A stretch of 64,000 nucleotides of DNA from NCBI GenBank assembly GCA_963920765.1, contig OY987244.1:6388501-6452500 (forward strand), read 5' to 3'. A program made the position numbers and the translations under genes. The notes under the pieces are model-generated. The model did no database searches, was not told the origin of the DNA, and worked only from the letters and a program-made list of their open reading frames with translations. Shown one piece after another: positions 1 to 64,000 of the stretch. Positions within the stretch are counted from its first letter, which is position 1. Every line of letters begins with the position of its first letter. This DNA comes from Ulota crispa. Its lineage: Eukaryota > Streptophyta > Bryopsida > Orthotrichales > Orthotrichaceae.

Positions 1-401
1 TGTAAAAACATTGCATGAATTAAACCTATTTGGGTAAAAAATTGTGTTGATAGAAAATAAATAATATTTTTTTGCACAAAATTTTTTGACATTCCTTTTA
101 TTGTGTGGGTAAAAAATTCTGTGAGTTTAGAACAAAAAATGCTTTACTGCAAGGGAATGTTTAGTAAACAAAAACAAATGTTTAGTGCATGGGTAAAATT
201 TGAAATTGGAAAGCGCTAACAAAAAGTAAGAATTATTCTCTTGCGGAAATAATGTTTTGTGTAAGTGGGCTTGAGCTTAGTTTACATCTCGTCGCACCAA
301 TGGGTGCCTATACTAGTATGGATATAAAAAAAACACTTACACTAGTTTTCAAAAATATAAGTACCAAAAAATCCTTGAATACATTGGTTGACCCCAATTG
401 A
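1..401. other. AT-rich, no gene seen
   Basis: AT-rich sequence with no reading frame of coding character and no repeat ends that I can define. It runs up to the first TTAA-type element. Confidence 0.5.
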
Positions 402-1235
402 CTAATCCCTAAATGACCAAGCCCTTTTTTCTATGAAAATCACTAAAAACTGTCATTTCTAAGAGGTTTAGTAAAAAGGGATTTTGTATTTTGTTTTTGT
501 GAAATTCAACTATAGGATCTTGCTCTAAACGAGAAGAGGTACTTGTGGGAAAAAAATCAAAAAAATTGCTTTGTCCAAAGTTGCACTTTAAATTTTCCAT
601 GCAAGAGATCAAGTTAGGTATAGGTGGAAGAAATTTCAAATCAACTAGAACTATGCAACACATGAGAAAAAATAGTAAGCAAAAAAAGTAGAGGAGTCAA
701 AACACCAAATTGTTAAAAATTTAATTATTGAAATAAGAAATGCAAATCCCAACAGTGATAATGTTGTGATAAACAATCTACTTCCTTTAATTTAATTTTT
801 TTCCAAAATATTGAAAATTGAGTAAAATAAGGACTTTGAAGTTTATTTTAGAGTAGAGAATCCACACTGCCCGCAAACATAAACTCCTCATAATTCTCAT
901 CTCATTGATTGAAATTGAGTAATTCAAAGCTTCTCAGGTATAAAAAAATAGAAAGAACCAATTTCAAATATTAATTTTAAAAAAATGTAAATTTTTAAAG
1001 AAGTTTTTGGGTTGCCCAAAGTTCCGAATGGCCAGTCCTTTCCAAATTTTGATAAATTCTTGCATAACTTCTTCATTAAATGTCAAAATGAAGAAAAAAT
1101 TAGATGCCCACATAGATCTTTGAATTCCCCACCTTCAAAGAAAGTTTTAGAAAATCACACAAAGTAGTTTGGCCATAGGTACATGCCTGAAGTCCAACCT
1201 GTCCCCCAAAGGGACAATGGTCCTTTAGGGGTTAA
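402..1235. mobile_element. TTAA-flanked non-autonomous element (long subfamily)
   Basis: The left end reads CTAATCCCTAAATGACCAAG and the right end is the reverse complement of TTAACCCCTAAAGGACC, so terminal inverted repeats are flanked by TTAA (one base changed on the left). The inside resembles the elements at 21475-22399 and 54730-55646, with the shared motif ATCACTAAAAACTG near the left end and CATAGGTACATGCC near the right. No transposase is present. TTAA target sites and CCC-starting ends are known hallmarks of the piggyBac superfamily; that assignment is an inference. Confidence 0.75.
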
Positions 1236-1434
1236 TGGTCAAGGCTCCTACTACTTTCTACTTTTTACTCATAGAAAAAATTCTTAGTTGAATTTGCAAT
1301 AATAATTATTAATGTTTTAAGCTAAATTCTCAAGTGAACCATGTAAAATAAAAAGGAAGTAAATGGTTAATTTCTAAGTTATTAAACAATTAGTGGACTA
1401 GAAATATTTAAAAATTTAAATTTAATATTCACAT

Positions 1435-1590
1435 TCACTACAAAGGAAAATGTTCAAAATGACAAAAATATGTCCAAATCAACATGGCTAAATTTACAGA
1501 AATTGTCCAATTTGACAAAAAAATTGTCATTTTGGATTTATTTAGTCAATTTGGACATGTCAATTAGGACACAATTCCTTGTAGTAATAT
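1435..1590. mobile_element. Small fold-back MITE, CACTA-like ends
   Basis: The ends CACTACAAAGGAAAATG and ATTCCTTGTAGTAA are inverted repeats, and the inside (TGTCCAAAT versus ATTTGGACATG) continues the fold-back. CACTACAAG-type ends are typical of CACTA-derived MITEs. Related copies lie at 4787-4966 and 30590-30715. Confidence 0.55.
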
Positions 1591-3319
1591 TTGCATGAAA
1601 TTGCTTCAGTAATTATCATAAAAGTGCCAATTTATTAGTTAATGACTGATATGAGGAAGTGCATTTTTCATTGCAGTTCCAAACAATAATCACCATCAAT
1701 ATATTGCAAAATAGCTTATTTTTATCAATACAAAGTTTTGAAATCTTTATGTTGCTTGCAAAATCTAATGGGTTATTTTTCAATAACTCTTTGAGGTGCT
1801 TTTGCGTATGTTTAAAAAAAAATTTGCAATGTAACAAGCAAGTATGCTCACAATTTTCTGTTACATATTCAGCTAATATAGTGGCATAAGTAATGCAAAC
1901 CGCTTTCTCACTAATCATAGCACTAGTGTCTAGTGGTTACATATCTATTTTTTATATTAGCAAATTTCTTTAAAGTAGAAAAATATAACTACATTTAAAA
2001 ATATTTAAAATTGCACATATATTTAAAAGTTTTACATTACATGATGTATATAGCAATATTCATCATTTTTTTTGTTTCTCAATGATAATCAAATTTTGCT
2101 ATTTGACTCATACATTGTGACTAAGTTTGTACCTTTGTACATGTTGTTATGTTCACTTGATGAAACGCTAGTTGAAAAGTAAAAATTACAAAATTACAAA
2201 ATTTTGACATATCACAAGTTACACTAAATCATTTGAGAATCGAATTTTTTATACTTAAAGGGGGTTTTTAGCATAAAAGATGTGCGAATGAATATTTCCT
2301 ACATACGGATGCAATTAAATCTAAAAAATCCATCAATAATGTCTTTCAATCAATTTACTTGTAAATCCGTGATATTACATAAAGAACTTATCAAAAACTG
2401 GATTTTGATTTGTCGGGGATGAATTTTGATATGCTTGGTTGGGATTGGAGGTAGGAATTAAACATAAAAAATTCAAGATACAGAAATACCAATTATATTC
2501 TATAATATTCTACTTTTTTTGAATAGTAAGAGGGGGCAACAACCTGTGCTGTAGGCCATAGTGTACAATCCCCGGAAAAAATTATGAGTTTTTGGCATTC
2601 AAACGACTTGCATAATTCACAACATATTTGACATTTTAATGTTTTGCATCACTACTATTAAATTCTTATGAAATTTTGATTAAGCGTGCCAAATTTTAAT
2701 TCCAAAAATTCAAAAAAAAAAAAATATTATAAATTGATTTCCGTAATATTTGTGGTTTTGCATGATAATTGAATATAATACATTGGTGATGAATTTTTAA
2801 GATTTGATTGCATGAGTACATAAGAAACACCCATAAGCACATTTCATGTGTAACAAAAGATTTCATTAGGTAACAAAAATATGATTTATAAAGAATCCAA
2901 TGTGAGGTGTGGTATGACTAAAAATTGTAAAATAGATATAGTTTATTTTAACTAGTTTTTAGCAAAGTAGACATGTCATCTTATTCAAAGGTACAAATCT
3001 AATCATATATAGTGGATGAGTCAAATAGCAAAATCTAATTATCATAAAGAAATATGTATTTCACAAAATTTGGACATGGTCACCATAACATTGAAATCTC
3101 TAAAAGAAAGGAATTTTGAAGCATTTTTGGAGATGCTTGTAAGAAGAAAAGATATGCATATGGGTTTTTTCTACATACTCACACAATAAAATCTCAAAAA
3201 TTCACCACAAATGATTTTTATTCAATTATCATGTTGAACCATGAATATTATAGAAAACAATTCACCATAAATGGAATTTTGATTTTTTGAAATTGATATT
3301 TGGTATGCTTAATCAAGAC
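1591..3319. other. Gene-free; degenerate inverted repeats
   Basis: No gene is seen. Two pairs of inverted segments are visible: about 2085-2150 against 2985-3055 (shared core CTATTTGACTCAT), and about 2738-2815 against 3165-3240 (shared core CATGATAATTGAAT). They suggest one or two old TIR elements whose outer ends cannot be fixed. Confidence 0.4.
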
Positions 3320-3323
3320 TACA

Positions 3324-4163
3324 GGGTGATTGCAAGAAACACTAGTACTACATTGTGTCCCCTTCCCCCCAGGCGGGTGGTATTAGGATTGTATCTTTTG
3401 CTTAACAAGTCTTTTTGACTCGAAATTTCAAAGTAAGGAAAACATCAAAGTTACTGACATTCAATAATTTTTTGATATTTTTAAAAATTATTTTACTATT
3501 TATAATTGAATATGGATTGCATGTCTACCTAAATGGTTTTGGGGGTTTTCAGTACTGCACTGGGTCAAAAAATGTGAATTTTTGGCCACAAATCAGGGTA
3601 GTGATTCAGGAGGCATCATTACACAAATTTATAGATTGGTTTTGCAAATCTCAAAATTCTATGCCTTGCACATTCTCTCAAAGTGGGCATCCTATCTCCA
3701 TGCCTAGGTGATAGACAAAAATCTTCCTAGAAAAAGTACTTTCATCATTTCAAGCCTATCAAGGAGGCCACAAATGGCCAATTTTTGTTTTATTTTTTTT
3801 GGTTTTTTTGTAATTACTAAGAATTAAAACATGGCAGCCTAGAAATTATGGTAATTTCTGCTCCACATGCCTATGTAGTACTCCCCTCCATTTACTGGCA
3901 CTATGTAGTACCATTGACCACTGACATCTTTTGAGAATCTGAATTATTTTTCATCCATTCATTGAATTGCTATTATTGATAGTTGGCCTTCCTAAATGAC
4001 TTGCCATGTGCCTCATTCGCAATATATTTGGGATGGGAGGGACGATTCAGATTTCCAATGTGAGGATGTTGTGTAGTACTTATAGTATTGATAATAGTGC
4101 CAGTATTACACCCAAAAAGAGGCATTTTGAGACAAAACCATGAAGTGTTTCTTGCAACTACCC
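3324..4163. mobile_element. TIR element with TACA target duplication
   Basis: The left end GGGTGATTGCAAGAAACACT pairs with the right end AGTGTTTCTTGCAACTACCC (two mismatches). TACA flanks the element on both sides (3320-3323 and 4164-4167). The 840-bp inside has no coding frame of transposase type. The family is not recognised. Confidence 0.65.
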
Positions 4164-4786
4164 TACATGAGAATTTAATATGAGTGAAACAAAAAAATAA
4201 AATTTCAATTGTGTTGTGAATTACTAATGTTGCTTAAATATCATCAAAGCAAAATAATCAAACTTCTTTCTTTCCTAGTACAAATACAAAGAGTGAGGGG
4301 GGGGGTAATTTTTTTACACTTGGGAAGGTCCTCCAAACCTGCTCCCCCCCCGAAAGCAGGTCGGGGGTCAAGGCCCGCCCTAGCCAGTTCGGGACCAGAC
4401 GGAGCCCCATTTCATATCATGTGCGAGGCCGTAATTAGGCCCACGCACATGAGGCTTACAAAGCTCATGCAATGTCTCATATGAGGGCGTGAGGATGCTA
4501 GTTTGCTCACTCTACGGCTTTTCAAAATCTCTTCTAGTTTATTCTTTAAATGAATTTCTAGTGCAAGATTTTTTTCACAATCTAATGTATTTGAGGCTCA
4601 TTTTCAAAAGCTTTCAACACTTCGGTACGTCAAAAATTTTGTACAAAATCTTGAATAGAAAAATCATAATCAATTATTTTCAAAATTGAATCTTTGATGT
4701 TAAAACTAGATTTCAAGAAGAAATTGCAAAATTGTAAATTATTAAAAATAACAACTTAGTTAGATTTGGTGAACTTCAAAGTATTG
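4164..4786. other. Gene-free; GC-rich patch
   Basis: No gene is recognised. A short GC-rich patch at about 4310-4480 (homopolymer G and C runs) stands out against AT-rich flanks. It looks like a repeat fragment of unknown family. Confidence 0.4.
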
Positions 4787-4966
4787 TATGTCAACACCAA
4801 ATCACTAGAAGAAAAACATATCCTAAAGGACTGGTTAACAACAAGCGCAAATGTTCTAAACGACTATACAATGACTCAATTACTATAAAATTGAGTTGTT
4901 TAGGACATTTGCAATCATCGTGAACTAGTCATTTAAGACAAGATTTCTTCTACTGAAATTTGGTGC
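4787..4966. mobile_element. Fold-back MITE, CACTA-like
   Basis: CACCAAATCACTAGAAGAAA at the left pairs with TTTCTTCTACTGAAATTTGG at the right. The inner arms (CAAATGTTCTAAACGACT against TTTAGGACATTTGC) also pair, so nearly the whole element folds back. The fragment at 30590-30715 is related. Confidence 0.6.
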
Positions 4967-4969
4967 CCC

Positions 4970-4986
4970 AGGCATTTAGGGGTTAA
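4970..4986. mobile_element. Orphan right end of a TTAA-type element
   Basis: GGCATTTAGGGGTTAA matches the right terminus of the TTAA family, but no matching left end was found upstream. It is probably a truncated copy. Confidence 0.4.
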
Positions 4987-6764
4987 TTATTGACCATAAG
5001 ATTTAGCTCTGTGGAAGTCAAAATCTGATCATTTGTTTTTTGTTCTTGAATTTGAAAATTTAAAAATATACAAATTAGCAATTTTGTTATATACACAAAT
5101 ACATAATATTGTGCTACTTTATAAAAGAATTGGTGGAAATAATTATATTTTGTTTCATGTATTTTATTTGTTTAAATTATAGTTCAATTTAATATCAACA
5201 AAAACAGAACAACTCATGTTTTCATTATTTTAATTAACACTTTTGAATAAAATATTATACAATTTTTCACAAATATTTAATACATACTTAGGGAGATCAC
5301 TAGTCAGCTTTTCAGGAACTACGTGAGTTAAATGATAGGGTTCATTTAATTCAAAGAACAAAAAAATTATATAATATGTAGGGTTACTATAGGGTCCATG
5401 AAATACTATAAATTGTAATACATATAAAATAGGGTATGCAAAAATAATTGGCAGTAGAAATTTTTATTAATAAATTAGCCTTAACAAATAGGAGATGCAC
5501 AAAAAATTTATTGTACAATGGAGAAAGTTAACAATGGAGGGTAGATGACAAATATTTATATTCACTACAATTTTTTAATCTAGGGTTGTGGATCTCTTTG
5601 TTGTGTGTTAGTGCTCACGATTAGGATATTCCATTTCAAGCAATGCCACAATGTGATGACCAAATACCCATGAGGAAGCCACTTGTTTGGGCTTGGTACA
5701 ATGGAAGGACCTAGTCACTTGGTAAGGCCTTTTTTAAGGTTCTAAGAATTTGCTCTAATTTGAACAAAAATCCAATGTTTTGGTAAGTTGTATCAATTCT
5801 TTAAAATTATAACCGTACAAATTCAAATTAGACATGTTAAAAATCACATAGGAAAAATAAACACAATAACATCACTTATGAATTGAAAGGTTGTAATGAC
5901 CCTTCAATTCATATGCTTGTCATTGGGTTATATGATATACATCATATACTTATTTGTAATAGAAAGATTTTTCTACAAAGAATAGTGAAAATATGATCAA
6001 ATCAAATAAATTAGTTTTATATATAAAGTAGCCACACTTTAAAATAAAATCAAGGAATTTACAAAAAAAAATAGGATACAAGAAATATGCTTCTTGTAGC
6101 TTTCTATATAATAATATGGTCATCTAAAATACAAAAATTAAAGTAAATAGCCTTCCATCAAATACCTTCTTAACTCACATGTATACCATAAACTACAAGG
6201 GATTGATCTCCCCAAAAATACATATTCATTTTTCAATGAATTCCATATATTATAACTAGAAATTTCACTTTGAGAAAGCTTGAAAATTTTGTTTCTAAAT
6301 GAAATATGTGATTTTTTATAATTTGTGCTTGTAACTTTTCCCTAAAAAGCACAATTTAATTATTACAAATTGTCGATTTTTATAGATTTATTTATATGCA
6401 CTATGATTTTAGATATTTTGCTAAAACAGCAAAATTTTCCCTATCTATTTGATATGTATTCTTAATAGTTAATAGATTCTATAACTTATTAAGCTAATTT
6501 AAAAAAGTACACGTGTTAGTCTATATTAGTTAAACTTTATAATTATTTATAGATTATTTTTTGTTTATGTATTTTTAATATTAAAAAAATGATAGCAGGA
6601 AACAATTACAGCAAATGGATAAAAAAATTTAAATTTTTTGCTTATTCAAAAGTTTTGCATGGTTATTTTGTTGATCATGTTGTTTTCTATTTACATATGT
6701 TCTATTAATGTTCTTTGTTATCAAATTTTCTTTATATGAATAAATAAATAAATATATATATATA
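4987..6764. other. AT-rich, no gene seen
   Basis: Very AT-rich sequence with no coding frame or definable repeat ends. A short AT run lies at about 6748-6766, next to the following element. Confidence 0.5.
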
Positions 6765-7320
6765 TAGAGATGGGGACACAAAGATCCACTCCTCACTCAA
6801 ACCTTCCCATGTAATCAATTCTTCACCAAATCTAAAATCAATTACATATTTTAAAAACTTATAAAGGGGGAAAATAAGTATTAAAATTTGAAAAGTAAAC
6901 TATTCCAACTCAACACCTTTAACTCATGCAAAGTGTAATTATGCACTATCAAATATGTTATATTCATCAACTTTTAGTCTTTCACCAACAATTATTTTAG
7001 CCTTTAACCACTTTTTAGAGCTTGAAATTGCCTCAACTCAAGCAAGCCTCTTGCAAATGGAAAGAGGGACACAATGCACTAAAATTTGACAAGAATCAAA
7101 TTAGAAGAAGAGTTAATTAAAAATCATTTAGAAAAAGCATCAAATTATGCTTAAAGTGCTTTTAAAATCACTACAAGTCCACCATCAATCTAAAACCAAT
7201 ACATTTTCACCTGCTAATAAGAGCTTTCAACATATGTAATTTTAAATTTTAGATTTAGTGAAGTGTTGATTGCGTGGGAGGGGTGTGATTGAGAAGTGGA
7301 TCTTTGTGTCCCCATCTCTA
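6765..7320. mobile_element. TIR element with TA target (mariner-like MITE)
   Basis: The left end TAGAGATGGGGACACAAAGA and the right end TCTTTGTGTCCCCATCTCTA are inverted repeats; pairing extends about 38 bp with few mismatches. The flanking TA at 6763-6764 and 7321-7322 fits a Tc1/mariner-type target. At 556 bp with no transposase frame, it is non-autonomous. Confidence 0.7.
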
Positions 7321-8036
7321 TAATCATTCTTGGACATGAACTGGTTAAAATCAATGTTAAATTCAAATTCAATCAATAATATTGCAAAAAAAATTAAAAT
7401 ATTATCTTCATTACAAAGTTGATAGAATTTTCCAAATAATACTTGATAATTTGCTAAAAATTATCATTTGCACACTAATCACATTTTTCAACCTCTAGTA
7501 CATCCAATTTTTTTTTTCTAATTTAAATTTTTGCATTTGTTTTGTAATTATAGAATCAAAGAACTGATAGTGGATGTTTAAAATGAGATTGAGAGAACCT
7601 TGAACATATCTTAAATACATTTGAAAACTTTTTTGTTTTGCATTTAACTTGTATTTATAAAGTATAAATATAAGAAAATTTATTTTTAAGTGCATTTAAA
7701 ATAGGTGCCAACTTTGTAAATTTCAATGCATTTTTTATTGTGAAAATGAGTATAATTTATTAAACACAAAATTGCTCAAACAATGGTGCTTTAAAATGGT
7801 GTTAACTGCTAAAATTGTTTCAAACCATCTATATCTAATTATAGCAAATTTTAAACAAAATATTATCACATGTTGAATGCTTACTGCTTCTTAACTTTGA
7901 ATAAAGCTTTAAACCAAATATTTGGTACTTGCTATTTAAATATGTATATAATTGAAAATATAATGCTTCCTTGCTATGCGCACAAAGAAAGAAGGGAAGT
8001 GGGATGCACAACAAGAAAACACTTAAAAATTTTGGT
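7321..8036. other. AT-rich, no gene seen
   Basis: AT-rich sequence. Short open frames here have low-complexity compositions and no recognisable domain. Confidence 0.4.
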
Positions 8037-8462
8037 CTATGGATATCTGTGAAATTTCTGGAAAAGAGCAACCGGTTTAGAGTTTAGAGACTTTACATTT
8101 TGTTTTGTCTTTGCGTTTGCAACGCCCTTGTCCAAATTCACCATAAACCATAGAAGACAAATGGCAAAGGCATTTGTGATGAAGGACGCTAGTAAACTTT
8201 GAACCATCACCAACCAAGCAGCAAGGCTATGACAATGCAAGGTAGTCCTTGCATCCTTTTGACTATCATCACACACGGAGTATAATTCTCCTTGAATCAC
8301 AATGAATATGAACAAAAAAGTTAGCAAAATTGTATAGGCACCCAGTTGCAGTCTTGTGTTTTTTTTTATAGTTAAGGTCAACTTGCTGTAGACCATCCGC
8401 CATATTTTATGCAACTTACTAGCCAAATCTGCCTCTCCATTGCTAGCAAGCCAGGACAGTTG
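8037..8462 (-). CDS. Possible exon or relic encoding a membrane protein
   Basis: An open frame of about 141 codons follows a TTTAG that could serve as splice acceptor (8463-8467). It ends in a stop at 8037. The product is not recognised. It has two clearly hydrophobic stretches, one around LQLGAYTILLTFLFIFIVI and one around AICLLWFMV, with a Cys-containing hydrophilic loop between them. No ATG starts the frame and no partner exon was found upstream, so this may be a gene relic or chance. Its base composition is richer in GC than the flanks, which is the main reason to keep it. Confidence 0.25.
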   Translation of the reverse strand, partial: QLSWLASNGEADLASKLHKIWRMVYSKLTLTIKKNTRLQLGAYTILLTFLFIFIVIQGELYSVCDDSQKDARTTLHCHSLAAWLVMVQSLLASFITNAFAICLLWFMVNLDKGVANAKTKQNVKSLNSKPVALFQKFHRYP

Positions 8463-9723
8463 CTAAAGTGTGAGTAGGGAGCAATGAACATTGAGAGTTG
8501 AGCAGTGGGCAGACTATTCATGAAAATTGAGAAATTGAAAATGATATTTTGGTGATTTTCATATGTTCATAAATATGCAAAAATGTCACTACATGAATAG
8601 AAAATTTGGATGATATTTAAAATTCATCCATTGATACAAACAAATGAAAAATAATACCAAATAGATGAAAATAAAATGGATGAATGTAGATGAAACTAGA
8701 CAAAAAATAGGATAGAAACGCATTTAGGAAAATAAATTATAAATAAATAAAAAACCAAAAAATACAAAATTTCATTGATACCCACTTTTTGAAAGAAAAA
8801 AAAATCAAGTACAAGATTTCTTGCATTACTAACAACTTCAAAAAAAGAAAATCAAAAATAAACTTACATTGAACTTTTCATATATTAATTTTATATTTTT
8901 GTTGTACTCTCAGTTTAAAAGAATCCAAATCCTTAATTTTTAATTTGCAATTTTGAACAAGTTCTAACTTTGAAGATACAAATCTACAATAATAACAGTG
9001 AAATAAATATTATAATCCCAATAAAAAGAAATTTAAATTTATATCTCAAATTTCACATTGAAAGTACACTTTTAATTACTGCTTTAATGCTTTTGAATGC
9101 TGATATGGTATTTCTTTTAATATATTGTAAATAATTTCAAACAAGTTTTGTGCAAATATTTAATCAAAATTTTTTTTTGATAAATATCCTCAAACTTATA
9201 TAAACTTGTAAAATCATTAGGAATGCAAAATTCACTATGATTCTCTTCATTTAGTAATTTACCATATTGAAAATGCTAAGACATTTTTTGATTCTTTATT
9301 AAATAAGAAGAATGCAAAAAAATTAAATTGTTTTCATTCTGAATGATTATAAAAATTAAAATGCTAAAGCTTAATTTTCAAAAATCAATAGTTCAAGAGT
9401 AGTATTTGTTATATTAGAGAACAAAAACATGAAAATCATTGAGCTCGTGTTTATATTTAAAATCAAACTTTAAAAATACTAAAATAACAACAATAATAAA
9501 AGTAAGCATTTCAAGGGTTAAATTCATAATATTATCAATGTATAGTTAATTTTTTCAGGTATTCTAATATTTTATTGTATTGTTCAGAGTTTAATTATTT
9601 TTAATTTTTAATTTTTAACTATTTCATATTTATTTGATATGCGTTTTTTTAATGCGCTTTTCACGTTTAGAAAGCATTAAACTATCAAGTTTTTCTCTTG
9701 ATTTGTTTAGAAATCAACGTGAT

Positions 9724-9726
<3 letters not shown>
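8463..9726. other. AT-rich, no gene seen
   Basis: About 1.26 kb of AT-rich sequence with poly-A and poly-T runs and no coding frame. Confidence 0.5.

Positions 9727-9759
<33 letters not shown>
9727..9759. repeat. TA dinucleotide microsatellite
   Basis: An uninterrupted TA run of about 33 bases just upstream of the satellite array. Confidence 0.9.
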
Positions 9760-9762
<3 letters not shown>

Positions 9763-9959
9763 AATTCAATAATTTATATTTTGATTGATCTCTGCAGATT
9801 TTGATAATGTGGAGAATTTTCTTTTTTTTTCAGAATTTTTTCAGAATTTTTTATGTCAATATGCTTTTTAAAAATTTTTGAGCATATTGTACAAAATTTT
9901 ATTACAAGATAAATTATACATTTACTTTTATGCATATTTTAATAGCATGTAACATTTGT

Positions 9960-11720
9960 TTAGTTTGAAGCTTTATAAATGTCGTTATTTTAATCCTTAG
10001 AAGATTTACTTCTTATTATTGAATTTCAATACAATAATTTTCACAAATATGGTTTTTAATATTATGAATATAGCTCATGAAATGTTGATGGTTAATTACC
10101 GAGCTTAGCTTATTCTTCTTTGCGTTTTTGAACCCTAATGTTGGTACTAATTAATCTTTAAAGAATTGATTTTCAATTTTGATCATTGCACTTAAGTTGA
10201 ATGATTTTCATGTTTTTACACTTTAACATTTTTACTTTATATCTTTCAGCGCTTAATTTTAATTATTGAATTTCTATTCAACGATGTTTATGTTTTTGGA
10301 CTGTAATATTGTTACTTTAATCTTCTTAGAGCTTAGTTTTGGTTATGATGTTTCAACTCAATATTCATCATGTTATATTTTTATTATTTATTATTTTAAA
10401 CCTACAAAAATTTGATTATGATTATTCATCTTCAACTTAATAATCTTTATGTTATTGAACTGAAATGTTGTGAATACAATCTTTAAATGGATGATTTTTA
10501 ATCATTCAACTTTAACTCAATAGTTTTCATGTTTTGGAATTCTACTTTTACCATTTTTTTTAAGGCTTTATTATTGATTTTGTATCTAATGATTTTATTA
10601 TTTTTGTATTCTAATAATTTTAATATAGTTCTTAAAAGGCTAATTTTTGATTATTCAGCTTCAGCTGAATATTATTCATGTTTTGAACTTTAGTATTTTT
10701 ACTCTATGTTTTTAAGAATTTGATTTTGATTATTGAGTTTCAAATCAATAATCTTCATCATATTAAATTGTAAAACTGTGAATTTAGCCTTTGAATGACT
10801 GATTTTTAATCATTGGGCTTCAGCTCAGTATTTTCCAAATTTTTTGTTTTTTTTGTTGTAATTAATACTTGAAGCTTTTGTTTAGATCATTGTGTTTTAG
10901 CAAAATGATCTTCATATTTTCGGATTTTAATATTATTACTTTAATACGCTAAAAAATTGGTTTTTATTATTGTACTTCAACTCAATAATTTTATGCTTTT
11001 GAAATCTAATGTAGTGAATATAATCTCTCGTATAATCTTTGAATGGCTGATTTTTTACCAATGTTTCAGCTTAATATTTTTTATATTTTTTGGATTTTAA
11101 TGGAATTAGGGTTCAACTCTATAATTTTGTTGTAAGATTAAAATGTTGTTAATATAGTCCTTAAAAGACTGATTTTTCATCGTTGAGCTTTAACACAATA
11201 TTCTTTATGAGTTTATGTTTTATACTTTCATGTTGTTACGTTATTCTTTTTAAATTTAAATTTTTATTATTGAGTTTCTACTCAATGATCTTCATTTTTT
11301 TGAACTCAAATGATATTTATATCGCTCTTAAAGCGCTGATTTTGGATTATTTTGCTTCAGCTCAATATGTTTTTGAACTCTAATGTTGTAACTTTAAGTT
11401 TTTTGAAACTTAATTTTAATTATTAAGTTTCAATTTATTGATCTTCATATTTTTGGACTCTAATTTTTTTTAATGCAGCCTTTGAAAGGTTAATATTTTA
11501 TCATTGAGGTTCAGCCTATGTTCTTAATGTTTTTATATTTTGATAGTAGTATTGGAATCTTTTGTGAGCTTAATTTTGGTTATTGAGCTGCGGCTCAATG
11601 TTTTTCACGTTTTTCCAGTTTGAAGTTATTATTAACCATTTAAGTTCTTAGTTTTTATCATTGAAATTCTATTAAAAAAATTTCATGTTTTTTAGCTCTA
11701 GTATTGTTAATATAGTCTCG
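9960..11720. repeat. AT-rich ~78-bp satellite with alternating unit types
   Basis: About 21 degenerate units recur every ~78 bp. Each has a core of the type ATTGAGTTTCAACTCAATAA followed by TTCATGTTTTT. The core is palindromic (TTGAG...CTCAA). Two flavours tend to alternate: one with GCTTAATTTTGATTATTGAG, the other with CTGATTTTTAATCATTGAGC, giving a ~157-bp dimer. Cores lie near 10262, 10340, 10420, 10650, 10730, 10808, 10965, 11178, 11265, 11345 and 11580. Open frames here are by-products of the repeat. Confidence 0.75.
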
Positions 11721-12474
11721 GGGAGTGCACTCTTGTTTCTTTTTAGATACACATGCGATCAAATGAAGGGTTATTTTAAATGCCTTGGTCCTAAATTTTT
11801 GACATGGCTTATAAATATAATAGCGTCACTTTAATAAGCGTGGGGTTCTTATAAATAATGAAGGGCAAGGTTTAATAATGGATGTTACATTTTTTTTAGT
11901 TCTACAATAGCGTGGTTAATATTTAAAAAATGAATATTTTTATTAGAGGTAGTAGATGAGGCTAAGGTTTATTACAGAACCAAAAATTTATGCTCCTAGA
12001 GGGTATCCAAAACCGAACCCAAAGTCTGCTATTTAAGCTAGGTATAAGGCGGTTTACCCATTTTTTTACAAGACTTTTGTGATTAAAAGGTACAACTTGG
12101 GTTCATTGATTTTGGACAAAAAATATTGAATGGACTATTGAAGGGTTCATTTTTTTGCTAATTTTTCTAGTGCTTTATTTTCTTGCTAAAGCAACAAGCT
12201 CACTTTTATTTTTTTATTTTTGCTAGTCATTTTGTATTTATAATAAACATAGGGTATACAAAAGGATGGCAAGAATTGTTTTTAAATAAAGGTTAGGATA
12301 TATGAAATTCCTTCGATTTAAAAATTTAAGTAAAGATAGTCCTATAGATATCAGATGTTTTTTACCTACATAGCCCCTTACTTATAAAGCTTTGCATGCA
12401 CGTTGTCCTGATGAAAATCTCTCTATCATGTAAATATTAGTTATTTATTTATGTTTGTATTGATTTCAATAAAT
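11721..12474. other. Gene-free spacer
   Basis: No gene or defined repeat. The sequence changes character abruptly at the satellite edge. Confidence 0.4.
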
Positions 12475-12760
12475 TAACAGTTGTGGCAAAATGGATAGTC
12501 GTAGTGAGGACTACGGTTTGGTGACCACGGTTTAATGACAACGCAGCGGCCATAAATTTTAGTGCACCGCACCATCTTGTCACATGCACAGCTCAGGAGG
12601 AAGGTAGTGGATTGGCTGGGCCAATTTCCTACCTCACCAGCTGCCAAGCCGTGGGCCGCCATCACTGCTCGACGAGTCTGATAGGGTTTGAACTCGGACC
12701 AGCAGACGACCAGAGACGACCGCTTCTCTAACCAATCAAATCTACAACTTGATGACTGAA
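12475..12760 (-). mobile_element. tRNA-derived SINE
   Basis: On the minus strand the sequence starts with a tRNA-like promoter. The A box is TGGTTAGAGAAG (12723-12734) and the B box is GAGTTCAAACCC (12684-12695), 27 bp apart. A GC-rich tail of about 200 bp follows, ending near ATTTTGCCACAAC. The SINE is far more GC-rich than its flanks. The open frame across it is not a gene. Confidence 0.7.
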
Positions 12761-13209
12761 GATAAGCGTTTGACGCTATTATATGTTTGCAAGGGCATGT
12801 AGCCACTTTATAGTGATGTTTATTTTGTAATTGAATCATTTTTATATGTTTATCTAGATATTTTGGAAAGCTCATATATTTTGCTTTTGTTTGAATAAAA
12901 AATATTAAGGATTTAGAAGTAAATGAGAAATGTGTGAAAGAAAAAGGGATTTGGCATCTATGGTAAGGTTAGAATAAAGAGGAACATGGGCTGATGTGCC
13001 TCACCTCTTTGCCTTAGATAGGGTCAAAATTAAGGAAGAGAGATTCTTTAGTAGTTGAAAGTTAGTATATGAGTGTTGGTAAGAAGAAGGAAGAAATTTC
13101 AAAACTTTTGTGTGAGAGAATTTTTTGTGCATACATAATTTTAAATTGAAATTTTGAAAATTTGTTCTTTGTGTGATTATCTTTTCAAAATGAGTTTGCA
13201 AGTTTAATT

Positions 13210-13970
13210 TAGAGTTGTGAAACAAAAGTTATGAATGTTTGAATTTTGGAATCAAAAAGCCAAACTACGAAGAAAAGCTGAGACTTTGATAAGCCATAGC
13301 TTCTGATTTATATATCATTTTATAACAAGATTTAGATAAATGTTTATCTTAGTTTTATCTTTTTAGAAAATTCTTAAACTTAAGATCTGAAGCTTAGAGG
13401 AGAAAGTTATGGAGGTGTGAAGGATTGGAGGTGGCTACCTTTTTGTTATGAGAAGGCCAAAACTTTGAAGAGCTACAACTTTCAGATAGTATGAAATTTT
13501 CTTTTCATAATTTTAGAAATAATATTTTGTTATTATAGCTTTCCAAATTGTCTTTATTTATTCCATTTAGAGTCTTATTAAAGAAGTTATAGTGTATAGA
13601 AGTTGGAGGTTTGGGTGCTCTTAAAAAATTGAGACCCACACTTTGATTGACTAGAACTTTTAAATAGAGTTTTATTTTGAAGTAAAAATTTTAATGATTG
13701 TAACTAGTGATATTATCTTTTTAAATTGATATTACGTTTTTATGGATAATGTGTAGAACAAAAGTTATAAAGGTTTATAAAAGTAGGGTTTAGTTTATAA
13801 TGAGGAAGAAGATCTTTTATTTTGAACCTTCTTAACTTTTAGACAGTAGTTTAGATTGAATTGAAATTTATAAGGATGTCAGAAGGTTAGAAGAGCTTTT
13901 TAAATTGCTATTACACTTGGCATTTGAATCTTTGAGCCATTTGTAGCACTAGATAGAAGGTCGTAGCTTT
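13210..13970. repeat. Degenerate ~178-bp tandem repeat
   Basis: About four units share AAAGTTAT near 13229, 13406, 13585 and 13763, and a second anchor (AGCTACAACTTTCAG-like) near 13297, 13472, 13654 and 13830. The spacing is about 178 bp. Units are strongly diverged. Confidence 0.5.
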
Positions 13971-16900
13971 TCTAGGACTTGTTATTTGTGATTTTTCCTA
14001 TTGTTTTTATTAAAATATGAAGACTTAAAGACATAAAGACTTGAAGATATGAAGATATGATGATTTCAAGAAGAATGTTTTAGGTTTGTTTTTTATGTAT
14101 GTGTGAGATTTGGCTTTGTTATTCCTAGTCAATTTTAGAGACTCATTTGTCAATTCCTTTCTATTATGTTTTGTAAATTTTGTTGCGGGTAGTTTGGGTT
14201 AAACCATACTTAACCCCCATATATTGTTGTGGTAACAAAGTGGGATTGATTACCCATATGGTTGAGACTTGCTCTGTTTTCACGATCTGGAGTTTTGGCC
14301 AGCAGATCGTGAATTTGAATTTAGGATCCCGTTATATGCGTGGCAGCTCGTGTCTAGTGTCTTGATCTACTTGTCCCATATTTAGTGGGCTCTTATCTCT
14401 ACAGTGACCCTTATACCTCTAAAGCTAGCCACAGGATAGACCAACGGAAGAGTGAAAATTAAAGATTTGAAGAGTGAAGATCAAGACCGAAGACGATTTT
14501 AGTCAGCAACGTAAGATCGCAGCAAAACACCCTACGTGTTCTCAAGGCGCGCTCCTCTCAATTTGATAATGTTATCCACCAAAACCTTGTATAGTGTATT
14601 TTTCGAAAATATAATCTTTAATCATGAGTTGATCTTTAAGTTTTTATTTGACAATATTCTTGGTTTAAAAATTGTGTGAGATCTTATTTTTTTAACATTA
14701 CAATAATTTTTAAATTTTAATATTCTAACATAGTGTATCTTTCGGTTAATTTCAAAAAATCAATTGATAAGAAGTATTCTTACTAAAAAACTCTCTATGT
14801 TAAAATAGAATGAGGAAAAAAGTTGAATTTTCATTTTTTCCTCTAATTGCTCAAATTCAATATCTTATGATCAATTTTTACATTTAATAATTCAAATAAT
14901 ATGCTAAATCTATTGAATATAATTTTAATATTTTAAAAAATATTTTTGCTTTCTTATTAAAACAATTAATAAGAAAATGAATTTTTTCTATTTTTGAGTT
15001 TTTAATAGTTTAGTAACAATCATATTCTATAAGAACTACATTATAATTCAATTATTCTGTTGCATTGATAAGTAATATTTTTTTAATGACCATTATATTT
15101 TATTTTTATTCTATTACTAATAATAATAATAATAATATAATCTATAAGGCTCTTGTTCAAACAAATATATTTTACAATAAAGAAAACAAACAAACAATGT
15201 TACAGTTTGAATGTATATGTATTTCAAAAGTACCATACTTTTCAAACAACATTAAAATAATTCAAAAATTCTATTTACTACTTTGTAATATTGTTTCAAT
15301 GACCACGGTAGTTTGAAATGTTGTAGCTGAAATTACAAAAGAGTTTGATAATATGAGATAAATGATTTTTATTGAGCATAAGAATACAATATCAGCAAAA
15401 ATGTACATACATGAGTAGTAATGAGAATAATAAAAAAATAGCAGTTACACTTAAACTTAAACATGCAATGTTATAATGAATAAAAAATCTATATAAGAAT
15501 TGTATTCTTTCACAAAAGAGAGAAATATAAGGAAAAATGCATTTCCATGAGTTTAACAATCTTATTAAATTCTACCTTGTCCCTCTGCACCTACATTGCA
15601 ACAAATACACACTTAGATCAATATGAATAACTAATAATAAATGAACATTAAATTGCATATAGTTAACATATGCTGCATGACAAAAAATATTGAAAAACAA
15701 TGAATCATAAACACATGTAAATAAAATAGATAATGTAAGACTTTCCATGTTATAACTAGTGTACAACGTCAAGTAACTTGATGAGAAGAGGTAATCCAGT
15801 TGCTGATATAGCATTGTAGTTTTGCTCCAATTACTACTTCAATCTTTGAGCATCTTCATCCAACTTGTAGATTATAGCGGGTACTCAATAATCCAACGAC
15901 AGAGAGCTTTGTTAAAATTGTACACTTTAGATTCTCCTCCAAGTTCTTTTTGTAATGCTCAGGAACAACAAAAAAGAAAAATAGAACGCTCATAGAAAGA
16001 GAATATACAAGCCATATATGTCTTTCTTGCTAATAATGTCCGACTAGATATATTTTTTCATTTGGGCTACACAAAATCAGCTATCGCTATGTGCAACACA
16101 AAAATTGTGTCAACTCTACTGCATCACACAAATCTTTGTACATTGATGCAAGACGTGGAAAGACAATCAAAACTTCTTCTTTGTCGAGAATCACTTGCTA
16201 ATGAATCTTCCAATAAGCACCCAACAAGTAGTAACATATTTTTGTGTAGAATTCCAGACAATTTGGAAGTGCCACAAATTTGTGTGTAAGTGCATCTCGG
16301 GGGGGATCACACCCCTTTACAATCGGATACCACTTGCATTAATGAGGTAATTAATTGGAGGTATTTAGATTCTTTTAAGTTATTTTTTCCTCCATTTCTT
16401 TAGACAAAAAGCTACTTTAGTGTATTTTAGGGTATTTTATGCTTATTTCTAAATGGTTATATGACCTAATTTTTTAGATCTTTTTTTTTAGAAATACAAA
16501 AGTATCATAAAAAAAAATTATATGTATATAATGGATTTATAGAAGACTTTGGCCTGCAAGAATAGAGTGTAAGAATTTAACACATAGCAAGTCTTTCAAA
16601 CCATACTTAGGAAACAACCTTCCTAAACCCTAACCCATTCCAAACAATTTAGATTACCCAACCATATGCATACTCACAAAACAACAAACAATGAGATTTG
16701 AAGCATTTAACTCTAAAATGGAGAAGAAAAGAGGAAATGAAGAAAACTGGGCAATTAACATCATGTAAGTCTTAGCGTGAACCCAAGTTCTTATTATCGA
16801 GAGCTGCAGAAAGAACCGAGCAATAAGGCCGACGTCCACCACTGTCATTAATAGAAGAAGATAAAAAATCCAATCCTAAATGCGCCAACCAAGAAAACAA

Positions 16901-17769
16901 ATCCAACCTTGAATGCAAACCTCACTAAGCTCACACTCTCGCGCTTGCAAGTACATCTTTGTGTAAAAAATTGTATAAGGAGGATGAGAAGGTTCAATTG
17001 CACAGCATCCTTGCCGCCACTTTCAACGCGCTTAGAAAATCCAAGGAGAGAAAAGTCACAAACAATAGAAAAGCAATCTCATATCTGAGAATCCTAAGTG
17101 CCAGCAAGAGCAATAGCAAGCTTAATATAACAATGTGTAAAGAAGCCATTGTGTAAAGAATCCAATGTGCTCGCCAGCTCAAACCCTACTCTTAAGATTC
17201 CACAACAATGCTAGCCTTTGCTAGCACGCTTGACATTTCTTCAATTACCCTACAACCTGTTGCTAAACCCTAAATTGTTACAACCCTAAATTTGGATAGA
17301 AAAAACCATTTTTCATCCATATTGCTCATGAACTCTAAACCCTACACTCATCCTACTAAACTCTTTAATCTTGTAATTCCCACCTTTTTTTTCTACAGTA
17401 TTCTAAAATGAAGGATTATACATCACCCTATTTTACATATAATGAAGCAAGACATATAATTCCAATGCTATGATAAATCTAAAGAAATATAACTTTTATT
17501 TCCAATGGATGAAATTGACCCTATTTTTTTTTTTATCTCACGTAGTTTACTAAAAATTTGAGAGTCACCTCTCTGAGGAGTGCATAAACACACAAAATTT
17601 GAAGAACTAAACAAATATATGAGATTGCCAGAGCATAACGTACTTGACGTCCAATATTTTATACATTTAAAATAAGTATATAGTCAATAAGCACTTAAAC
17701 AATAGTAAACAGAATTCTTAAAGAGTAATCACCAAGAACACGACAACAAAACTGATGCTTTAAAAAATA
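13971..17769. other. Gene-free; one TAA microsatellite
   Basis: No gene is supported in 3.8 kb. A TAA trinucleotide run lies at about 15115-15137. The segment 14180-14560 is richer in GC and may be a repeat fragment, but no ends were found. Confidence 0.4.
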
Positions 17770-17965
17770 GAAAAGATATTATGGATACCCTTGAAGTTAG
17801 CAGTATTATTGCAAATATTCCTGAAGTTTGAGAAATATCACAAATACCCCTTGACCAGCAACTTCTCCTAATTTTCTGGTTTCTTTCCAAAATTTGTGAT
17901 AGTACTGAAATTTCAGGGGTATTCGTGGTAATACTGCTATGCTTTAGGGATATCTGTGAAAGTCT
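17770..17965. mobile_element. Fold-back MITE
   Basis: GGATACCCTTGAAGTTAGCA at the left pairs imperfectly with the GGGATATCTGTGAAAG end at the right; both arms contain AATACTGC or its complement. It resembles the family at 53955-54243, which also carries 'GATACCC...' arms. Confidence 0.45.
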
Positions 17966-18819
17966 TCCTATTTTAAAAGTTTGTCTGATTTCAAAATGCA
18001 AAAAATTTCAAGTGATCCACTGAATCAAAGTTTTTTGCGGCTACAATACACTGCTCCTTTGCAAATGACATGACAACTTCAAAATTTCATTTCTTCATCA
18101 ACCATTGCGCTCTTGTCTCATATATCTTATTTATATAATAGACTTAGTTCTATTAGTTGGGTAGTTGGATGTCAAAATAATAGAATGTAAGACGGTTGAG
18201 AAACTAATTAATAATGGAATTTGTTGTAACCAAATTTTCTACCTTACTAACTGGCATTGGATGGGAGGTCATGGACATGGGATGGGTCATGGGCATGGGA
18301 GCTAAGTTTGGAGAGTTTATAGAATTTCATGTTAATTTTTTTTTGCAGGGACCTCCTCCAGTGATGGCCCTCCGCCTAAACGGCAGGTACACGGGCCCAC
18401 TAGTTTAGTAAAATAAGCAAGATTAAGAAAATTTTCTTTTCTTTCAAAAGAAAAAATCTTCTTTCTTTAATTTAAATGGAATACCAAATTTTAAATTACA
18501 ATAAAAAGGTGACCAATTACAACATCAAAGAAAAATTAAAAATGAGTGGGTTAGTACAAATTTGTCTTATCACAATGAAACATAGTACAATTCAACTGGA
18601 TGTATTTTATCAATTGTAATATAATTTGAAATGAAGGCAATTTCTTAATTTGCAAACTCAATCAAACACTAGATAAAATCTCACAACAAACATATATAAG
18701 GAGGAGTCAATAACATATTGACATTAAAAAAGAAGTAGAAATAATGCTTAGTAGCACTTTTTTGATTGGCGTCTTTTATGAACTTTGTTATTGAATTTTA
18801 TTTTTTAGCTTAATCTGCT

Positions 18820-19195
18820 TTAATCCTTAAAGTACCATTGTCCCCTCAAGAGACAAATGGGATTTTGGGCATGTACCTACAGCCAAACTACTTTGTATGA
18901 TTTAAATTTTTTTTTTATAGAAGATGGGAAATTCAAAGATTTACATGGGCATCTAATTTTTTCTTCATTCTGACTATTATTGAAGAATTTATACATGAAT
19001 TTCTCAAAAATAAAAAATGGTGGGCATCCCAAAAAAAATTTTAAAATTTTTTGCATTTTTTTTAAAATCAAAAAATTTGAAATTGGTTCCTTAAATTTAT
19101 ATATATATATATGGGAAGTTTTGAATCATTCAATTTCAATCAATGAGGTGAAAGTTATGAAAAGTTTGAGTTTGCGGGTAGGTATAGAGTCTCTC
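18820..19195 (-). mobile_element. Truncated TTAA-type element
   Basis: It begins TTAATCCTTAAAGTACC. The following CATGTACCTA and ATTTACATGGGCATCTAATT are the reverse complement of the right part of the element at 21475-22399. Only about 370 bp is recognisable and the other terminus is missing. Confidence 0.55.
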
Positions 19196-19759
19196 AACTA
19201 TTCCTTGGTCCACACCTACTTTAATATAGTAAATGTTGACCGTATATAATAGGTGTGATACAATAGTTAAAAAGGGGTGGTACATATATCAATTCCCTAA
19301 TGAATATTGCATTTTATACTTCAAATAGGGGCAATTTTGTGTATTTTTCAACCTAGCCTGATCATTGATCATTGGGTGATCGTTTTGTACATTCTCTAAA
19401 TTAGTTCATGTAGAGGTGGTAGAACAAAAAAAAAACTTGCAAACTGAAGGTCTTGAATTTGGAAACTTCTCAAGTTGCCTTTTACTCAATGTTCGGGGAG
19501 AACTGGTGCCTAGTTAGTTAGTGCTTTGTCGGTAGGTTGAAACTGCAAAAAAAAATCGGTTGAAATTTTAAAAACTATCTAGTACAAAATTGGCCATTTT
19601 CCTCCCAAAACCTTAACTATAGTATATTATAATATAAATATAGAAAACTTACAGAAAATAAATACATGGTGCATGCTAGTGAAAATCTGGTTGAAAGTGA
19701 GATATGGTCAGATTTCAGACGGTGAAGTTAAGATTTCTCCCCAACACTGTTAGTTTGCT

Positions 19760-19989
19760 TTAACCCTTAAAGGACCAAGGAGCCCTTTGAGGCTGATACA
19801 ATAATTTAGTATTTTTTGTATTTGGAATGCATCCACACCTTTACTACATTTAAGATCAACAATGAAGTTTAAATATAGATCATTGCGGTTTTAGTGAGCT
19901 AGTCAAGATCCCAAATTAAAACTTTTTATTGCCAGTTATATGGCAGCGTATTTACTATGTAATACGTAGAGCGGTCCTTTAACGGTTAA
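19760..19989. mobile_element. 230-bp TTAA-flanked MITE
   Basis: It starts TTAACCCTTAAAGGACCAAG and ends GGTCCTTTAACGGTTAA. The whole length matches the element at 52431-52670, including ATTTGGAATGCATCCACA and AGCTAGTCAAGATCCC. It marks the upstream edge of the homology between the two HSP20 copies. Confidence 0.85.
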
Positions 19990-20223
19990 AAACCTCCAAA
20001 ACTCACAAGCTAAAACCGCGGCACCCTTCGGGTAAACGACAATAACTCCATCCACTGTGCGTCTGAAATTCATCCAGATCCCAGTACAAACTGAACAACA
20101 CTCTGTTTGCAAAACTAACAGGAAAACTAGACTATCAACCGATACATAGCTTTCGGCTATGGAACCATCTCGACTCCTCCGAGCGAAGAATTCTCAGTGA
20201 CATCGATACCGGCGTCCAGACTC

Positions 20224-20236
20224 TTCCAGAGCATTC
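20224..20236 (+). promoter_or_regulatory. Heat-shock element of the HSP20 pseudogene copy
   Basis: TTCCAGAGCATTC fits the alternating nTTCnnGAAnnTTCn heat-shock-factor site with one mismatch (GAG for GAA). It lies 44 bp upstream of TATAAA at 20268-20273 and is identical to the site in the intact copy. The promoter survived although the coding part decayed. Confidence 0.6.
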
Positions 20237-20685
20237 TACACATCCACCTATGATCTCTCCCAATCAATATAAATTGCAACAACAAGCTCATCTAAACCCA
20301 TTCCAGTTTCAATTCAAGATCAATCTCTAAACAGTTCTTAGTTGCAGCTTATTCCCAGTTTATTTTCAGTTATTTTCTATTACGAGGATCGTCTGTGTTG
20401 TTGGAGTTTGACAGTTGCTAGCAAAGAATGGCGTTAGTAATATCACCGTGGTTCGGGCGAGGGTGTGGCCGGCGGGGTTCCAGGCCCTTCAGCTTCGGCA
20501 GCCCATCGCTGTTCTCCGACCTCGTCATCGTCAAGGTTCCCATGATGCAGCACAGACAGGCTGCTGCAAATTGTGGACCTGCCATGTCCAACGCTCGTGT
20601 CGTGCAATGGTCTGAATCACCAGAGGGTCACACTTTCAAGCTTCGCTTGCCAGGTATGCACTTACTAATGGTTTTGACTACTTTA

Positions 20686-20967
20686 AACGCCATATTTGTT
20701 AATTTGGGAAGAAACGCCCATTTTGGGAATAAACTAGGTTTAAGGTGATCACCTTAAAATGAACTCTAAGTTTGAGCAGCTTTTTTTTTGGTACATGTGC
20801 TCTCACTTGAGAGGAGGAATTTGGAATTTGCGAGGGACGAAATCTCAATGATTTAAACCAAATCTAATACCCTCAAATTTGACGTTTAAACAGTTTAAAG
20901 AGACGTTGAGTTTAAGGTGAAGTACAACTTGGGAATTTGATTTTCCCAATTTAATGAATATGGCGTT
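20686..20967 (+). mobile_element. MITE in HSP20 pseudogene intron (AACACC family)
   Basis: The ends AACGCCATATTTGTTAATTT and TTTAATGAATATGGCGTT are inverted repeats. The paralogous intron lacks this block: GTTTTGACTA continues there directly to the matching CGTCTCTCCG. Other members are at 30170, 31379, 35766 and 58352. Confidence 0.75.
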
Positions 20968-21199
20968 TTGTCTCTCCGAACTTTGTGCTTGAACATGTTT
21001 TTGATGCTATTTTCTTAAGTGTGAATCACCATTTTAGGGTTCCAAACTTGTGCTTTGAACCATGTTTTCGATTCTAATTTCTTGTGTGTGGAATTGTGGA
21101 TCACCAATTTAGTGTATGACTCATGGAAAATTTTGAGACCTCCAAGAAGCTTCCTTCAAAGTCTCTAAATCAGTCCTAAGATATGTACTTACTACAACA

Positions 21200-21476
21200 A
21201 ATGCCATATTCATGAAATTTGGAAAACTAGATTCCCAAGTTGTATTTCACCTTAAACCCAACGTTTCTCCTTCAAGCGTTTAAACACCAAATTTAAAGGT
21301 ATCAAATTTGGTCTGAGTCACTAAGATTTTGTCCCTTGCAAATTCCTCCTCTCATGTGGGGGCATGTGTACCAGAAAAAACATTCCTTAAACCTAGAGCT
21401 CAGTTTAAGGTGATCACCTTAAACCTAGATTATTCCCAAAATGGGCGTTTCTTCCCAAATTAACAAATATGGCATT
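21200..21476 (-). mobile_element. Second, inverted copy of the same MITE
   Basis: This is the reverse complement of 20686-20967 over nearly its whole length (for example the shared AAGGTGATCACCTTAAA palindrome). The two copies, 230 bp apart, form a large inverted repeat inside the intron. Confidence 0.75.
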
Positions 21477-22399
21477 AACCCCTAAAGGCCCAAGCCCTTG
21501 TTTTTGTAAAAATCACTAAAAACTGCCACTTTTGAAGGAATGAGTAGAAAAGTAGGAAAACAAGTTTGTTTTGAAAATCCAACTATAGGATCATGTTCTA
21601 GACTATGGGAGGTACTTGCAAAAAAAAATTTAGCACAATTTAGATGTAGAGGAGTGAGATATTGACATTTGAAGTGCAAAAGTAAGTTTTTTCCCTACTA
21701 CCCAAAAATTTCAAAAGCCTTTGACCTCTCCTATATCAGTTGCTCTACGCAAAGTTGAGGTTTATTTTTCCCATGTAGGAGACCAAGTTGGGTAAGTGTG
21801 TAAGAATTTTCAAATGAACTGGAGGTGTGGATCATAATTTGTAAAATATTGCAAAGCCATAAGGCCATGAAATTTGCATCTACACTGAGCAAAATTGGAG
21901 GATTTATGTAAAATTGAGAAATCCAAATTATTTTGATCCAAATAGTAAAATCTAAGGAATCTTAGTCTACTCCAATTTGGAAAAAAAAAAGTAAAAAAAA
22001 GTAAAGCACAAAATTTTACAAAGGGCAAAAGAAATGGAGGTTTGGGAATTCAATACCTACTCGCAAACTAAAACTTCTCACTCATCAATCAAAATTGAAT
22101 GATGCCACATATATAATAATAAAAAGAACCAATTTCAGATTTTTTTGATGAAAAATTACAAATTTTAAAGAATTTTTTTGGGCTACGTGGATTGCTTGGC
22201 CTCCCTTGTTGTTCAGAAGTTCATGCATAACTTCTTCAATAGTTGTCAGAAATAAGAAAAAATTGGATGTGCACGTACATTTTTGAATTCTTCACCATCC
22301 ACAAAAATTTCAAAAAAATTATAAAAACTGGTTTAGTCATAGGTACATGCCCAAGGTCCATTTGTCCCCTGAGGGGACACTTGGGCCTTTAGGGGTTAA
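21475..22399. mobile_element. TTAA-flanked element (long subfamily) in the intron
   Basis: TTAACCCCTAAAGGCCCAAG at the left and the near-perfect inverse CTTGGGCCTTTAGGGGTTAA at the right are the cleanest ends of the family in the window. The element abuts the MITE at 21200-21476. It is 925 bp with no transposase frame. Confidence 0.9.
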
Positions 22400-22614
22400 C
22401 AAACAAATCACTAATCCCCTACTTCTGCTCACCCTTTGAATTCAATGCAATCATGAAAGTTATATTATTGTGCTGTCCCAACTAGTCAAAACTATGGATA
22501 CAAAAGTACAATAGGTCCATAAGTTCTATTTATATTTTTACATATTTTATGAGTGCAAAACCTTTTGTATTGTTTTGGATTGTGCATGTGACTAAGGTCC
22601 TTCATACAAGCATT

Positions 22615-22924
22615 AGGAAAAATATGAGGGGTTCATAAGGCCTTTAGAAACAAATTTGGCCCTCCATATGTTTTGTTCCCAATGTGGGGAACCAGCCTTG
22701 CAAAAGGCCAGAAAAAATTAATTAAAAAAATCCAAAAAATTAGAAAAAGAAAAAAAGAAAAAAATAAGATTTTATTTTTATTTATTTTTTAATAATTTTT
22801 TTTGAAAAAGCTGAGGTGGCATCAATGATGCCACCTCAGCTTGCGCATGATTTTATTGGGAACCGGGTTTCCATGCCTAGGGACCCCCAAACTCAAGACC
22901 TTATTGGGGCCCCATATTTTTCCT
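22615..22924. mobile_element. MITE with central 17-bp perfect hairpin
   Basis: The ends GGAAAAATATGAGGGG and CCCCATATTTTTCC are inverted. At 22808-22842, two 17-base arms (AAGCTGAGGTGGCATCA and its complement) flank a single A. The intact paralogous intron lacks this block. Confidence 0.65.
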
Positions 22925-23145
22925 ATCGGATAGTAATAGATAAATATGAATGATTTTTCTTATCTTTATGCTAGTTAAACAATAGCTTGGTTTGTCAAAC
23001 ATCAGGGGCTCTTGGAGGACTCAAATTTTATCCAATATTTGATCCAGATGGAATGCTGTCAGGGTTAAAGGTTGAAGACCACCAAACTTTGTACATCAAA
23101 TACAGGCTTTACATCAGCAAGTCCAGCTCAGGCACGAGCTCAATT

Positions 23146-24055
23146 GTTATGGGCATCTTTTTGCATTTATTGGTATATTTTCAACGAGTACTCTTTTAGT
23201 TTTTTCAACCTTCTAGCCACATGCCACCTTAGATTGACTTGGTTATTGTCCTAAACTCTTCACTTTCCAATTCCCAAGACATGTCCCTTTTGCCATGTCA
23301 TCAAATTCCTTGACATGCTCTCTCTACAAATTGAAATGAGTAAAAATCGACTAGTTCTTGGTTGACCAAACATTATGGGTTAATGGGTTAAACTTATGGG
23401 ATGTTTTGTCAAGAATGTTGTGTGAGTAGATTCAATGCTAGTGCAGTATTTACATGACAATGTTTGACAATCAAAGAGTCAAAAATTACTTCAGTTATAA
23501 TTTTGTTCTTCCTACAAATAAAACTTTGATTTAGTGATGCTTGGATAAGGTTGGCGTCTTGAATGAGAAATATATGTTAACTATATCCAAGCATTGATTG
23601 TAAATAAACGACTCCATTTAATTTGGCCTACAACACAAAAAAGAGAGGAGACCATGACACCATCCAAATGTCTCTCTTTCAAAGATTGACCTTATTCAAA
23701 CATTAGTATGTACCTAAGTTTATTTTTTGTAAAATATAAAATCTGTGAGTAATTTTATACTTGTGTTGCAATCTTGGATTTGCATATATAGTTTCTGTTA
23801 CAATAGGAGAAACCACTCAAATCAGCTGAAAGTCTTGGCCTTTGTTGTGAGGGAAGAATTGCTGGAGTGAAAGCTCTAGATGAAGTAGTTGTGGTCCTGT
23901 GGAGCCATGTCAAGTCAACTAAACATGACACAACTTTATCATTTGCCCATTATAACTTTCAGAATTAACACACTACTGCAAGTCTACAACAAAGTGGCTC
24001 AATTACATTTTAGGTCGATTTTAACAAATTGGTGGTACTATTCATGCCTCAAATT
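23146..24055. other. Gene-free flank of the HSP20 pseudogene
   Basis: No coding frame. Homology to the intact HSP20 exon 2 is lost after about 23145. Confidence 0.45.
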
Positions 24056-25400
24056 TTAACCCCTGAGCGCCCAGCCGTATTCACCAAAATCAGGGTTTTT
24101 GGAGACCAATAACTTTGATGCATTGTATCTCAATCAATTGGATGATCCACAAAAAGTGACCATTAAAAATACTGAAACACCTACTTAGAAAATGGCTTGC
24201 AAAGTTTGGGAAGAATTGACTGTGGGAGATGGGAAATTTAATATCATTTGATCAAACAACATGTGATGACAAAATCTCAATTTTTAGTAGGTAGTTGCTA
24301 TTTGATAATTTTTACAAAATTCTGTAAGTCCCGGATTCATCTCAAATTTTGTGAGCAGCAAGATTAGATGTGAATGCACATACTTGGAAATTATTGAAGA
24401 TTGCACTTTTTTTTATGTCAATTTCTAGGGCTTCAAATAGCTATTGCATGGAAAACAATGATTAGCATAGTCAATGACGGTTGCCATAATGAGGGTTTAT
24501 AACATGCTTGAACCCTTGCCAACAACTTTCCCACTACCACAAAGCACACACAAGGAAGTTTGCAAGAGATATTGACCAGTTGCAACTTGTAAAATGCTAC
24601 TCCCTCTGTCCCAATATAAACCTCCAAAAAATTCTCCATGAGGGATTAACTTTATTTTTAGTCATTATGCTAGTGACAAATGCCTTCTAGAATCAATATT
24701 CCACCTACCAAATGTTTGCAAAATCTCAAGTTTTTATGTTGCCATTTAGACATCCAAATTCCATGCAAAAAGTACCATTTTTGTGCATTGTTTGTGAAAA
24801 ATGCCGGCTCCTCATTATTTTAGTTTTTGTAACAATGACACATGCATTCTAGAATCAATATACCATCTACCAAATGTGTGTAAAATCTCCAGCTTTGATG
24901 TTGCAGTTTGGGCACCCAAATTCCATGCAAAAGGTACCATATTTGTACATGTTGCTAGCTCCTCATTATTGATGACTTAAAAATTAGTAGCAACAATGGT
25001 ACCTCATATGGGCAAGGCCAAGTTTGTTAGGAGAGGAATGCTCTCTAATTGCTTAATTTGCCCCCATGAGATCATTGGACATGACAAACACTTTCTCAAC
25101 AATTGAAACTAGCAAAAGGGAGCTTTTTAGTGGGACAAGAACTATGCCTAATTTGGAGGTTTATATTGGGATAGAGGGAGTACTTGCCACCACACCCCGT
25201 ATGGTGTTTCACCCAATCAAATCTCTTGGAGCACTTGTACAACATTTGAATTTCTTTGCCATTACTCCATTGGCATGGACAACTTGAATGCCTTCATAAT
25301 TATAATTTATAGCAAGATCAAAAAATTAGATATGATTCGTCAAATAGACATTTGAAATCCCTTGCGACAATATACTGTTGCTAAGGCGCTCAAGGGCTAA
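24056..25400. mobile_element. TTAA-flanked element carrying an internal insertion
   Basis: It starts TTAACCCCTGAGCGCCCAG and ends GCGCTCAAGGGCTAA; the ends match the shorter element at 46091-46484. A 581-bp Stowaway-like element lies inside, and a ~170-bp tandem duplication (about 24655-24985, shared CTAGAATCAATAT) lies within that. Confidence 0.7.
24600..25180. mobile_element. Stowaway-like MITE
   Basis: CTCCCTCTGTCCCAATATAA at the left and its inverse TTATATTGGGATAGAGGGAG at the right (25 of 26 bases paired over the longer repeat) are flanked by TA (24598-24599 and 25181-25182). CTCCCTCYGTCCC ends and a TA target are the standard signature of plant Stowaway elements (Tc1/mariner). Confidence 0.9.
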
Positions 25401-26919
25401 AGCATACATCTTCACAAAGGTCTAAATTCAGTCCACAAAACTAGGATTGATATAGATTTTGGGTGTAAATCGTGCAGCCTAAGCCTTGCCAAATTAATGG
25501 CGTATGATCAATTTAACAAATTGGTGTTGCTATCTATAATATTCCTGGATACTAACAAATTCTCCTTTTTCTAGGTTGATTTATCAAAATCAAGAGTTTT
25601 GTGGAGTTCAGATAAGTTGTTAACATCATTTGATAACATAAACCCTAAACCTTGTAATATCATTTAACTCCAAGGATCATGTTAGCATATCCGCACCTTT
25701 ACACGCAAAGGGGGGTTTGACACTCGCAATCCTTGGATGACTTATGATAAGTCATCCAAATCTCTCAAAACTTTATGTTGACACTCAAACCAAGCATGTC
25801 AATCAATGTTCCTTGAAATCACTATTCATTTTAAGTTTGTGAGTTTTTATCTTATTCACTACTTGATGATTGATCAATTGGTTATTTATGGAAGACATTT
25901 GAGCCTTTGAGGAGCGAGGGTGCGGGGCAAGAATTTTGAGGACTTTTCAAAAGTAGATGTAAACTCTTAGCAAGTCAAATTTGGCAAGAGCATCTCTAGC
26001 GTTGCCCTTGCAAAGTTTGACCCAATTCAAGCTTGGATGAGAAGTGCTTCAAGCCCCTCAAATTACTCTCATGGCACTCCATCTAATATGTCAAAGCAAT
26101 GACTCTTCAAAACATTAATTACCCTAAATTTAATGAACTTTATCTTATATTCCCCTTAATGAATGGTCAAATGACTATTTATAGAGCACATTTGAAGAGC
26201 AAGGACCATCTTTGAAGAGCAAGGGTGGAGATCATGAATTTGGAAGGCCTTTCAAAATTAGATGCAATGATGTATTCTCTTGAAGTGTTAAATTTGAAGT
26301 GCAATGCTAGAGATGTTAAGAATGTGCATGTTCTTATGCATAACAAGTAACCCCAATTCTAGGTTGCCTTCTAACCTGATTCTCTTGTTGCCTTCTGTCC
26401 AAGACAAGTCCAAGCCAATAAAGGGAGTTATGATTTTTTACTTACAAATATCTATACACACACAATTGTTGTCTTTCCTTTTTACCAACACTTTAACTCT
26501 TGAACGCATGGTTTGGCTGGATTCTGTGATTGCTCCACTTACAATTGCTCTACAGTGCTCTATAGTAGTGTGGCATGTGACCACACAATATAATATTTGT
26601 CCCCAAAAGTTGCAAAAGAATGGTGCATGCTGCCTTCACAAAAATCACAAGAGTAACATCGAACCCAACACCGTATAGCATGTGCTTGTGAATCTTCTTA
26701 CAAGTTGGGGTATTTAAAAATATGTGGGCATTCAATGAGGCTATTTTTGACATTCCATGATGAAGTACATCTCTATGACCACTTCTAAAGAAAGATTGGA
26801 TGAAATAGACTTCTTTTCCATCTTCCAAGGTACTTTTTGGGCAGCCAAAGGACAATGTTTGTACTCTTGGGCATTTAGAGGTAAGCAATTTAAGCAGTTT
26901 AAGCAATTTGAATAATGGA
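25401..26919. other. Gene-free spacer
   Basis: No supported gene. Short open frames on both strands overlap and show no domain. A GAAGAGCAAGG motif recurs at about 26190-26225. Confidence 0.4.
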
Positions 26920-27160
26920 TTAACCCCTAAGTGTCACCAAGGATGTTTTTTGGATCCTAATTCCGGGAACACTTTAATCATCAAACTTCATAATCTCCAT
27001 ATTTGTATGGTGGATTTCTACACAAATTATAGATTTGCACTTGTCAGGAAGTTGTCAACTATTGTGATTATTTTAATTGTTGCTTGCACTTCAAGTTATT
27101 CCATTTAGTTTAGAATGCTCTCCCAAATCTGCTATTCTGTTTGTGACGCTTAGGGGTTAA
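26920..27160. mobile_element. 241-bp TTAA-flanked MITE
   Basis: It starts TTAACCCCTAAGTGTCACC and ends GTGACGCTTAGGGGTTAA. The inside is unlike the other subfamilies. Confidence 0.85.
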
Positions 27161-27429
27161 TGCTTATTACCACAATATTTAGTATACCAACGAGGCTTTC
27201 ACAAAAGCATGTACACCCCCTTCTAAAACCTTTGATACAGGCTGCTGAACCCTAATTTTGAACCAATGCCCTAATTTTCCAAGTTTCATCGTCACAACTC
27301 CAGTTGCCATTGCCAATAGTGTCCGCAATATCACCCTTACAACAACAACTCAAAACTCTTACAAATTCTCATACACATTCCAAACTCCTCGCAAGTCCAA
27401 TCCAAAGCTACAAATCCGAAACCTCCCTC

Positions 27430-28370
27430 ACCTTTTCTTCTCTTCTCCAAACTCTACGAAACCAGCTCTACACTTTCCAGCAATCCTGTGAAACACTCCA
27501 CACAAAGCTTGAAACCTTCAGTTTCTATTGCAAAACTGCAAAGAAAGATCCACAAACCAGACAAACGCAGAAACCTTCAACTTCTGTTGCAAAATTGCAG
27601 AGAAAGGCCCACAAAAACAAACTAAAAAATGTAGAAACCTTCAACTTGTGGTGCAAAACTGCAAAGAAAGATCCACAAAAACAGACAAACGTACACAACA
27701 AACTTTTGTTAATTTCTTTTCGTCAGTTTCAGGAATTCTTCACATTTTCTTTGTGAGTATTCACAAATTTGTGGTTTTCCCTGCGTGCTACTGTTCACTT
27801 CAAAGGAACTGCTAAACATTTCTGTCTATTTTCTTCTATGATTGACTTTTCCCTCTGTCACATTTCCCTGTCCCTAGGTTTTGTATAATGAATTCATACG
27901 CAAATCCCTACAGGGAAATCGAAAAGAGGTTGTTGTGGTAGAAAGTAGAAACCCTTCAACTGAAGGCTTCAAGCCTTCATCCTCAGTTGCAAAATTGCAA
28001 AGAAAAGCCCACAAAACAAAACAAAACGCAAAAACCTTCAAAATTCTGTTACAAAATAAACAAAGAAAGATCCACAAAACGACCAAACCTTCACACCTTC
28101 AACAACTTCAGTTACAAAACAAACAAACAAACAAACAAAGATCCTCCAAACAACCAAATCTTCATCAAACCTTCAACTTCTGTTACAAAACTCCAAAGAA
28201 AGATCCACAAAACACACAAACAAAGTCAGCAGCAAACTTTTATAAAAATTTCCATGTGTTATAAATTTCAGGAATTCTTCACATTTTCCCTATGAGTTGT
28301 TAAACATTTATGTCTGTTTATTCTATATTTTTTCCCTGTCTCACATTCACATTTTCCCGTTAAAAATTTA
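27430..28370 (+). repeat. Repetitive leader upstream of the bestrophin-like gene
   Basis: A ~538-bp segment is present twice (marker TTTCAGGAATTCTTCACATT at 27728 and 28266). Inside, a ~60-bp unit with AAAGAAAGATCCACAAA recurs near 27540, 27598 and 27661, and again near 27998, 28062, 28137 and 28194. A CAAA run lies at about 28115-28139. The segment ends about 90 bp before the gene's ATG, so it is probably promoter and 5' leader. The open frames across it are low-complexity by-products. Confidence 0.65.
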
Positions 28371-28455
28371 TATGCAAATCCCTTGACAAGACTTTGCAGT
28401 GAAATAAACAAACCTTCCAACAACAAAAATAAACTTGCAAAGAAAAACTACTTCG

Positions 28456-29502
28456 ATGTCGAAGCAAAACAGGAACAGCGTGAACATGTCACTAAAAGAC
28501 CACCACGAGAAATGGACGTACTACTTCTCAATACTGTACCACAGAACGATATATAATCACAATGCATGGAACGAGCACCGGAGCAACTTTCGACACGAGC
28601 AACACTTGGTCAGACTGGCAGGGTTTCCACTGTGGCCACCCATAACCATCCTGACAATCTACGCAGCAATCGTAGCAGGGTACAACGAGATAGTCGAAGC
28701 CCACAGACCCACGTGGAAGGTAAACGTAGTCCACTTACCCACAATTCCATTGACATTCACAGCTGCAGCATTGATCATACTTTTAGGCTTCCGCACCACA
28801 GCATGTTACGCTCGGTTCGACGAGGCTCGCAAGACTTGGGGCGGGAATTTAAACCGATGCAGAGATCTGGCAAGACAAGCATGCACGTGGATGAATTCAA
28901 ACGAAGATGAACGAACTCGACGCTAATTCATTCAATACTTAAAGGCTTACCCATATTGCATGAAAGAGAACGTCGAAGCAGAAGGCAGATTACACGACGA
29001 GCTGGTTCAAATCCTGAGTCCGGATGATCTCGATGCCGTCTTGGTTTCTACGCACCGCCCCAATCATTGCATCCAGGTTCTCTCCGAACTGCTTGCCAAG
29101 TCCCACGTGTCAGAGATCATGAAAGCCTTCATGTCTGCGAATATCACAACTTTTCATGATAATGTTGGGATCTGTGAGCGTTTGTTTAAGACTCCCATTC
29201 CGCTTTCTTATACGTACTTGACGTCGCAGTTTCTGGTGATCTGGCATCTTGTTTTGCCGATTGCGTTGTGGGACTCGTGTCGGTGGATCGTGGTTTTGGC
29301 GGCCTTTTTGAGCGCCGCGGCGTTGTTTTGTATCGATGAAGTGGGGATACAAATCGAAGAGCCGTTCTCGATCTTGCCCTTGCAAGCCATTTGTGATGGG
29401 ATTAGTTGTAATATTGATCACATTTGTGCGGCTCATCAGAGCATTGCCAGGTTGCCTTGTCTTCAAGAATTTACTGTTGTTGAATCTCTTTTTAAAATTT
29501 GA
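28456..29502 (+). pseudogene. Bestrophin-like anion channel with one in-frame stop
   Basis: The frame from ATG 28456 to TGA 29500-29502 gives 348 codons in one exon, broken by a single TAA at 28924-28926 (codon 157). Family: bestrophin/UPF0187; the plant members (VCCN type) are thylakoid chloride channels that tune the proton motive force. Seen: FRTTACYARFDEARKTWG (residues 112-129, matching the family FRTNxxYxRFxEARKxWG), CERLFKTPIPLSYTYLTSQF, and EPFSILPLQAIC near the C-terminus. About four hydrophobic segments are present, near residues 56-80, 94-118 and two in the second half. There is no obvious plastid transit peptide before MSLKDHHEKW, unlike plant orthologues. No GT-AG pair removes the stop. 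Everything else looks under constraint, so it is either a very young pseudogene, a sequence error or a readthrough case. Confidence 0.8.
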
Positions 29503-29663
29503 TGCTTTTTGTTTGAGAAATATGTATGTGTTGTGATTGTCTTGATGCGGTGGGTTTTCTTTTTTGATAAGTGAATTTAAAAACATTTGTAGAAAATGGG
29601 TCCAAATCAAGTAATCTTAATCAACACAAACAATTCCTAAACAACAGTACTTTGCTCAAAGTT

Positions 29664-29930
29664 GAAGCGTTGTTTTGTATCAATGAGGTTGGGATGCAAA
29701 TCAAAGAGCCGTTCTCGATCTTGCACCTGCAAGCCATTTGTGATGGGATTTGTAGCAATACCAATCACATATGTGGTGCTCATCAAACCACTGCTAAGTT
29801 GCCTTGTCTTCAGGAATGTAATGTTGTTGAATCTCTTCAACTTAAAATGTTCTTTTGATTTTTTAAATGTTTATTTTGTTTGTCTTGATGTGAATTGTTT
29901 TGTTTTTTAAAATTAAATTGAGAAGTAAGT
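29664..29930 (+). pseudogene. Tandem partial copy of the bestrophin 3' end
   Basis: Sequence from GCGTTGTTTTGTATC onward repeats 29319-29570 at an offset of about 345 bp, including the last ~60 codons and 3' flank. The frame stays open: NEVGMQIKEPFSILHLQAIC against DEVGIQIEEPFSILPLQAIC. It ends in its own TGA at 29856-29858. It lacks the rest of the gene and is roughly 80% alike. Confidence 0.75.
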
Positions 29931-30169
29931 TTGAAAAGGATCGATAAGTTTGTAGTATGGTCCATGTTGCTTATAACTAGCAACTCCTAAATTTGAGCAG
30001 CTCCAATCTATTGCCTTTTCAAAAGATAAAAAATAAAAAATTTGAGATTATTGAGATGAAGCTTGAGTTTTGTTCTTCTTGTTGGTGGAGTTGCTTTTGA
30101 GCTAATAGTTGTTTGTGTTGTGTTTTAGTATTTCTTATTACGGTAATAGTTATTGGTTATAAGTGTCAT

Positions 30170-30417
30170 AACACCATATTCATTCAATTGGGAACAAGGA
30201 TACATTTTGGTATTTCTAAAGTTTGCATTTTTGAGAGTATTTTGGTGATTTAGAGTGAGTTTTACAATTATTTCTTCAAGATCTTACATCAATGCTGTAC
30301 AATATCTTGAAGGAATTATCAAGAAAACTCACTTTAAATTGCCAAAATACTCTCACAAATGCAAAATCTAGAAGTCCCAAAATGTATCCTTTTTCCCTAT
30401 TTAATGAATATGGTGTT
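30170..30417. mobile_element. Fold-back MITE, AACACC family
   Basis: AACACCATATTCATTCAATT and the inverse AATGAATATGGTGTT end a near-perfect 248-bp fold-back. TCAT is duplicated at 30166-30169 and 30418-30421. Confidence 0.8.
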
Positions 30418-30589
30418 TCATGCAATATATCTAAACCAAGAAGGCAAGTTGTTTGCTTAACAAAAGAAAAGAAAATTAATAAACATCTATGGTTATTTGT
30501 GTGTAATCTATCTATTTTTTCCTCTTGGATAAGTGCACTTTGAGTTGAAGTGATTTTGCATAGGTGTGTGAAAATTAACTCTTACTGCA

Positions 30590-30715
30590 AGAAGAAAACA
30601 TGTGTCCTAAGCAACGTCCATGACGACTATTAGGTGACTCAATTACAATTATTGTGAACATTTGCAATCATTATGAACCAACTGTTGAGCACAATTTTTT
30701 TCTTGGAGTGATTTG
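30590..30715. mobile_element. CACTA-like fold-back fragment
   Basis: TACTGCAAGAAGAAAACATG at the left and ATTTTTTTCTTGGAGTGA at the right resemble the ends of 4787-4966; the inner CATTTGCAATCAT is shared with it. Confidence 0.5.
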
Positions 30716-30747
30716 TATTCAAAATTTCAACACACTTACAAATTACA

Positions 30748-31025
30748 TACACTAAATATTGCGTTAAGGTTGCCCCCACATTAATTTCTAGGTGTTTTAC
30801 ACTATATAAATACTTATTGCTATTACATTAAATTTCATTTGCAATACACAATATTTAAAGAATTACACCACAACAACAAGGTTGCAAACAAACAACTAGC
30901 CGCCTCCAAGTTGTAATGCGCCTCCAACTCTCCAACTCCTCCAAGTGACAAAGCAATGAGTCATGAATTAACTTTCCAATGCAAGGCAAACATGATTGTT
31001 AAGGCAATCTCATTTCACAATTTAG
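30748..31025. mobile_element. ~280-bp repeat, 'ACACTAAATATTG' family
   Basis: It shares TACACTAAATATTG, TTTTACACTATATAAATACT and CAATGAGTCATGA with copies at 35297, 55727 and 57930. Terminal inverted repeats are imperfect. The superfamily is not known. Confidence 0.55.
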
Positions 31026-31378
31026 TATAAGATTTAAAAAGTGAATAAACTTAGATATAACAAAGTTTTACTTTTAGGATGAATAAAATTACAACTAAAG
31101 TAGTCTTAGACTCTTGAGCTATAATACATTGCCATGTAAATATTGCACTACAACATTAGCATTGATTCTACTTGCACAAAATTCTTGACAAAACTCTTGG
31201 GGTGACAACTCACAAAACAAAGATAGGGGCTTTCTTAACCCTTCTAATGAACAAAAAGGGAACAAGCAGTTTTTATTAAGTAGGTTATAGAAACATAGTA
31301 AGAAAGAAGATATTGAGAGGATTTCAATGGTACTATTTTTATATTAATCATAAAAATTTTAGATTCTCAAAAGTCATT

Positions 31379-31631
31379 AACACCATATTCATTAAATTGG
31401 GAAAAAGAATACATTTTGGGACTTTTGAAGGTTTTAGTTGATCCCCTAAAACTGTGTTTGTAGCATTTTTTTGGGTACTTGTGCCCTCAATTGAGAGGAG
31501 GAATTTGCAAGGAAAAAATCTTAATGGGTCAAACCAAATCTAATAGTTTCAAATTTGGTTTAAGTTAACCTTTTGGGTTTAAGGTGAAGTTCAGTTTGGG
31601 AATTGCGTAAACCCAATTTAATGAATATGTT
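31379..31631. mobile_element. MITE, AACACC family
   Basis: The ends AACACCATATTCATTAAATT and AATTTAATGAATATGTT are inverted. CATT lies on both sides (31375-31378 and 31632-31635). Confidence 0.7.
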
Positions 31632-32162
31632 CATTTTAAGAACTTATAATACAAAGAATTTCTCAAATAGGGGGATCAATCAAACCCCCTAGCTCATTTT
31701 TGAAATTATTAAAAATTATTATTTCTTAAATACTCTTCTAAAAAAATCTAATAATCCCAGTGTTAAAAATTCATTATTATCTATAAAAGTTTTATTATAA
31801 GGGATTATAAGCTCTTTTGAGGTTATAATAATTTCTTAAATTTGAAGTACATAGCTCTTTTTACCCTTCTTAAAACTATCCCCCTGCACATTATAGAGGA
31901 GTCGCCACCCAGGGACAAAACATCCCATAAGTTTCAACTATTCAATTCTTTATAAACCCCAAAGTCTCCATAAAAACAAAAATAAAATAGACGACATTTT
32001 CGATTTACTTTGTGTGCATAAATTTGAAAGCTTTGTCATCAAATCAATAGAACTATGGAGGCCTATAGAAAGAGGAGAAAGGATTTAGAATTGGCATGCG
32101 CACATAGAAAGCAAGTACATATATAAAATAACTATCTTTATAATAAGTAAGACCTATTGGAC
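31632..32162. other. Gene-free spacer
   Basis: No gene or complete repeat was identified. Confidence 0.4.
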
Positions 32163-32553
32163 ATGGTTGTTACTTTGGGTAAGATTTGACAACCAAACAA
32201 CCCAAGCAGATGCACAAAACAAACCGCAGTGATGCACTAACCCACGTCTTTGTTCAACCTTGCTTTTTAGAGTTTTTTACCTAAAATTAGAAGAATCAAA
32301 TTGCTATTTATCAGTTTTGCTATATAATAAACTTGAAATCCATGTTTTGACTTCATGTTGGCAATATCGAGTATCACACTATCACTAGCATGTACCAAGT
32401 AAAATTATCTTATCATCTTTTATCAAATTTTGAGGTCAATTATGAGTTGACTACATTGGACTGTTGGACAAACATGAGCTCCATGACTCCATCCAGCCCT
32501 TTGGACAGACAATCAAGCAGACAGATAGTCCAATGTGACAACCATGCAATTGG
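32163..32553. mobile_element. TIR element downstream of HSP20
   Basis: The ends CATGGTTGTTACTTTGGG and CCAATGTGACAACCATG are inverted. The element is homologous, in opposite orientation, to 36743-37240, so the HSP20 gene lies between two inverted copies. Confidence 0.6.
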
Positions 32554-32618
32554 ATGATACAAGTTTAAATACCTATCCATGAAACTTCACTAAAGCACCA
32601 AGGGTGAGCTTTTTTTTT

Positions 32619-32910
32619 GGGGAAATTACACGTAGGGGCACAAAAATGAAAAATATTACAAAAAGGGGCATAGTTTCAAATTAATTACAAATAGGGGCGC
32701 AATTCCAAGACCCCTTCACTAAAATTTCTTTACTTATGCTTGATTTAGAGAGGTTTTTAAGGTTTTTGAAAGTTAGCTAACATTTAATGTGATGTATCTA
32801 AATCAACCAATGTCCAAACCAAAATTTTATTGAAATTTACAAAAAATGAACTGAAATTGTGCCCTATATGTAATTATTTTCATTTTTGTGCCCCTATTTG
32901 TAATTTCCCC
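32619..32910. mobile_element. 292-bp MITE in the HSP20 3' flank
   Basis: GGGGAAATTACACGTAGGGG at the left pairs with CCCCTATTTGTAATTTCCCC at the right, and the inner arms (GCACAAAAATGAAAA) also pair. It ends about 240 bp beyond the HSP20 stop codon. Confidence 0.75.
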
Positions 32911-33153
32911 CTTCTTTTTTTTATTGTCGGATTTGACGCTGCAGAAGTGAAATTATAGTGAAATACAGAGTTTCAATTCACTTGAGCAGCCTAAAACTAA
33001 TGCCCAAACTCCCATGAAGCTCATATTTCTGTTTTTCCAGAGACACAACCACACAAACTTTGCAGTTGCACATTTATTCATGTTAATTATCACTAACCTA
33101 CATTTCTAGTCACAACCAAAGGGAGATCCACTGTAATTCTGTAATCAATCTAA

Positions 33154-34331
33154 CTAGGCAGTGGAGCTGGTCGCCTCTGCCTCGGCTTTCTCCGCAGCCT
33201 TGCCCGGCTCCTGCGACGATGGCGACGCTGCTGACGCTGGAGAGTCACTGATGTGGATTTGACGAGGCTCCGAGGCCGGGACCTGCTTCAGCTTCGGTAT
33301 CGACACCGTCAACGTCTCGTTGGTCACCTCCGCTTTGATCTGCTCCAAGTCCGCCGTCTCTGGAAGCTTAAACTTTCGCATAAAACTGGTTCCCGAGCTG
33401 GAGCGCTTCTGCGCTTGCCGTTGTGGGTCAGTTGCAATCGCCGCAGTCGCCGCAGCGTTGCCGTCCTCGGCCGCCACTTTGGGCTCGTTGCTGTATTTGA
33501 TGTACAGAGTTCGGTCGTCTTCGACCTGGATTTGCAAGTCCTCCTTCTTCAAACCTGCAATTCAGACAATAGGGAAAATTTGAGCCCTACAAGAGTCCCT
33601 TGATGTTTGACAATCCAAGCTATTAATTGGTTAGTGTGAGTGCAAAAAAAAATCACTCATATCTATCACTATACCTTAGTCACATACATAATCCAAAATA
33701 ATATAAAAGCTTTGCACACATAAAATTTGTAAAAGTACTTCACTATTCAAATAGAGTAAAATAGAATTTATGAACTTGTTGTACATTTGTACCCATAATT
33801 TTGAGCAATTGAGATAACATAATAATATAACTTTCATGATTAATTCAAAAGTGGAGCAAAAATCAGGGATAATTGATTTGTTTGTTGTAGTGAGACTTTG
33901 TCGGAGCCTTTTCGGAGATCTCAAAATTTTCCATAGTTCATACACTAAATTGGTGATTTAATCAGAATCGAAAACACGGTTCAAAGCACAAATTCGGAAC
34001 CCTAAACTGGTGATTCACACGTAAGAAGCGAAGCTAGAAGTGAAAACACGTTCAAAGCATAAGTTCGGAGAGACGAATTAGTCAAAACCATTAGTAAGTG
34101 CATACCTGGCAAGCGAAGCTTGAAAGTGTGACCCTCTGGTGATTCAGACCATTGCACGACACGAGCGTTGGACATGGCAGGTCCACAATTTGCAGCAGCC
34201 TGTCTGTGCTGCATCATGGGAACCTTGACGATGACGAGGTCGGAGAACAGCGACGGGCTGCCGAAGCTGAAGGGCCTGGAACCCCGCCGGCCACACCCTC
34301 GCCCGAACCACGGTGATATTACTAACGCCAT
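33154..34331 (-). CDS. Small heat-shock protein, HSP20/alpha-crystallin family
   Basis: Two exons, 34331-34106 and 33554-33154, join in phase 1 (G|GT) to give 208 residues. This is an ATP-independent chaperone that binds unfolding proteins and forms oligomers. Seen: an MALVISPWFG start like plant class I proteins, an alpha-crystallin domain at about residues 58-165 with GLKKEDLQIQVEDDRTL and RKFKLPETADLEQIKAEV, then LTVSIPK and an IHI motif (175-177) that fits the IxI oligomerisation motif. The C-terminus is Ala/Ser/Glu-rich. Odd points are a long Ala-rich loop (about residues 97-127) where plant class I proteins have a shorter one, and a 551-bp intron. No transit or signal peptide is obvious, so it is probably cytosolic. 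A heat-shock element and TATA box lie upstream. A decayed inverted copy lies at 20.4 kb. Confidence 0.9.
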
Positions 34332-34485
34332 TCCTTGCTAGCAACTGTCAAACTCCAACAACACAGACGATCCTCGTAATAGAAAATAACTGAAAATAAA
34401 CTGGGAATAAGCTGCAACTAAGAACTGTTTAGAGATTGATCTTGAATTGAAACTGGAATGGGTTTAGATGAGCTTGTTGTTGCAA

Positions 34486-34491
34486 TTTATA
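34486..34491 (-). promoter_or_regulatory. TATA box of HSP20
   Basis: TATAAA on the minus strand, about 155 bp upstream of the ATG and 31 bp downstream of the heat-shock element. Confidence 0.6.
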
Positions 34492-34522
34492 TTGATTGGG
34501 AGAGATCATAGGTGGATGTGTA

Positions 34523-34535
34523 GAATGCTCTGGAA
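34523..34535 (-). promoter_or_regulatory. Heat-shock element of HSP20
   Basis: TTCCAGAGCATTC on the minus strand gives three alternating 5-bp units with one mismatch. Its position just upstream of the TATA box fits heat-shock-factor control. Confidence 0.65.
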
Positions 34536-34950
34536 GAGTCTGGACGCCGGTGTCGATGTCACTGAGAATTCTTCGCTCGGAGGAGTCGAGATGGTTCCAT
34601 AGCCGAAAGCCATGTATCTCCTGATAGTTTAATTTTCCTGTTAGTTTTGCAAACAGAGAGTTGTTTAGTTTGTACTCGGATCTGGATGAATTTCAGGCTC
34701 ACATTCGATGGAGTTATCGTCGTTTACCCGATGAGTGCTGGGGGGTGTAGCTTATGAGTTTTGGAGCTCTTCAAGGCAAAATATATCATTCATTTGCCGA
34801 AGGGTATTCTAGACTCAAGATCTTCATTTTGTAAGTCTTTTTTTTTTCAATCTTTTGACATCTTTACATGAACTGAGTTAGAACGTGAAGCACCCAATGA
34901 TCAAAAAAGTTTGAAAAATACTCAAAAACTGCCCTCCTTTCGAAGCATAC

Positions 34951-35187
34951 TTGGATGTATTTCATGCATTTCATACAATTCTTTGCAGACATTCAGCTTT
35001 GAAGCTGGCTTTTTTCGGGGATAACAATGTCCTCTTTTCCACCACCAGTGGTATAGAAATCCGGCCAATTCACCGACCAGGGACAGGTGTACGAGGTTCA
35101 GTTCAGCGGAGATTGTGGCCCTTGGATGGCGAGGATTTTACATCAATGGAGGTGCTGGAGCTCCAGCGACGTTACTTGATAGAGTGA
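34951..35187 (+). other. Open frame of coding-like composition, unrecognised
   Basis: A 78-codon frame (for example RPIHRPGTGVRGSV) is more GC-rich than its flanks and lies about 0.6 kb upstream of HSP20 on the other strand. No domain is recognised and neighbouring frames look equally plausible. It may be a gene fragment carried by a transposon. Confidence 0.2.
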
Positions 35188-35393
35188 GCGGCAAGGCTCG
35201 GAGATTGTTCTGGATCATTCTAGTGAATTCAAGAATGGTCTTTCGACAAGGGTGGGTAAGGGTTGCTTGTTGAAAAGGTAGCTAGGTTTATATGGTTTGT
35301 ACACTAAATAGTGAAATTAGACTAGCCCATACTAATTTCTTGAGATTTTACACGATATGAATACTTACTGACAACAAAATCTGTAATTTGGGT

Positions 35394-35685
35394 CCTGCAT
35401 ACATAACATTCAGTAGCCTGAAGAGAGGCTGCCTTTCCCTCTCTTCAGGTATCATCCACAAACTTCATCTTGAATTTATTTATTTATTTTCTTTTAAATT
35501 TTCTGACACATTTAGTCCTTTCGACATGTGTGCATTGAACTAAGCCTCCCTTTCATACACTCTGACAAATTTAGTCAAGTGTCCCCATAGCTAAAGAAGG
35601 GTGTGGAATATTCCACACCATTCTCTTGGAGGGAGGGTAGCCTTTACTAGTGCTATTGAATGTTATGTACAGTATGCCGCCTAGC
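35394..35685. mobile_element. TIR element inside the stack
   Basis: CATACATAACATTCAGTAG at the left and the inverse ATTGAATGTTATGTACAGTA at the right. CTGAAGAGAGG and CCTCTCTTCAG form an internal hairpin at about 35417-35448. Confidence 0.45.
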
Positions 35686-35765
35686 AACAATGAAAATGCT
35701 TTAGAAAAATAAAATAAGGATGTCCATGTAGTAAACCATGTAAAACCCTAGTATTTGTATTAAAG

Positions 35766-36432
35766 ACAAAATTTAATAAATTGGAAAAAAGGATTCATTT
35801 TTGGAACTTTGGAATTTTACATTTTTGAGAATATCTTGGTCATTTAGAGCAAATTTTATGATGATTTCTACAAGATCTTACATCAATGATGTACGGTCTT
35901 TAAAAAATTATCACAAAATTTACTCTAAATTCAATAATTTGCCAAAGTACTCTCACCAACGCAAAATTCAAAAGTTACAAAATGTGTTTTTTTTCCCAAT
36001 TTTTTGGGGAATGACTAGGCAAACACCCCCTAGTTGCTACATGGACACCCTTGTAGCCCAATTTATTAAATTTGAGATCATTATTACATTGAAAAATGAA
36101 ATAAAATCAAAACAATATTTTAGAGCACATTTGCTTCTACAAGTGTTGCAAACATATAACAAATATGTCTTATTTGTGACACGGTCAAGAGTTAAATTGT
36201 AAATGAAGGGAGCAACTAGTTTAATTCTTGACCATGTCACAAATGTGACATATTTGCTATATATTTACAACACTTGTAAATGCAAATGTACAGTAAAATA
36301 TTGATCTTATTTTATTTCATATTCAATGTCAGTAATAATAATCTCAAATTTAATAGGTTGGACTGTAGGGGTGTCCACGTAGCAACTAGGGGTGTCCTCT
36401 TAATCATTCCCCAATAAATTGAATATGGTGTT
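35766..36432. mobile_element. AACACC-family MITE split by an insertion
   Basis: The body at 35766-36003 matches the fold-back at 30170-30417 (GATCTTACATCAATGATGTA versus GATCTTACATCAATGCTGTA). Its right end, AAATTGAATATGGTGTT, appears only after the element at 36004-36414. Confidence 0.65.
36004..36414. mobile_element. 411-bp near-palindromic fold-back element
   Basis: TTGGGGAATGACTAGGCAAA pairs with the inverse at the right (CATTCCCCAA end). Arms of about 190 bp pair almost throughout, including GTTGCTACATGGACACCC against GGGTGTCCACGTAGCAAC. The transcript of either strand would form a long hairpin. Confidence 0.8.
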
Positions 36433-36742
36433 ATTAGCATCCAAATTGTCAAGCATTGAGTCATGAGGGGACTTTCAAGGGTCAACTTAATTATTGAGAG
36501 CATATGCACGAATATATGCAATACTTGACTTGCCAGGCGTTTACATTTATCTTAAACAGCCTTCAAAATATTAACAAATGACACACAATCCAATTTTGAC
36601 TCATATTTAGTAACTCAAACTCAATCAATTGGTTTAATAAAAGAAAATAAAAAATTTCACTAGTGCTCAACGCGCTACTAAAGGTATTAATGCTCTATGA
36701 GGGTGAATGTGGTTACTTCTTGTGGAAATTTGGTTGCAGCAA

Positions 36743-37240
36743 CCATGGTTGTTACATTGGACTGCTCGTCTGTCTACCCAAAGTGTTAGATTGAGCTCAT
36801 GTCTATTTGATGAAGTCAATTTATAGTTGATTTCAAAAAGTGATAAAAAAACGATAAAAAATCTTAATTAATTCTGTACATGTTAGTGACACTCATTGTT
36901 GACAATATGAAATCAAAACTTGGAATTAAAATCATATCACGTGGTAAAAATGAAAAATAGTAATTTAACTTCTTCATTTTTTAGGCCCAAAACCCTAATA
37001 ATGTCCTAAAAAGCAAGAATAAACATTCCATGTCATCTATTTTGTGCATCTACCTATGTTTTCCAACAATCAAATCTTGCCCAAAGTAATAATGAAAAAT
37101 AGTAATTTAGTTTTTCCTTTTTTAGGTCCAAACCCCAAAAATACCCTAAAAATTAGCAAGAATAGACAGTCCATGCCACATTTATTTTGTGCACCTACCT
37201 ATGCTGTCCAACAACCTAATCTTACCCAAAGTAACAATCA
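36743..37240. mobile_element. Inverted relative of 32163-32553, internally duplicated
   Basis: It starts CCATGGTTGTTACATTGGAC and ends CCCAAAGTAACAATCATGG. A ~140-bp piece (about 36950-37090 and 37091-37235, with TTTTGTGCA and CTACCTATG in both) is tandemly duplicated. Confidence 0.6.
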
Positions 37241-37711
37241 TGGCAGCAACCACTGGTATATGTCAAAAAAGCAAAAAACAAACAAACGAAGACTTTAGAA
37301 ACTCTATAGACCTAAGAGGCCACAATTCGTCCGCTTTGCACAAGAAAGGTTTCAGAGAGTCAGTTATTACTGCTTCACGTCCACAGACACGCTTCGCATC
37401 TCCCCCACTACCCAAGGCTCCAGATAATTTTTCTCCGTGAATTTCTATGAAAAGAGATAGTTCCCAATTCCCAGGAAATCCAGTACAGAATTCTATGCAA
37501 GAAAAGAGAGAAAATTTCTGCAAAGTTCTTCTGTGAGAACCTGCCTGTTCAAAAGCTGTGCATAAGCTGGTCTGCAAAAGTGGCAATTTTATAGCAAGAG
37601 AGGAGACGAGTTGTGGCTGACAAAGTGGCGGAGATTTCGAGGCTACAAGTGTAAATTCAAATTCAGTTCCTGAGCCTCGGCGGCTCTTGGATTCCTCGAA
37701 CGGAAGCTACA

Positions 37712-40700
37712 ATGACGAAAGAATCCATCGATGAAGAGACCATGGAGCATCTGACAAAGCTTGGGGTAAGTAATGCTTTCAATTATATTTCAGTTTTATT
37801 TTCCTTGCTAATCACGTAAACTTAAGTTTTGTCAAAATGCTTTCAGGCTCCCCATTTTTTATAGGAAAAGACTGAAAGCAGTAGGTTTTTCAGAGCTTGG
37901 TAGGTTTCTGAGTTTCACTCTCTGCTCTCTCTCTTTCGCTTTGCAAGATAAATGAGAACCTTCATTTTTAGTTAGGAGTTGTCACGGGAGGAAACCATGG
38001 CCTTCTCTTGCAAAACTACATTCCTTTTTTTTCCGAAGTCAATCAAATTGTGTTTCACGCATAGGAAGGATTAGCCCTAAAAAAAATGCAAGCATGGGCT
38101 CCTTCTCACATGAGATAAAATAAGGACAAGAACAAGAAACCCAGCCATGAAACCACTACGCATGTAAAATCAATTTTTTTTGTGCATGCGCATAAAGAGT
38201 TAGAGAGATTAAAACATATATAGTTACGAGAGATGTACCAAATATTGTTGTAAACCTCCCAATGTGGTTGCATGGCCCCAAAATCTGAAAACCCAAAAAC
38301 AACAAAAGTTGCTAAATTTTTTGCAATGCAAGTAGTTTTACACCGAGGAAGAGTTGCTTAAATAGAGTCCTTTGCATTTAAAGTTGCCTTTATACTTGTG
38401 AACATAATAACAAAACTTGTGGAGTGTGGAGTGGTGTCACTTTGCATAGTGTCAATCTTACTAATAAAAAGGAAATGTGGCAATATTTTCTTCAAGTGAC
38501 GTTTATACAAACTGAGTACAATGGTGCTTGGTTAGCGTCAACCTTTGTAAGAGCAACAAATGGATAGGATCACAACCCCACTCCCCTTTTGCTCAAACGC
38601 ATGTATTATGAGCTTGGTTAAGGTCAAGTGCTTGCATATGGTCAACATTTTCTTTTCATCAATTCCCATTTTGACTCCTTAGTTAGAAAGGCGTTTGGTT
38701 AGTTAACCAAAAACATGGGTGAGAAAGCACCAATTGCAACCCTTAGAATTAGGGAAAGTAACACAAATGAAGGGTTTGTTTATGATCAATGCTTGAATAA
38801 GGTCGACACTTTCTACAAGCCCAAAGTGTTAACGCTAACCAAGCACCACTGTACTTGAGTTCCATCCTTGTTTCCATTATGGCTTGAACATGAGAATGCC
38901 CTCTTGTCAAGAGATTTGCATATGAATTCCCTGTTTATTAACAAGGGAATGTGATACATGAAAAAATCACAGAAGTAGAAAAAATCACAGAAGTAGACAG
39001 AAATGTTTAACAACTCGCAAGGAAAATGTGAAGAATCTCTGAAATAATACAGGGAAATTTACAAAAGTTTGCTGAGTCTCAATTCTGGACCAGCATAGAA
39101 GCAAAGCCTCCATGGACCTGATGGATGGATTGTTGTTGTCATGGATCCATGACATGGCAGGATATTCTGCAAGCAGTGCATGATCAGGAGAAGAGCGAGA
39201 TGACGCGCATCACGGAAGAGAAGCACCGGCTGAGCGACTGCTTGGACCTCATGTCCTCCGAAATCTCCCACATCCAAACCTCCATCGCCACCCACGAGGA
39301 CAATTCCACCGACTCCAACTCGCACCAAAACAGCACCTCCACAGACACCATCAACATGAACAACAGCACGGCGCTCGAGAGCATGCTGGGCGCCATCCAG
39401 CTCGGCCACAGCCGCGCCGAGCAGCTCGAATCCAAAATCGGACAACTGCAGGTACTTACAATTGATTTCCCTTGCACTCTTGCTCTGCTTGTTACAACAA
39501 CAACGTGTTTAGAGCATCCTCAATCCAGCTGGGTTAATACCCCTGCATCGGTACTCTCACAGTGGAGAATTGTAAATCTGATCCAATGCACCTTGCAAGT
39601 GGGACATGATCTTGAAGGGGACAACAAAACCTAGTCGACTCGGTAGTTTTAACGTTCTTCAAGAGTTTTTCAAATTGCTCTGTATCTTGCTTTCAAAGAA
39701 ATGATGACTACTTTGCAAGCCAAACATAGAGATTGTGCTAGAAACATTTTACAAAAGTTTGGCAAAAAAGAATTTACAATACAATCTTGTTACATGTGTG
39801 TGCATTGGATTGGAGGAGCCGGTGTGTTGCCCACGTCAATTAGAGCATCCTCAATCCAGCTAGGTTAATACCCCTGCATCGGCACTCTCACGGTGGAGAA
39901 TCTCAATCCAGCTAGGTTAATACCCCTGCATCAGCATTCTCACAGTGGAGAATTGCAAATCTGAGCCAATGCACCTTGCAAGTGGGATGTGATCTTGTTT
40001 AGAGCATCCTCAATCCAATTGGGTTGATACCCTTGCATTGGTACTCTCACACTGGAGAATTGCAAACCTGATCCAATGCACCTTGCAAGTGGGATGTGAT
40101 CTTGTTTAGAGCATCCTCAATCCAATTGGGTTGATACCCTTGCATTGGTACTCTCACAATGGAGAATTGCAAACCAGATCCAATGCACCTTGCAAGTGGG
40201 ATGTGATCTTGTTTAGAGCATCCTCAATCCAATTGGGATAATACCCTTGCATCAGTACTCTCATGGTGGAGATTTGCAAACCTGGTCCAATGCACCCTAC
40301 AAGTGGGACAAAATCTTGAAGGGGATAGCAAAACTTAGCCCACACTTGGTAGATCTAGCGTTCTTCAAGAGTCTTTCAAATTGCTTTGTATACTAATTTT
40401 AGAGAATGATGACTACTTTGCAAGACAGAAATAGAGATTGAGATAGAAATACCTAACAAAAGTATGACAGAAATGAAGTTTATAGTCTTGTTTACTTGTG
40501 TGTGCGTTGGGTCGGAGGAGCCAATGTGCCACTTGCGTCAGTCAAGGCCATCCAACTAAGCCCCATTGACCAAGCCTGATGCAGGCTTTGGATTGAGGAT
40601 GTCCTTAGACTAGATGAGTAGTCACACTTCTGCCACCCCGGTCTCAAACTTTAAAGAATGGGAACATGGCACTCTCTCCTTGATTTGCTGAGGCCTTGTT

Positions 40701-43700
40701 CATTGAATGTTCATTGAAAATTGTGAAGTTTTATTCTTCACCTTCAAAAGAGAAGAATGGGTGTGAAAAAAATATATAACATGAAGTTCTTACTAATGTA
40801 TATCTCTTTTTCATCATGCTCTTCTTGCTTTTGGCCTCCTTGTAGTTAAGGACCTTGATTGAGTGTGTGAATGACAAAGCGATGGTCTTAGGTGAAAATG
40901 TAGTGGTTTAGGGTGATTGGCATGACGGTTTAGAGTGCCCCATCTCACTACTTGGGAACTCCTCAAGTTAGTATTATGAACGTATGAGCACACTAAAAGA
41001 CTTCATTAAGCATCTTCTTTAGCATCTCCTATACACAACTATACATTTTCAATGATTTAGGACTTTAAAAAATCTTTGTGAACAAATGCCTTGCAATTGG
41101 AACTTTCAAACCATGCCAATGTTTTTGATTTCCTCTACCTTACGCTTACTCAACACTATTTTTTTCAAAGTTCATCAACTGATTTTCCTACTCCAAAATT
41201 CTTAGTTTCACGCTTGTGGGTGTTCTTACCTTACGGAGGTGTGTTCTTACCTTACGGAGGTGAAGAGAAAAACTTCTCAATCTTCAAAAGAAAAAAAGGG
41301 CCTCAGCAAATCCTAACTGCCACACCCTATTCTCTCAAGTTTGGGAATGAAGTGGAAAAGATGTGCACTACCCTTAGCTGCTCCCATCACAACCTCTCAT
41401 TCATCATAAAAGTTTCATTCTCGGAGAAGGTGTAATCGCCCCCTGATGAAACAGAAAGGTGAACCTCATGCAGAAGAAAATCGAGAAGGAGAGCGCCGAG
41501 GATGCGAACAGCACCAAAGAAATGCAGAACGCGTGCCGAGCTCTCAACGACCATCGCCAACAGCTTGCTGAGAAATCCCACCAAATCGACTTCTACGCTC
41601 AGGTACAGTAAGTCTCCACACACACACACTCAAAAACTTTAGTGCAAAAAGTTGATTAACCCTTTTGCAAAGAAAAAACCCTCTCAAAACCTGTGTTTGT
41701 ACTGTACAGGCGCTACGAAGTATAACGAAGAGGATCGAGGGAGCAGACGAGTCCCAAGAGAAGCTCTCCAACGCCTTCAAAATTGCGGAACAATTGCGCA
41801 AACGGTTGCTCGAGTGTGACGAAGCACTGGAAAGCACTTGCCAGGTACGCAGCCAAAACCTCGAACCCTAACCCTAAACCCCGAGCCCTAATCCTAAACC
41901 CTAAATCTTAGGTGACACTGAGGTGGCACTGAAATTTGAATAGAACTGAGAGGTAATTTTAGGGAAAATATCGAAAATTGGCCTGACAATTGACGTATTT
42001 CAAAAATAGGTCTGACAATTAAAAAATGTCAAAACTAGGCCTCAACTAAGGGTATGTTTGCACTTGATGTTACTAGTGGTAGTAGTAAAGGAAAATTAGA
42101 TGTGTTTGGACACACGTTTAGAATGCATTCATGTTGCTAGATCCCCTCCTAACATCAAGTGCAAACATACCCTAAGGTGATCAAATTTTTGTCCATGTTT
42201 ATTTATGGGGTTTAATATATGCACACCACGGGGGTAAATTCTAGATATTTATCATCAAAAAGCTGAATTTGGAAATTTAGATTTGGATTTAGAGACCTTG
42301 ATTTAGTGTAGAACTACTACAATGGAGGTAGCTATTGAACAACATCCAATGGAAAAGCTTAGCTAGGGGGGAAAATTATTACTTTCTTACTCTTGTTTGT
42401 AAAAAAAGCTAAATTTTCCATTGGGCATAGTTCAATTGTAACCTTTGTTGTAGTTTTAGACTAAATCAAGGTATCTAAATCCAAATCTGAATTTCCAAAT
42501 TCAACTTTTTGATGATAAATATCTAAAATTTACCCCACTAGTCTGCATATATCAAACTCCATAAATAAACATGGACAAAAATTTGGTCACCTTAGTTGGT
42601 GAGGCCTATTTTTGACATTTCTTGATTATCCAGCATGTTTTCAAAATACGGCCAATTGTCAAGCCTATTTTTGATATTTTCCCAAAATTTTATGAATATC
42701 CCTTAAGTTTGCAAGATTTGTATAGATACCTTTGGATTTTCAGAAATTGTACATATATCCTTGGACCATAATTTTCAAGTGTTTGTTCTTTTGTGCATAC
42801 CACTTCTTTCTCCTTTATATGCACATTACTTTGTTTGTGTTTTGTTGCACTTCTTGCTTGGACACTGGTCACGAAGGAAGTAGCATGCATAACCAAACAA
42901 AAAAAACACTTGAAAATGATGATTCAAAGATATTTGTGCAATCTGTAGAAATCCAAGGGTAGCTATACAAATATGGCAAACTTTAGGGGTATCCATAAAA
43001 TTTCTAAAATCAATTGGAGGCCCGATCTCTTGTGAAATTTGGGTGGGTCTCAAAATGCCACTCGGTACAATTGTTGAAGTGTCAAAAATGCCACTCCTTC
43101 TAGAGTTTTGGGCATCCTAAGTATGTTTGATTCAGTTTGTTTTGCCAACTTTTTTTTTGAGGTGTCACAAAACATGAAATACCCCAAGTGACACTGAAAC
43201 TTTATGGACTTTGAAAGCTCCGTTCCTCAAAGGTTTACAGCGTTCTCTATAGAACCCTAAGTCATGGCTTCTTGATGATAACACAGAGCCAGATTATGGG
43301 AGAAATAGAGGTAGTGATGGTGCAAAGCGAGATGGAAGAAGCGAATGAATTCATCCTTTCGGAAACCTTGGAATCACAAGAAGCCCACATTCGAGAACTC
43401 GAGCAGAAGCTCTTCGCCAAGGACAAAGAGGTGCGAGCAATTTTTTTGTGATTTTTGCTTCCTCTCTCGCTTTGGCAACAAGTTTCATGTTGGTTTATTT
43501 GAAGCTTTGTTGTTTTGGGGGTTCAGGTAGCAGCAACGCAACAGCAGCTGCAGAGCTTGGAGCTGGCGATTGACGCCAACAAGGAACGAGCACGAAAGCT
43601 GGATTTGGAACTCAAGGAAATGTCCGACCCACAATGGCAAGTATCTCATCTCCTCTCATCCCCATTCCCTACGTTTAGGGTATGTTCATACTTGGTGTTA

Positions 43701-44504
43701 CGCGGGTATTAGCAATAGGAAGGCAGTCTAAAGGTGTGTCCAAATGCATTTAATTTTTCTTTGCTACTACCACTCTTTGACACCAAGTGTGAACATACCC
43801 TTAGTTTCATTGCATTTTGTTGACATGGCAGAATTTTATGAGTTTTTGTAGTACTCCTTTTTGTAAGGTTGAAATCTTGCTATTTTTTCTAGTGTGAAGT
43901 GCTGTTGAGGAGACATTCAAATGAACGTTGAAAGAAAGAATAGGGGTAGTCACACCTTCTTCACCCCATTCTCAATCTTCAAAGAAAAGAGACGTGGCAC
44001 TCTCTCCTTGATTTGATACAAAGACTCCATTCTTTGAAGATTGAGAAGGTTTTGTTTGCACCTCTAGAGGAGAAGAATGGGTATGAAGAAGTTTTAGCAT
44101 GTGAAATTTTACAGATGCATGTCTCTTTTTTATTTTTATTGTCTTGTTTTCACCCTACTTGTAGTTGAAGATGTTGATTGGGTGTGTGAGTGCAACTTGC
44201 TTTCTTACCCCATCACCAATTTTGAATTGAACTCATTCCCCATTCTCCAGTGCCCACAAAAGAGGAGGCACACCTTCTTCATGGAGAAGTGCACCCACAC
44301 CTTCATGGAGAAGTGCACCCACACTTTCATGGAGAAGTGCTCCCACACCTTCTTCATGGAGAAGTGCTCCCATTGACTCCTATTTCCACTTCACAACTTC
44401 TCATTCTTCATAAAAGTTTCATTCTCAAACAGGCCGTGACTACCTCTATGGCCGGCACTCGGCAGCTTGTACTGAGCAAAACTCGAGGGTTGCTGACTTC
44501 GTAA
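37712..44504 (+). CDS. Coiled-coil protein, unrecognised, seven exons
   Basis: Exons: 37712-37765, 39161-39451, 41459-41602, 41710-41844, 43287-43430, 43527-43640 and, less surely, 44433-44504. Every junction is GT-AG and every intron is phase 0. The product is about 317 residues, mostly charged heptad-like helix (for example VHDQEKSEMTRITEEKHRL, SESMEEANEF-like segments and LEQKLFAKDKEVAATQQQL). One Ser/Thr/Asn-rich low-complexity segment lies at about residues 62-83. Starts MTKESIDEETMEHLTKLG. No motor, SMC hinge or kinase domain is seen. I do not recognise the family; a cytoskeletal or chromosome-linked coiled-coil protein is possible. The last exon begins inside a MITE terminus, so the true C-terminus may differ. 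Introns 2, 4 and 6 carry MITEs. Confidence 0.7.
39512..40604. mobile_element. TIR element with amplified terminal region (intron 2)
   Basis: GAGCATCCTCAATCC starts the element and the inverse GGATTGAGGATGTCC ends it, flanked by TTA on both sides (39509-39511 and 40605-40607), as in PIF/Harbinger-type elements. A 107-bp unit including the left terminus is repeated in tandem (starts at 40002, 40109 and 40216; diverged copies at 39512 and 39843; a partial at about 39901). Confidence 0.7.
40615..41444. mobile_element. MITE-like element in intron 2 ('GTAGTCACACCTTC' family)
   Basis: AGTAGTCACACTTCTGCCAC on the left and GAGAAGGTGTAATCGCCCCC on the right. The inside shares CTCTCTCCTTGATTTG and TAAAAGTTTCATTCTC with the element in intron 6. 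It ends about 15 bp before exon 3. Confidence 0.6.
41862..41907. repeat. Telomere-like CCCTAAA stretch
   Basis: About five imperfect CCCTAAA-type units (ACCCTAACCCTAAACCCC, then CCCTAATCCTAAACCCT) just after exon 4. The plant telomere repeat is TTTAGGG. Such stretches are also common by chance in plant introns. Confidence 0.5.
41960..42684. mobile_element. Long fold-back element in intron 4
   Basis: AGGGAAAATATCGAAAATTG pairs with ATTTTTGATATTTTCCC at the right. Arms of about 300 bp pair (for example GATGATAAATATCT on the right against AGATATTTATCATC on the left). The left arm is interrupted by a 123-bp MITE that the right arm lacks. Confidence 0.75.
42050..42172. mobile_element. 123-bp Tourist-like MITE
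   Basis: GGGTATGTTTGCACTTGATG and its inverse end the element, with TAA on both sides (42047-42049 and 42173-42175). TWA targets and G-rich ends fit PIF/Harbinger (Tourist) elements. Relatives are at 43678 and 62577. Confidence 0.85.
42680..43010. mobile_element. MITE, 'GAATATCCC' family, adjoining
   Basis: CCAAAATTTTATGAATATCC at the left and GGGGTATCCATAAAATTT at the right are inverted, as in 53955-54243. It begins where the previous element ends. Confidence 0.6.
43678..43800. mobile_element. 123-bp Tourist-like MITE
   Basis: GGGTATGTTCATACTTGGTG and the inverse CACCAAGTGTGAACATACCC, flanked by TTA (43675-43677 and 43801-43803). It lies 37 bp after exon 6. Confidence 0.85.
43942..44448. 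mobile_element. MITE-like element in intron 6 reaching the last exon
   Basis: AGGGGTAGTCACACCTTCTT starts it; GTGACTACCTCTAT (44436-44449) is the inverted end. Its end contains the splice acceptor AACAG and the first codons of the last exon. Four near-identical copies of a ~25-bp unit with CATGGAGAAGTGC lie at about 44278-44375. Confidence 0.65.
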
Positions 44505-45349
44505 TCTGTTGGGGGAATTTGATTGGGATTTGGAGCAGATGAACAAAGCTTGGCAAAGAATTCAATAACAAGTTCACGAATAGGAAAAGAGCCCAACGAA
44601 AGCCCACTACAACAGACAAGGCTGAGTGCGCATCACTCACAGAAACGCACCAGGAACACAATCACGGTTCAACTCGTTCAATTTTGCAAACCCTACTGTG
44701 GTCCAGTTGTAAACCCTAACGTAAGACACGGTTCGTAAAATGGGTCCTTCCATTGCCGGAGAAAGCAGCGGAAAGAATGTGACACGATTCTAAGAGTATC
44801 TGCAACTTTGCACGCAACCTGAGCTCTCGAAAGCATGTGTCCAAGGTGCATCCACAACCATTGGTTAGCTCAAATCTCCAATGTTTCTCCCTTGCACTCA
44901 AACAGGTACAAGCAAGCACCAGGCATGTAGGATAGGTGTTTAGCTCCAATCATGGGCCTCTTGTGTTGACCAATCAACGAGTTTCAATTGTCATGGATTT
45001 GGGAGCACATTACCAATTCATCAAACCCTAAACATTTCAATGTTTGAGCTACACTTGTGTAAGTCATGTCTCCTATAGAGCATTGGTGCGTTTGCGATAA
45101 GGTGCATAAAACAGAGCGACCATGCCAAGTGCTCTGGCATGGTTGTTGAGCGTGTGGGTGCAAATGATCTAACAGTAACTGACAAAGCAAGTTTGGTTTT
45201 AAAATTACGGCACAGACAGAATGTGCACAAAGTTTTGGGCAAGTCTGAGAGACGCAGTTGGGTCCACAGTTGCTAATTGCACGAAAACCCTGACTGGTTG
45301 GGCGCCGGATAGCCGGAGGGAGCTTGGAGACCTGCACTTGGAGCTTGTA
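44505..45349. other. Gene-free spacer of raised GC
   Basis: No gene is recognised. Several overlapping open frames on both strands suggest higher GC rather than coding. Another possible last exon for the coiled-coil gene would start after GGAGCAG at about 44540 (frame MNKAWQRIQ). Confidence 0.35.
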
Positions 45350-45756
45350 GTAAGGTATGTACACCCAAAAGTGACACTTACTTTAGATATGGTAATTAGG
45401 AGGATCTGTTGAAAATCTAATGGCATGTGCTTGTTAGGAATTGAGTACAGGTTCAAGCAAAATTATTTTTAGAATTTTCTGAGATTGTATGAATAAATTA
45501 TGAATTATTGAAGGTGACTCCCTAGATTGACTTATTGTGAACACTAGACTCCTGAAAAAACGACAACAAAAAGACCATGTCATGACAACAAAAAAATCAT
45601 GTCACACTCAATTAAAAACCGTCACCTACACAATTTCTATTTCCTTATGTCAATTTACATGTTTGATTTGAGTGCATGTGCGTCTTTTTTGAAGGCAAAA
45701 GTTTTAAATCAAATTTTAGCTGTCACTAAACAAACTGATGGGTGTACATACCTTAC
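45350..45756. mobile_element. TIR element with TGTA target duplication
   Basis: GTAAGGTATGTACACCC and the exact inverse GGGTGTACATACCTTAC are flanked by TGTA on both sides. Similar ends (CTTACCTTACGG or CTTACCTTACTG) occur alone near 41230 and 63050. Confidence 0.7.
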
Positions 45757-46090
45757 TGTAGGTCAAAAACCCGGAATCAAACCAGAAAGGATTGCCCTCT
45801 CGTCAAACCCCTCATGCAAAAGCCGTTTGTACGCTGGGAATGGTCGCCAAAAAGGCGCAGCCCCTTCGCTTTTGGAGAAGACCCCCAGGTCCCGCGATGG
45901 ATCGAAACGGGGCAGAGTCGAGATGCTCATGCGGCGTGACGGGCGATGAAAGTGGCGGGCCTCTCTGGATTTCTAAAACGGGAGCTTCAGGAGGACCACC
46001 CGTTGAGCGTGCGAGCCTCGGGAGCTCAGACAAACGTCCCGCGCATGACGGACAAACCCATGCCGCAAATTTTTAAGAAATATGTAAAGT
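45757..46090. other. GC-rich unidentified segment
   Basis: About 300 bp of much higher GC than the flanks, open in several frames on both strands. No domain is recognised. It is most likely a repeat fragment. Confidence 0.35.
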
Positions 46091-46484
46091 TTAATCCCTG
46101 AGCGCCCAGGCCATATTTACCAAAATGCAGATCTAGTCACAGCGTTCACAGCGTTCTTTTTAGGCGAATGGGACTGCTTTGCTGTCCACTTTAGATTGGA
46201 TTCAATTTGGAGGGACAATCTACTAGACAAATTTTGTTAGAGGTGGCAAATTTTTGCCACTAAAAAGAATGCTGCCTAGTCACACTCAATCCAACTAATT
46301 TGTCATGACAAATGAGATCCATAAAATCCAACCGTATTGATTGGTAGGAGACATAGGGCCTAGAAGTATAGGAAAAAAGGACACAAGATTTGTTTCTATT
46401 GATGAAAAGATTATAATAGTCAAACATGGAACCTTTTCAATTGTGAGAGGCAATATTTGGGGCTGTGGGGCGCTCAAGGGTTAA
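46091..46484. mobile_element. 394-bp TTAA-flanked MITE
   Basis: TTAATCCCTGAGCGCCCAGG at the left and GGGGCGCTCAAGGGTTAA at the right. The ends match 24056-25400. Confidence 0.85.
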
Positions 46485-48092
46485 GAGCATCTCCACCCTT
46501 CCTTGCCACACAAAGCACAAGAAGGAGAGAGTTTGAAGTGTGTTGATTTTGTTGATAGCAACGGTTCTAGGTCAAAGAGCCATCCTTTTTTGTCAATCAT
46601 GTTTGCCAAGTGATGCTGGTGGGACAATTGATTTGAAGTCATCAAAATCTCCCTTGTTTCAATGATTGAAGAAGCACAAAGAGCAAACCAACTTGTTTGT
46701 GTTACACAGCACAATAATCACGGACCACCTTACAAAAAAGACCAACTTCCAAGAATTGACAATTAAGCACGTTGAAATTTGGAGACGACAAAGTTTGGTA
46801 ACTCCAAGGCAGAGTTTGGAGAGGCTGGTGAGCAAAATATTTGTCTTGCAAATGCTGTGTGCCTTGTTTTGCAATGTGAAACCAAGGTGCTTTTCCACAT
46901 TTCAAAAACTTTGAAATTTCAAAATTTTACCATTTAGAGATTGAACTTGGAAACTGTGAATTTAGATTTAGATTCAAAAACCTTGCTTTAGTTTGAAAAT
47001 CTTGAAGGAGATTATAATTGAACATAAAACAAACAAGGGGTAAATTATTACTAGGACCTCTATTTAAGAATTCACCTACCACGTGAAATACGGTGCATGG
47101 CATTCATAGGACCGTAAACCCCGCTAGGAAAATTCTTGTTCATTTGCGGGGTAGCTTCTGTACTGCAATCAAGGTTTCTTGCGCGATTACGCAATTTTCC
47201 TTGCGTAATCGGGCATTACGTTTTTTTCATCTAGAAATGACTTCATCCAACTCCTACGTCACAACATTTGTCCGATTGAGCATTTTCCCAACGGGGTTTA
47301 CGCCAAGCAACGTTGTTGTCATCAGGCATTTCGCAAAAAAAATGGGCCTCCTCATTGGGCTTCGCACTCCTTGTCAACCCCTTTTTTTGCAAAATGCCCT
47401 CCTCCGGTAGCATTGCCCTATACAAATTAATGTAAAACAAGGAGGCTTGCTAGTTTTCCCCATTTGACAAGCTCCTGCCAGATCCCGATTTCCAAGCCAG
47501 CCAAGGCATAGCTCCAGCGCTACTCTCACGGCACGCATGTAATTTTCCGAGGTTTCACTTTTTCGTTCGGCTTTGACCTCCGTCGCTCGCTTTTCAAGTC
47601 AAGTCAAGTCACTCCGTTGGAATTCGTGGAATTTGAAACGCAACCGGTCACCAGAAGCGACGATCCAAACCAATTCCAATATTTTTTAACAGAATAGGAA
47701 CTGTTTAAAAATAGAACGGAAAAAGAGTTGCCACGGTTTCAGTGGAACCACCGGCGTGACACCCAATCATCCAATGCATTCCCTTCCCCTATAGAGGAAT
47801 TTTACAATACTCGAGAAAATTTAAAAAAATAGAGAAAAATGGAGTAAAGAGCTCCGGATCTGAAAAGCCTGGCTCCTCCGGTGGGTTGTTGGGGTTCAAG
47901 TTGCCTGTCATTCCATTGCTGCGTTTTCATTTGCTGCTCTGCCTCGAATGCCTGCATAGTTGGCATTTCGGCTCTTTTCTCAGCTTTTCTCAGGCTTGCA
48001 TTGATTCCCTCGTAGCCCTTGTTGTTGTTGTCTCAGTGTGCATCGACGTCGTTTCATTTGGTTCGAAGCTTGCAGCAGAAAAAAACAGAGCT
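46485..48092. other. Gene-free; upstream region of the mutase gene
   Basis: No gene is recognised. A 10-bp-arm hairpin (GATTACGCAA, 6-base loop) lies at 47185-47210, inside a region bounded by GTAAACCCCG (about 47112) and CGGGGTTTAC (about 47293). The last few hundred bases probably include the mutase promoter and 5' leader; I see no clear TATA box. Confidence 0.4.
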
Positions 48093-51000
48093 ATGGCGGC
48101 TGCGTCGTCGTCGTCGTCGTTGTCTCTGTGCCCTCACTCTTCTTCGTCAGCCGCATTGGGACGTCCGTCCGGTCCATTACAGACGCGCTGCTCTGCACTT
48201 CGTAATGTCGGGATCAGCACAAACCTCAACTCGTCGTCGTCTTCACGCGCCTTGTGTTTCGCTCGGCGGCGACGCTTCACCGGTGTGTCTTGTACTTTGC
48301 AACAACAATCTGCCGAAACTACTGTGACTAACGGTGCGTCCATCAGCAGCAGTAAGTCCTCTTCACCCGCCTCGGAACCTCCGCCCGTCGTCGGGATACA
48401 GAATGTGTGGAAGTTTTTTCCTGTTTTTGTGTTTTTTTGGGGGGGCTTTTGTTTGATTGATGGATGGAGTTAGGGGAGTGGTTGCAGGAGTGAGTGAGTG
48501 ATCTGGGGTTGGTTGGTTTTTTTGTGCGTCCATCAGCAGTAGTAAGTCTTCTTTACCCGCCTCGTAACCTCCGCCCCTCGTACGCGAGACAGAATGTGTG
48601 GGAGTTTTTTTTCAGTTTTGTGTATTTTTTTGGGGGGCTTGGAGGGAGTTAGTAATGGAGGGTTATTGCAGGAGTGTGTGAGTGATGTGGGGTTGGTTGG
48701 TTGGTTTCTTTTTTGTGAGTGCAGGGGAGTCGGCTTTGATTCTGATCCGCCATGGAGAGTCACTGTGGAACTCGAAGAATCTGTTCACGGGGTGCGTGGA
48801 CGTGCCGCTCTCGCAAACGGGCGTGGAAGAGGCCATTCAAGCGGGCAAGCGCATCAGCGAGCTTCCCGTGGATCTGATCTTCACCTCGGCTCTCATCCGC
48901 GCCCAGATGACCGCCATGCTCGCCATGACGCAACACCATCGCCAGAAAGTGAGAGATCTCTGCCCACCCTTTTGTTTCCCCTCCTCCCCCTAACCTCGTA
49001 ATCTCCGCCTCAGTGGCCATTTCTGTACCTAGAAACCCGTGATGACTCTCATCACTTAAGCATCTCAGGCATTTCGTTTTTCGAAATGTCGTACTAAGAT
49101 CCTCTCGATTTGCAGGCAAATCGCCAGAAAATGAATGACAGAGAGCTCTCTGCCCCTACCACGCCGCTCTTTTGTTTTTTCCCCCCTAACCTCGTAATCT
49201 CCGCCTCAGTGGGCATTTTTGTACCTAGAAACCCGTGATGACTCTCATCACTTCAGCATCTCAGATACTTCGTTTTTCGAAACGTCTTGCTAAGATCCTC
49301 TCGATTTGCAGGCAAAACTCGAGTCGGGTTCTGTATCTGTACTTGGAAAAATATGTGCAAATCAGGATTATTTTAACTGAGAAAATTGTTGGCAGGTACC
49401 CGTGATTCTGCACAACGAGAGCGAAAGGGCGGAGGCGTGGAGCCGGATCTTCAGCCACACAGACGAGGTCATCCCCGTGGTCACCGCATGGCAGCTTAAC
49501 GAGCGCATGTAAATCTCTCCCAACACTCTCTGTAAAAGCATTTGCACGCCCTTTCGTTTCGAACCACCTCCTTGAAAACTCCGTCGCTGTTTACAAAGTT
49601 TGAATTCCAAGGCTTGAAAGCCTGCACTAATTCTCACGTCTCTTGATAGTTCTGAGCACGTTTATTGACCTTTTCACCAACTCATGTAACCTTCTTCACC
49701 AGTCCCTAGCCTTCTCACAATCTGACTATCTGAGCAATCACTTAATAGTCTTCGAAAGGTTAACGAAAACATGAGCGAAAAAACTCTGCAGCGGACTTAC
49801 CGAGGTTCATGTGACAACTGGCATGCAGGTATGGGGAGTTGCAAGGATTGAACAAGAAAGAGACCGCGGATAAATTTGGAGACGAACAAGTGAAGGAGTG
49901 GCGCCGGAGTTACGACATCCCTCCTCCCAATGGAGAGAGTCTGGAGATGTGTGCCGAGCGAGCTGTCAAGTACTTCGTAGAAAATGTAAGAAATGAATCC
50001 TTCAACCTCAAAAACTCCGCTCTGTCTTTTCTACGAGTGATTTCTGCCACTGTTTTGAATTTTTCTGTGTGTTTTGAATTTTTTTTCCTGTGTGATTTTT
50101 TGTGTGAGCAGGTGGTTCCACAGCTTCAGGCTGGGAAAAACATTATGATTGCAGCGCATGGAAACTCTCTGCGGGCTATTATTATGTACTTGGACAAGCT
50201 CACTTCGAAGCAGGTCATTGAGCTTGAGCTTACCACTGGTATTCCCATGCTTTATACTCTCAAGGGGTCCAAGTTTCTTCGCCGAGGCAGTCCCGTTGGA
50301 CCTACCGTTCATGGCGTCTACGCTTTAACTCAGGTCTCTCTCCATCTATCTTACATTAGTTTTCAAAGCAAAAGTTAATAGATTTGTTACAAAATTTATA
50401 TTATATGCCATGAAAGTACCTGAAGTGCTAAACAAAATAGGAATTAGTTTGATAATTGTTGAAAGTAGGCCAACTCGGATTCGGCAAGAAAATCATTTTT
50501 TTTGGTAGTATGAGAAGAGAATTAGCCCAAAAATGGGTAATTAAACCAATCGTCATATCGGTTTCTAAGCCTTTCCATTAGTATACGGGCACAGACATGT
50601 ATGGGTAATGCAGCATTCAACCTTACAGAAAATTTAAATCTCACAAATCAACTCATGTAGAATCTAATCCTGATGCACTTTACAAATAATCAATATCTCA
50701 CAACCTTGATGCACCGTCCTTTTTCAAACCCAAAAATAGTAATTGCCTTCATCACATTGCTCCTCTTTAATACTTTGCTAGGGGTTGCTTGGCGTTTTGT
50801 TGGTTTTCTAGCACATGATTGGAAGGTGTTTGGTGTTCTATATTTGGGACATCTTTTATTATTTCAACTTTCACCCAAAGGTTTTTAGAAGGTTTTGGAA
50901 AAAGGACATGGTTAGAGGACGCTTGACGTTCTATGTCTAAGGCGTCCTTTATTGCTTCAACTTCCACCAAAAAGTTCTAGAAAGTTTTGGAAAAGGGCAC

Positions 51001-51184
51001 AAAGTCCAAATTCTCTATTTAGTAGTATAGATAGATGAATTCACACTGAACCCTTTCCCTTGCAAAACTCTGTAACCTTCTTCATGTTTTTGGTGATTTG
51101 AAAACTGACACGTGTGAACTTGGATTGCAGGATCTGGCTACTTACCGTGACCAATCGAGCCCTCGCAGAGATACCAGCCATTAA
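48093..51184 (+). CDS. 2,3-bisphosphoglycerate-dependent phosphoglycerate mutase, plastid-type
   Basis: Exons: 48093-48351, 48725-48948, 49396-49508, 49829-49985, 50112-50333 and 51131-51184. All junctions are GT-AG and in frame, giving 342 residues. The family interconverts 3- and 2-phosphoglycerate through a phosphohistidine. Seen: LILIRHGESLWN with catalytic His96, KNLFTGCVDVPLSQTGVEEA, YDIPPPNGESLEMCAERAV and IMIAAHGNSLRAI with the second His267. The first ~87 residues are rich in Ser, Ala and Arg and nearly free of acidic residues, as expected for a chloroplast transit peptide. The length fits plant plastid homologues. Oddities are ~185-bp tandem duplications over the first and second splice donors. 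Main plant cytosolic mutase is of the unrelated cofactor-independent type. Confidence 0.92.
48334..48722 (+). repeat. Tandem duplication over the exon 1 donor
   Basis: The 190-bp unit 48334-48523 is repeated at 48524-48722 (shared GTGCGTCCATCAGCAG, CAGAATGTGTGG and GGGGTTGGTTGG). Each copy has a GTAAGT donor (48352 and 48542). Use of the second would add 190 nt and shift the frame. Confidence 0.85.
48939..49315 (+). repeat. Tandem duplication over the exon 2 donor
   Basis: The 182-bp unit 48939-49120 is repeated at 49121-49315 (shared TCGCCAGAAA, CCTAACCTCGTAATCTCC and CTCTCGATTTGCAGGCAAA). The second copy's donor has changed from GT to AT, leaving only the first usable. Confidence 0.85.
50815..51000 (+). 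repeat. ~97-bp tandem duplication in the last intron
   Basis: Two diverged copies share TTCTA, TTTATT, TTCAACTT and AGTTTTGGAAAA-type stretches. Minor. Confidence 0.45.
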
Positions 51185-52204
51185 AATTCCAGAGCCGAGC
51201 TAGTTTCTATACTCTTTTTTAACAAGAATGCTGCTCTCTCAAAGGGTGACGTTGGTTACCACCAAATCTCTGGATATCCAAAGATTTAGCGACATTTGGC
51301 TCCTCTTCTGCAAGCATGTATCATACAACGTAAGCACCATATTTCTCGTGGTCTTGCAAGAAATTGAAGAAGGGGTTGCGGTGGTTTTAGAGCCTCCCAG
51401 TTTGTCATATTCTTTAATTCCTCTTTGAAATATAGCAAGCACACAGCGTTTGTGGCAAATTCTAGTGTTTTTTATGGGAGAGACTTTTCTCGTACTTTGT
51501 TTTGTTTCGCTTGGATGGCTCTGCTTTGTGGTGTTTGGTTCTCCCGTGGCTGAAGTTTTTAGTAACCAGTGGAGTGACTTTGAAGGGTCCAATATGGTCT
51601 TGGAAATCACGTTGGGGGAATTTTAAAGGAAAACATTAGCGGGGTTAACGAGATTTGGAATTTTCAAATGGCGGCTTAGACTAGTGTTGTGTGGGTATTT
51701 TCAACAACATGCAATGTGCATTGTAGAGGAGTATGTGCCTTGGAATGTACGCTCCTTGTTTGATGCCGTAACTACCCAATATTTGCCGGTTGAGATTCAT
51801 GTCTCTGTAAGTTTAAAAATTTAAATTTGCTCAATACATGGGGTAAGGGCAAGGGGGAGAGGGGAGACTCGTGATAACGATGATACTCAAAAGCTTGCAC
51901 TCTTGATGGATGGTTTGTGTGCAATCCTAGGTTTCGTTTATTGGACCTCATTCTTGGAAAGGAGGTGTAGAGAAATTTGAGATTTCTAGCTTTTTGAAAA
52001 GCTGGACCAGCATTCTATCTAGATGCCGATTGTTGTGGGCATAGTAAATGACTATTGTTCCTTAGATTGGTATTTGTTTTATGCAACCCAAGGTTTTGCT
52101 TGTTGATTAACCCCCTTTTTTCAAGTATCAATGTTTTGAAAGCCTAGTTTTGTCATACAACTTGGCAATCTGCCCTAAATATGTGAGATGTACACTTTGT
52201 TGAT
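51185..52204. other. 3' flank of the mutase gene, no further gene
   Basis: Probably 3' untranslated sequence followed by spacer. No coding frame is recognised. Confidence 0.4.
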
Positions 52205-52434
52205 TAACCCCTGAACGGCCATCGACCATTTCTGGCCGTATGTACGGCCGTATATACAGCTGTATTTGAGCTGCTTTGAGGGCTTTTCCAAAAAAATTAT
52301 GCACCCATCATCGTACAACCTTTCAATATGTATGGTTGTAACACTTAATTTCCAACTAATTCAAACTTTTGAATATTGATTGCGATTGTATTTGGTACCA
52401 TATTTATAGAGCCCAAGGGCCCTTTAGGGGTTGA
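52205..52434. mobile_element. TTAA-flanked MITE, uninterrupted copy
   Basis: TTAACCCCTGAACGGCCATC at the left and GGGCCCTTTAGGGGTTGA at the right. The same element, split by another, is at 56803-57428. The right target site is shared with the next element. Confidence 0.85.
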
Positions 52435-52670
52435 CCCTTAAAGGACCGAGGAGCCCTTTGCGACCAGTACAGTATTTAGTATTTTCTTGTATTTGGAATG
52501 CATCCACATCTTTACTACATTTGAGATCAACAAAGAAGTTAGAATATAAATCCATGCAGTTCTAGTGAGCTAGTCAAGATCCCAAATTAAAACTTTTTAT
52601 TGGTAGCAAAAGTTAGTTATACGGCAATGTATTTACTATGTAATATGTAGAGCGGTCCTTTAAGGGTTAA
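52431..52670. mobile_element. TTAA-flanked MITE, abutting copy
   Basis: TTGACCCTTAAAGGACCGAG to GGTCCTTTAAGGGTTAA. Full-length match to 19760-19989. Confidence 0.85.
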
Positions 52671-53617
52671 GGGCTGGGTAGCATATAAACATTATGGACT
52701 ATTGTTTGCATACTCAAAGTTTATAAGGTGCAATACAACATATTCCACAAAGACCTAATAACCATGCTAGTTGTTCATAGCACCCCTCAATAAGTTGAAA
52801 CTCTTCATGGTAGAAAGCAAGGACAATGGATGAAAACTAATATTTGCCAATAAAAAGTTTTTGGCACTCAAAGTTGACAACTCTTTGACATATTTGACCA
52901 ATAATTTGTTGATTAATGGTGTCTTACACTATACCAAGTCAATGCTTTATTGGGAATTTGATATTTGATATTTGATTTTTAATTGTTACACCTTAAAAAC
53001 AAATTATCATGTAATCAATCTTAAAAGGAATGTTGGATATTTTGTTTAAAATCTAGTTGACAAATATTGAATGCACTCATGTAAATAACTTTTAGATATG
53101 ATCTATGAGTCATAACATGCAAACTTTCATTGTTAGTCATCATTTAATTATTCTTCTAGATTACACCATTTTTGAGAATCTTAAGAAGTCCCTTGTCCTC
53201 AAGGGGAAAAAGAAGTTTTCTTGAAATCTCTAATTCAAAATGATGATTCAAGAATGTTGCCCTTCATAAATTGGAACTAATACTCTTAAATTCCCTAATG
53301 TGTGTAAATTTAATTAGAACTATATTTGTACAGATGCAAATAGTACTAGTATGCAATATCACATTCTTTTAGAGATAATACAATCAGTTATTGGATTTAC
53401 TCAAAATTTGAACTTAATCATCTCTTCACCTCTAACGGCACTAATGTGTATGAAACAAAATTCAAGCCATTTTAAATATTAAAGGTAATTGTTTGTGACA
53501 TTTCAATTTAGATTCTAAGCTTCACCCTTGAAAGTTGATGCAAATGTTAAATATTCAATGTAAGACAATAAGACAATTTGTTGGATGTAGGAAAGCTAAT
53601 TTTCATCCTTTTTCTTC
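52671..53617. other. AT-rich, no gene seen
   Basis: No coding frame or complete repeat was identified. Confidence 0.45.
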
Positions 53618-53913
53618 TTAACCCCTGAACGTCACATGGGGGCTGAGGGTACGCCCATAATACATGGGTCGTTGATGTGGCGGTTTGAAGGGACGCATTC
53701 CCGCGAAAGCCTAGCCGCGCATCTTCCGGCTGTAAAGGCATCTACCATTCTCAGCAGTTCTGTCGCGTACTAATAGCACATTCTGAAATTCCTCTAGTTT
53801 TGCTGGTCTTGGACTGACAGACGTCTGTCACTCCCGCGAGTACATTTCCAAAGCCCGTATTGTACACGAATATGATTGCGGCCACAAAGGTGTTTGTGCC
53901 GTTCAGGGGTTAA
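53618..53913. mobile_element. GC-rich TTAA-flanked MITE
   Basis: TTAACCCCTGAACGTCACAT at the left and GTGCCGTTCAGGGGTTAA at the right. The inside is much more GC-rich than the other subfamilies (for example CCGCGAAAGCCTAGCCGCGC). It has no relative in the window. Confidence 0.85.
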
Positions 53914-53954
53914 AGTGATCACAAAGACACAGTTCATTATGATAGGTCAAAATA

Positions 53955-54243
53955 GGGAAAATTTTATGAATATCCCTAACTTTGCCATATTTGTATAGAT
54001 ACCCTTCATCATTTTTAAGCTTTTGTTTTGTCATGTATGTTAATTTCTTTTATGACCAATGTTAAAATAGGGAATGCAATCAAATGAAAAAGGAGCATTA
54101 CGTGCACAAGGGAGAAAGAAGTGGTATGCTCAATAGAACAATCTCTTGAAAATTATGGTCCAAGGGTATTTGTGCAATTTTTGAAAATCCAAGGGTATCT
54201 AGGCAAATATGGCAAAGTTTAGGGGTATTCATAAAATTTTCCC
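53955..54243. mobile_element. 289-bp TIR element, 'GAATATCCC' family
   Basis: GGGAAAATTTTATGAATATC and its inverse pair over about 50 bp, with TA on both sides. Confidence 0.75.
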
Positions 54244-54409
54244 TAAGAATAACCTCACTAAACGCACTTATACTTTTAAGTATTCCAAACTGTGAGAGGA
54301 TTCACAAAAATAGTGTTTGGTCCCATATTACCATTTTTAGCATTGCATGCCAACTTATGCAACTTTTGTGGCATGTAAATAACTATTGAAACACTTATTG
54401 AAACACTTA

Positions 54410-55720
54410 TTTATAGGGAATTGCTAACGCAACATTCTAAATTGCTAGTGAGCATGAAATGTGATTTTTAATGATGATTTGATTTATTGAAGTGGTCCAT
54501 CATTCATTCATTCCTGGCATTACCACCTCCTTGAGAGAAAACATGACAAATACAAATTTTTGTTGAAATATTATTGCACCAATACTATTTTTTGATGTAT
54601 TTTTGCTTTAGGTAACTCAAAAGTCCTATATTTTTAGTTTCAAATTTAAGCACACCTTTTTCTTTTTAGGTATAGCCTTAGAATGATAAAGGTGAAACAA
54701 ATGTTTTGATCCATATAAAAAAATGGGCATTAACCCCTAAAATTCTTTTGTATTTAGAAGCCCAAAACCACTTCAAAATACTAGTCCCCAAACCAGGGTC
54801 AAAACCTTCATTGAAACTTACTTCTTAACAAATCCAACCATAGGATCCTTTGGTTGACTTGCACAAATACATTGTCCCAAAATTTCAAATTGAATATCCC
54901 CACCAATTGCAAGATCAATGTGCCCAAATTTCAAAATGTAGGCTTTTCTAGTCCTTCTAGAAGGTGAAGTTTTGTTTTTCAAACTTTTTAGAGAAAAGCA
55001 CATATGTTGTATTTCTTGTGCAATTTTTGCAATAGGTTGGAAAATGTGTTGAAAGCAAATATAAATAAATGACCAAAAAAATTTGGATTCATTTTTACAA
55101 AAATTGTAAAGTGAAAGGTCTTGATGAATGAAAGATATAACTAATATGCTAATAAGTTTTGGAAGAATTTGGAAATTGTTAATCTCAATGGTGAGAATGC
55201 TCTAACAGACAATTAATAACTTTAATTTTCATTTTCATTTGAAAATTTTCAAAATTGAGAGTAAAAGATAACTTTATATGTTTTTTCTACCCTCTTCTTA
55301 TCTTCATTGCCCGCAAAATAAAACTCCTTTTAACTCTTACCTCATTATTTGGAATTGAGTGATTCAACTTTTTTTGAGTAGGTATCAATCTATACAATTC
55401 TATAAAAAATAAAAATTAAATTTTAGACTATATTTTTTGCTACCTGGTTTGACATTGAAATTGAAAAAACCTTATAACGTTTGCATTACTTATTGGAATG
55501 ACATGAAATAAAGCTTGACATGTAGATTATGATGAGTAGCATTCATCGTAAAAATTTCATGAAAAATTTCCAAATTATGAAATCAATAGAGCCTGCCCAA
55601 GTTCTCACAAAGCCCAAAGTGGGCTCCTTGGGCCTTTAGGGGTTATATATCACATTTCATGCTCACATGAGGTGTCCCATTAGCAATTTAGGGTGTTGCG
55701 TTAGCAATTCCTTATTTATA
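54410..55720. mobile_element. TIR element split by a TTAA element
   Basis: TTATAGGGAATTGCTAACGC at the left and GCGTTAGCAATTCCTTAT at the right are inverted; the inner GAGCATGAAATGTGAT also pairs with ATCACATTTCATGCTC. The element at 54730-55646 lies inside. Confidence 0.65.
54730..55646. mobile_element. TTAA-flanked element (long subfamily)
   Basis: It starts TTAACCCCTAAAATTC and ends GGGCCTTTAGGGGTTAT. The inside matches 402-1235 and 21475-22399. Confidence 0.8.
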
Positions 55721-55726
55721 ACCTCT

Positions 55727-56030
55727 AAACTAAATATTGAGTTTAGGTTGCCCCACACTAACTTCTTCACAATTCACACTATACAAATATTTACTTTTTA
55801 TACAATGACTTTCATCAATCATTATTGCAATAATCAAAAATTAAAGGTGCTAACAACAACAATGATGTTGCAGAAAACTAAATTAGTAGCGTCCTTATAA
55901 TAAATCATGTGAAAACCTAAAATCTAGAGAATTGCATGTGTTTTCAAGTGTCCAAACAATGAGTCATGAGGTAACTTTCTAAGACTAGGCAACCTAATTG
56001 TGAAGGCAACCTAAAAGCAATATTCAGCGT
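55727..56030. mobile_element. 'ACACTAAATATTG' family repeat
   Basis: TAAACTAAATATTGAGTTTA, then CACACTATACAAATA, then AATGAGTCATGAGG, in the same order as 30748-31025. Confidence 0.55.
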
Positions 56031-56308
56031 ACGTTAATCCTCCAAAAAGGGTCCCATAACTTCTAAAAAGTATATGACTTTGTGTCTACACATGAAGGGT
56101 GTTACATAATTATAATAAATTTTACTTCAATACAACCTATTGGGAGTATACCCCGTGAAGATTAGGGCTAGAGTTTAGAGAAGATTAGGGTTTAGGATTT
56201 ATGATCACACAAGGTGCCACTTCGCCGCACCGCAGCTGCGAGAGGGCTTGTACCCAGGGTTTTTTTTGGTCAAATTTAAGGCCCAATTGCCTTAAAAAAA
56301 AAACAAAG

Positions 56309-56401
56309 TGAGCTTCAAGCCTATAGAAAAAAATAGGTGAGCTTGATCAAGCCTATAGAAAAAAATAGGTGAGCTTGATCAAGCCTATAGAAAAAAATGG
56401 G
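56309..56401. repeat. ~34-bp tandem repeat, three units
   Basis: AAGCCTATAGAAAAAAATAG followed by GTGAGCTTGATC is repeated almost exactly. Confidence 0.85.
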
Positions 56402-56721
56402 AAAAAGTTTTCAAAAAATGTCAGATTAAATCAATGAAAATTGCATTGCAACCTATGCTTTCATAAAATTTTCATAAAATTGAAAATTGATGTCATCATT
56501 TTTTTGAGGTAACGCCTAATCCAATTCCATGCAATAATTAAGTAATACCATTGGTTATTTGAATATTCTCAGAAAAGGCCAATACGTACTATTTGCTTAC
56601 AAAAAAAACCTATGATGATGCAAAAATCCATGCATAGGGGCCACCTTCAACTCCATCTAAAATAGGAATGGAGCCCGCTAGCTACAAACCATTTTCAAAT
56701 AATGCCACATGGTCATTGGTC

Positions 56722-56747
56722 AAAAAAAAAAAAAAAAAAAAAAAAAA
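56722..56747. repeat. Poly-A run
   Basis: About 26 consecutive A. No SINE head was found next to it. Confidence 0.9.
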
Positions 56748-56802
56748 CCTTACTTGCACCTTTGAGGAGGAAACAAGAAAAACAAAAAGACAATGGTGGT
56801 GA

Positions 56803-57428
56803 TTAACCCCTAAACATCCCAAAAGCCCTTTGCGGCCATATGTATGGCCATATGTACAGATGTATTTGAGGTGCTTTGAGGACTTTCCAAAAAAATTTAT
56901 GCACTCATCATCATACAACCCTTCAATATGTATAGTTGTAACACTTAATTTCTAAGTAATTCAAACTTTTAACCCCTAAACGCCCATGAGGATGATTATT
57001 GTCCTTTGGCCTTGAAAAAATAATTTGTACAATAGAAAAAAGTTGTTTTTCATCTATTTTTTTTCCAAAGTGACTGTAAACCCATGATCCATAATAGAAG
57101 GCAAATAACAATCTTGTCAAATATACTCATATTTTTAGGTAATCCAAATTGTGAGAAAATTCAAAATCACAGTGTTGAATCCCAAGCTGCCCATATTGCA
57201 ATTTTCATAAGATCGGCATGCACTATTGATTTTTGAAATTTTTAAAAGCAATACTATTGGTGCCCATCAACCAAAATACTGTTGAAGTTACAATATAAAT
57301 ACTATTGATGCTATAGTGTGGGCAGGCCACAGCCATCCAGCGGTCCTCTAAAGGTTAAATATTGGTTGCAGCCGTATTTGGTACCGTATATCCTGAGCCC
57401 AAGGGCCCTTCAGGAGTTCAGGGGTCAA
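56803..57428. mobile_element. TTAA-flanked MITE carrying a second one
   Basis: Left part 56803-56968 and right part 57359-57428 together match 52205-52434. The right target site is TCAA at 57425-57428 and overlaps the peroxiredoxin stop codon. Confidence 0.85.
56969..57358. mobile_element. 390-bp TTAA-flanked MITE nested in another
   Basis: TTAACCCCTAAACGCCCATG at the left and CGGTCCTCTAAAGGTTAA at the right. Flanks CAAACTTT and ATATTG are joined in the uninterrupted copy at 52205-52434. Confidence 0.88.
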
Positions 57429-60400
57429 GTTTTGGCGGCGCCGAGGTCGGACATGATGCGGTCGGCGGTGGAGGTCTCGAGGCCTCCGCCTTCTTCGATG
57501 TTGGCGATCTTGACGAGGGTGTGGTCGACGAGCAGGCAGTAGCGGCGCGAGCGCACGCCCATGCCGCGGTCGTACAGGTCGAGCTCCAGGCCGATCTGCT
57601 TGGTCCAGATGGCGGAGCCGTCGCAGAGAAACTTGATGTGCTTGTTGTCGCAGTAGCTCTTCTCCCACTCCTTCACCACAAACGGATCGTTCACTGCATG
57701 CACACCCACCCCCGCTCTCACTCGGCGGTCACAGCGATACATGTGTACTCATCTCTCTATTGTGGAGACTCTTGGGAATGACATGGGAATGGCACTGCAG
57801 GTCAAATCTCTCTCTTTCTCTCTCTCTCGTTGTCGTGCTTTCTTTGAGCAGCCATGAATCAGTTTTCTTGCCCTAAAGGCCAATTTCAATGAGAAGGAAA
57901 GACAAGCCATGCATCGATGCTCTTTACCCTACACTAAATATTGAAAATTAGGTTGCTCCACCTTAAGTTCTTGACATTTTACACTATATAAATACTTTCC
58001 GATGCTACAGTAATCTTCATCAATAACTATAGCAATAAACCATTTTAAAGGGTCTAGCAACAATGAAAAAGTTGTAGAAAAACAAACTAGCACCATCCAA
58101 GATGTAAATCATGTGAAATTGTAGTATTTAAAAATTTGCATGCATCTTCAGCGTGGCTAAACATTGAGTCATGAGATAGCTTTCCAAGGTAAGGCAACTC
58201 AAATGCTCTATTTAAAATACAAACAATAGCAAATGATAATAGGGGTAGTCACACCTTCTATGAGAATGAGATTTTTACAAAGAGTAAGCAATTGTGGAGT
58301 TGAAATAGAAGCCAATGGGAGCACTCCTCAATGAAGAAGGTGTGACTTAGTCACTATATTTATTAAATTGGGATTTTCTAACATTTTGGGATTAAGTTGA
58401 CCAACTTAAACCAACCATTACGGTACAACTTGGGAATCTGGTTTTCCCAATTTAATGAAAATGGTGTTACTACCTTTTTGTGGGTGGTGGAGAATGGAGA
58501 ATGAGTTTACCTCAAGAATGGTGATGCAACACAAAAGCAAGTTGTGTTAACGCTAAAACATGAACAAGGAGGGTGAATGCAAGAAGAACAAGATAAAAAA
58601 GAGACACTCAATGGTAAAAAAAAATGTGCAAAAACTTATTCATGCCCATTCATCTCCTTTGTAGGAGAAGGTAAAAGCTTCTCAATCTTCAAAAAATGGG
58701 GCCTTTGCAAATCAAGGAGAGAGTGTTGCATTCCCATTCTTTGAAGATTGAGAAAGGGGTGAAGAAGGTGTGGTTACCTCTAATAAGTGGGGAGAGAAGA
58801 GAAAATGTGGTTTTGTTTTCTCTCTTTCAAGAAAAGCATAGTTCTATATGAACATTTTTTGAAAAATATTTGTGAGACCTACTTGTCTTTAAGTCCCCCA
58901 AAATCTTACAGAATCTCCCTTGGAAGAGGGCCTTGCAAGGTACCTCTTCTCTAGCTTTTCCAAAAATAAGATGCCCTCTCCTTTAGGCTTCACTTGTAGG
59001 CTTGGGCCACCTTATTTTGGGAAAGGCCTTCAAGGAGGTGCCTTACCCTATACGTAATAGCAAACAAGTGCCGTTAGGTCACCCCTAAAATTGGTCTCCT
59101 CACTTATGACATTTGTTTTAACAATGTTTACATGATTAGCGTGAAGGTCTTATTATAATAACTTTGTGTGCAAAAAAAATCTATTGTAGTCTTTATTGAA
59201 AGGAAAAAGATTGCATTGTGGTTGTCAAATCAAGTTGAACTCACCATTATCATTAGAAACTTTCAATTTATGACAAACATATTTCCAATGTAACCCTCAA
59301 TACCTTATCTTGAATGTGATAATTTTACACCAAGTGCGTGGTCAAGTTGAGTAGATGGATACAATTGGGTTGTAGTCAAAACAAGACTTTTCTTCAAGAA
59401 TTGTTTAGATGAAGATAGTGTATCTAGATTGAGTACTGCACATGATATGCTACAACTTTGTAGTGGATACAAGCAACGTTAAATGGCAACAAAAAATGAT
59501 GCAATGACGTATATCCACCACAAGCCAAGGTGCACAACATGCAATATTCAATCTTGCATAGCCAAAGACCAAATATTGCAACAAAATACTGGATTTTGTT
59601 TACCACATGTATAACTTGGTTGCTGGGAAGAAGAGCCAAACAAACCTGTGATACAAATAATTTCTTTCACTCCTCTGTCCAGGATCTCCTCTGCTCGTTG
59701 GATGAATCCGGGAACATGCTTCAAACTGTTGATGAGGATGCATATCCATATTATTATTACTAGACAATTTGGCAAAATAACCTTTCTCTCCTGTTGTCCT
59801 TTAAATTGGAAATCACAAAAAACAGCAAACAATATGACATCACAAGCTTGACGTTTGCTATTTCTAAGTAGGCCAATTTTAAGGCTAGCATAGAAGTTGA
59901 CCCTAAGAGAAGCCTCTCACTGTGTCCTATTGCTCACTGAATCTAATGTAAAGTTGAAAGACTTCTGTGCTTCACACTATGCCTTAAGTTCCACGTCCTA
60001 ATTCATTGCATTTTGCTTAACATGGCGGCACTTTTTTAAAATTGGTGGGACTTCTCCCAAGGTTTGGATCAACCATTTTGGGAGATCCAACTTCTAACCC
60101 AAGATATTATTGCATAAAACATTCATGTATTCTTCAGTACTCCTTTTTGCCATCAAGAATCAACGGGAAGCTCTGCACTGGCAATCAAGAGGAGAGGAGA
60201 GCCAGGCCAGGCCGGGATATTACGGAGGGGCTGACCTGCAGGTGGGAGTGAAAGCGCCGGGGACACCAAAGAATATGACACGCTTGTTGCGGACAAGGTC
60301 ATAGATGCAGTGGGCTTGTAGCTTGCCTTCGTCGTCCAGGTACGTCAGTTCTCCGTTGGGAATCTTGTCTCCAACACCGATGGGCTCAAACGGCGCTGCC

Positions 60401-61735
60401 ACCCATGCACCCCCCTCACCATGAGCTTCTTACCCCCAATTTATACTATTATATTACACACAAGTAGAAAACAAGGTCCTAATCAAGACCTCCTAATCAA
60501 CACAAAGTATTTTAATCAACACAAAGTGCCCTAATCAGCACACAGCATCATAATTAGCACAACTGTGTTGTAAGTGCACAAGTCAAGACGCCCAAATCAA
60601 CACTTGTATCATGTTGATTTTGGCATACATTTTTTTAGTGGTGTTATTTTCTTAACTTACAACAGTTCTAGTTTGAAATTTGTGATTATGCCAAAGCTCC
60701 ATATTGCTAACAAATGAATTTTCACTTTCAAAAGCTACTGACAACAACTCCGTTTGTCTCCTCTACCAAGCATGGAGTTTTAAAATCCCCTCTTTTGAAT
60801 AACCTAAAACTTTTGTGTCTATGGACATTAGATTGATGGTTTTAGTCACAAAATGCTACCCCTTTGTATTTGGTCCCTCTTCTTTTTCTTGAAGTCAATC
60901 TTGTTAGATTGGCGGTATTCATGTACTAAAAGTTGTGACATGTATTTTCACAAAAAAACGTATGCTTTTTAGTTCACAGACTACAACTCTTATACGTTTT
61001 TGGTTTATGCAATGCAATGTTGGAAGTAGTGGCATGTTGCCAATTTAACAAAATTAGTTCATTTATGTTTCCTTTCATATCATAAAATGCATTTGGAAAT
61101 TTATTTGAGTAGCCTTGACATCTAGAATGAAAAAGATGTGGTTGCATGGAACTGAATCACATTTGCATTTATATCCATTTTGAAAAAGTTAGTGTGACTT
61201 TATGGAAGTGTCACCAAGATTAAGTATAGCGTAGGTTGAATTTGTGACTAAGTGTGTATGATAGTACATAGGTTGTTTGATATGTTTTTTTGGACGTTCC
61301 AAAATGCATGGATGTTTAGAATGGTTTGATTTGTTTCGATGTTTCAAAGTTTGTGTTTGGAACTTTGAATGTTGCAAAGAGGATGTGTTTGTTGTAAAGG
61401 TCGACGTACTAACGAGGTGTGAGTGTACATTTGTGGATTACGAAAAATTCTTAATTTTTTTAAGCTTGTGTAATAACAAAAGAGATAAAAAAAAAGCTTG
61501 GTACCTTCTTGCACGACACGGAGGTCCCAGGTGCACATGGAAATGAGGGGCGCATCAGGCCCAAACTCCACAGGGTCCTCGCCCTCCTTGAACGCTTCCA
61601 CGCACACCACGGGCTTCACCGCGTCCACCAGCTTCTTATTAAACCGGTCCACCGCAAAACTTGCGCGCGTCCCCAATGCAAACCTGCGAGACGACTTCTC
61701 CGGGCCAAATACCTCCACATACTGCATATCCTCCA
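57425..61735 (-). CDS. Type II peroxiredoxin with an unrecognised upstream exon
   Basis: Exons on the minus strand: 61735-61505, 60395-60236, 59725-59646 and 57693-57425, all GT-AG and in phase. The last three encode a thiol peroxidase that reduces H2O2 and alkyl peroxides. Seen: FFGVPGAFTPTCS with the peroxidatic Cys, LKHVPGFIQRAEEILDRG, IICITVNDPFVV with the second Cys, LGLELDL-like IGLELDLYDRGMGVRSRR, and IANIEEGG. It is closest in pattern to plant cytosolic type II enzymes. The exon 60395-60236 has no in-frame ATG, so an upstream exon is needed. The exon 61735-61505 (76 codons, for example RRFALGTRASFAVDRFNKKL) fits by phase but is not part of the usual family. The stop codon lies in a MITE target site. 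Confidence 0.85.
57930..58215. mobile_element. 'ACACTAAATATTG' family repeat in the peroxiredoxin intron
   Basis: CTACACTAAATATTGAAAAT, TTTTACACTATATAAATACT and ATTGAGTCATGAG occur in the same order as in 30748-31025. Confidence 0.6.
58240..58782. mobile_element. 'GTAGTCACACCTTC' element split by a MITE
   Basis: AGGGGTAGTCACACCTTCTA at the left and GAAGAAGGTGTGGTTACCTC at the right. An AACACC-family fragment lies at about 58352-58468 (right end AATTTAATGAAAATGGTGTT). Confidence 0.6.
59726..60235. other. Peroxiredoxin intron, no repeat defined
   Basis: 510 bp between the second and third listed exons; no internal gene. Confidence 0.5.
60396..61504. other. Intron between the unrecognised exon and the peroxiredoxin exons
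   Basis: 1.1 kb, AT-rich, without a defined MITE. An unseen short exon cannot be excluded. Confidence 0.4.
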
Positions 61736-62576
61736 CTGCAAACATTCAGTAACTGCCCACAATCCCCAAACGGCAAAAAAAACCATAAAAATAAAAATAA
61801 ATAAAAACATACACACATACCTCCCTACTCGCAACACAAAACTGGCCATCTGACTAACTAAACTCTTAAACGTCAATTCTGTTTAAAATGAAGGTATTCC
61901 GGCACCACTTTTACATGCCTGGGCATTCAAAAGTGGATAGAGTGATAGTTCAAAGTGCAAAATCTGTAAGCAGTTTTAGTAAACTTGTATTGTAGTTACA
62001 ATTCCACTCCTTTCCGCCTCCCAAAAGCTTAGCTCTTCGTCACATTCTCTTCTGTGTCCCAATCAGTATGATAATGTAACACACCATTTTAATGAGATAC
62101 GCCGTTCTTAATGGTCTCTCTCTAGAAAAGTGCTTCAACCCTCTGAATCCCAAGTTTGACAATCGAGCTGTGAAAGACGACAACTTATCTGAAAAGGAGT
62201 GTAACTAACCCTTGAAACGCTCAATTGGTCACAATGACTTTCCCTCGACGGTAGTTTTATAGTGCTTTACAATGTTGTGGAAAGTATCCAGACTATCCGC
62301 CCATTATAACATTGTTTTTTAAGGTTGCAAATGGTCTCATGAAAATTAAGAGAATGATATCATAGGACCTAAGTCACCTAACACCATGTCTTGAAATCTT
62401 TTCACAATTTGAATTACCTAAAAATATAAATGCATTCAATGAGGTTGTTTTTTTTTGCCTCCATGATGCACCATGTATCTAAAATCACTTCTAAAAGTAA
62501 TTTTAAATGAAAAACAAATTCCTATAGAGTGTTGTTCTTATAACCAACAGACTAAACTTGACTACCTTGTCGTTTA

Positions 62577-62718
62577 GGGGTTGTTCACACTTGATGTGAG
62601 GAGTACTAGCAATGTGAATGCAGTCTAAAGGTGTATCTAAACGTATCTAATTTCTACTTTGCTAATACTCCTCCTAACACCAAGTGTGAACGCTCCTAAC
62701 ACTAAGTGTGAACATACC
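62577..62718. mobile_element. Tourist-like MITE with duplicated right end
   Basis: GGGGTTGTTCACACTTGATG at the left, after TTA. The right side carries the end twice (CACCAAGTGTGAACGCTCCT, then CACTAAGTGTGAACATACC). Confidence 0.6.
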
Positions 62719-63228
62719 AAAGCAAAATAATGCATTAAGGTAGGAATACCCATAAGCATCAGCATCCCCATAACCGTCACTTTTGAAATCTTGAAAAATT
62801 TGTGGAAGTGAATAGATGTAATGACAAGAATGTACAACATGTGGACATGAAATCTTAGAAGTTATTATGGGTGCAATGGCAGTTTGCTCTTTAAAAATTC
62901 ATAACTTATTCTCAAAATATCTAAATAATACATTTGAAAGTGTAAACTCATTTTTTTCCTATTCCTAATAGGATCCTATAATTTGCTAGTTGTTTGTTAA
63001 TTGTCATCATGTTCAAAACCCTTAATTTAACGTTTATGGGTGCTCTTACCTTACTGTCGTAGCACAGGAAGATGCAGGATGGATCCGAGATACAAGTGTG
63101 TGGAAGACTTGTGTGGCAAACACTGGAAAGAGACTGTCTGTCTGCGACTGTAACAAGAAATGCATGGGAATGTGTGCAATGACAGAATCAGTGCAGGGCA
63201 ATGCAGTGCAGAGGTCTGGGAGGAAGAC

Positions 63229-63301
63229 TGACAGGGAACTTTTTCTTGTCCTCGTCGCAGTTCAAGGGCCTGTACTTCGGTTTCGGATCTGGACACGGCA
63301 T
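63229..63301 (-). CDS. Possible first exon of the peroxiredoxin gene
   Basis: ATG at 63301-63299 in AACATGCCG context opens a frame MPCPDPKPKYRPLNCDED, then KKKFPV. A donor A|GTCTTC would give phase 1, which fits the exon at 61735. The donor is weak and the product is not recognised, so this is only a candidate. Confidence 0.25.
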
Positions 63302-63868
63302 GTTGCGAGCTCCTGTTGTGCTGCTTTTTGCAACTTGCCGTGACTGATTCTTCCTATGCAGTTGTCGATCTCTACGACGACAATCTCTACGACGCTGTGA
63401 GTTGTCAGAGATCGACCTGAGCGCTGCTGTTGCTGTTGTTGGTATTACGTGAGAATTTTAATGTTCGTGACTGAAGCTGGCTTGGTTTGAACGCGACCAT
63501 TGCGTTTGTTGTTTGTAAGTTAGCTGCCCGGTTACCGACTCGGGCGTTTGTGAGTGTGCTTGGCCGTGCTGGCGATGAAGCTCGCCAGTTGATGCGGGTG
63601 TCCTTTGAAGGCGAAGGGTCGTATGAGTTGCTTGACTTTTCTTTTTTTTAATTTTGCTTGTTTTGTGACCTTTCACAACAAGTAAAGCTCATGGGAAAGG
63701 TCGCACCAACTTGATTTTGGTTTGGTTTGAGTTTGATCACTCACAAGGTTTGTCACATTTATGTTATAAAGCGTGGAAAGCGATTTTTTGTTAACTTAAG
63801 AAATGACATCAATTTTGGGACTTTTGAATATTTCATTTTTAAGAGTTTTTTGGTGATTTAGAATGAAT
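63302..63868. other. Possible promoter region, then spacer
   Basis: No coding frame. CTACGACGACAATCTCTACGA at about 63373-63393 is an 18-bp near-repeat. If the exon at 63229-63301 is real, this is its upstream region. Confidence 0.3.
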
Positions 63869-64000
63869 TTAACCCCTAAATGCCCAAGCAACCAGATTTG
63901 GGTTGCAACAAAATTTTAAAGATGAATAAAATCTTATCAAATCATTACTTTCAATATTTTATTTTCAATATAAGTTGGTTTTCAAGTCTATTTTCAACAT
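63869..64000. mobile_element. Left end of a TTAA-type element, cut by the window edge
   Basis: TTAACCCCTAAATGCCCAAG, placed in sequence resembling the AACACC family (TTGGTGATTTAGAATGA, compare 30247-30264). Confidence 0.65.

Follow-up and report, generated by a model that had tools for sequence, protein, structure and literature searches.

Elements and genes in the window

The window, a 64-kb stretch of DNA (G000:C3:6388501-6452500) from a 275-Mb genome in 157 contigs, is AT-rich (35.6% G+C). Its features, in window coordinates, are listed below.

402..1235, + strand: element of the 0.8-0.9-kb group, with matches (77-86%) to the inserts nested in L013, L016 and L021
19760-19989: relative of the element at 52431-52670, about 85% alike; ends of both CCCTTAAAGGACC
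21475..22399, + strand: 925-bp element that matches transposase-bearing piggyBac elements
26920..27160, + strand: 241-bp element with TTAACCCCTAAG at both ends
52204..52434, + strand: sibling of the outer element that holds no insert, with TTAA at its left end and TTGA at its right end
52369..52372, + strand: the sibling's counterpart of the insertion site, which reads TTGA
52431..52670, + strand: element with CCCTTAAAGGACCG ends; abuts the outer sibling and has TTGA in common with it
53618..53913, + strand: 296-bp element with TTAACCCCTGAACG at both ends
54730..55646, + strand: 917-bp element with ends TTAACCCCTAAA / ATAACCCCTAAA
56803..57428, + strand: interrupted copy of the outer element, with the repeats TTAA (56803-56806) on the left and TCAA (57425-57428) on the right
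56969..57358, + strand: inner element with both TTAA (56969-56972, 57355-57358), 390 bp
57425..57742, - strand: peroxiredoxin-like reading frame, probably the last exon, whose TGA stop codon falls within the right TCAA/TTGA repeat of the outer element

Neither tRNA genes nor Rfam family matches were found in the 64-kb window. Matches of the TTAACCCYTRAA type with at most one mismatch numbered 28, against 0-5 in five simulated sequences; at two mismatches there were 70, against 27-50 in the simulated sequences. Across the genome TTAACCCYTRAA has 44,743 matches (22,433 forward, 22,310 reverse), while the reversed-pattern control has 1,029.

The right target repeat of the outer element (57425-57428) overlaps the peroxiredoxin-like stop, and the frame was apparently kept whole. 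If the target was TTAA, the frame would have been left whole with TAA as its stop. Upstream of the outer element lies a run of 26 A (56722-56747), which may be a simple repeat or the tail of a retroposed sequence.

An element nested in a diverged copy of its neighbor

The element at 52204-52434 has a diverged copy at 56803-57428, which is interrupted by an unrelated element of 382 bp. With the flanks of the insert rejoined on one TTAA, 191 of 231 aligned letters are identical between the two, which bears out an earlier reading of the window (the sequence-only reading) that had taken 56803-57428, with correct coordinates, for the interrupted form of its sibling. The rejoined alignment is ungapped at the junction, and its two gaps, of 1 and 8 bases, lie at other places; the outer copy has an 8-bp extra stretch directly inside its right end. 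A gapped alignment of both intact stretches had matched short pieces inside the insert, leaving an unclean gap, and was replaced by the rejoined-flank view; the alignment proposed as a check of the insertion thus succeeds on the rejoined flanks but not on the intact stretches.

The inner element proper, TTAA excluded, spans 56973-57354 (382 bp). A gap of 390 bp with a 4-bp duplication had been predicted; the insert does measure 390 bp when both TTAA are included, but the net gain in length is 386 bp. Read directly, the left junction is CAAACTT-TTAA-CCCCTAAACG, the right junction CCTCTAAAGG-TTAA-ATATTGG, and the corresponding site of the sibling, which has no insert, CAAACTT-TTGA-ATATTGA, so that the claimed arrangement of TTAA on both sides versus a single TTGA in the sibling is present in the letters. 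The inserted and outer elements have their end motifs alone in common, in agreement with the description of the insert as a different member. Its right terminus, given as CCCCTAAA in the sequence-only reading, is actually CCTTTAGAGG; most of the fetched inner copies end in CCCTTAAAGGAC or a one-letter variant of it.

The best reading of these junctions, and a supported one, is that a member of one element family inserted specifically at a TTAA of another family and that this TTAA was duplicated. The further assertion that precise targeting and duplication are evident without any outside data overreaches: the sibling reads TTGA, so the window alone cannot separate a duplicated TTAA target from a TTGA that was later altered on both sides.

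Copies and target-site forms across the genome

The search for further genome copies, suggested with the original observation, returned 40 matches to the outer family (the best 40 of 2,062 candidates scored) and 40 further matches to the inner element, 41 in all (the best 40 of 3,163 first-look candidates scored); of the 40, 39 were near full length and one was weak at 73%. Exact matches to the 19-base outer site number 913 (481 on the forward and 432 on the reverse strand; none in the control), taken here as outer-family copies with a few of them aligned, and 1,690 if one mismatch is allowed, versus 12 in the control. These 913 sites against none in the control, together with the inner-family matches, indicate that the nested pair is not due to chance. 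Both families also recur on contigs C1 to C10 and the long-pattern controls gave 0, which makes an assembly artefact or a chance similarity extremely improbable.

In the genome the outer site takes the forms CTGA, TTGA, CTAA and TTAA, a set suggestive of decay from C to T on both strands of a CTG, the pattern expected from CHG methylation. The TTAA form accounts for 22 of the 913 exact matches, none of which holds an insert, and it was therefore probably a copy already bearing TTAA that the inner element hit. A looser target rule, by which the inner element hit TTGA and both flanks became TTAA afterwards, would draw on the fact that TTGA is a common form of the outer site (among 100 places listed of the 913), on one inner locus with TTAG on both sides (L033, see below) and on other target duplications noted for piggyBac in an excerpt of PMC10813416. 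It would require the identical change twice, and a TTAA without insert is available at the same site in those 22 matches; we regard it as very unlikely.

Scarless repair of piggyBac excision is possible, according to passages of PMC7351741, and an interrupted state might thus have come first, with the sibling losing its insert seamlessly. Against this stand the 913 exact uninterrupted sites, the sibling's TTGA, and the finding that among 84 interrupted-junction matches with 0-2 mismatches (reversed-pattern control 23) the window locus alone carries an outer-family flank; we give this order of events almost no credence. Insertion of the inner element into the TTAA of an outer copy remains the preferred account.

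The same 84 matches led us to reject an insertion hot-spot at the outer site. The window locus had an outer-flank score of 88, while the other 83 junction matches scored at most 18, as did the best shuffled flank; the rejection holds at a sensitivity of 0-2 mismatches, as more diverged junctions would be missed by this comparison.

Target duplications and further nested cases

Scored by script, with the window copies counted, TTAA was found on both sides of 18 of 30 inner-family loci, on one side of 10 and on neither side of 2; the corresponding counts for the outer family were 5, 3 and 0 of 8 loci. The fetched loci of both families are the best-scoring copies and not a random sample. Four inner loci (L015, L022, L037 and L038) are offset by one or two bases, and by eye they too have TTAA. 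Exceptions to TTAA are L014 (TTGA), L018 (TTAC) and L033 (TTAG on both sides), the last a possible rare non-TTAA target. In another inner copy, L031, the right end is doubled, with TCCTTTAAGGG present twice.

The right terminal repeat of the inner family usually reads GGTCCT-TTAA-GGG-TTAA. In 4 of the 30 inner loci (L013, L016, L021 and L034) a whole element sits in the TTAA of this repeat and in all four is flanked by TTAA left and right; the inserts are 923, 932, 938 and 91 bp long (one TTAA counted). By pattern, the TTAA is uninterrupted in 21 of the 30, L031 with its doubled stretch included, and the remaining five loci read TTAA by eye (L027, L038), CTAA (L009), TTAG (L022) or TCAA (L037). 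Unlike the window pair, these four nested cases have siblings with a single TTAA. As a pattern, the nested junction form has 78 matches in the genome (41 forward, 37 reverse; control 0).

piggyBac-type transposases in the genome

A profile search with the piggyBac transposase domain PF13843 gave 120 matches, each above the cut-off (116 of 528 candidates scored; pieces of one gene counted apart), and no match in any of 14 control genomes. We fetched 30 of the 120. A stop-free stretch of one locus, L049, resembles the piggyBat transposase (E 1.2e-21) and PDB 6x67 (E 1.1e-16), and the three catalytic aspartates of piggyBat, numbered as in an excerpt of PMC11707139, align with it. By pattern, L055, L068 and L049 show all three motifs of the DDD triad, L064 shows two and L056 none. 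The matched stretches contain 3 (L055), 2 (L056), 6 (L064) and 5 (L068) stops, introns not being allowed for.

The flanks of L055, L056, L064 and L068 match the 925-bp window element at 21475-22399 at 74-82%. When these four loci were extended, TTAACCCCTAAARGAYY ends were present in all of them, and the far end was located in three, giving elements of 8,255, 8,829 and 8,530 bp; in the fourth, on C6, the far end was absent from the stretch fetched. The left part of the 925-bp element matches all four transposase-bearing elements and its right end matches three (71-78%), so that for the 0.8-0.9-kb group to which it belongs a transposase of the PF13843 type is found between the same ends. Three of the nested inserts described above, those of about 0.93 kb, match both ends of the three complete transposase-bearing elements; the 91-bp insert shows no such match. 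The transposase elements on C5, C6 and C8 also have in common stretches of about 0.3-0.4 kb, alignable in either orientation, which may be nested palindromic elements.

For the outer and inner families themselves, no BLAST match at E 0.01 was obtained in the 30 transposase loci fetched; this test is weak, as the loci do not reach the ends of their elements. In comparison with the four extended elements, the ends of both families align in the correct register along 12-19 bases, at E 0.08 to 0.97 (not significant alone), and inside the ends nothing was better than E 0.04; end motifs alone are common to the two families and the transposase elements of this genome. As a direct helper or parent element was not found among the transposase-bearing elements fetched, the link of both families to piggyBac rests on ends, target and company. 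On these grounds, we infer that the predicted piggyBac-type transposase group would have moved them.

Comparison with known TTAA-targeting elements

The 4-bp TTAA target duplication of the piggyBac superfamily is found in both the inner and the outer family, and the genome further shares with it the CCYT-type ends and a DDD transposase of the PF13843 type similar to piggyBat and PDB 6x67. The left ends of the outer and inner elements read CCCCT, with one extra C relative to CCCT; the right end of the inner element is mostly CCCTT, and CCTTT in the window copy, which agrees with CCYT in its first letters. What differs from the known superfamily is the plant-lineage host. The three complete linked elements, at 8.3-8.8 kb, are long for piggyBac, and lie within the 1.23-9.51 kb given for small animal genomes in part of PMC10813416.

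In their size, TTAA flanks, high copy number and lack of long reading frames, the outer and inner elements resemble piggyBac-type MITEs: no reading frame of 100 amino acids lies inside 56969-57358, and the outer element is too short for one. Both have the inverted ends of MITEs, those of the inner family being short and imperfect. A paper on coral MITEs (PMC2872659) is said to name piggyBac often. PiggyBac is listed among the MITE superfamilies of angiosperms in an excerpt of PMC10004981; with this, and with what passages of PMC10813416 contain, piggyBac elements or MITEs have been reported from plants, so their presence there is not new. In the open-licence literature we found no report on the piggyBac superfamily in streptophyte genomes.

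Other superfamilies share the target. Sola3 elements duplicate TTAA and have a transposase type of their own. Kolobok elements also make TTAA duplications, as stated in an excerpt of PMC9587614, and the want of a direct helper among the fetched transposase elements would suit a mover of either kind. Kolobok ends, however, begin with 5'-RR, while the outer and inner elements begin with 5'-CCC, in keeping with the CCYT start of piggyBac ends (PMC10175614, in part); moreover, piggyBac transposases are abundant in the genome and linked to elements of the window that have ends of this type. We therefore hold it highly improbable that the mover belonged to Kolobok or Sola3 rather than to piggyBac.

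Proposed course of events

Our main reading, which we would put at about 90%, is that the locus contains two short non-autonomous DNA transposon families moved by piggyBac-type transposases, the inner inserted into a TTAA of the outer. An outer-family copy would have landed at 56803-57428, against the peroxiredoxin stop codon, and its internal site would have come to read TTAA; such a TTAA-bearing outer copy was probably the target of the inner element. Later, an inner-family element may have been excised and carried by a transposase provided from elsewhere and joined to the TTAA with a 4-bp stagger, gap filling presumably leaving TTAA on both sides. In the part of PMC7351741 that describes the reaction, piggyBac transposase makes TTAA hairpins on the excised ends, which are joined to a TTAA with a 4-bp offset, and this would account for both junctions of the insert. 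A piggyBac-like insertion mechanism of this kind is ordinary and not new.

The order of these events, like their biochemical steps, is deduced from sequence. Divergence from the family majority is 7.1% for the inner copy (30 inner copies: 5.0 to 9.2%) and 14.7% for the outer copy that hosts it (2.7 to 7.6% in the other eight), which fits a later insertion of the inner element, although selecting the siblings for their similarity biases the comparison.

The nested pair records TTAA targeting as it occurred in nature, in a plant-lineage genome where piggyBac-type ends number in the tens of thousands. How such elements choose targets, decay and stack could be studied from the sequence of this genome alone.

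A possible preference for the ends of other elements

Two ends on one common TTAA were found at 796 places genome-wide (control 0), against 209-231 expected under uniform targeting and 418-462 if all ends were always present. Such junctions are thus about 2-4 times more frequent than uniform targeting predicts, and regional density may explain the excess. On the local scale, another end adjoins 8 of 72 element flanks, versus a rate of 4.1% per TTAA in the rest of these loci (Fisher p 0.015), and the TTAA of the terminal repeat was hit in 4 of 29 inner copies (p 0.035; the 4 entered by hand). A piggyBac-type transposase of this streptophyte lineage might accordingly prefer TTAA at the ends of relatives, which would lead to end-to-end stacking and to insertion into terminal repeats. 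We consider such a preference doubtful: a shared junction can come from the insertion of either partner, so the expectation is roughly doubled, and with element density varying as well, the excess counts as weak.

Plastid sequences in the assembly

Contig C157 (112,500 bases) carries the rubisco large chain and a matK match, and has atpE and atpB on one strand and rbcL, accD, ycf4, cemA and petA on the other; we read it as the plastid of a green plant, probably a streptophyte, a group marked by matK and by this gene order. A stop-free matK-like stretch at G000:C7:6541578-6542525, on a 22-Mb contig, is probably a plastid-to-nucleus transfer.
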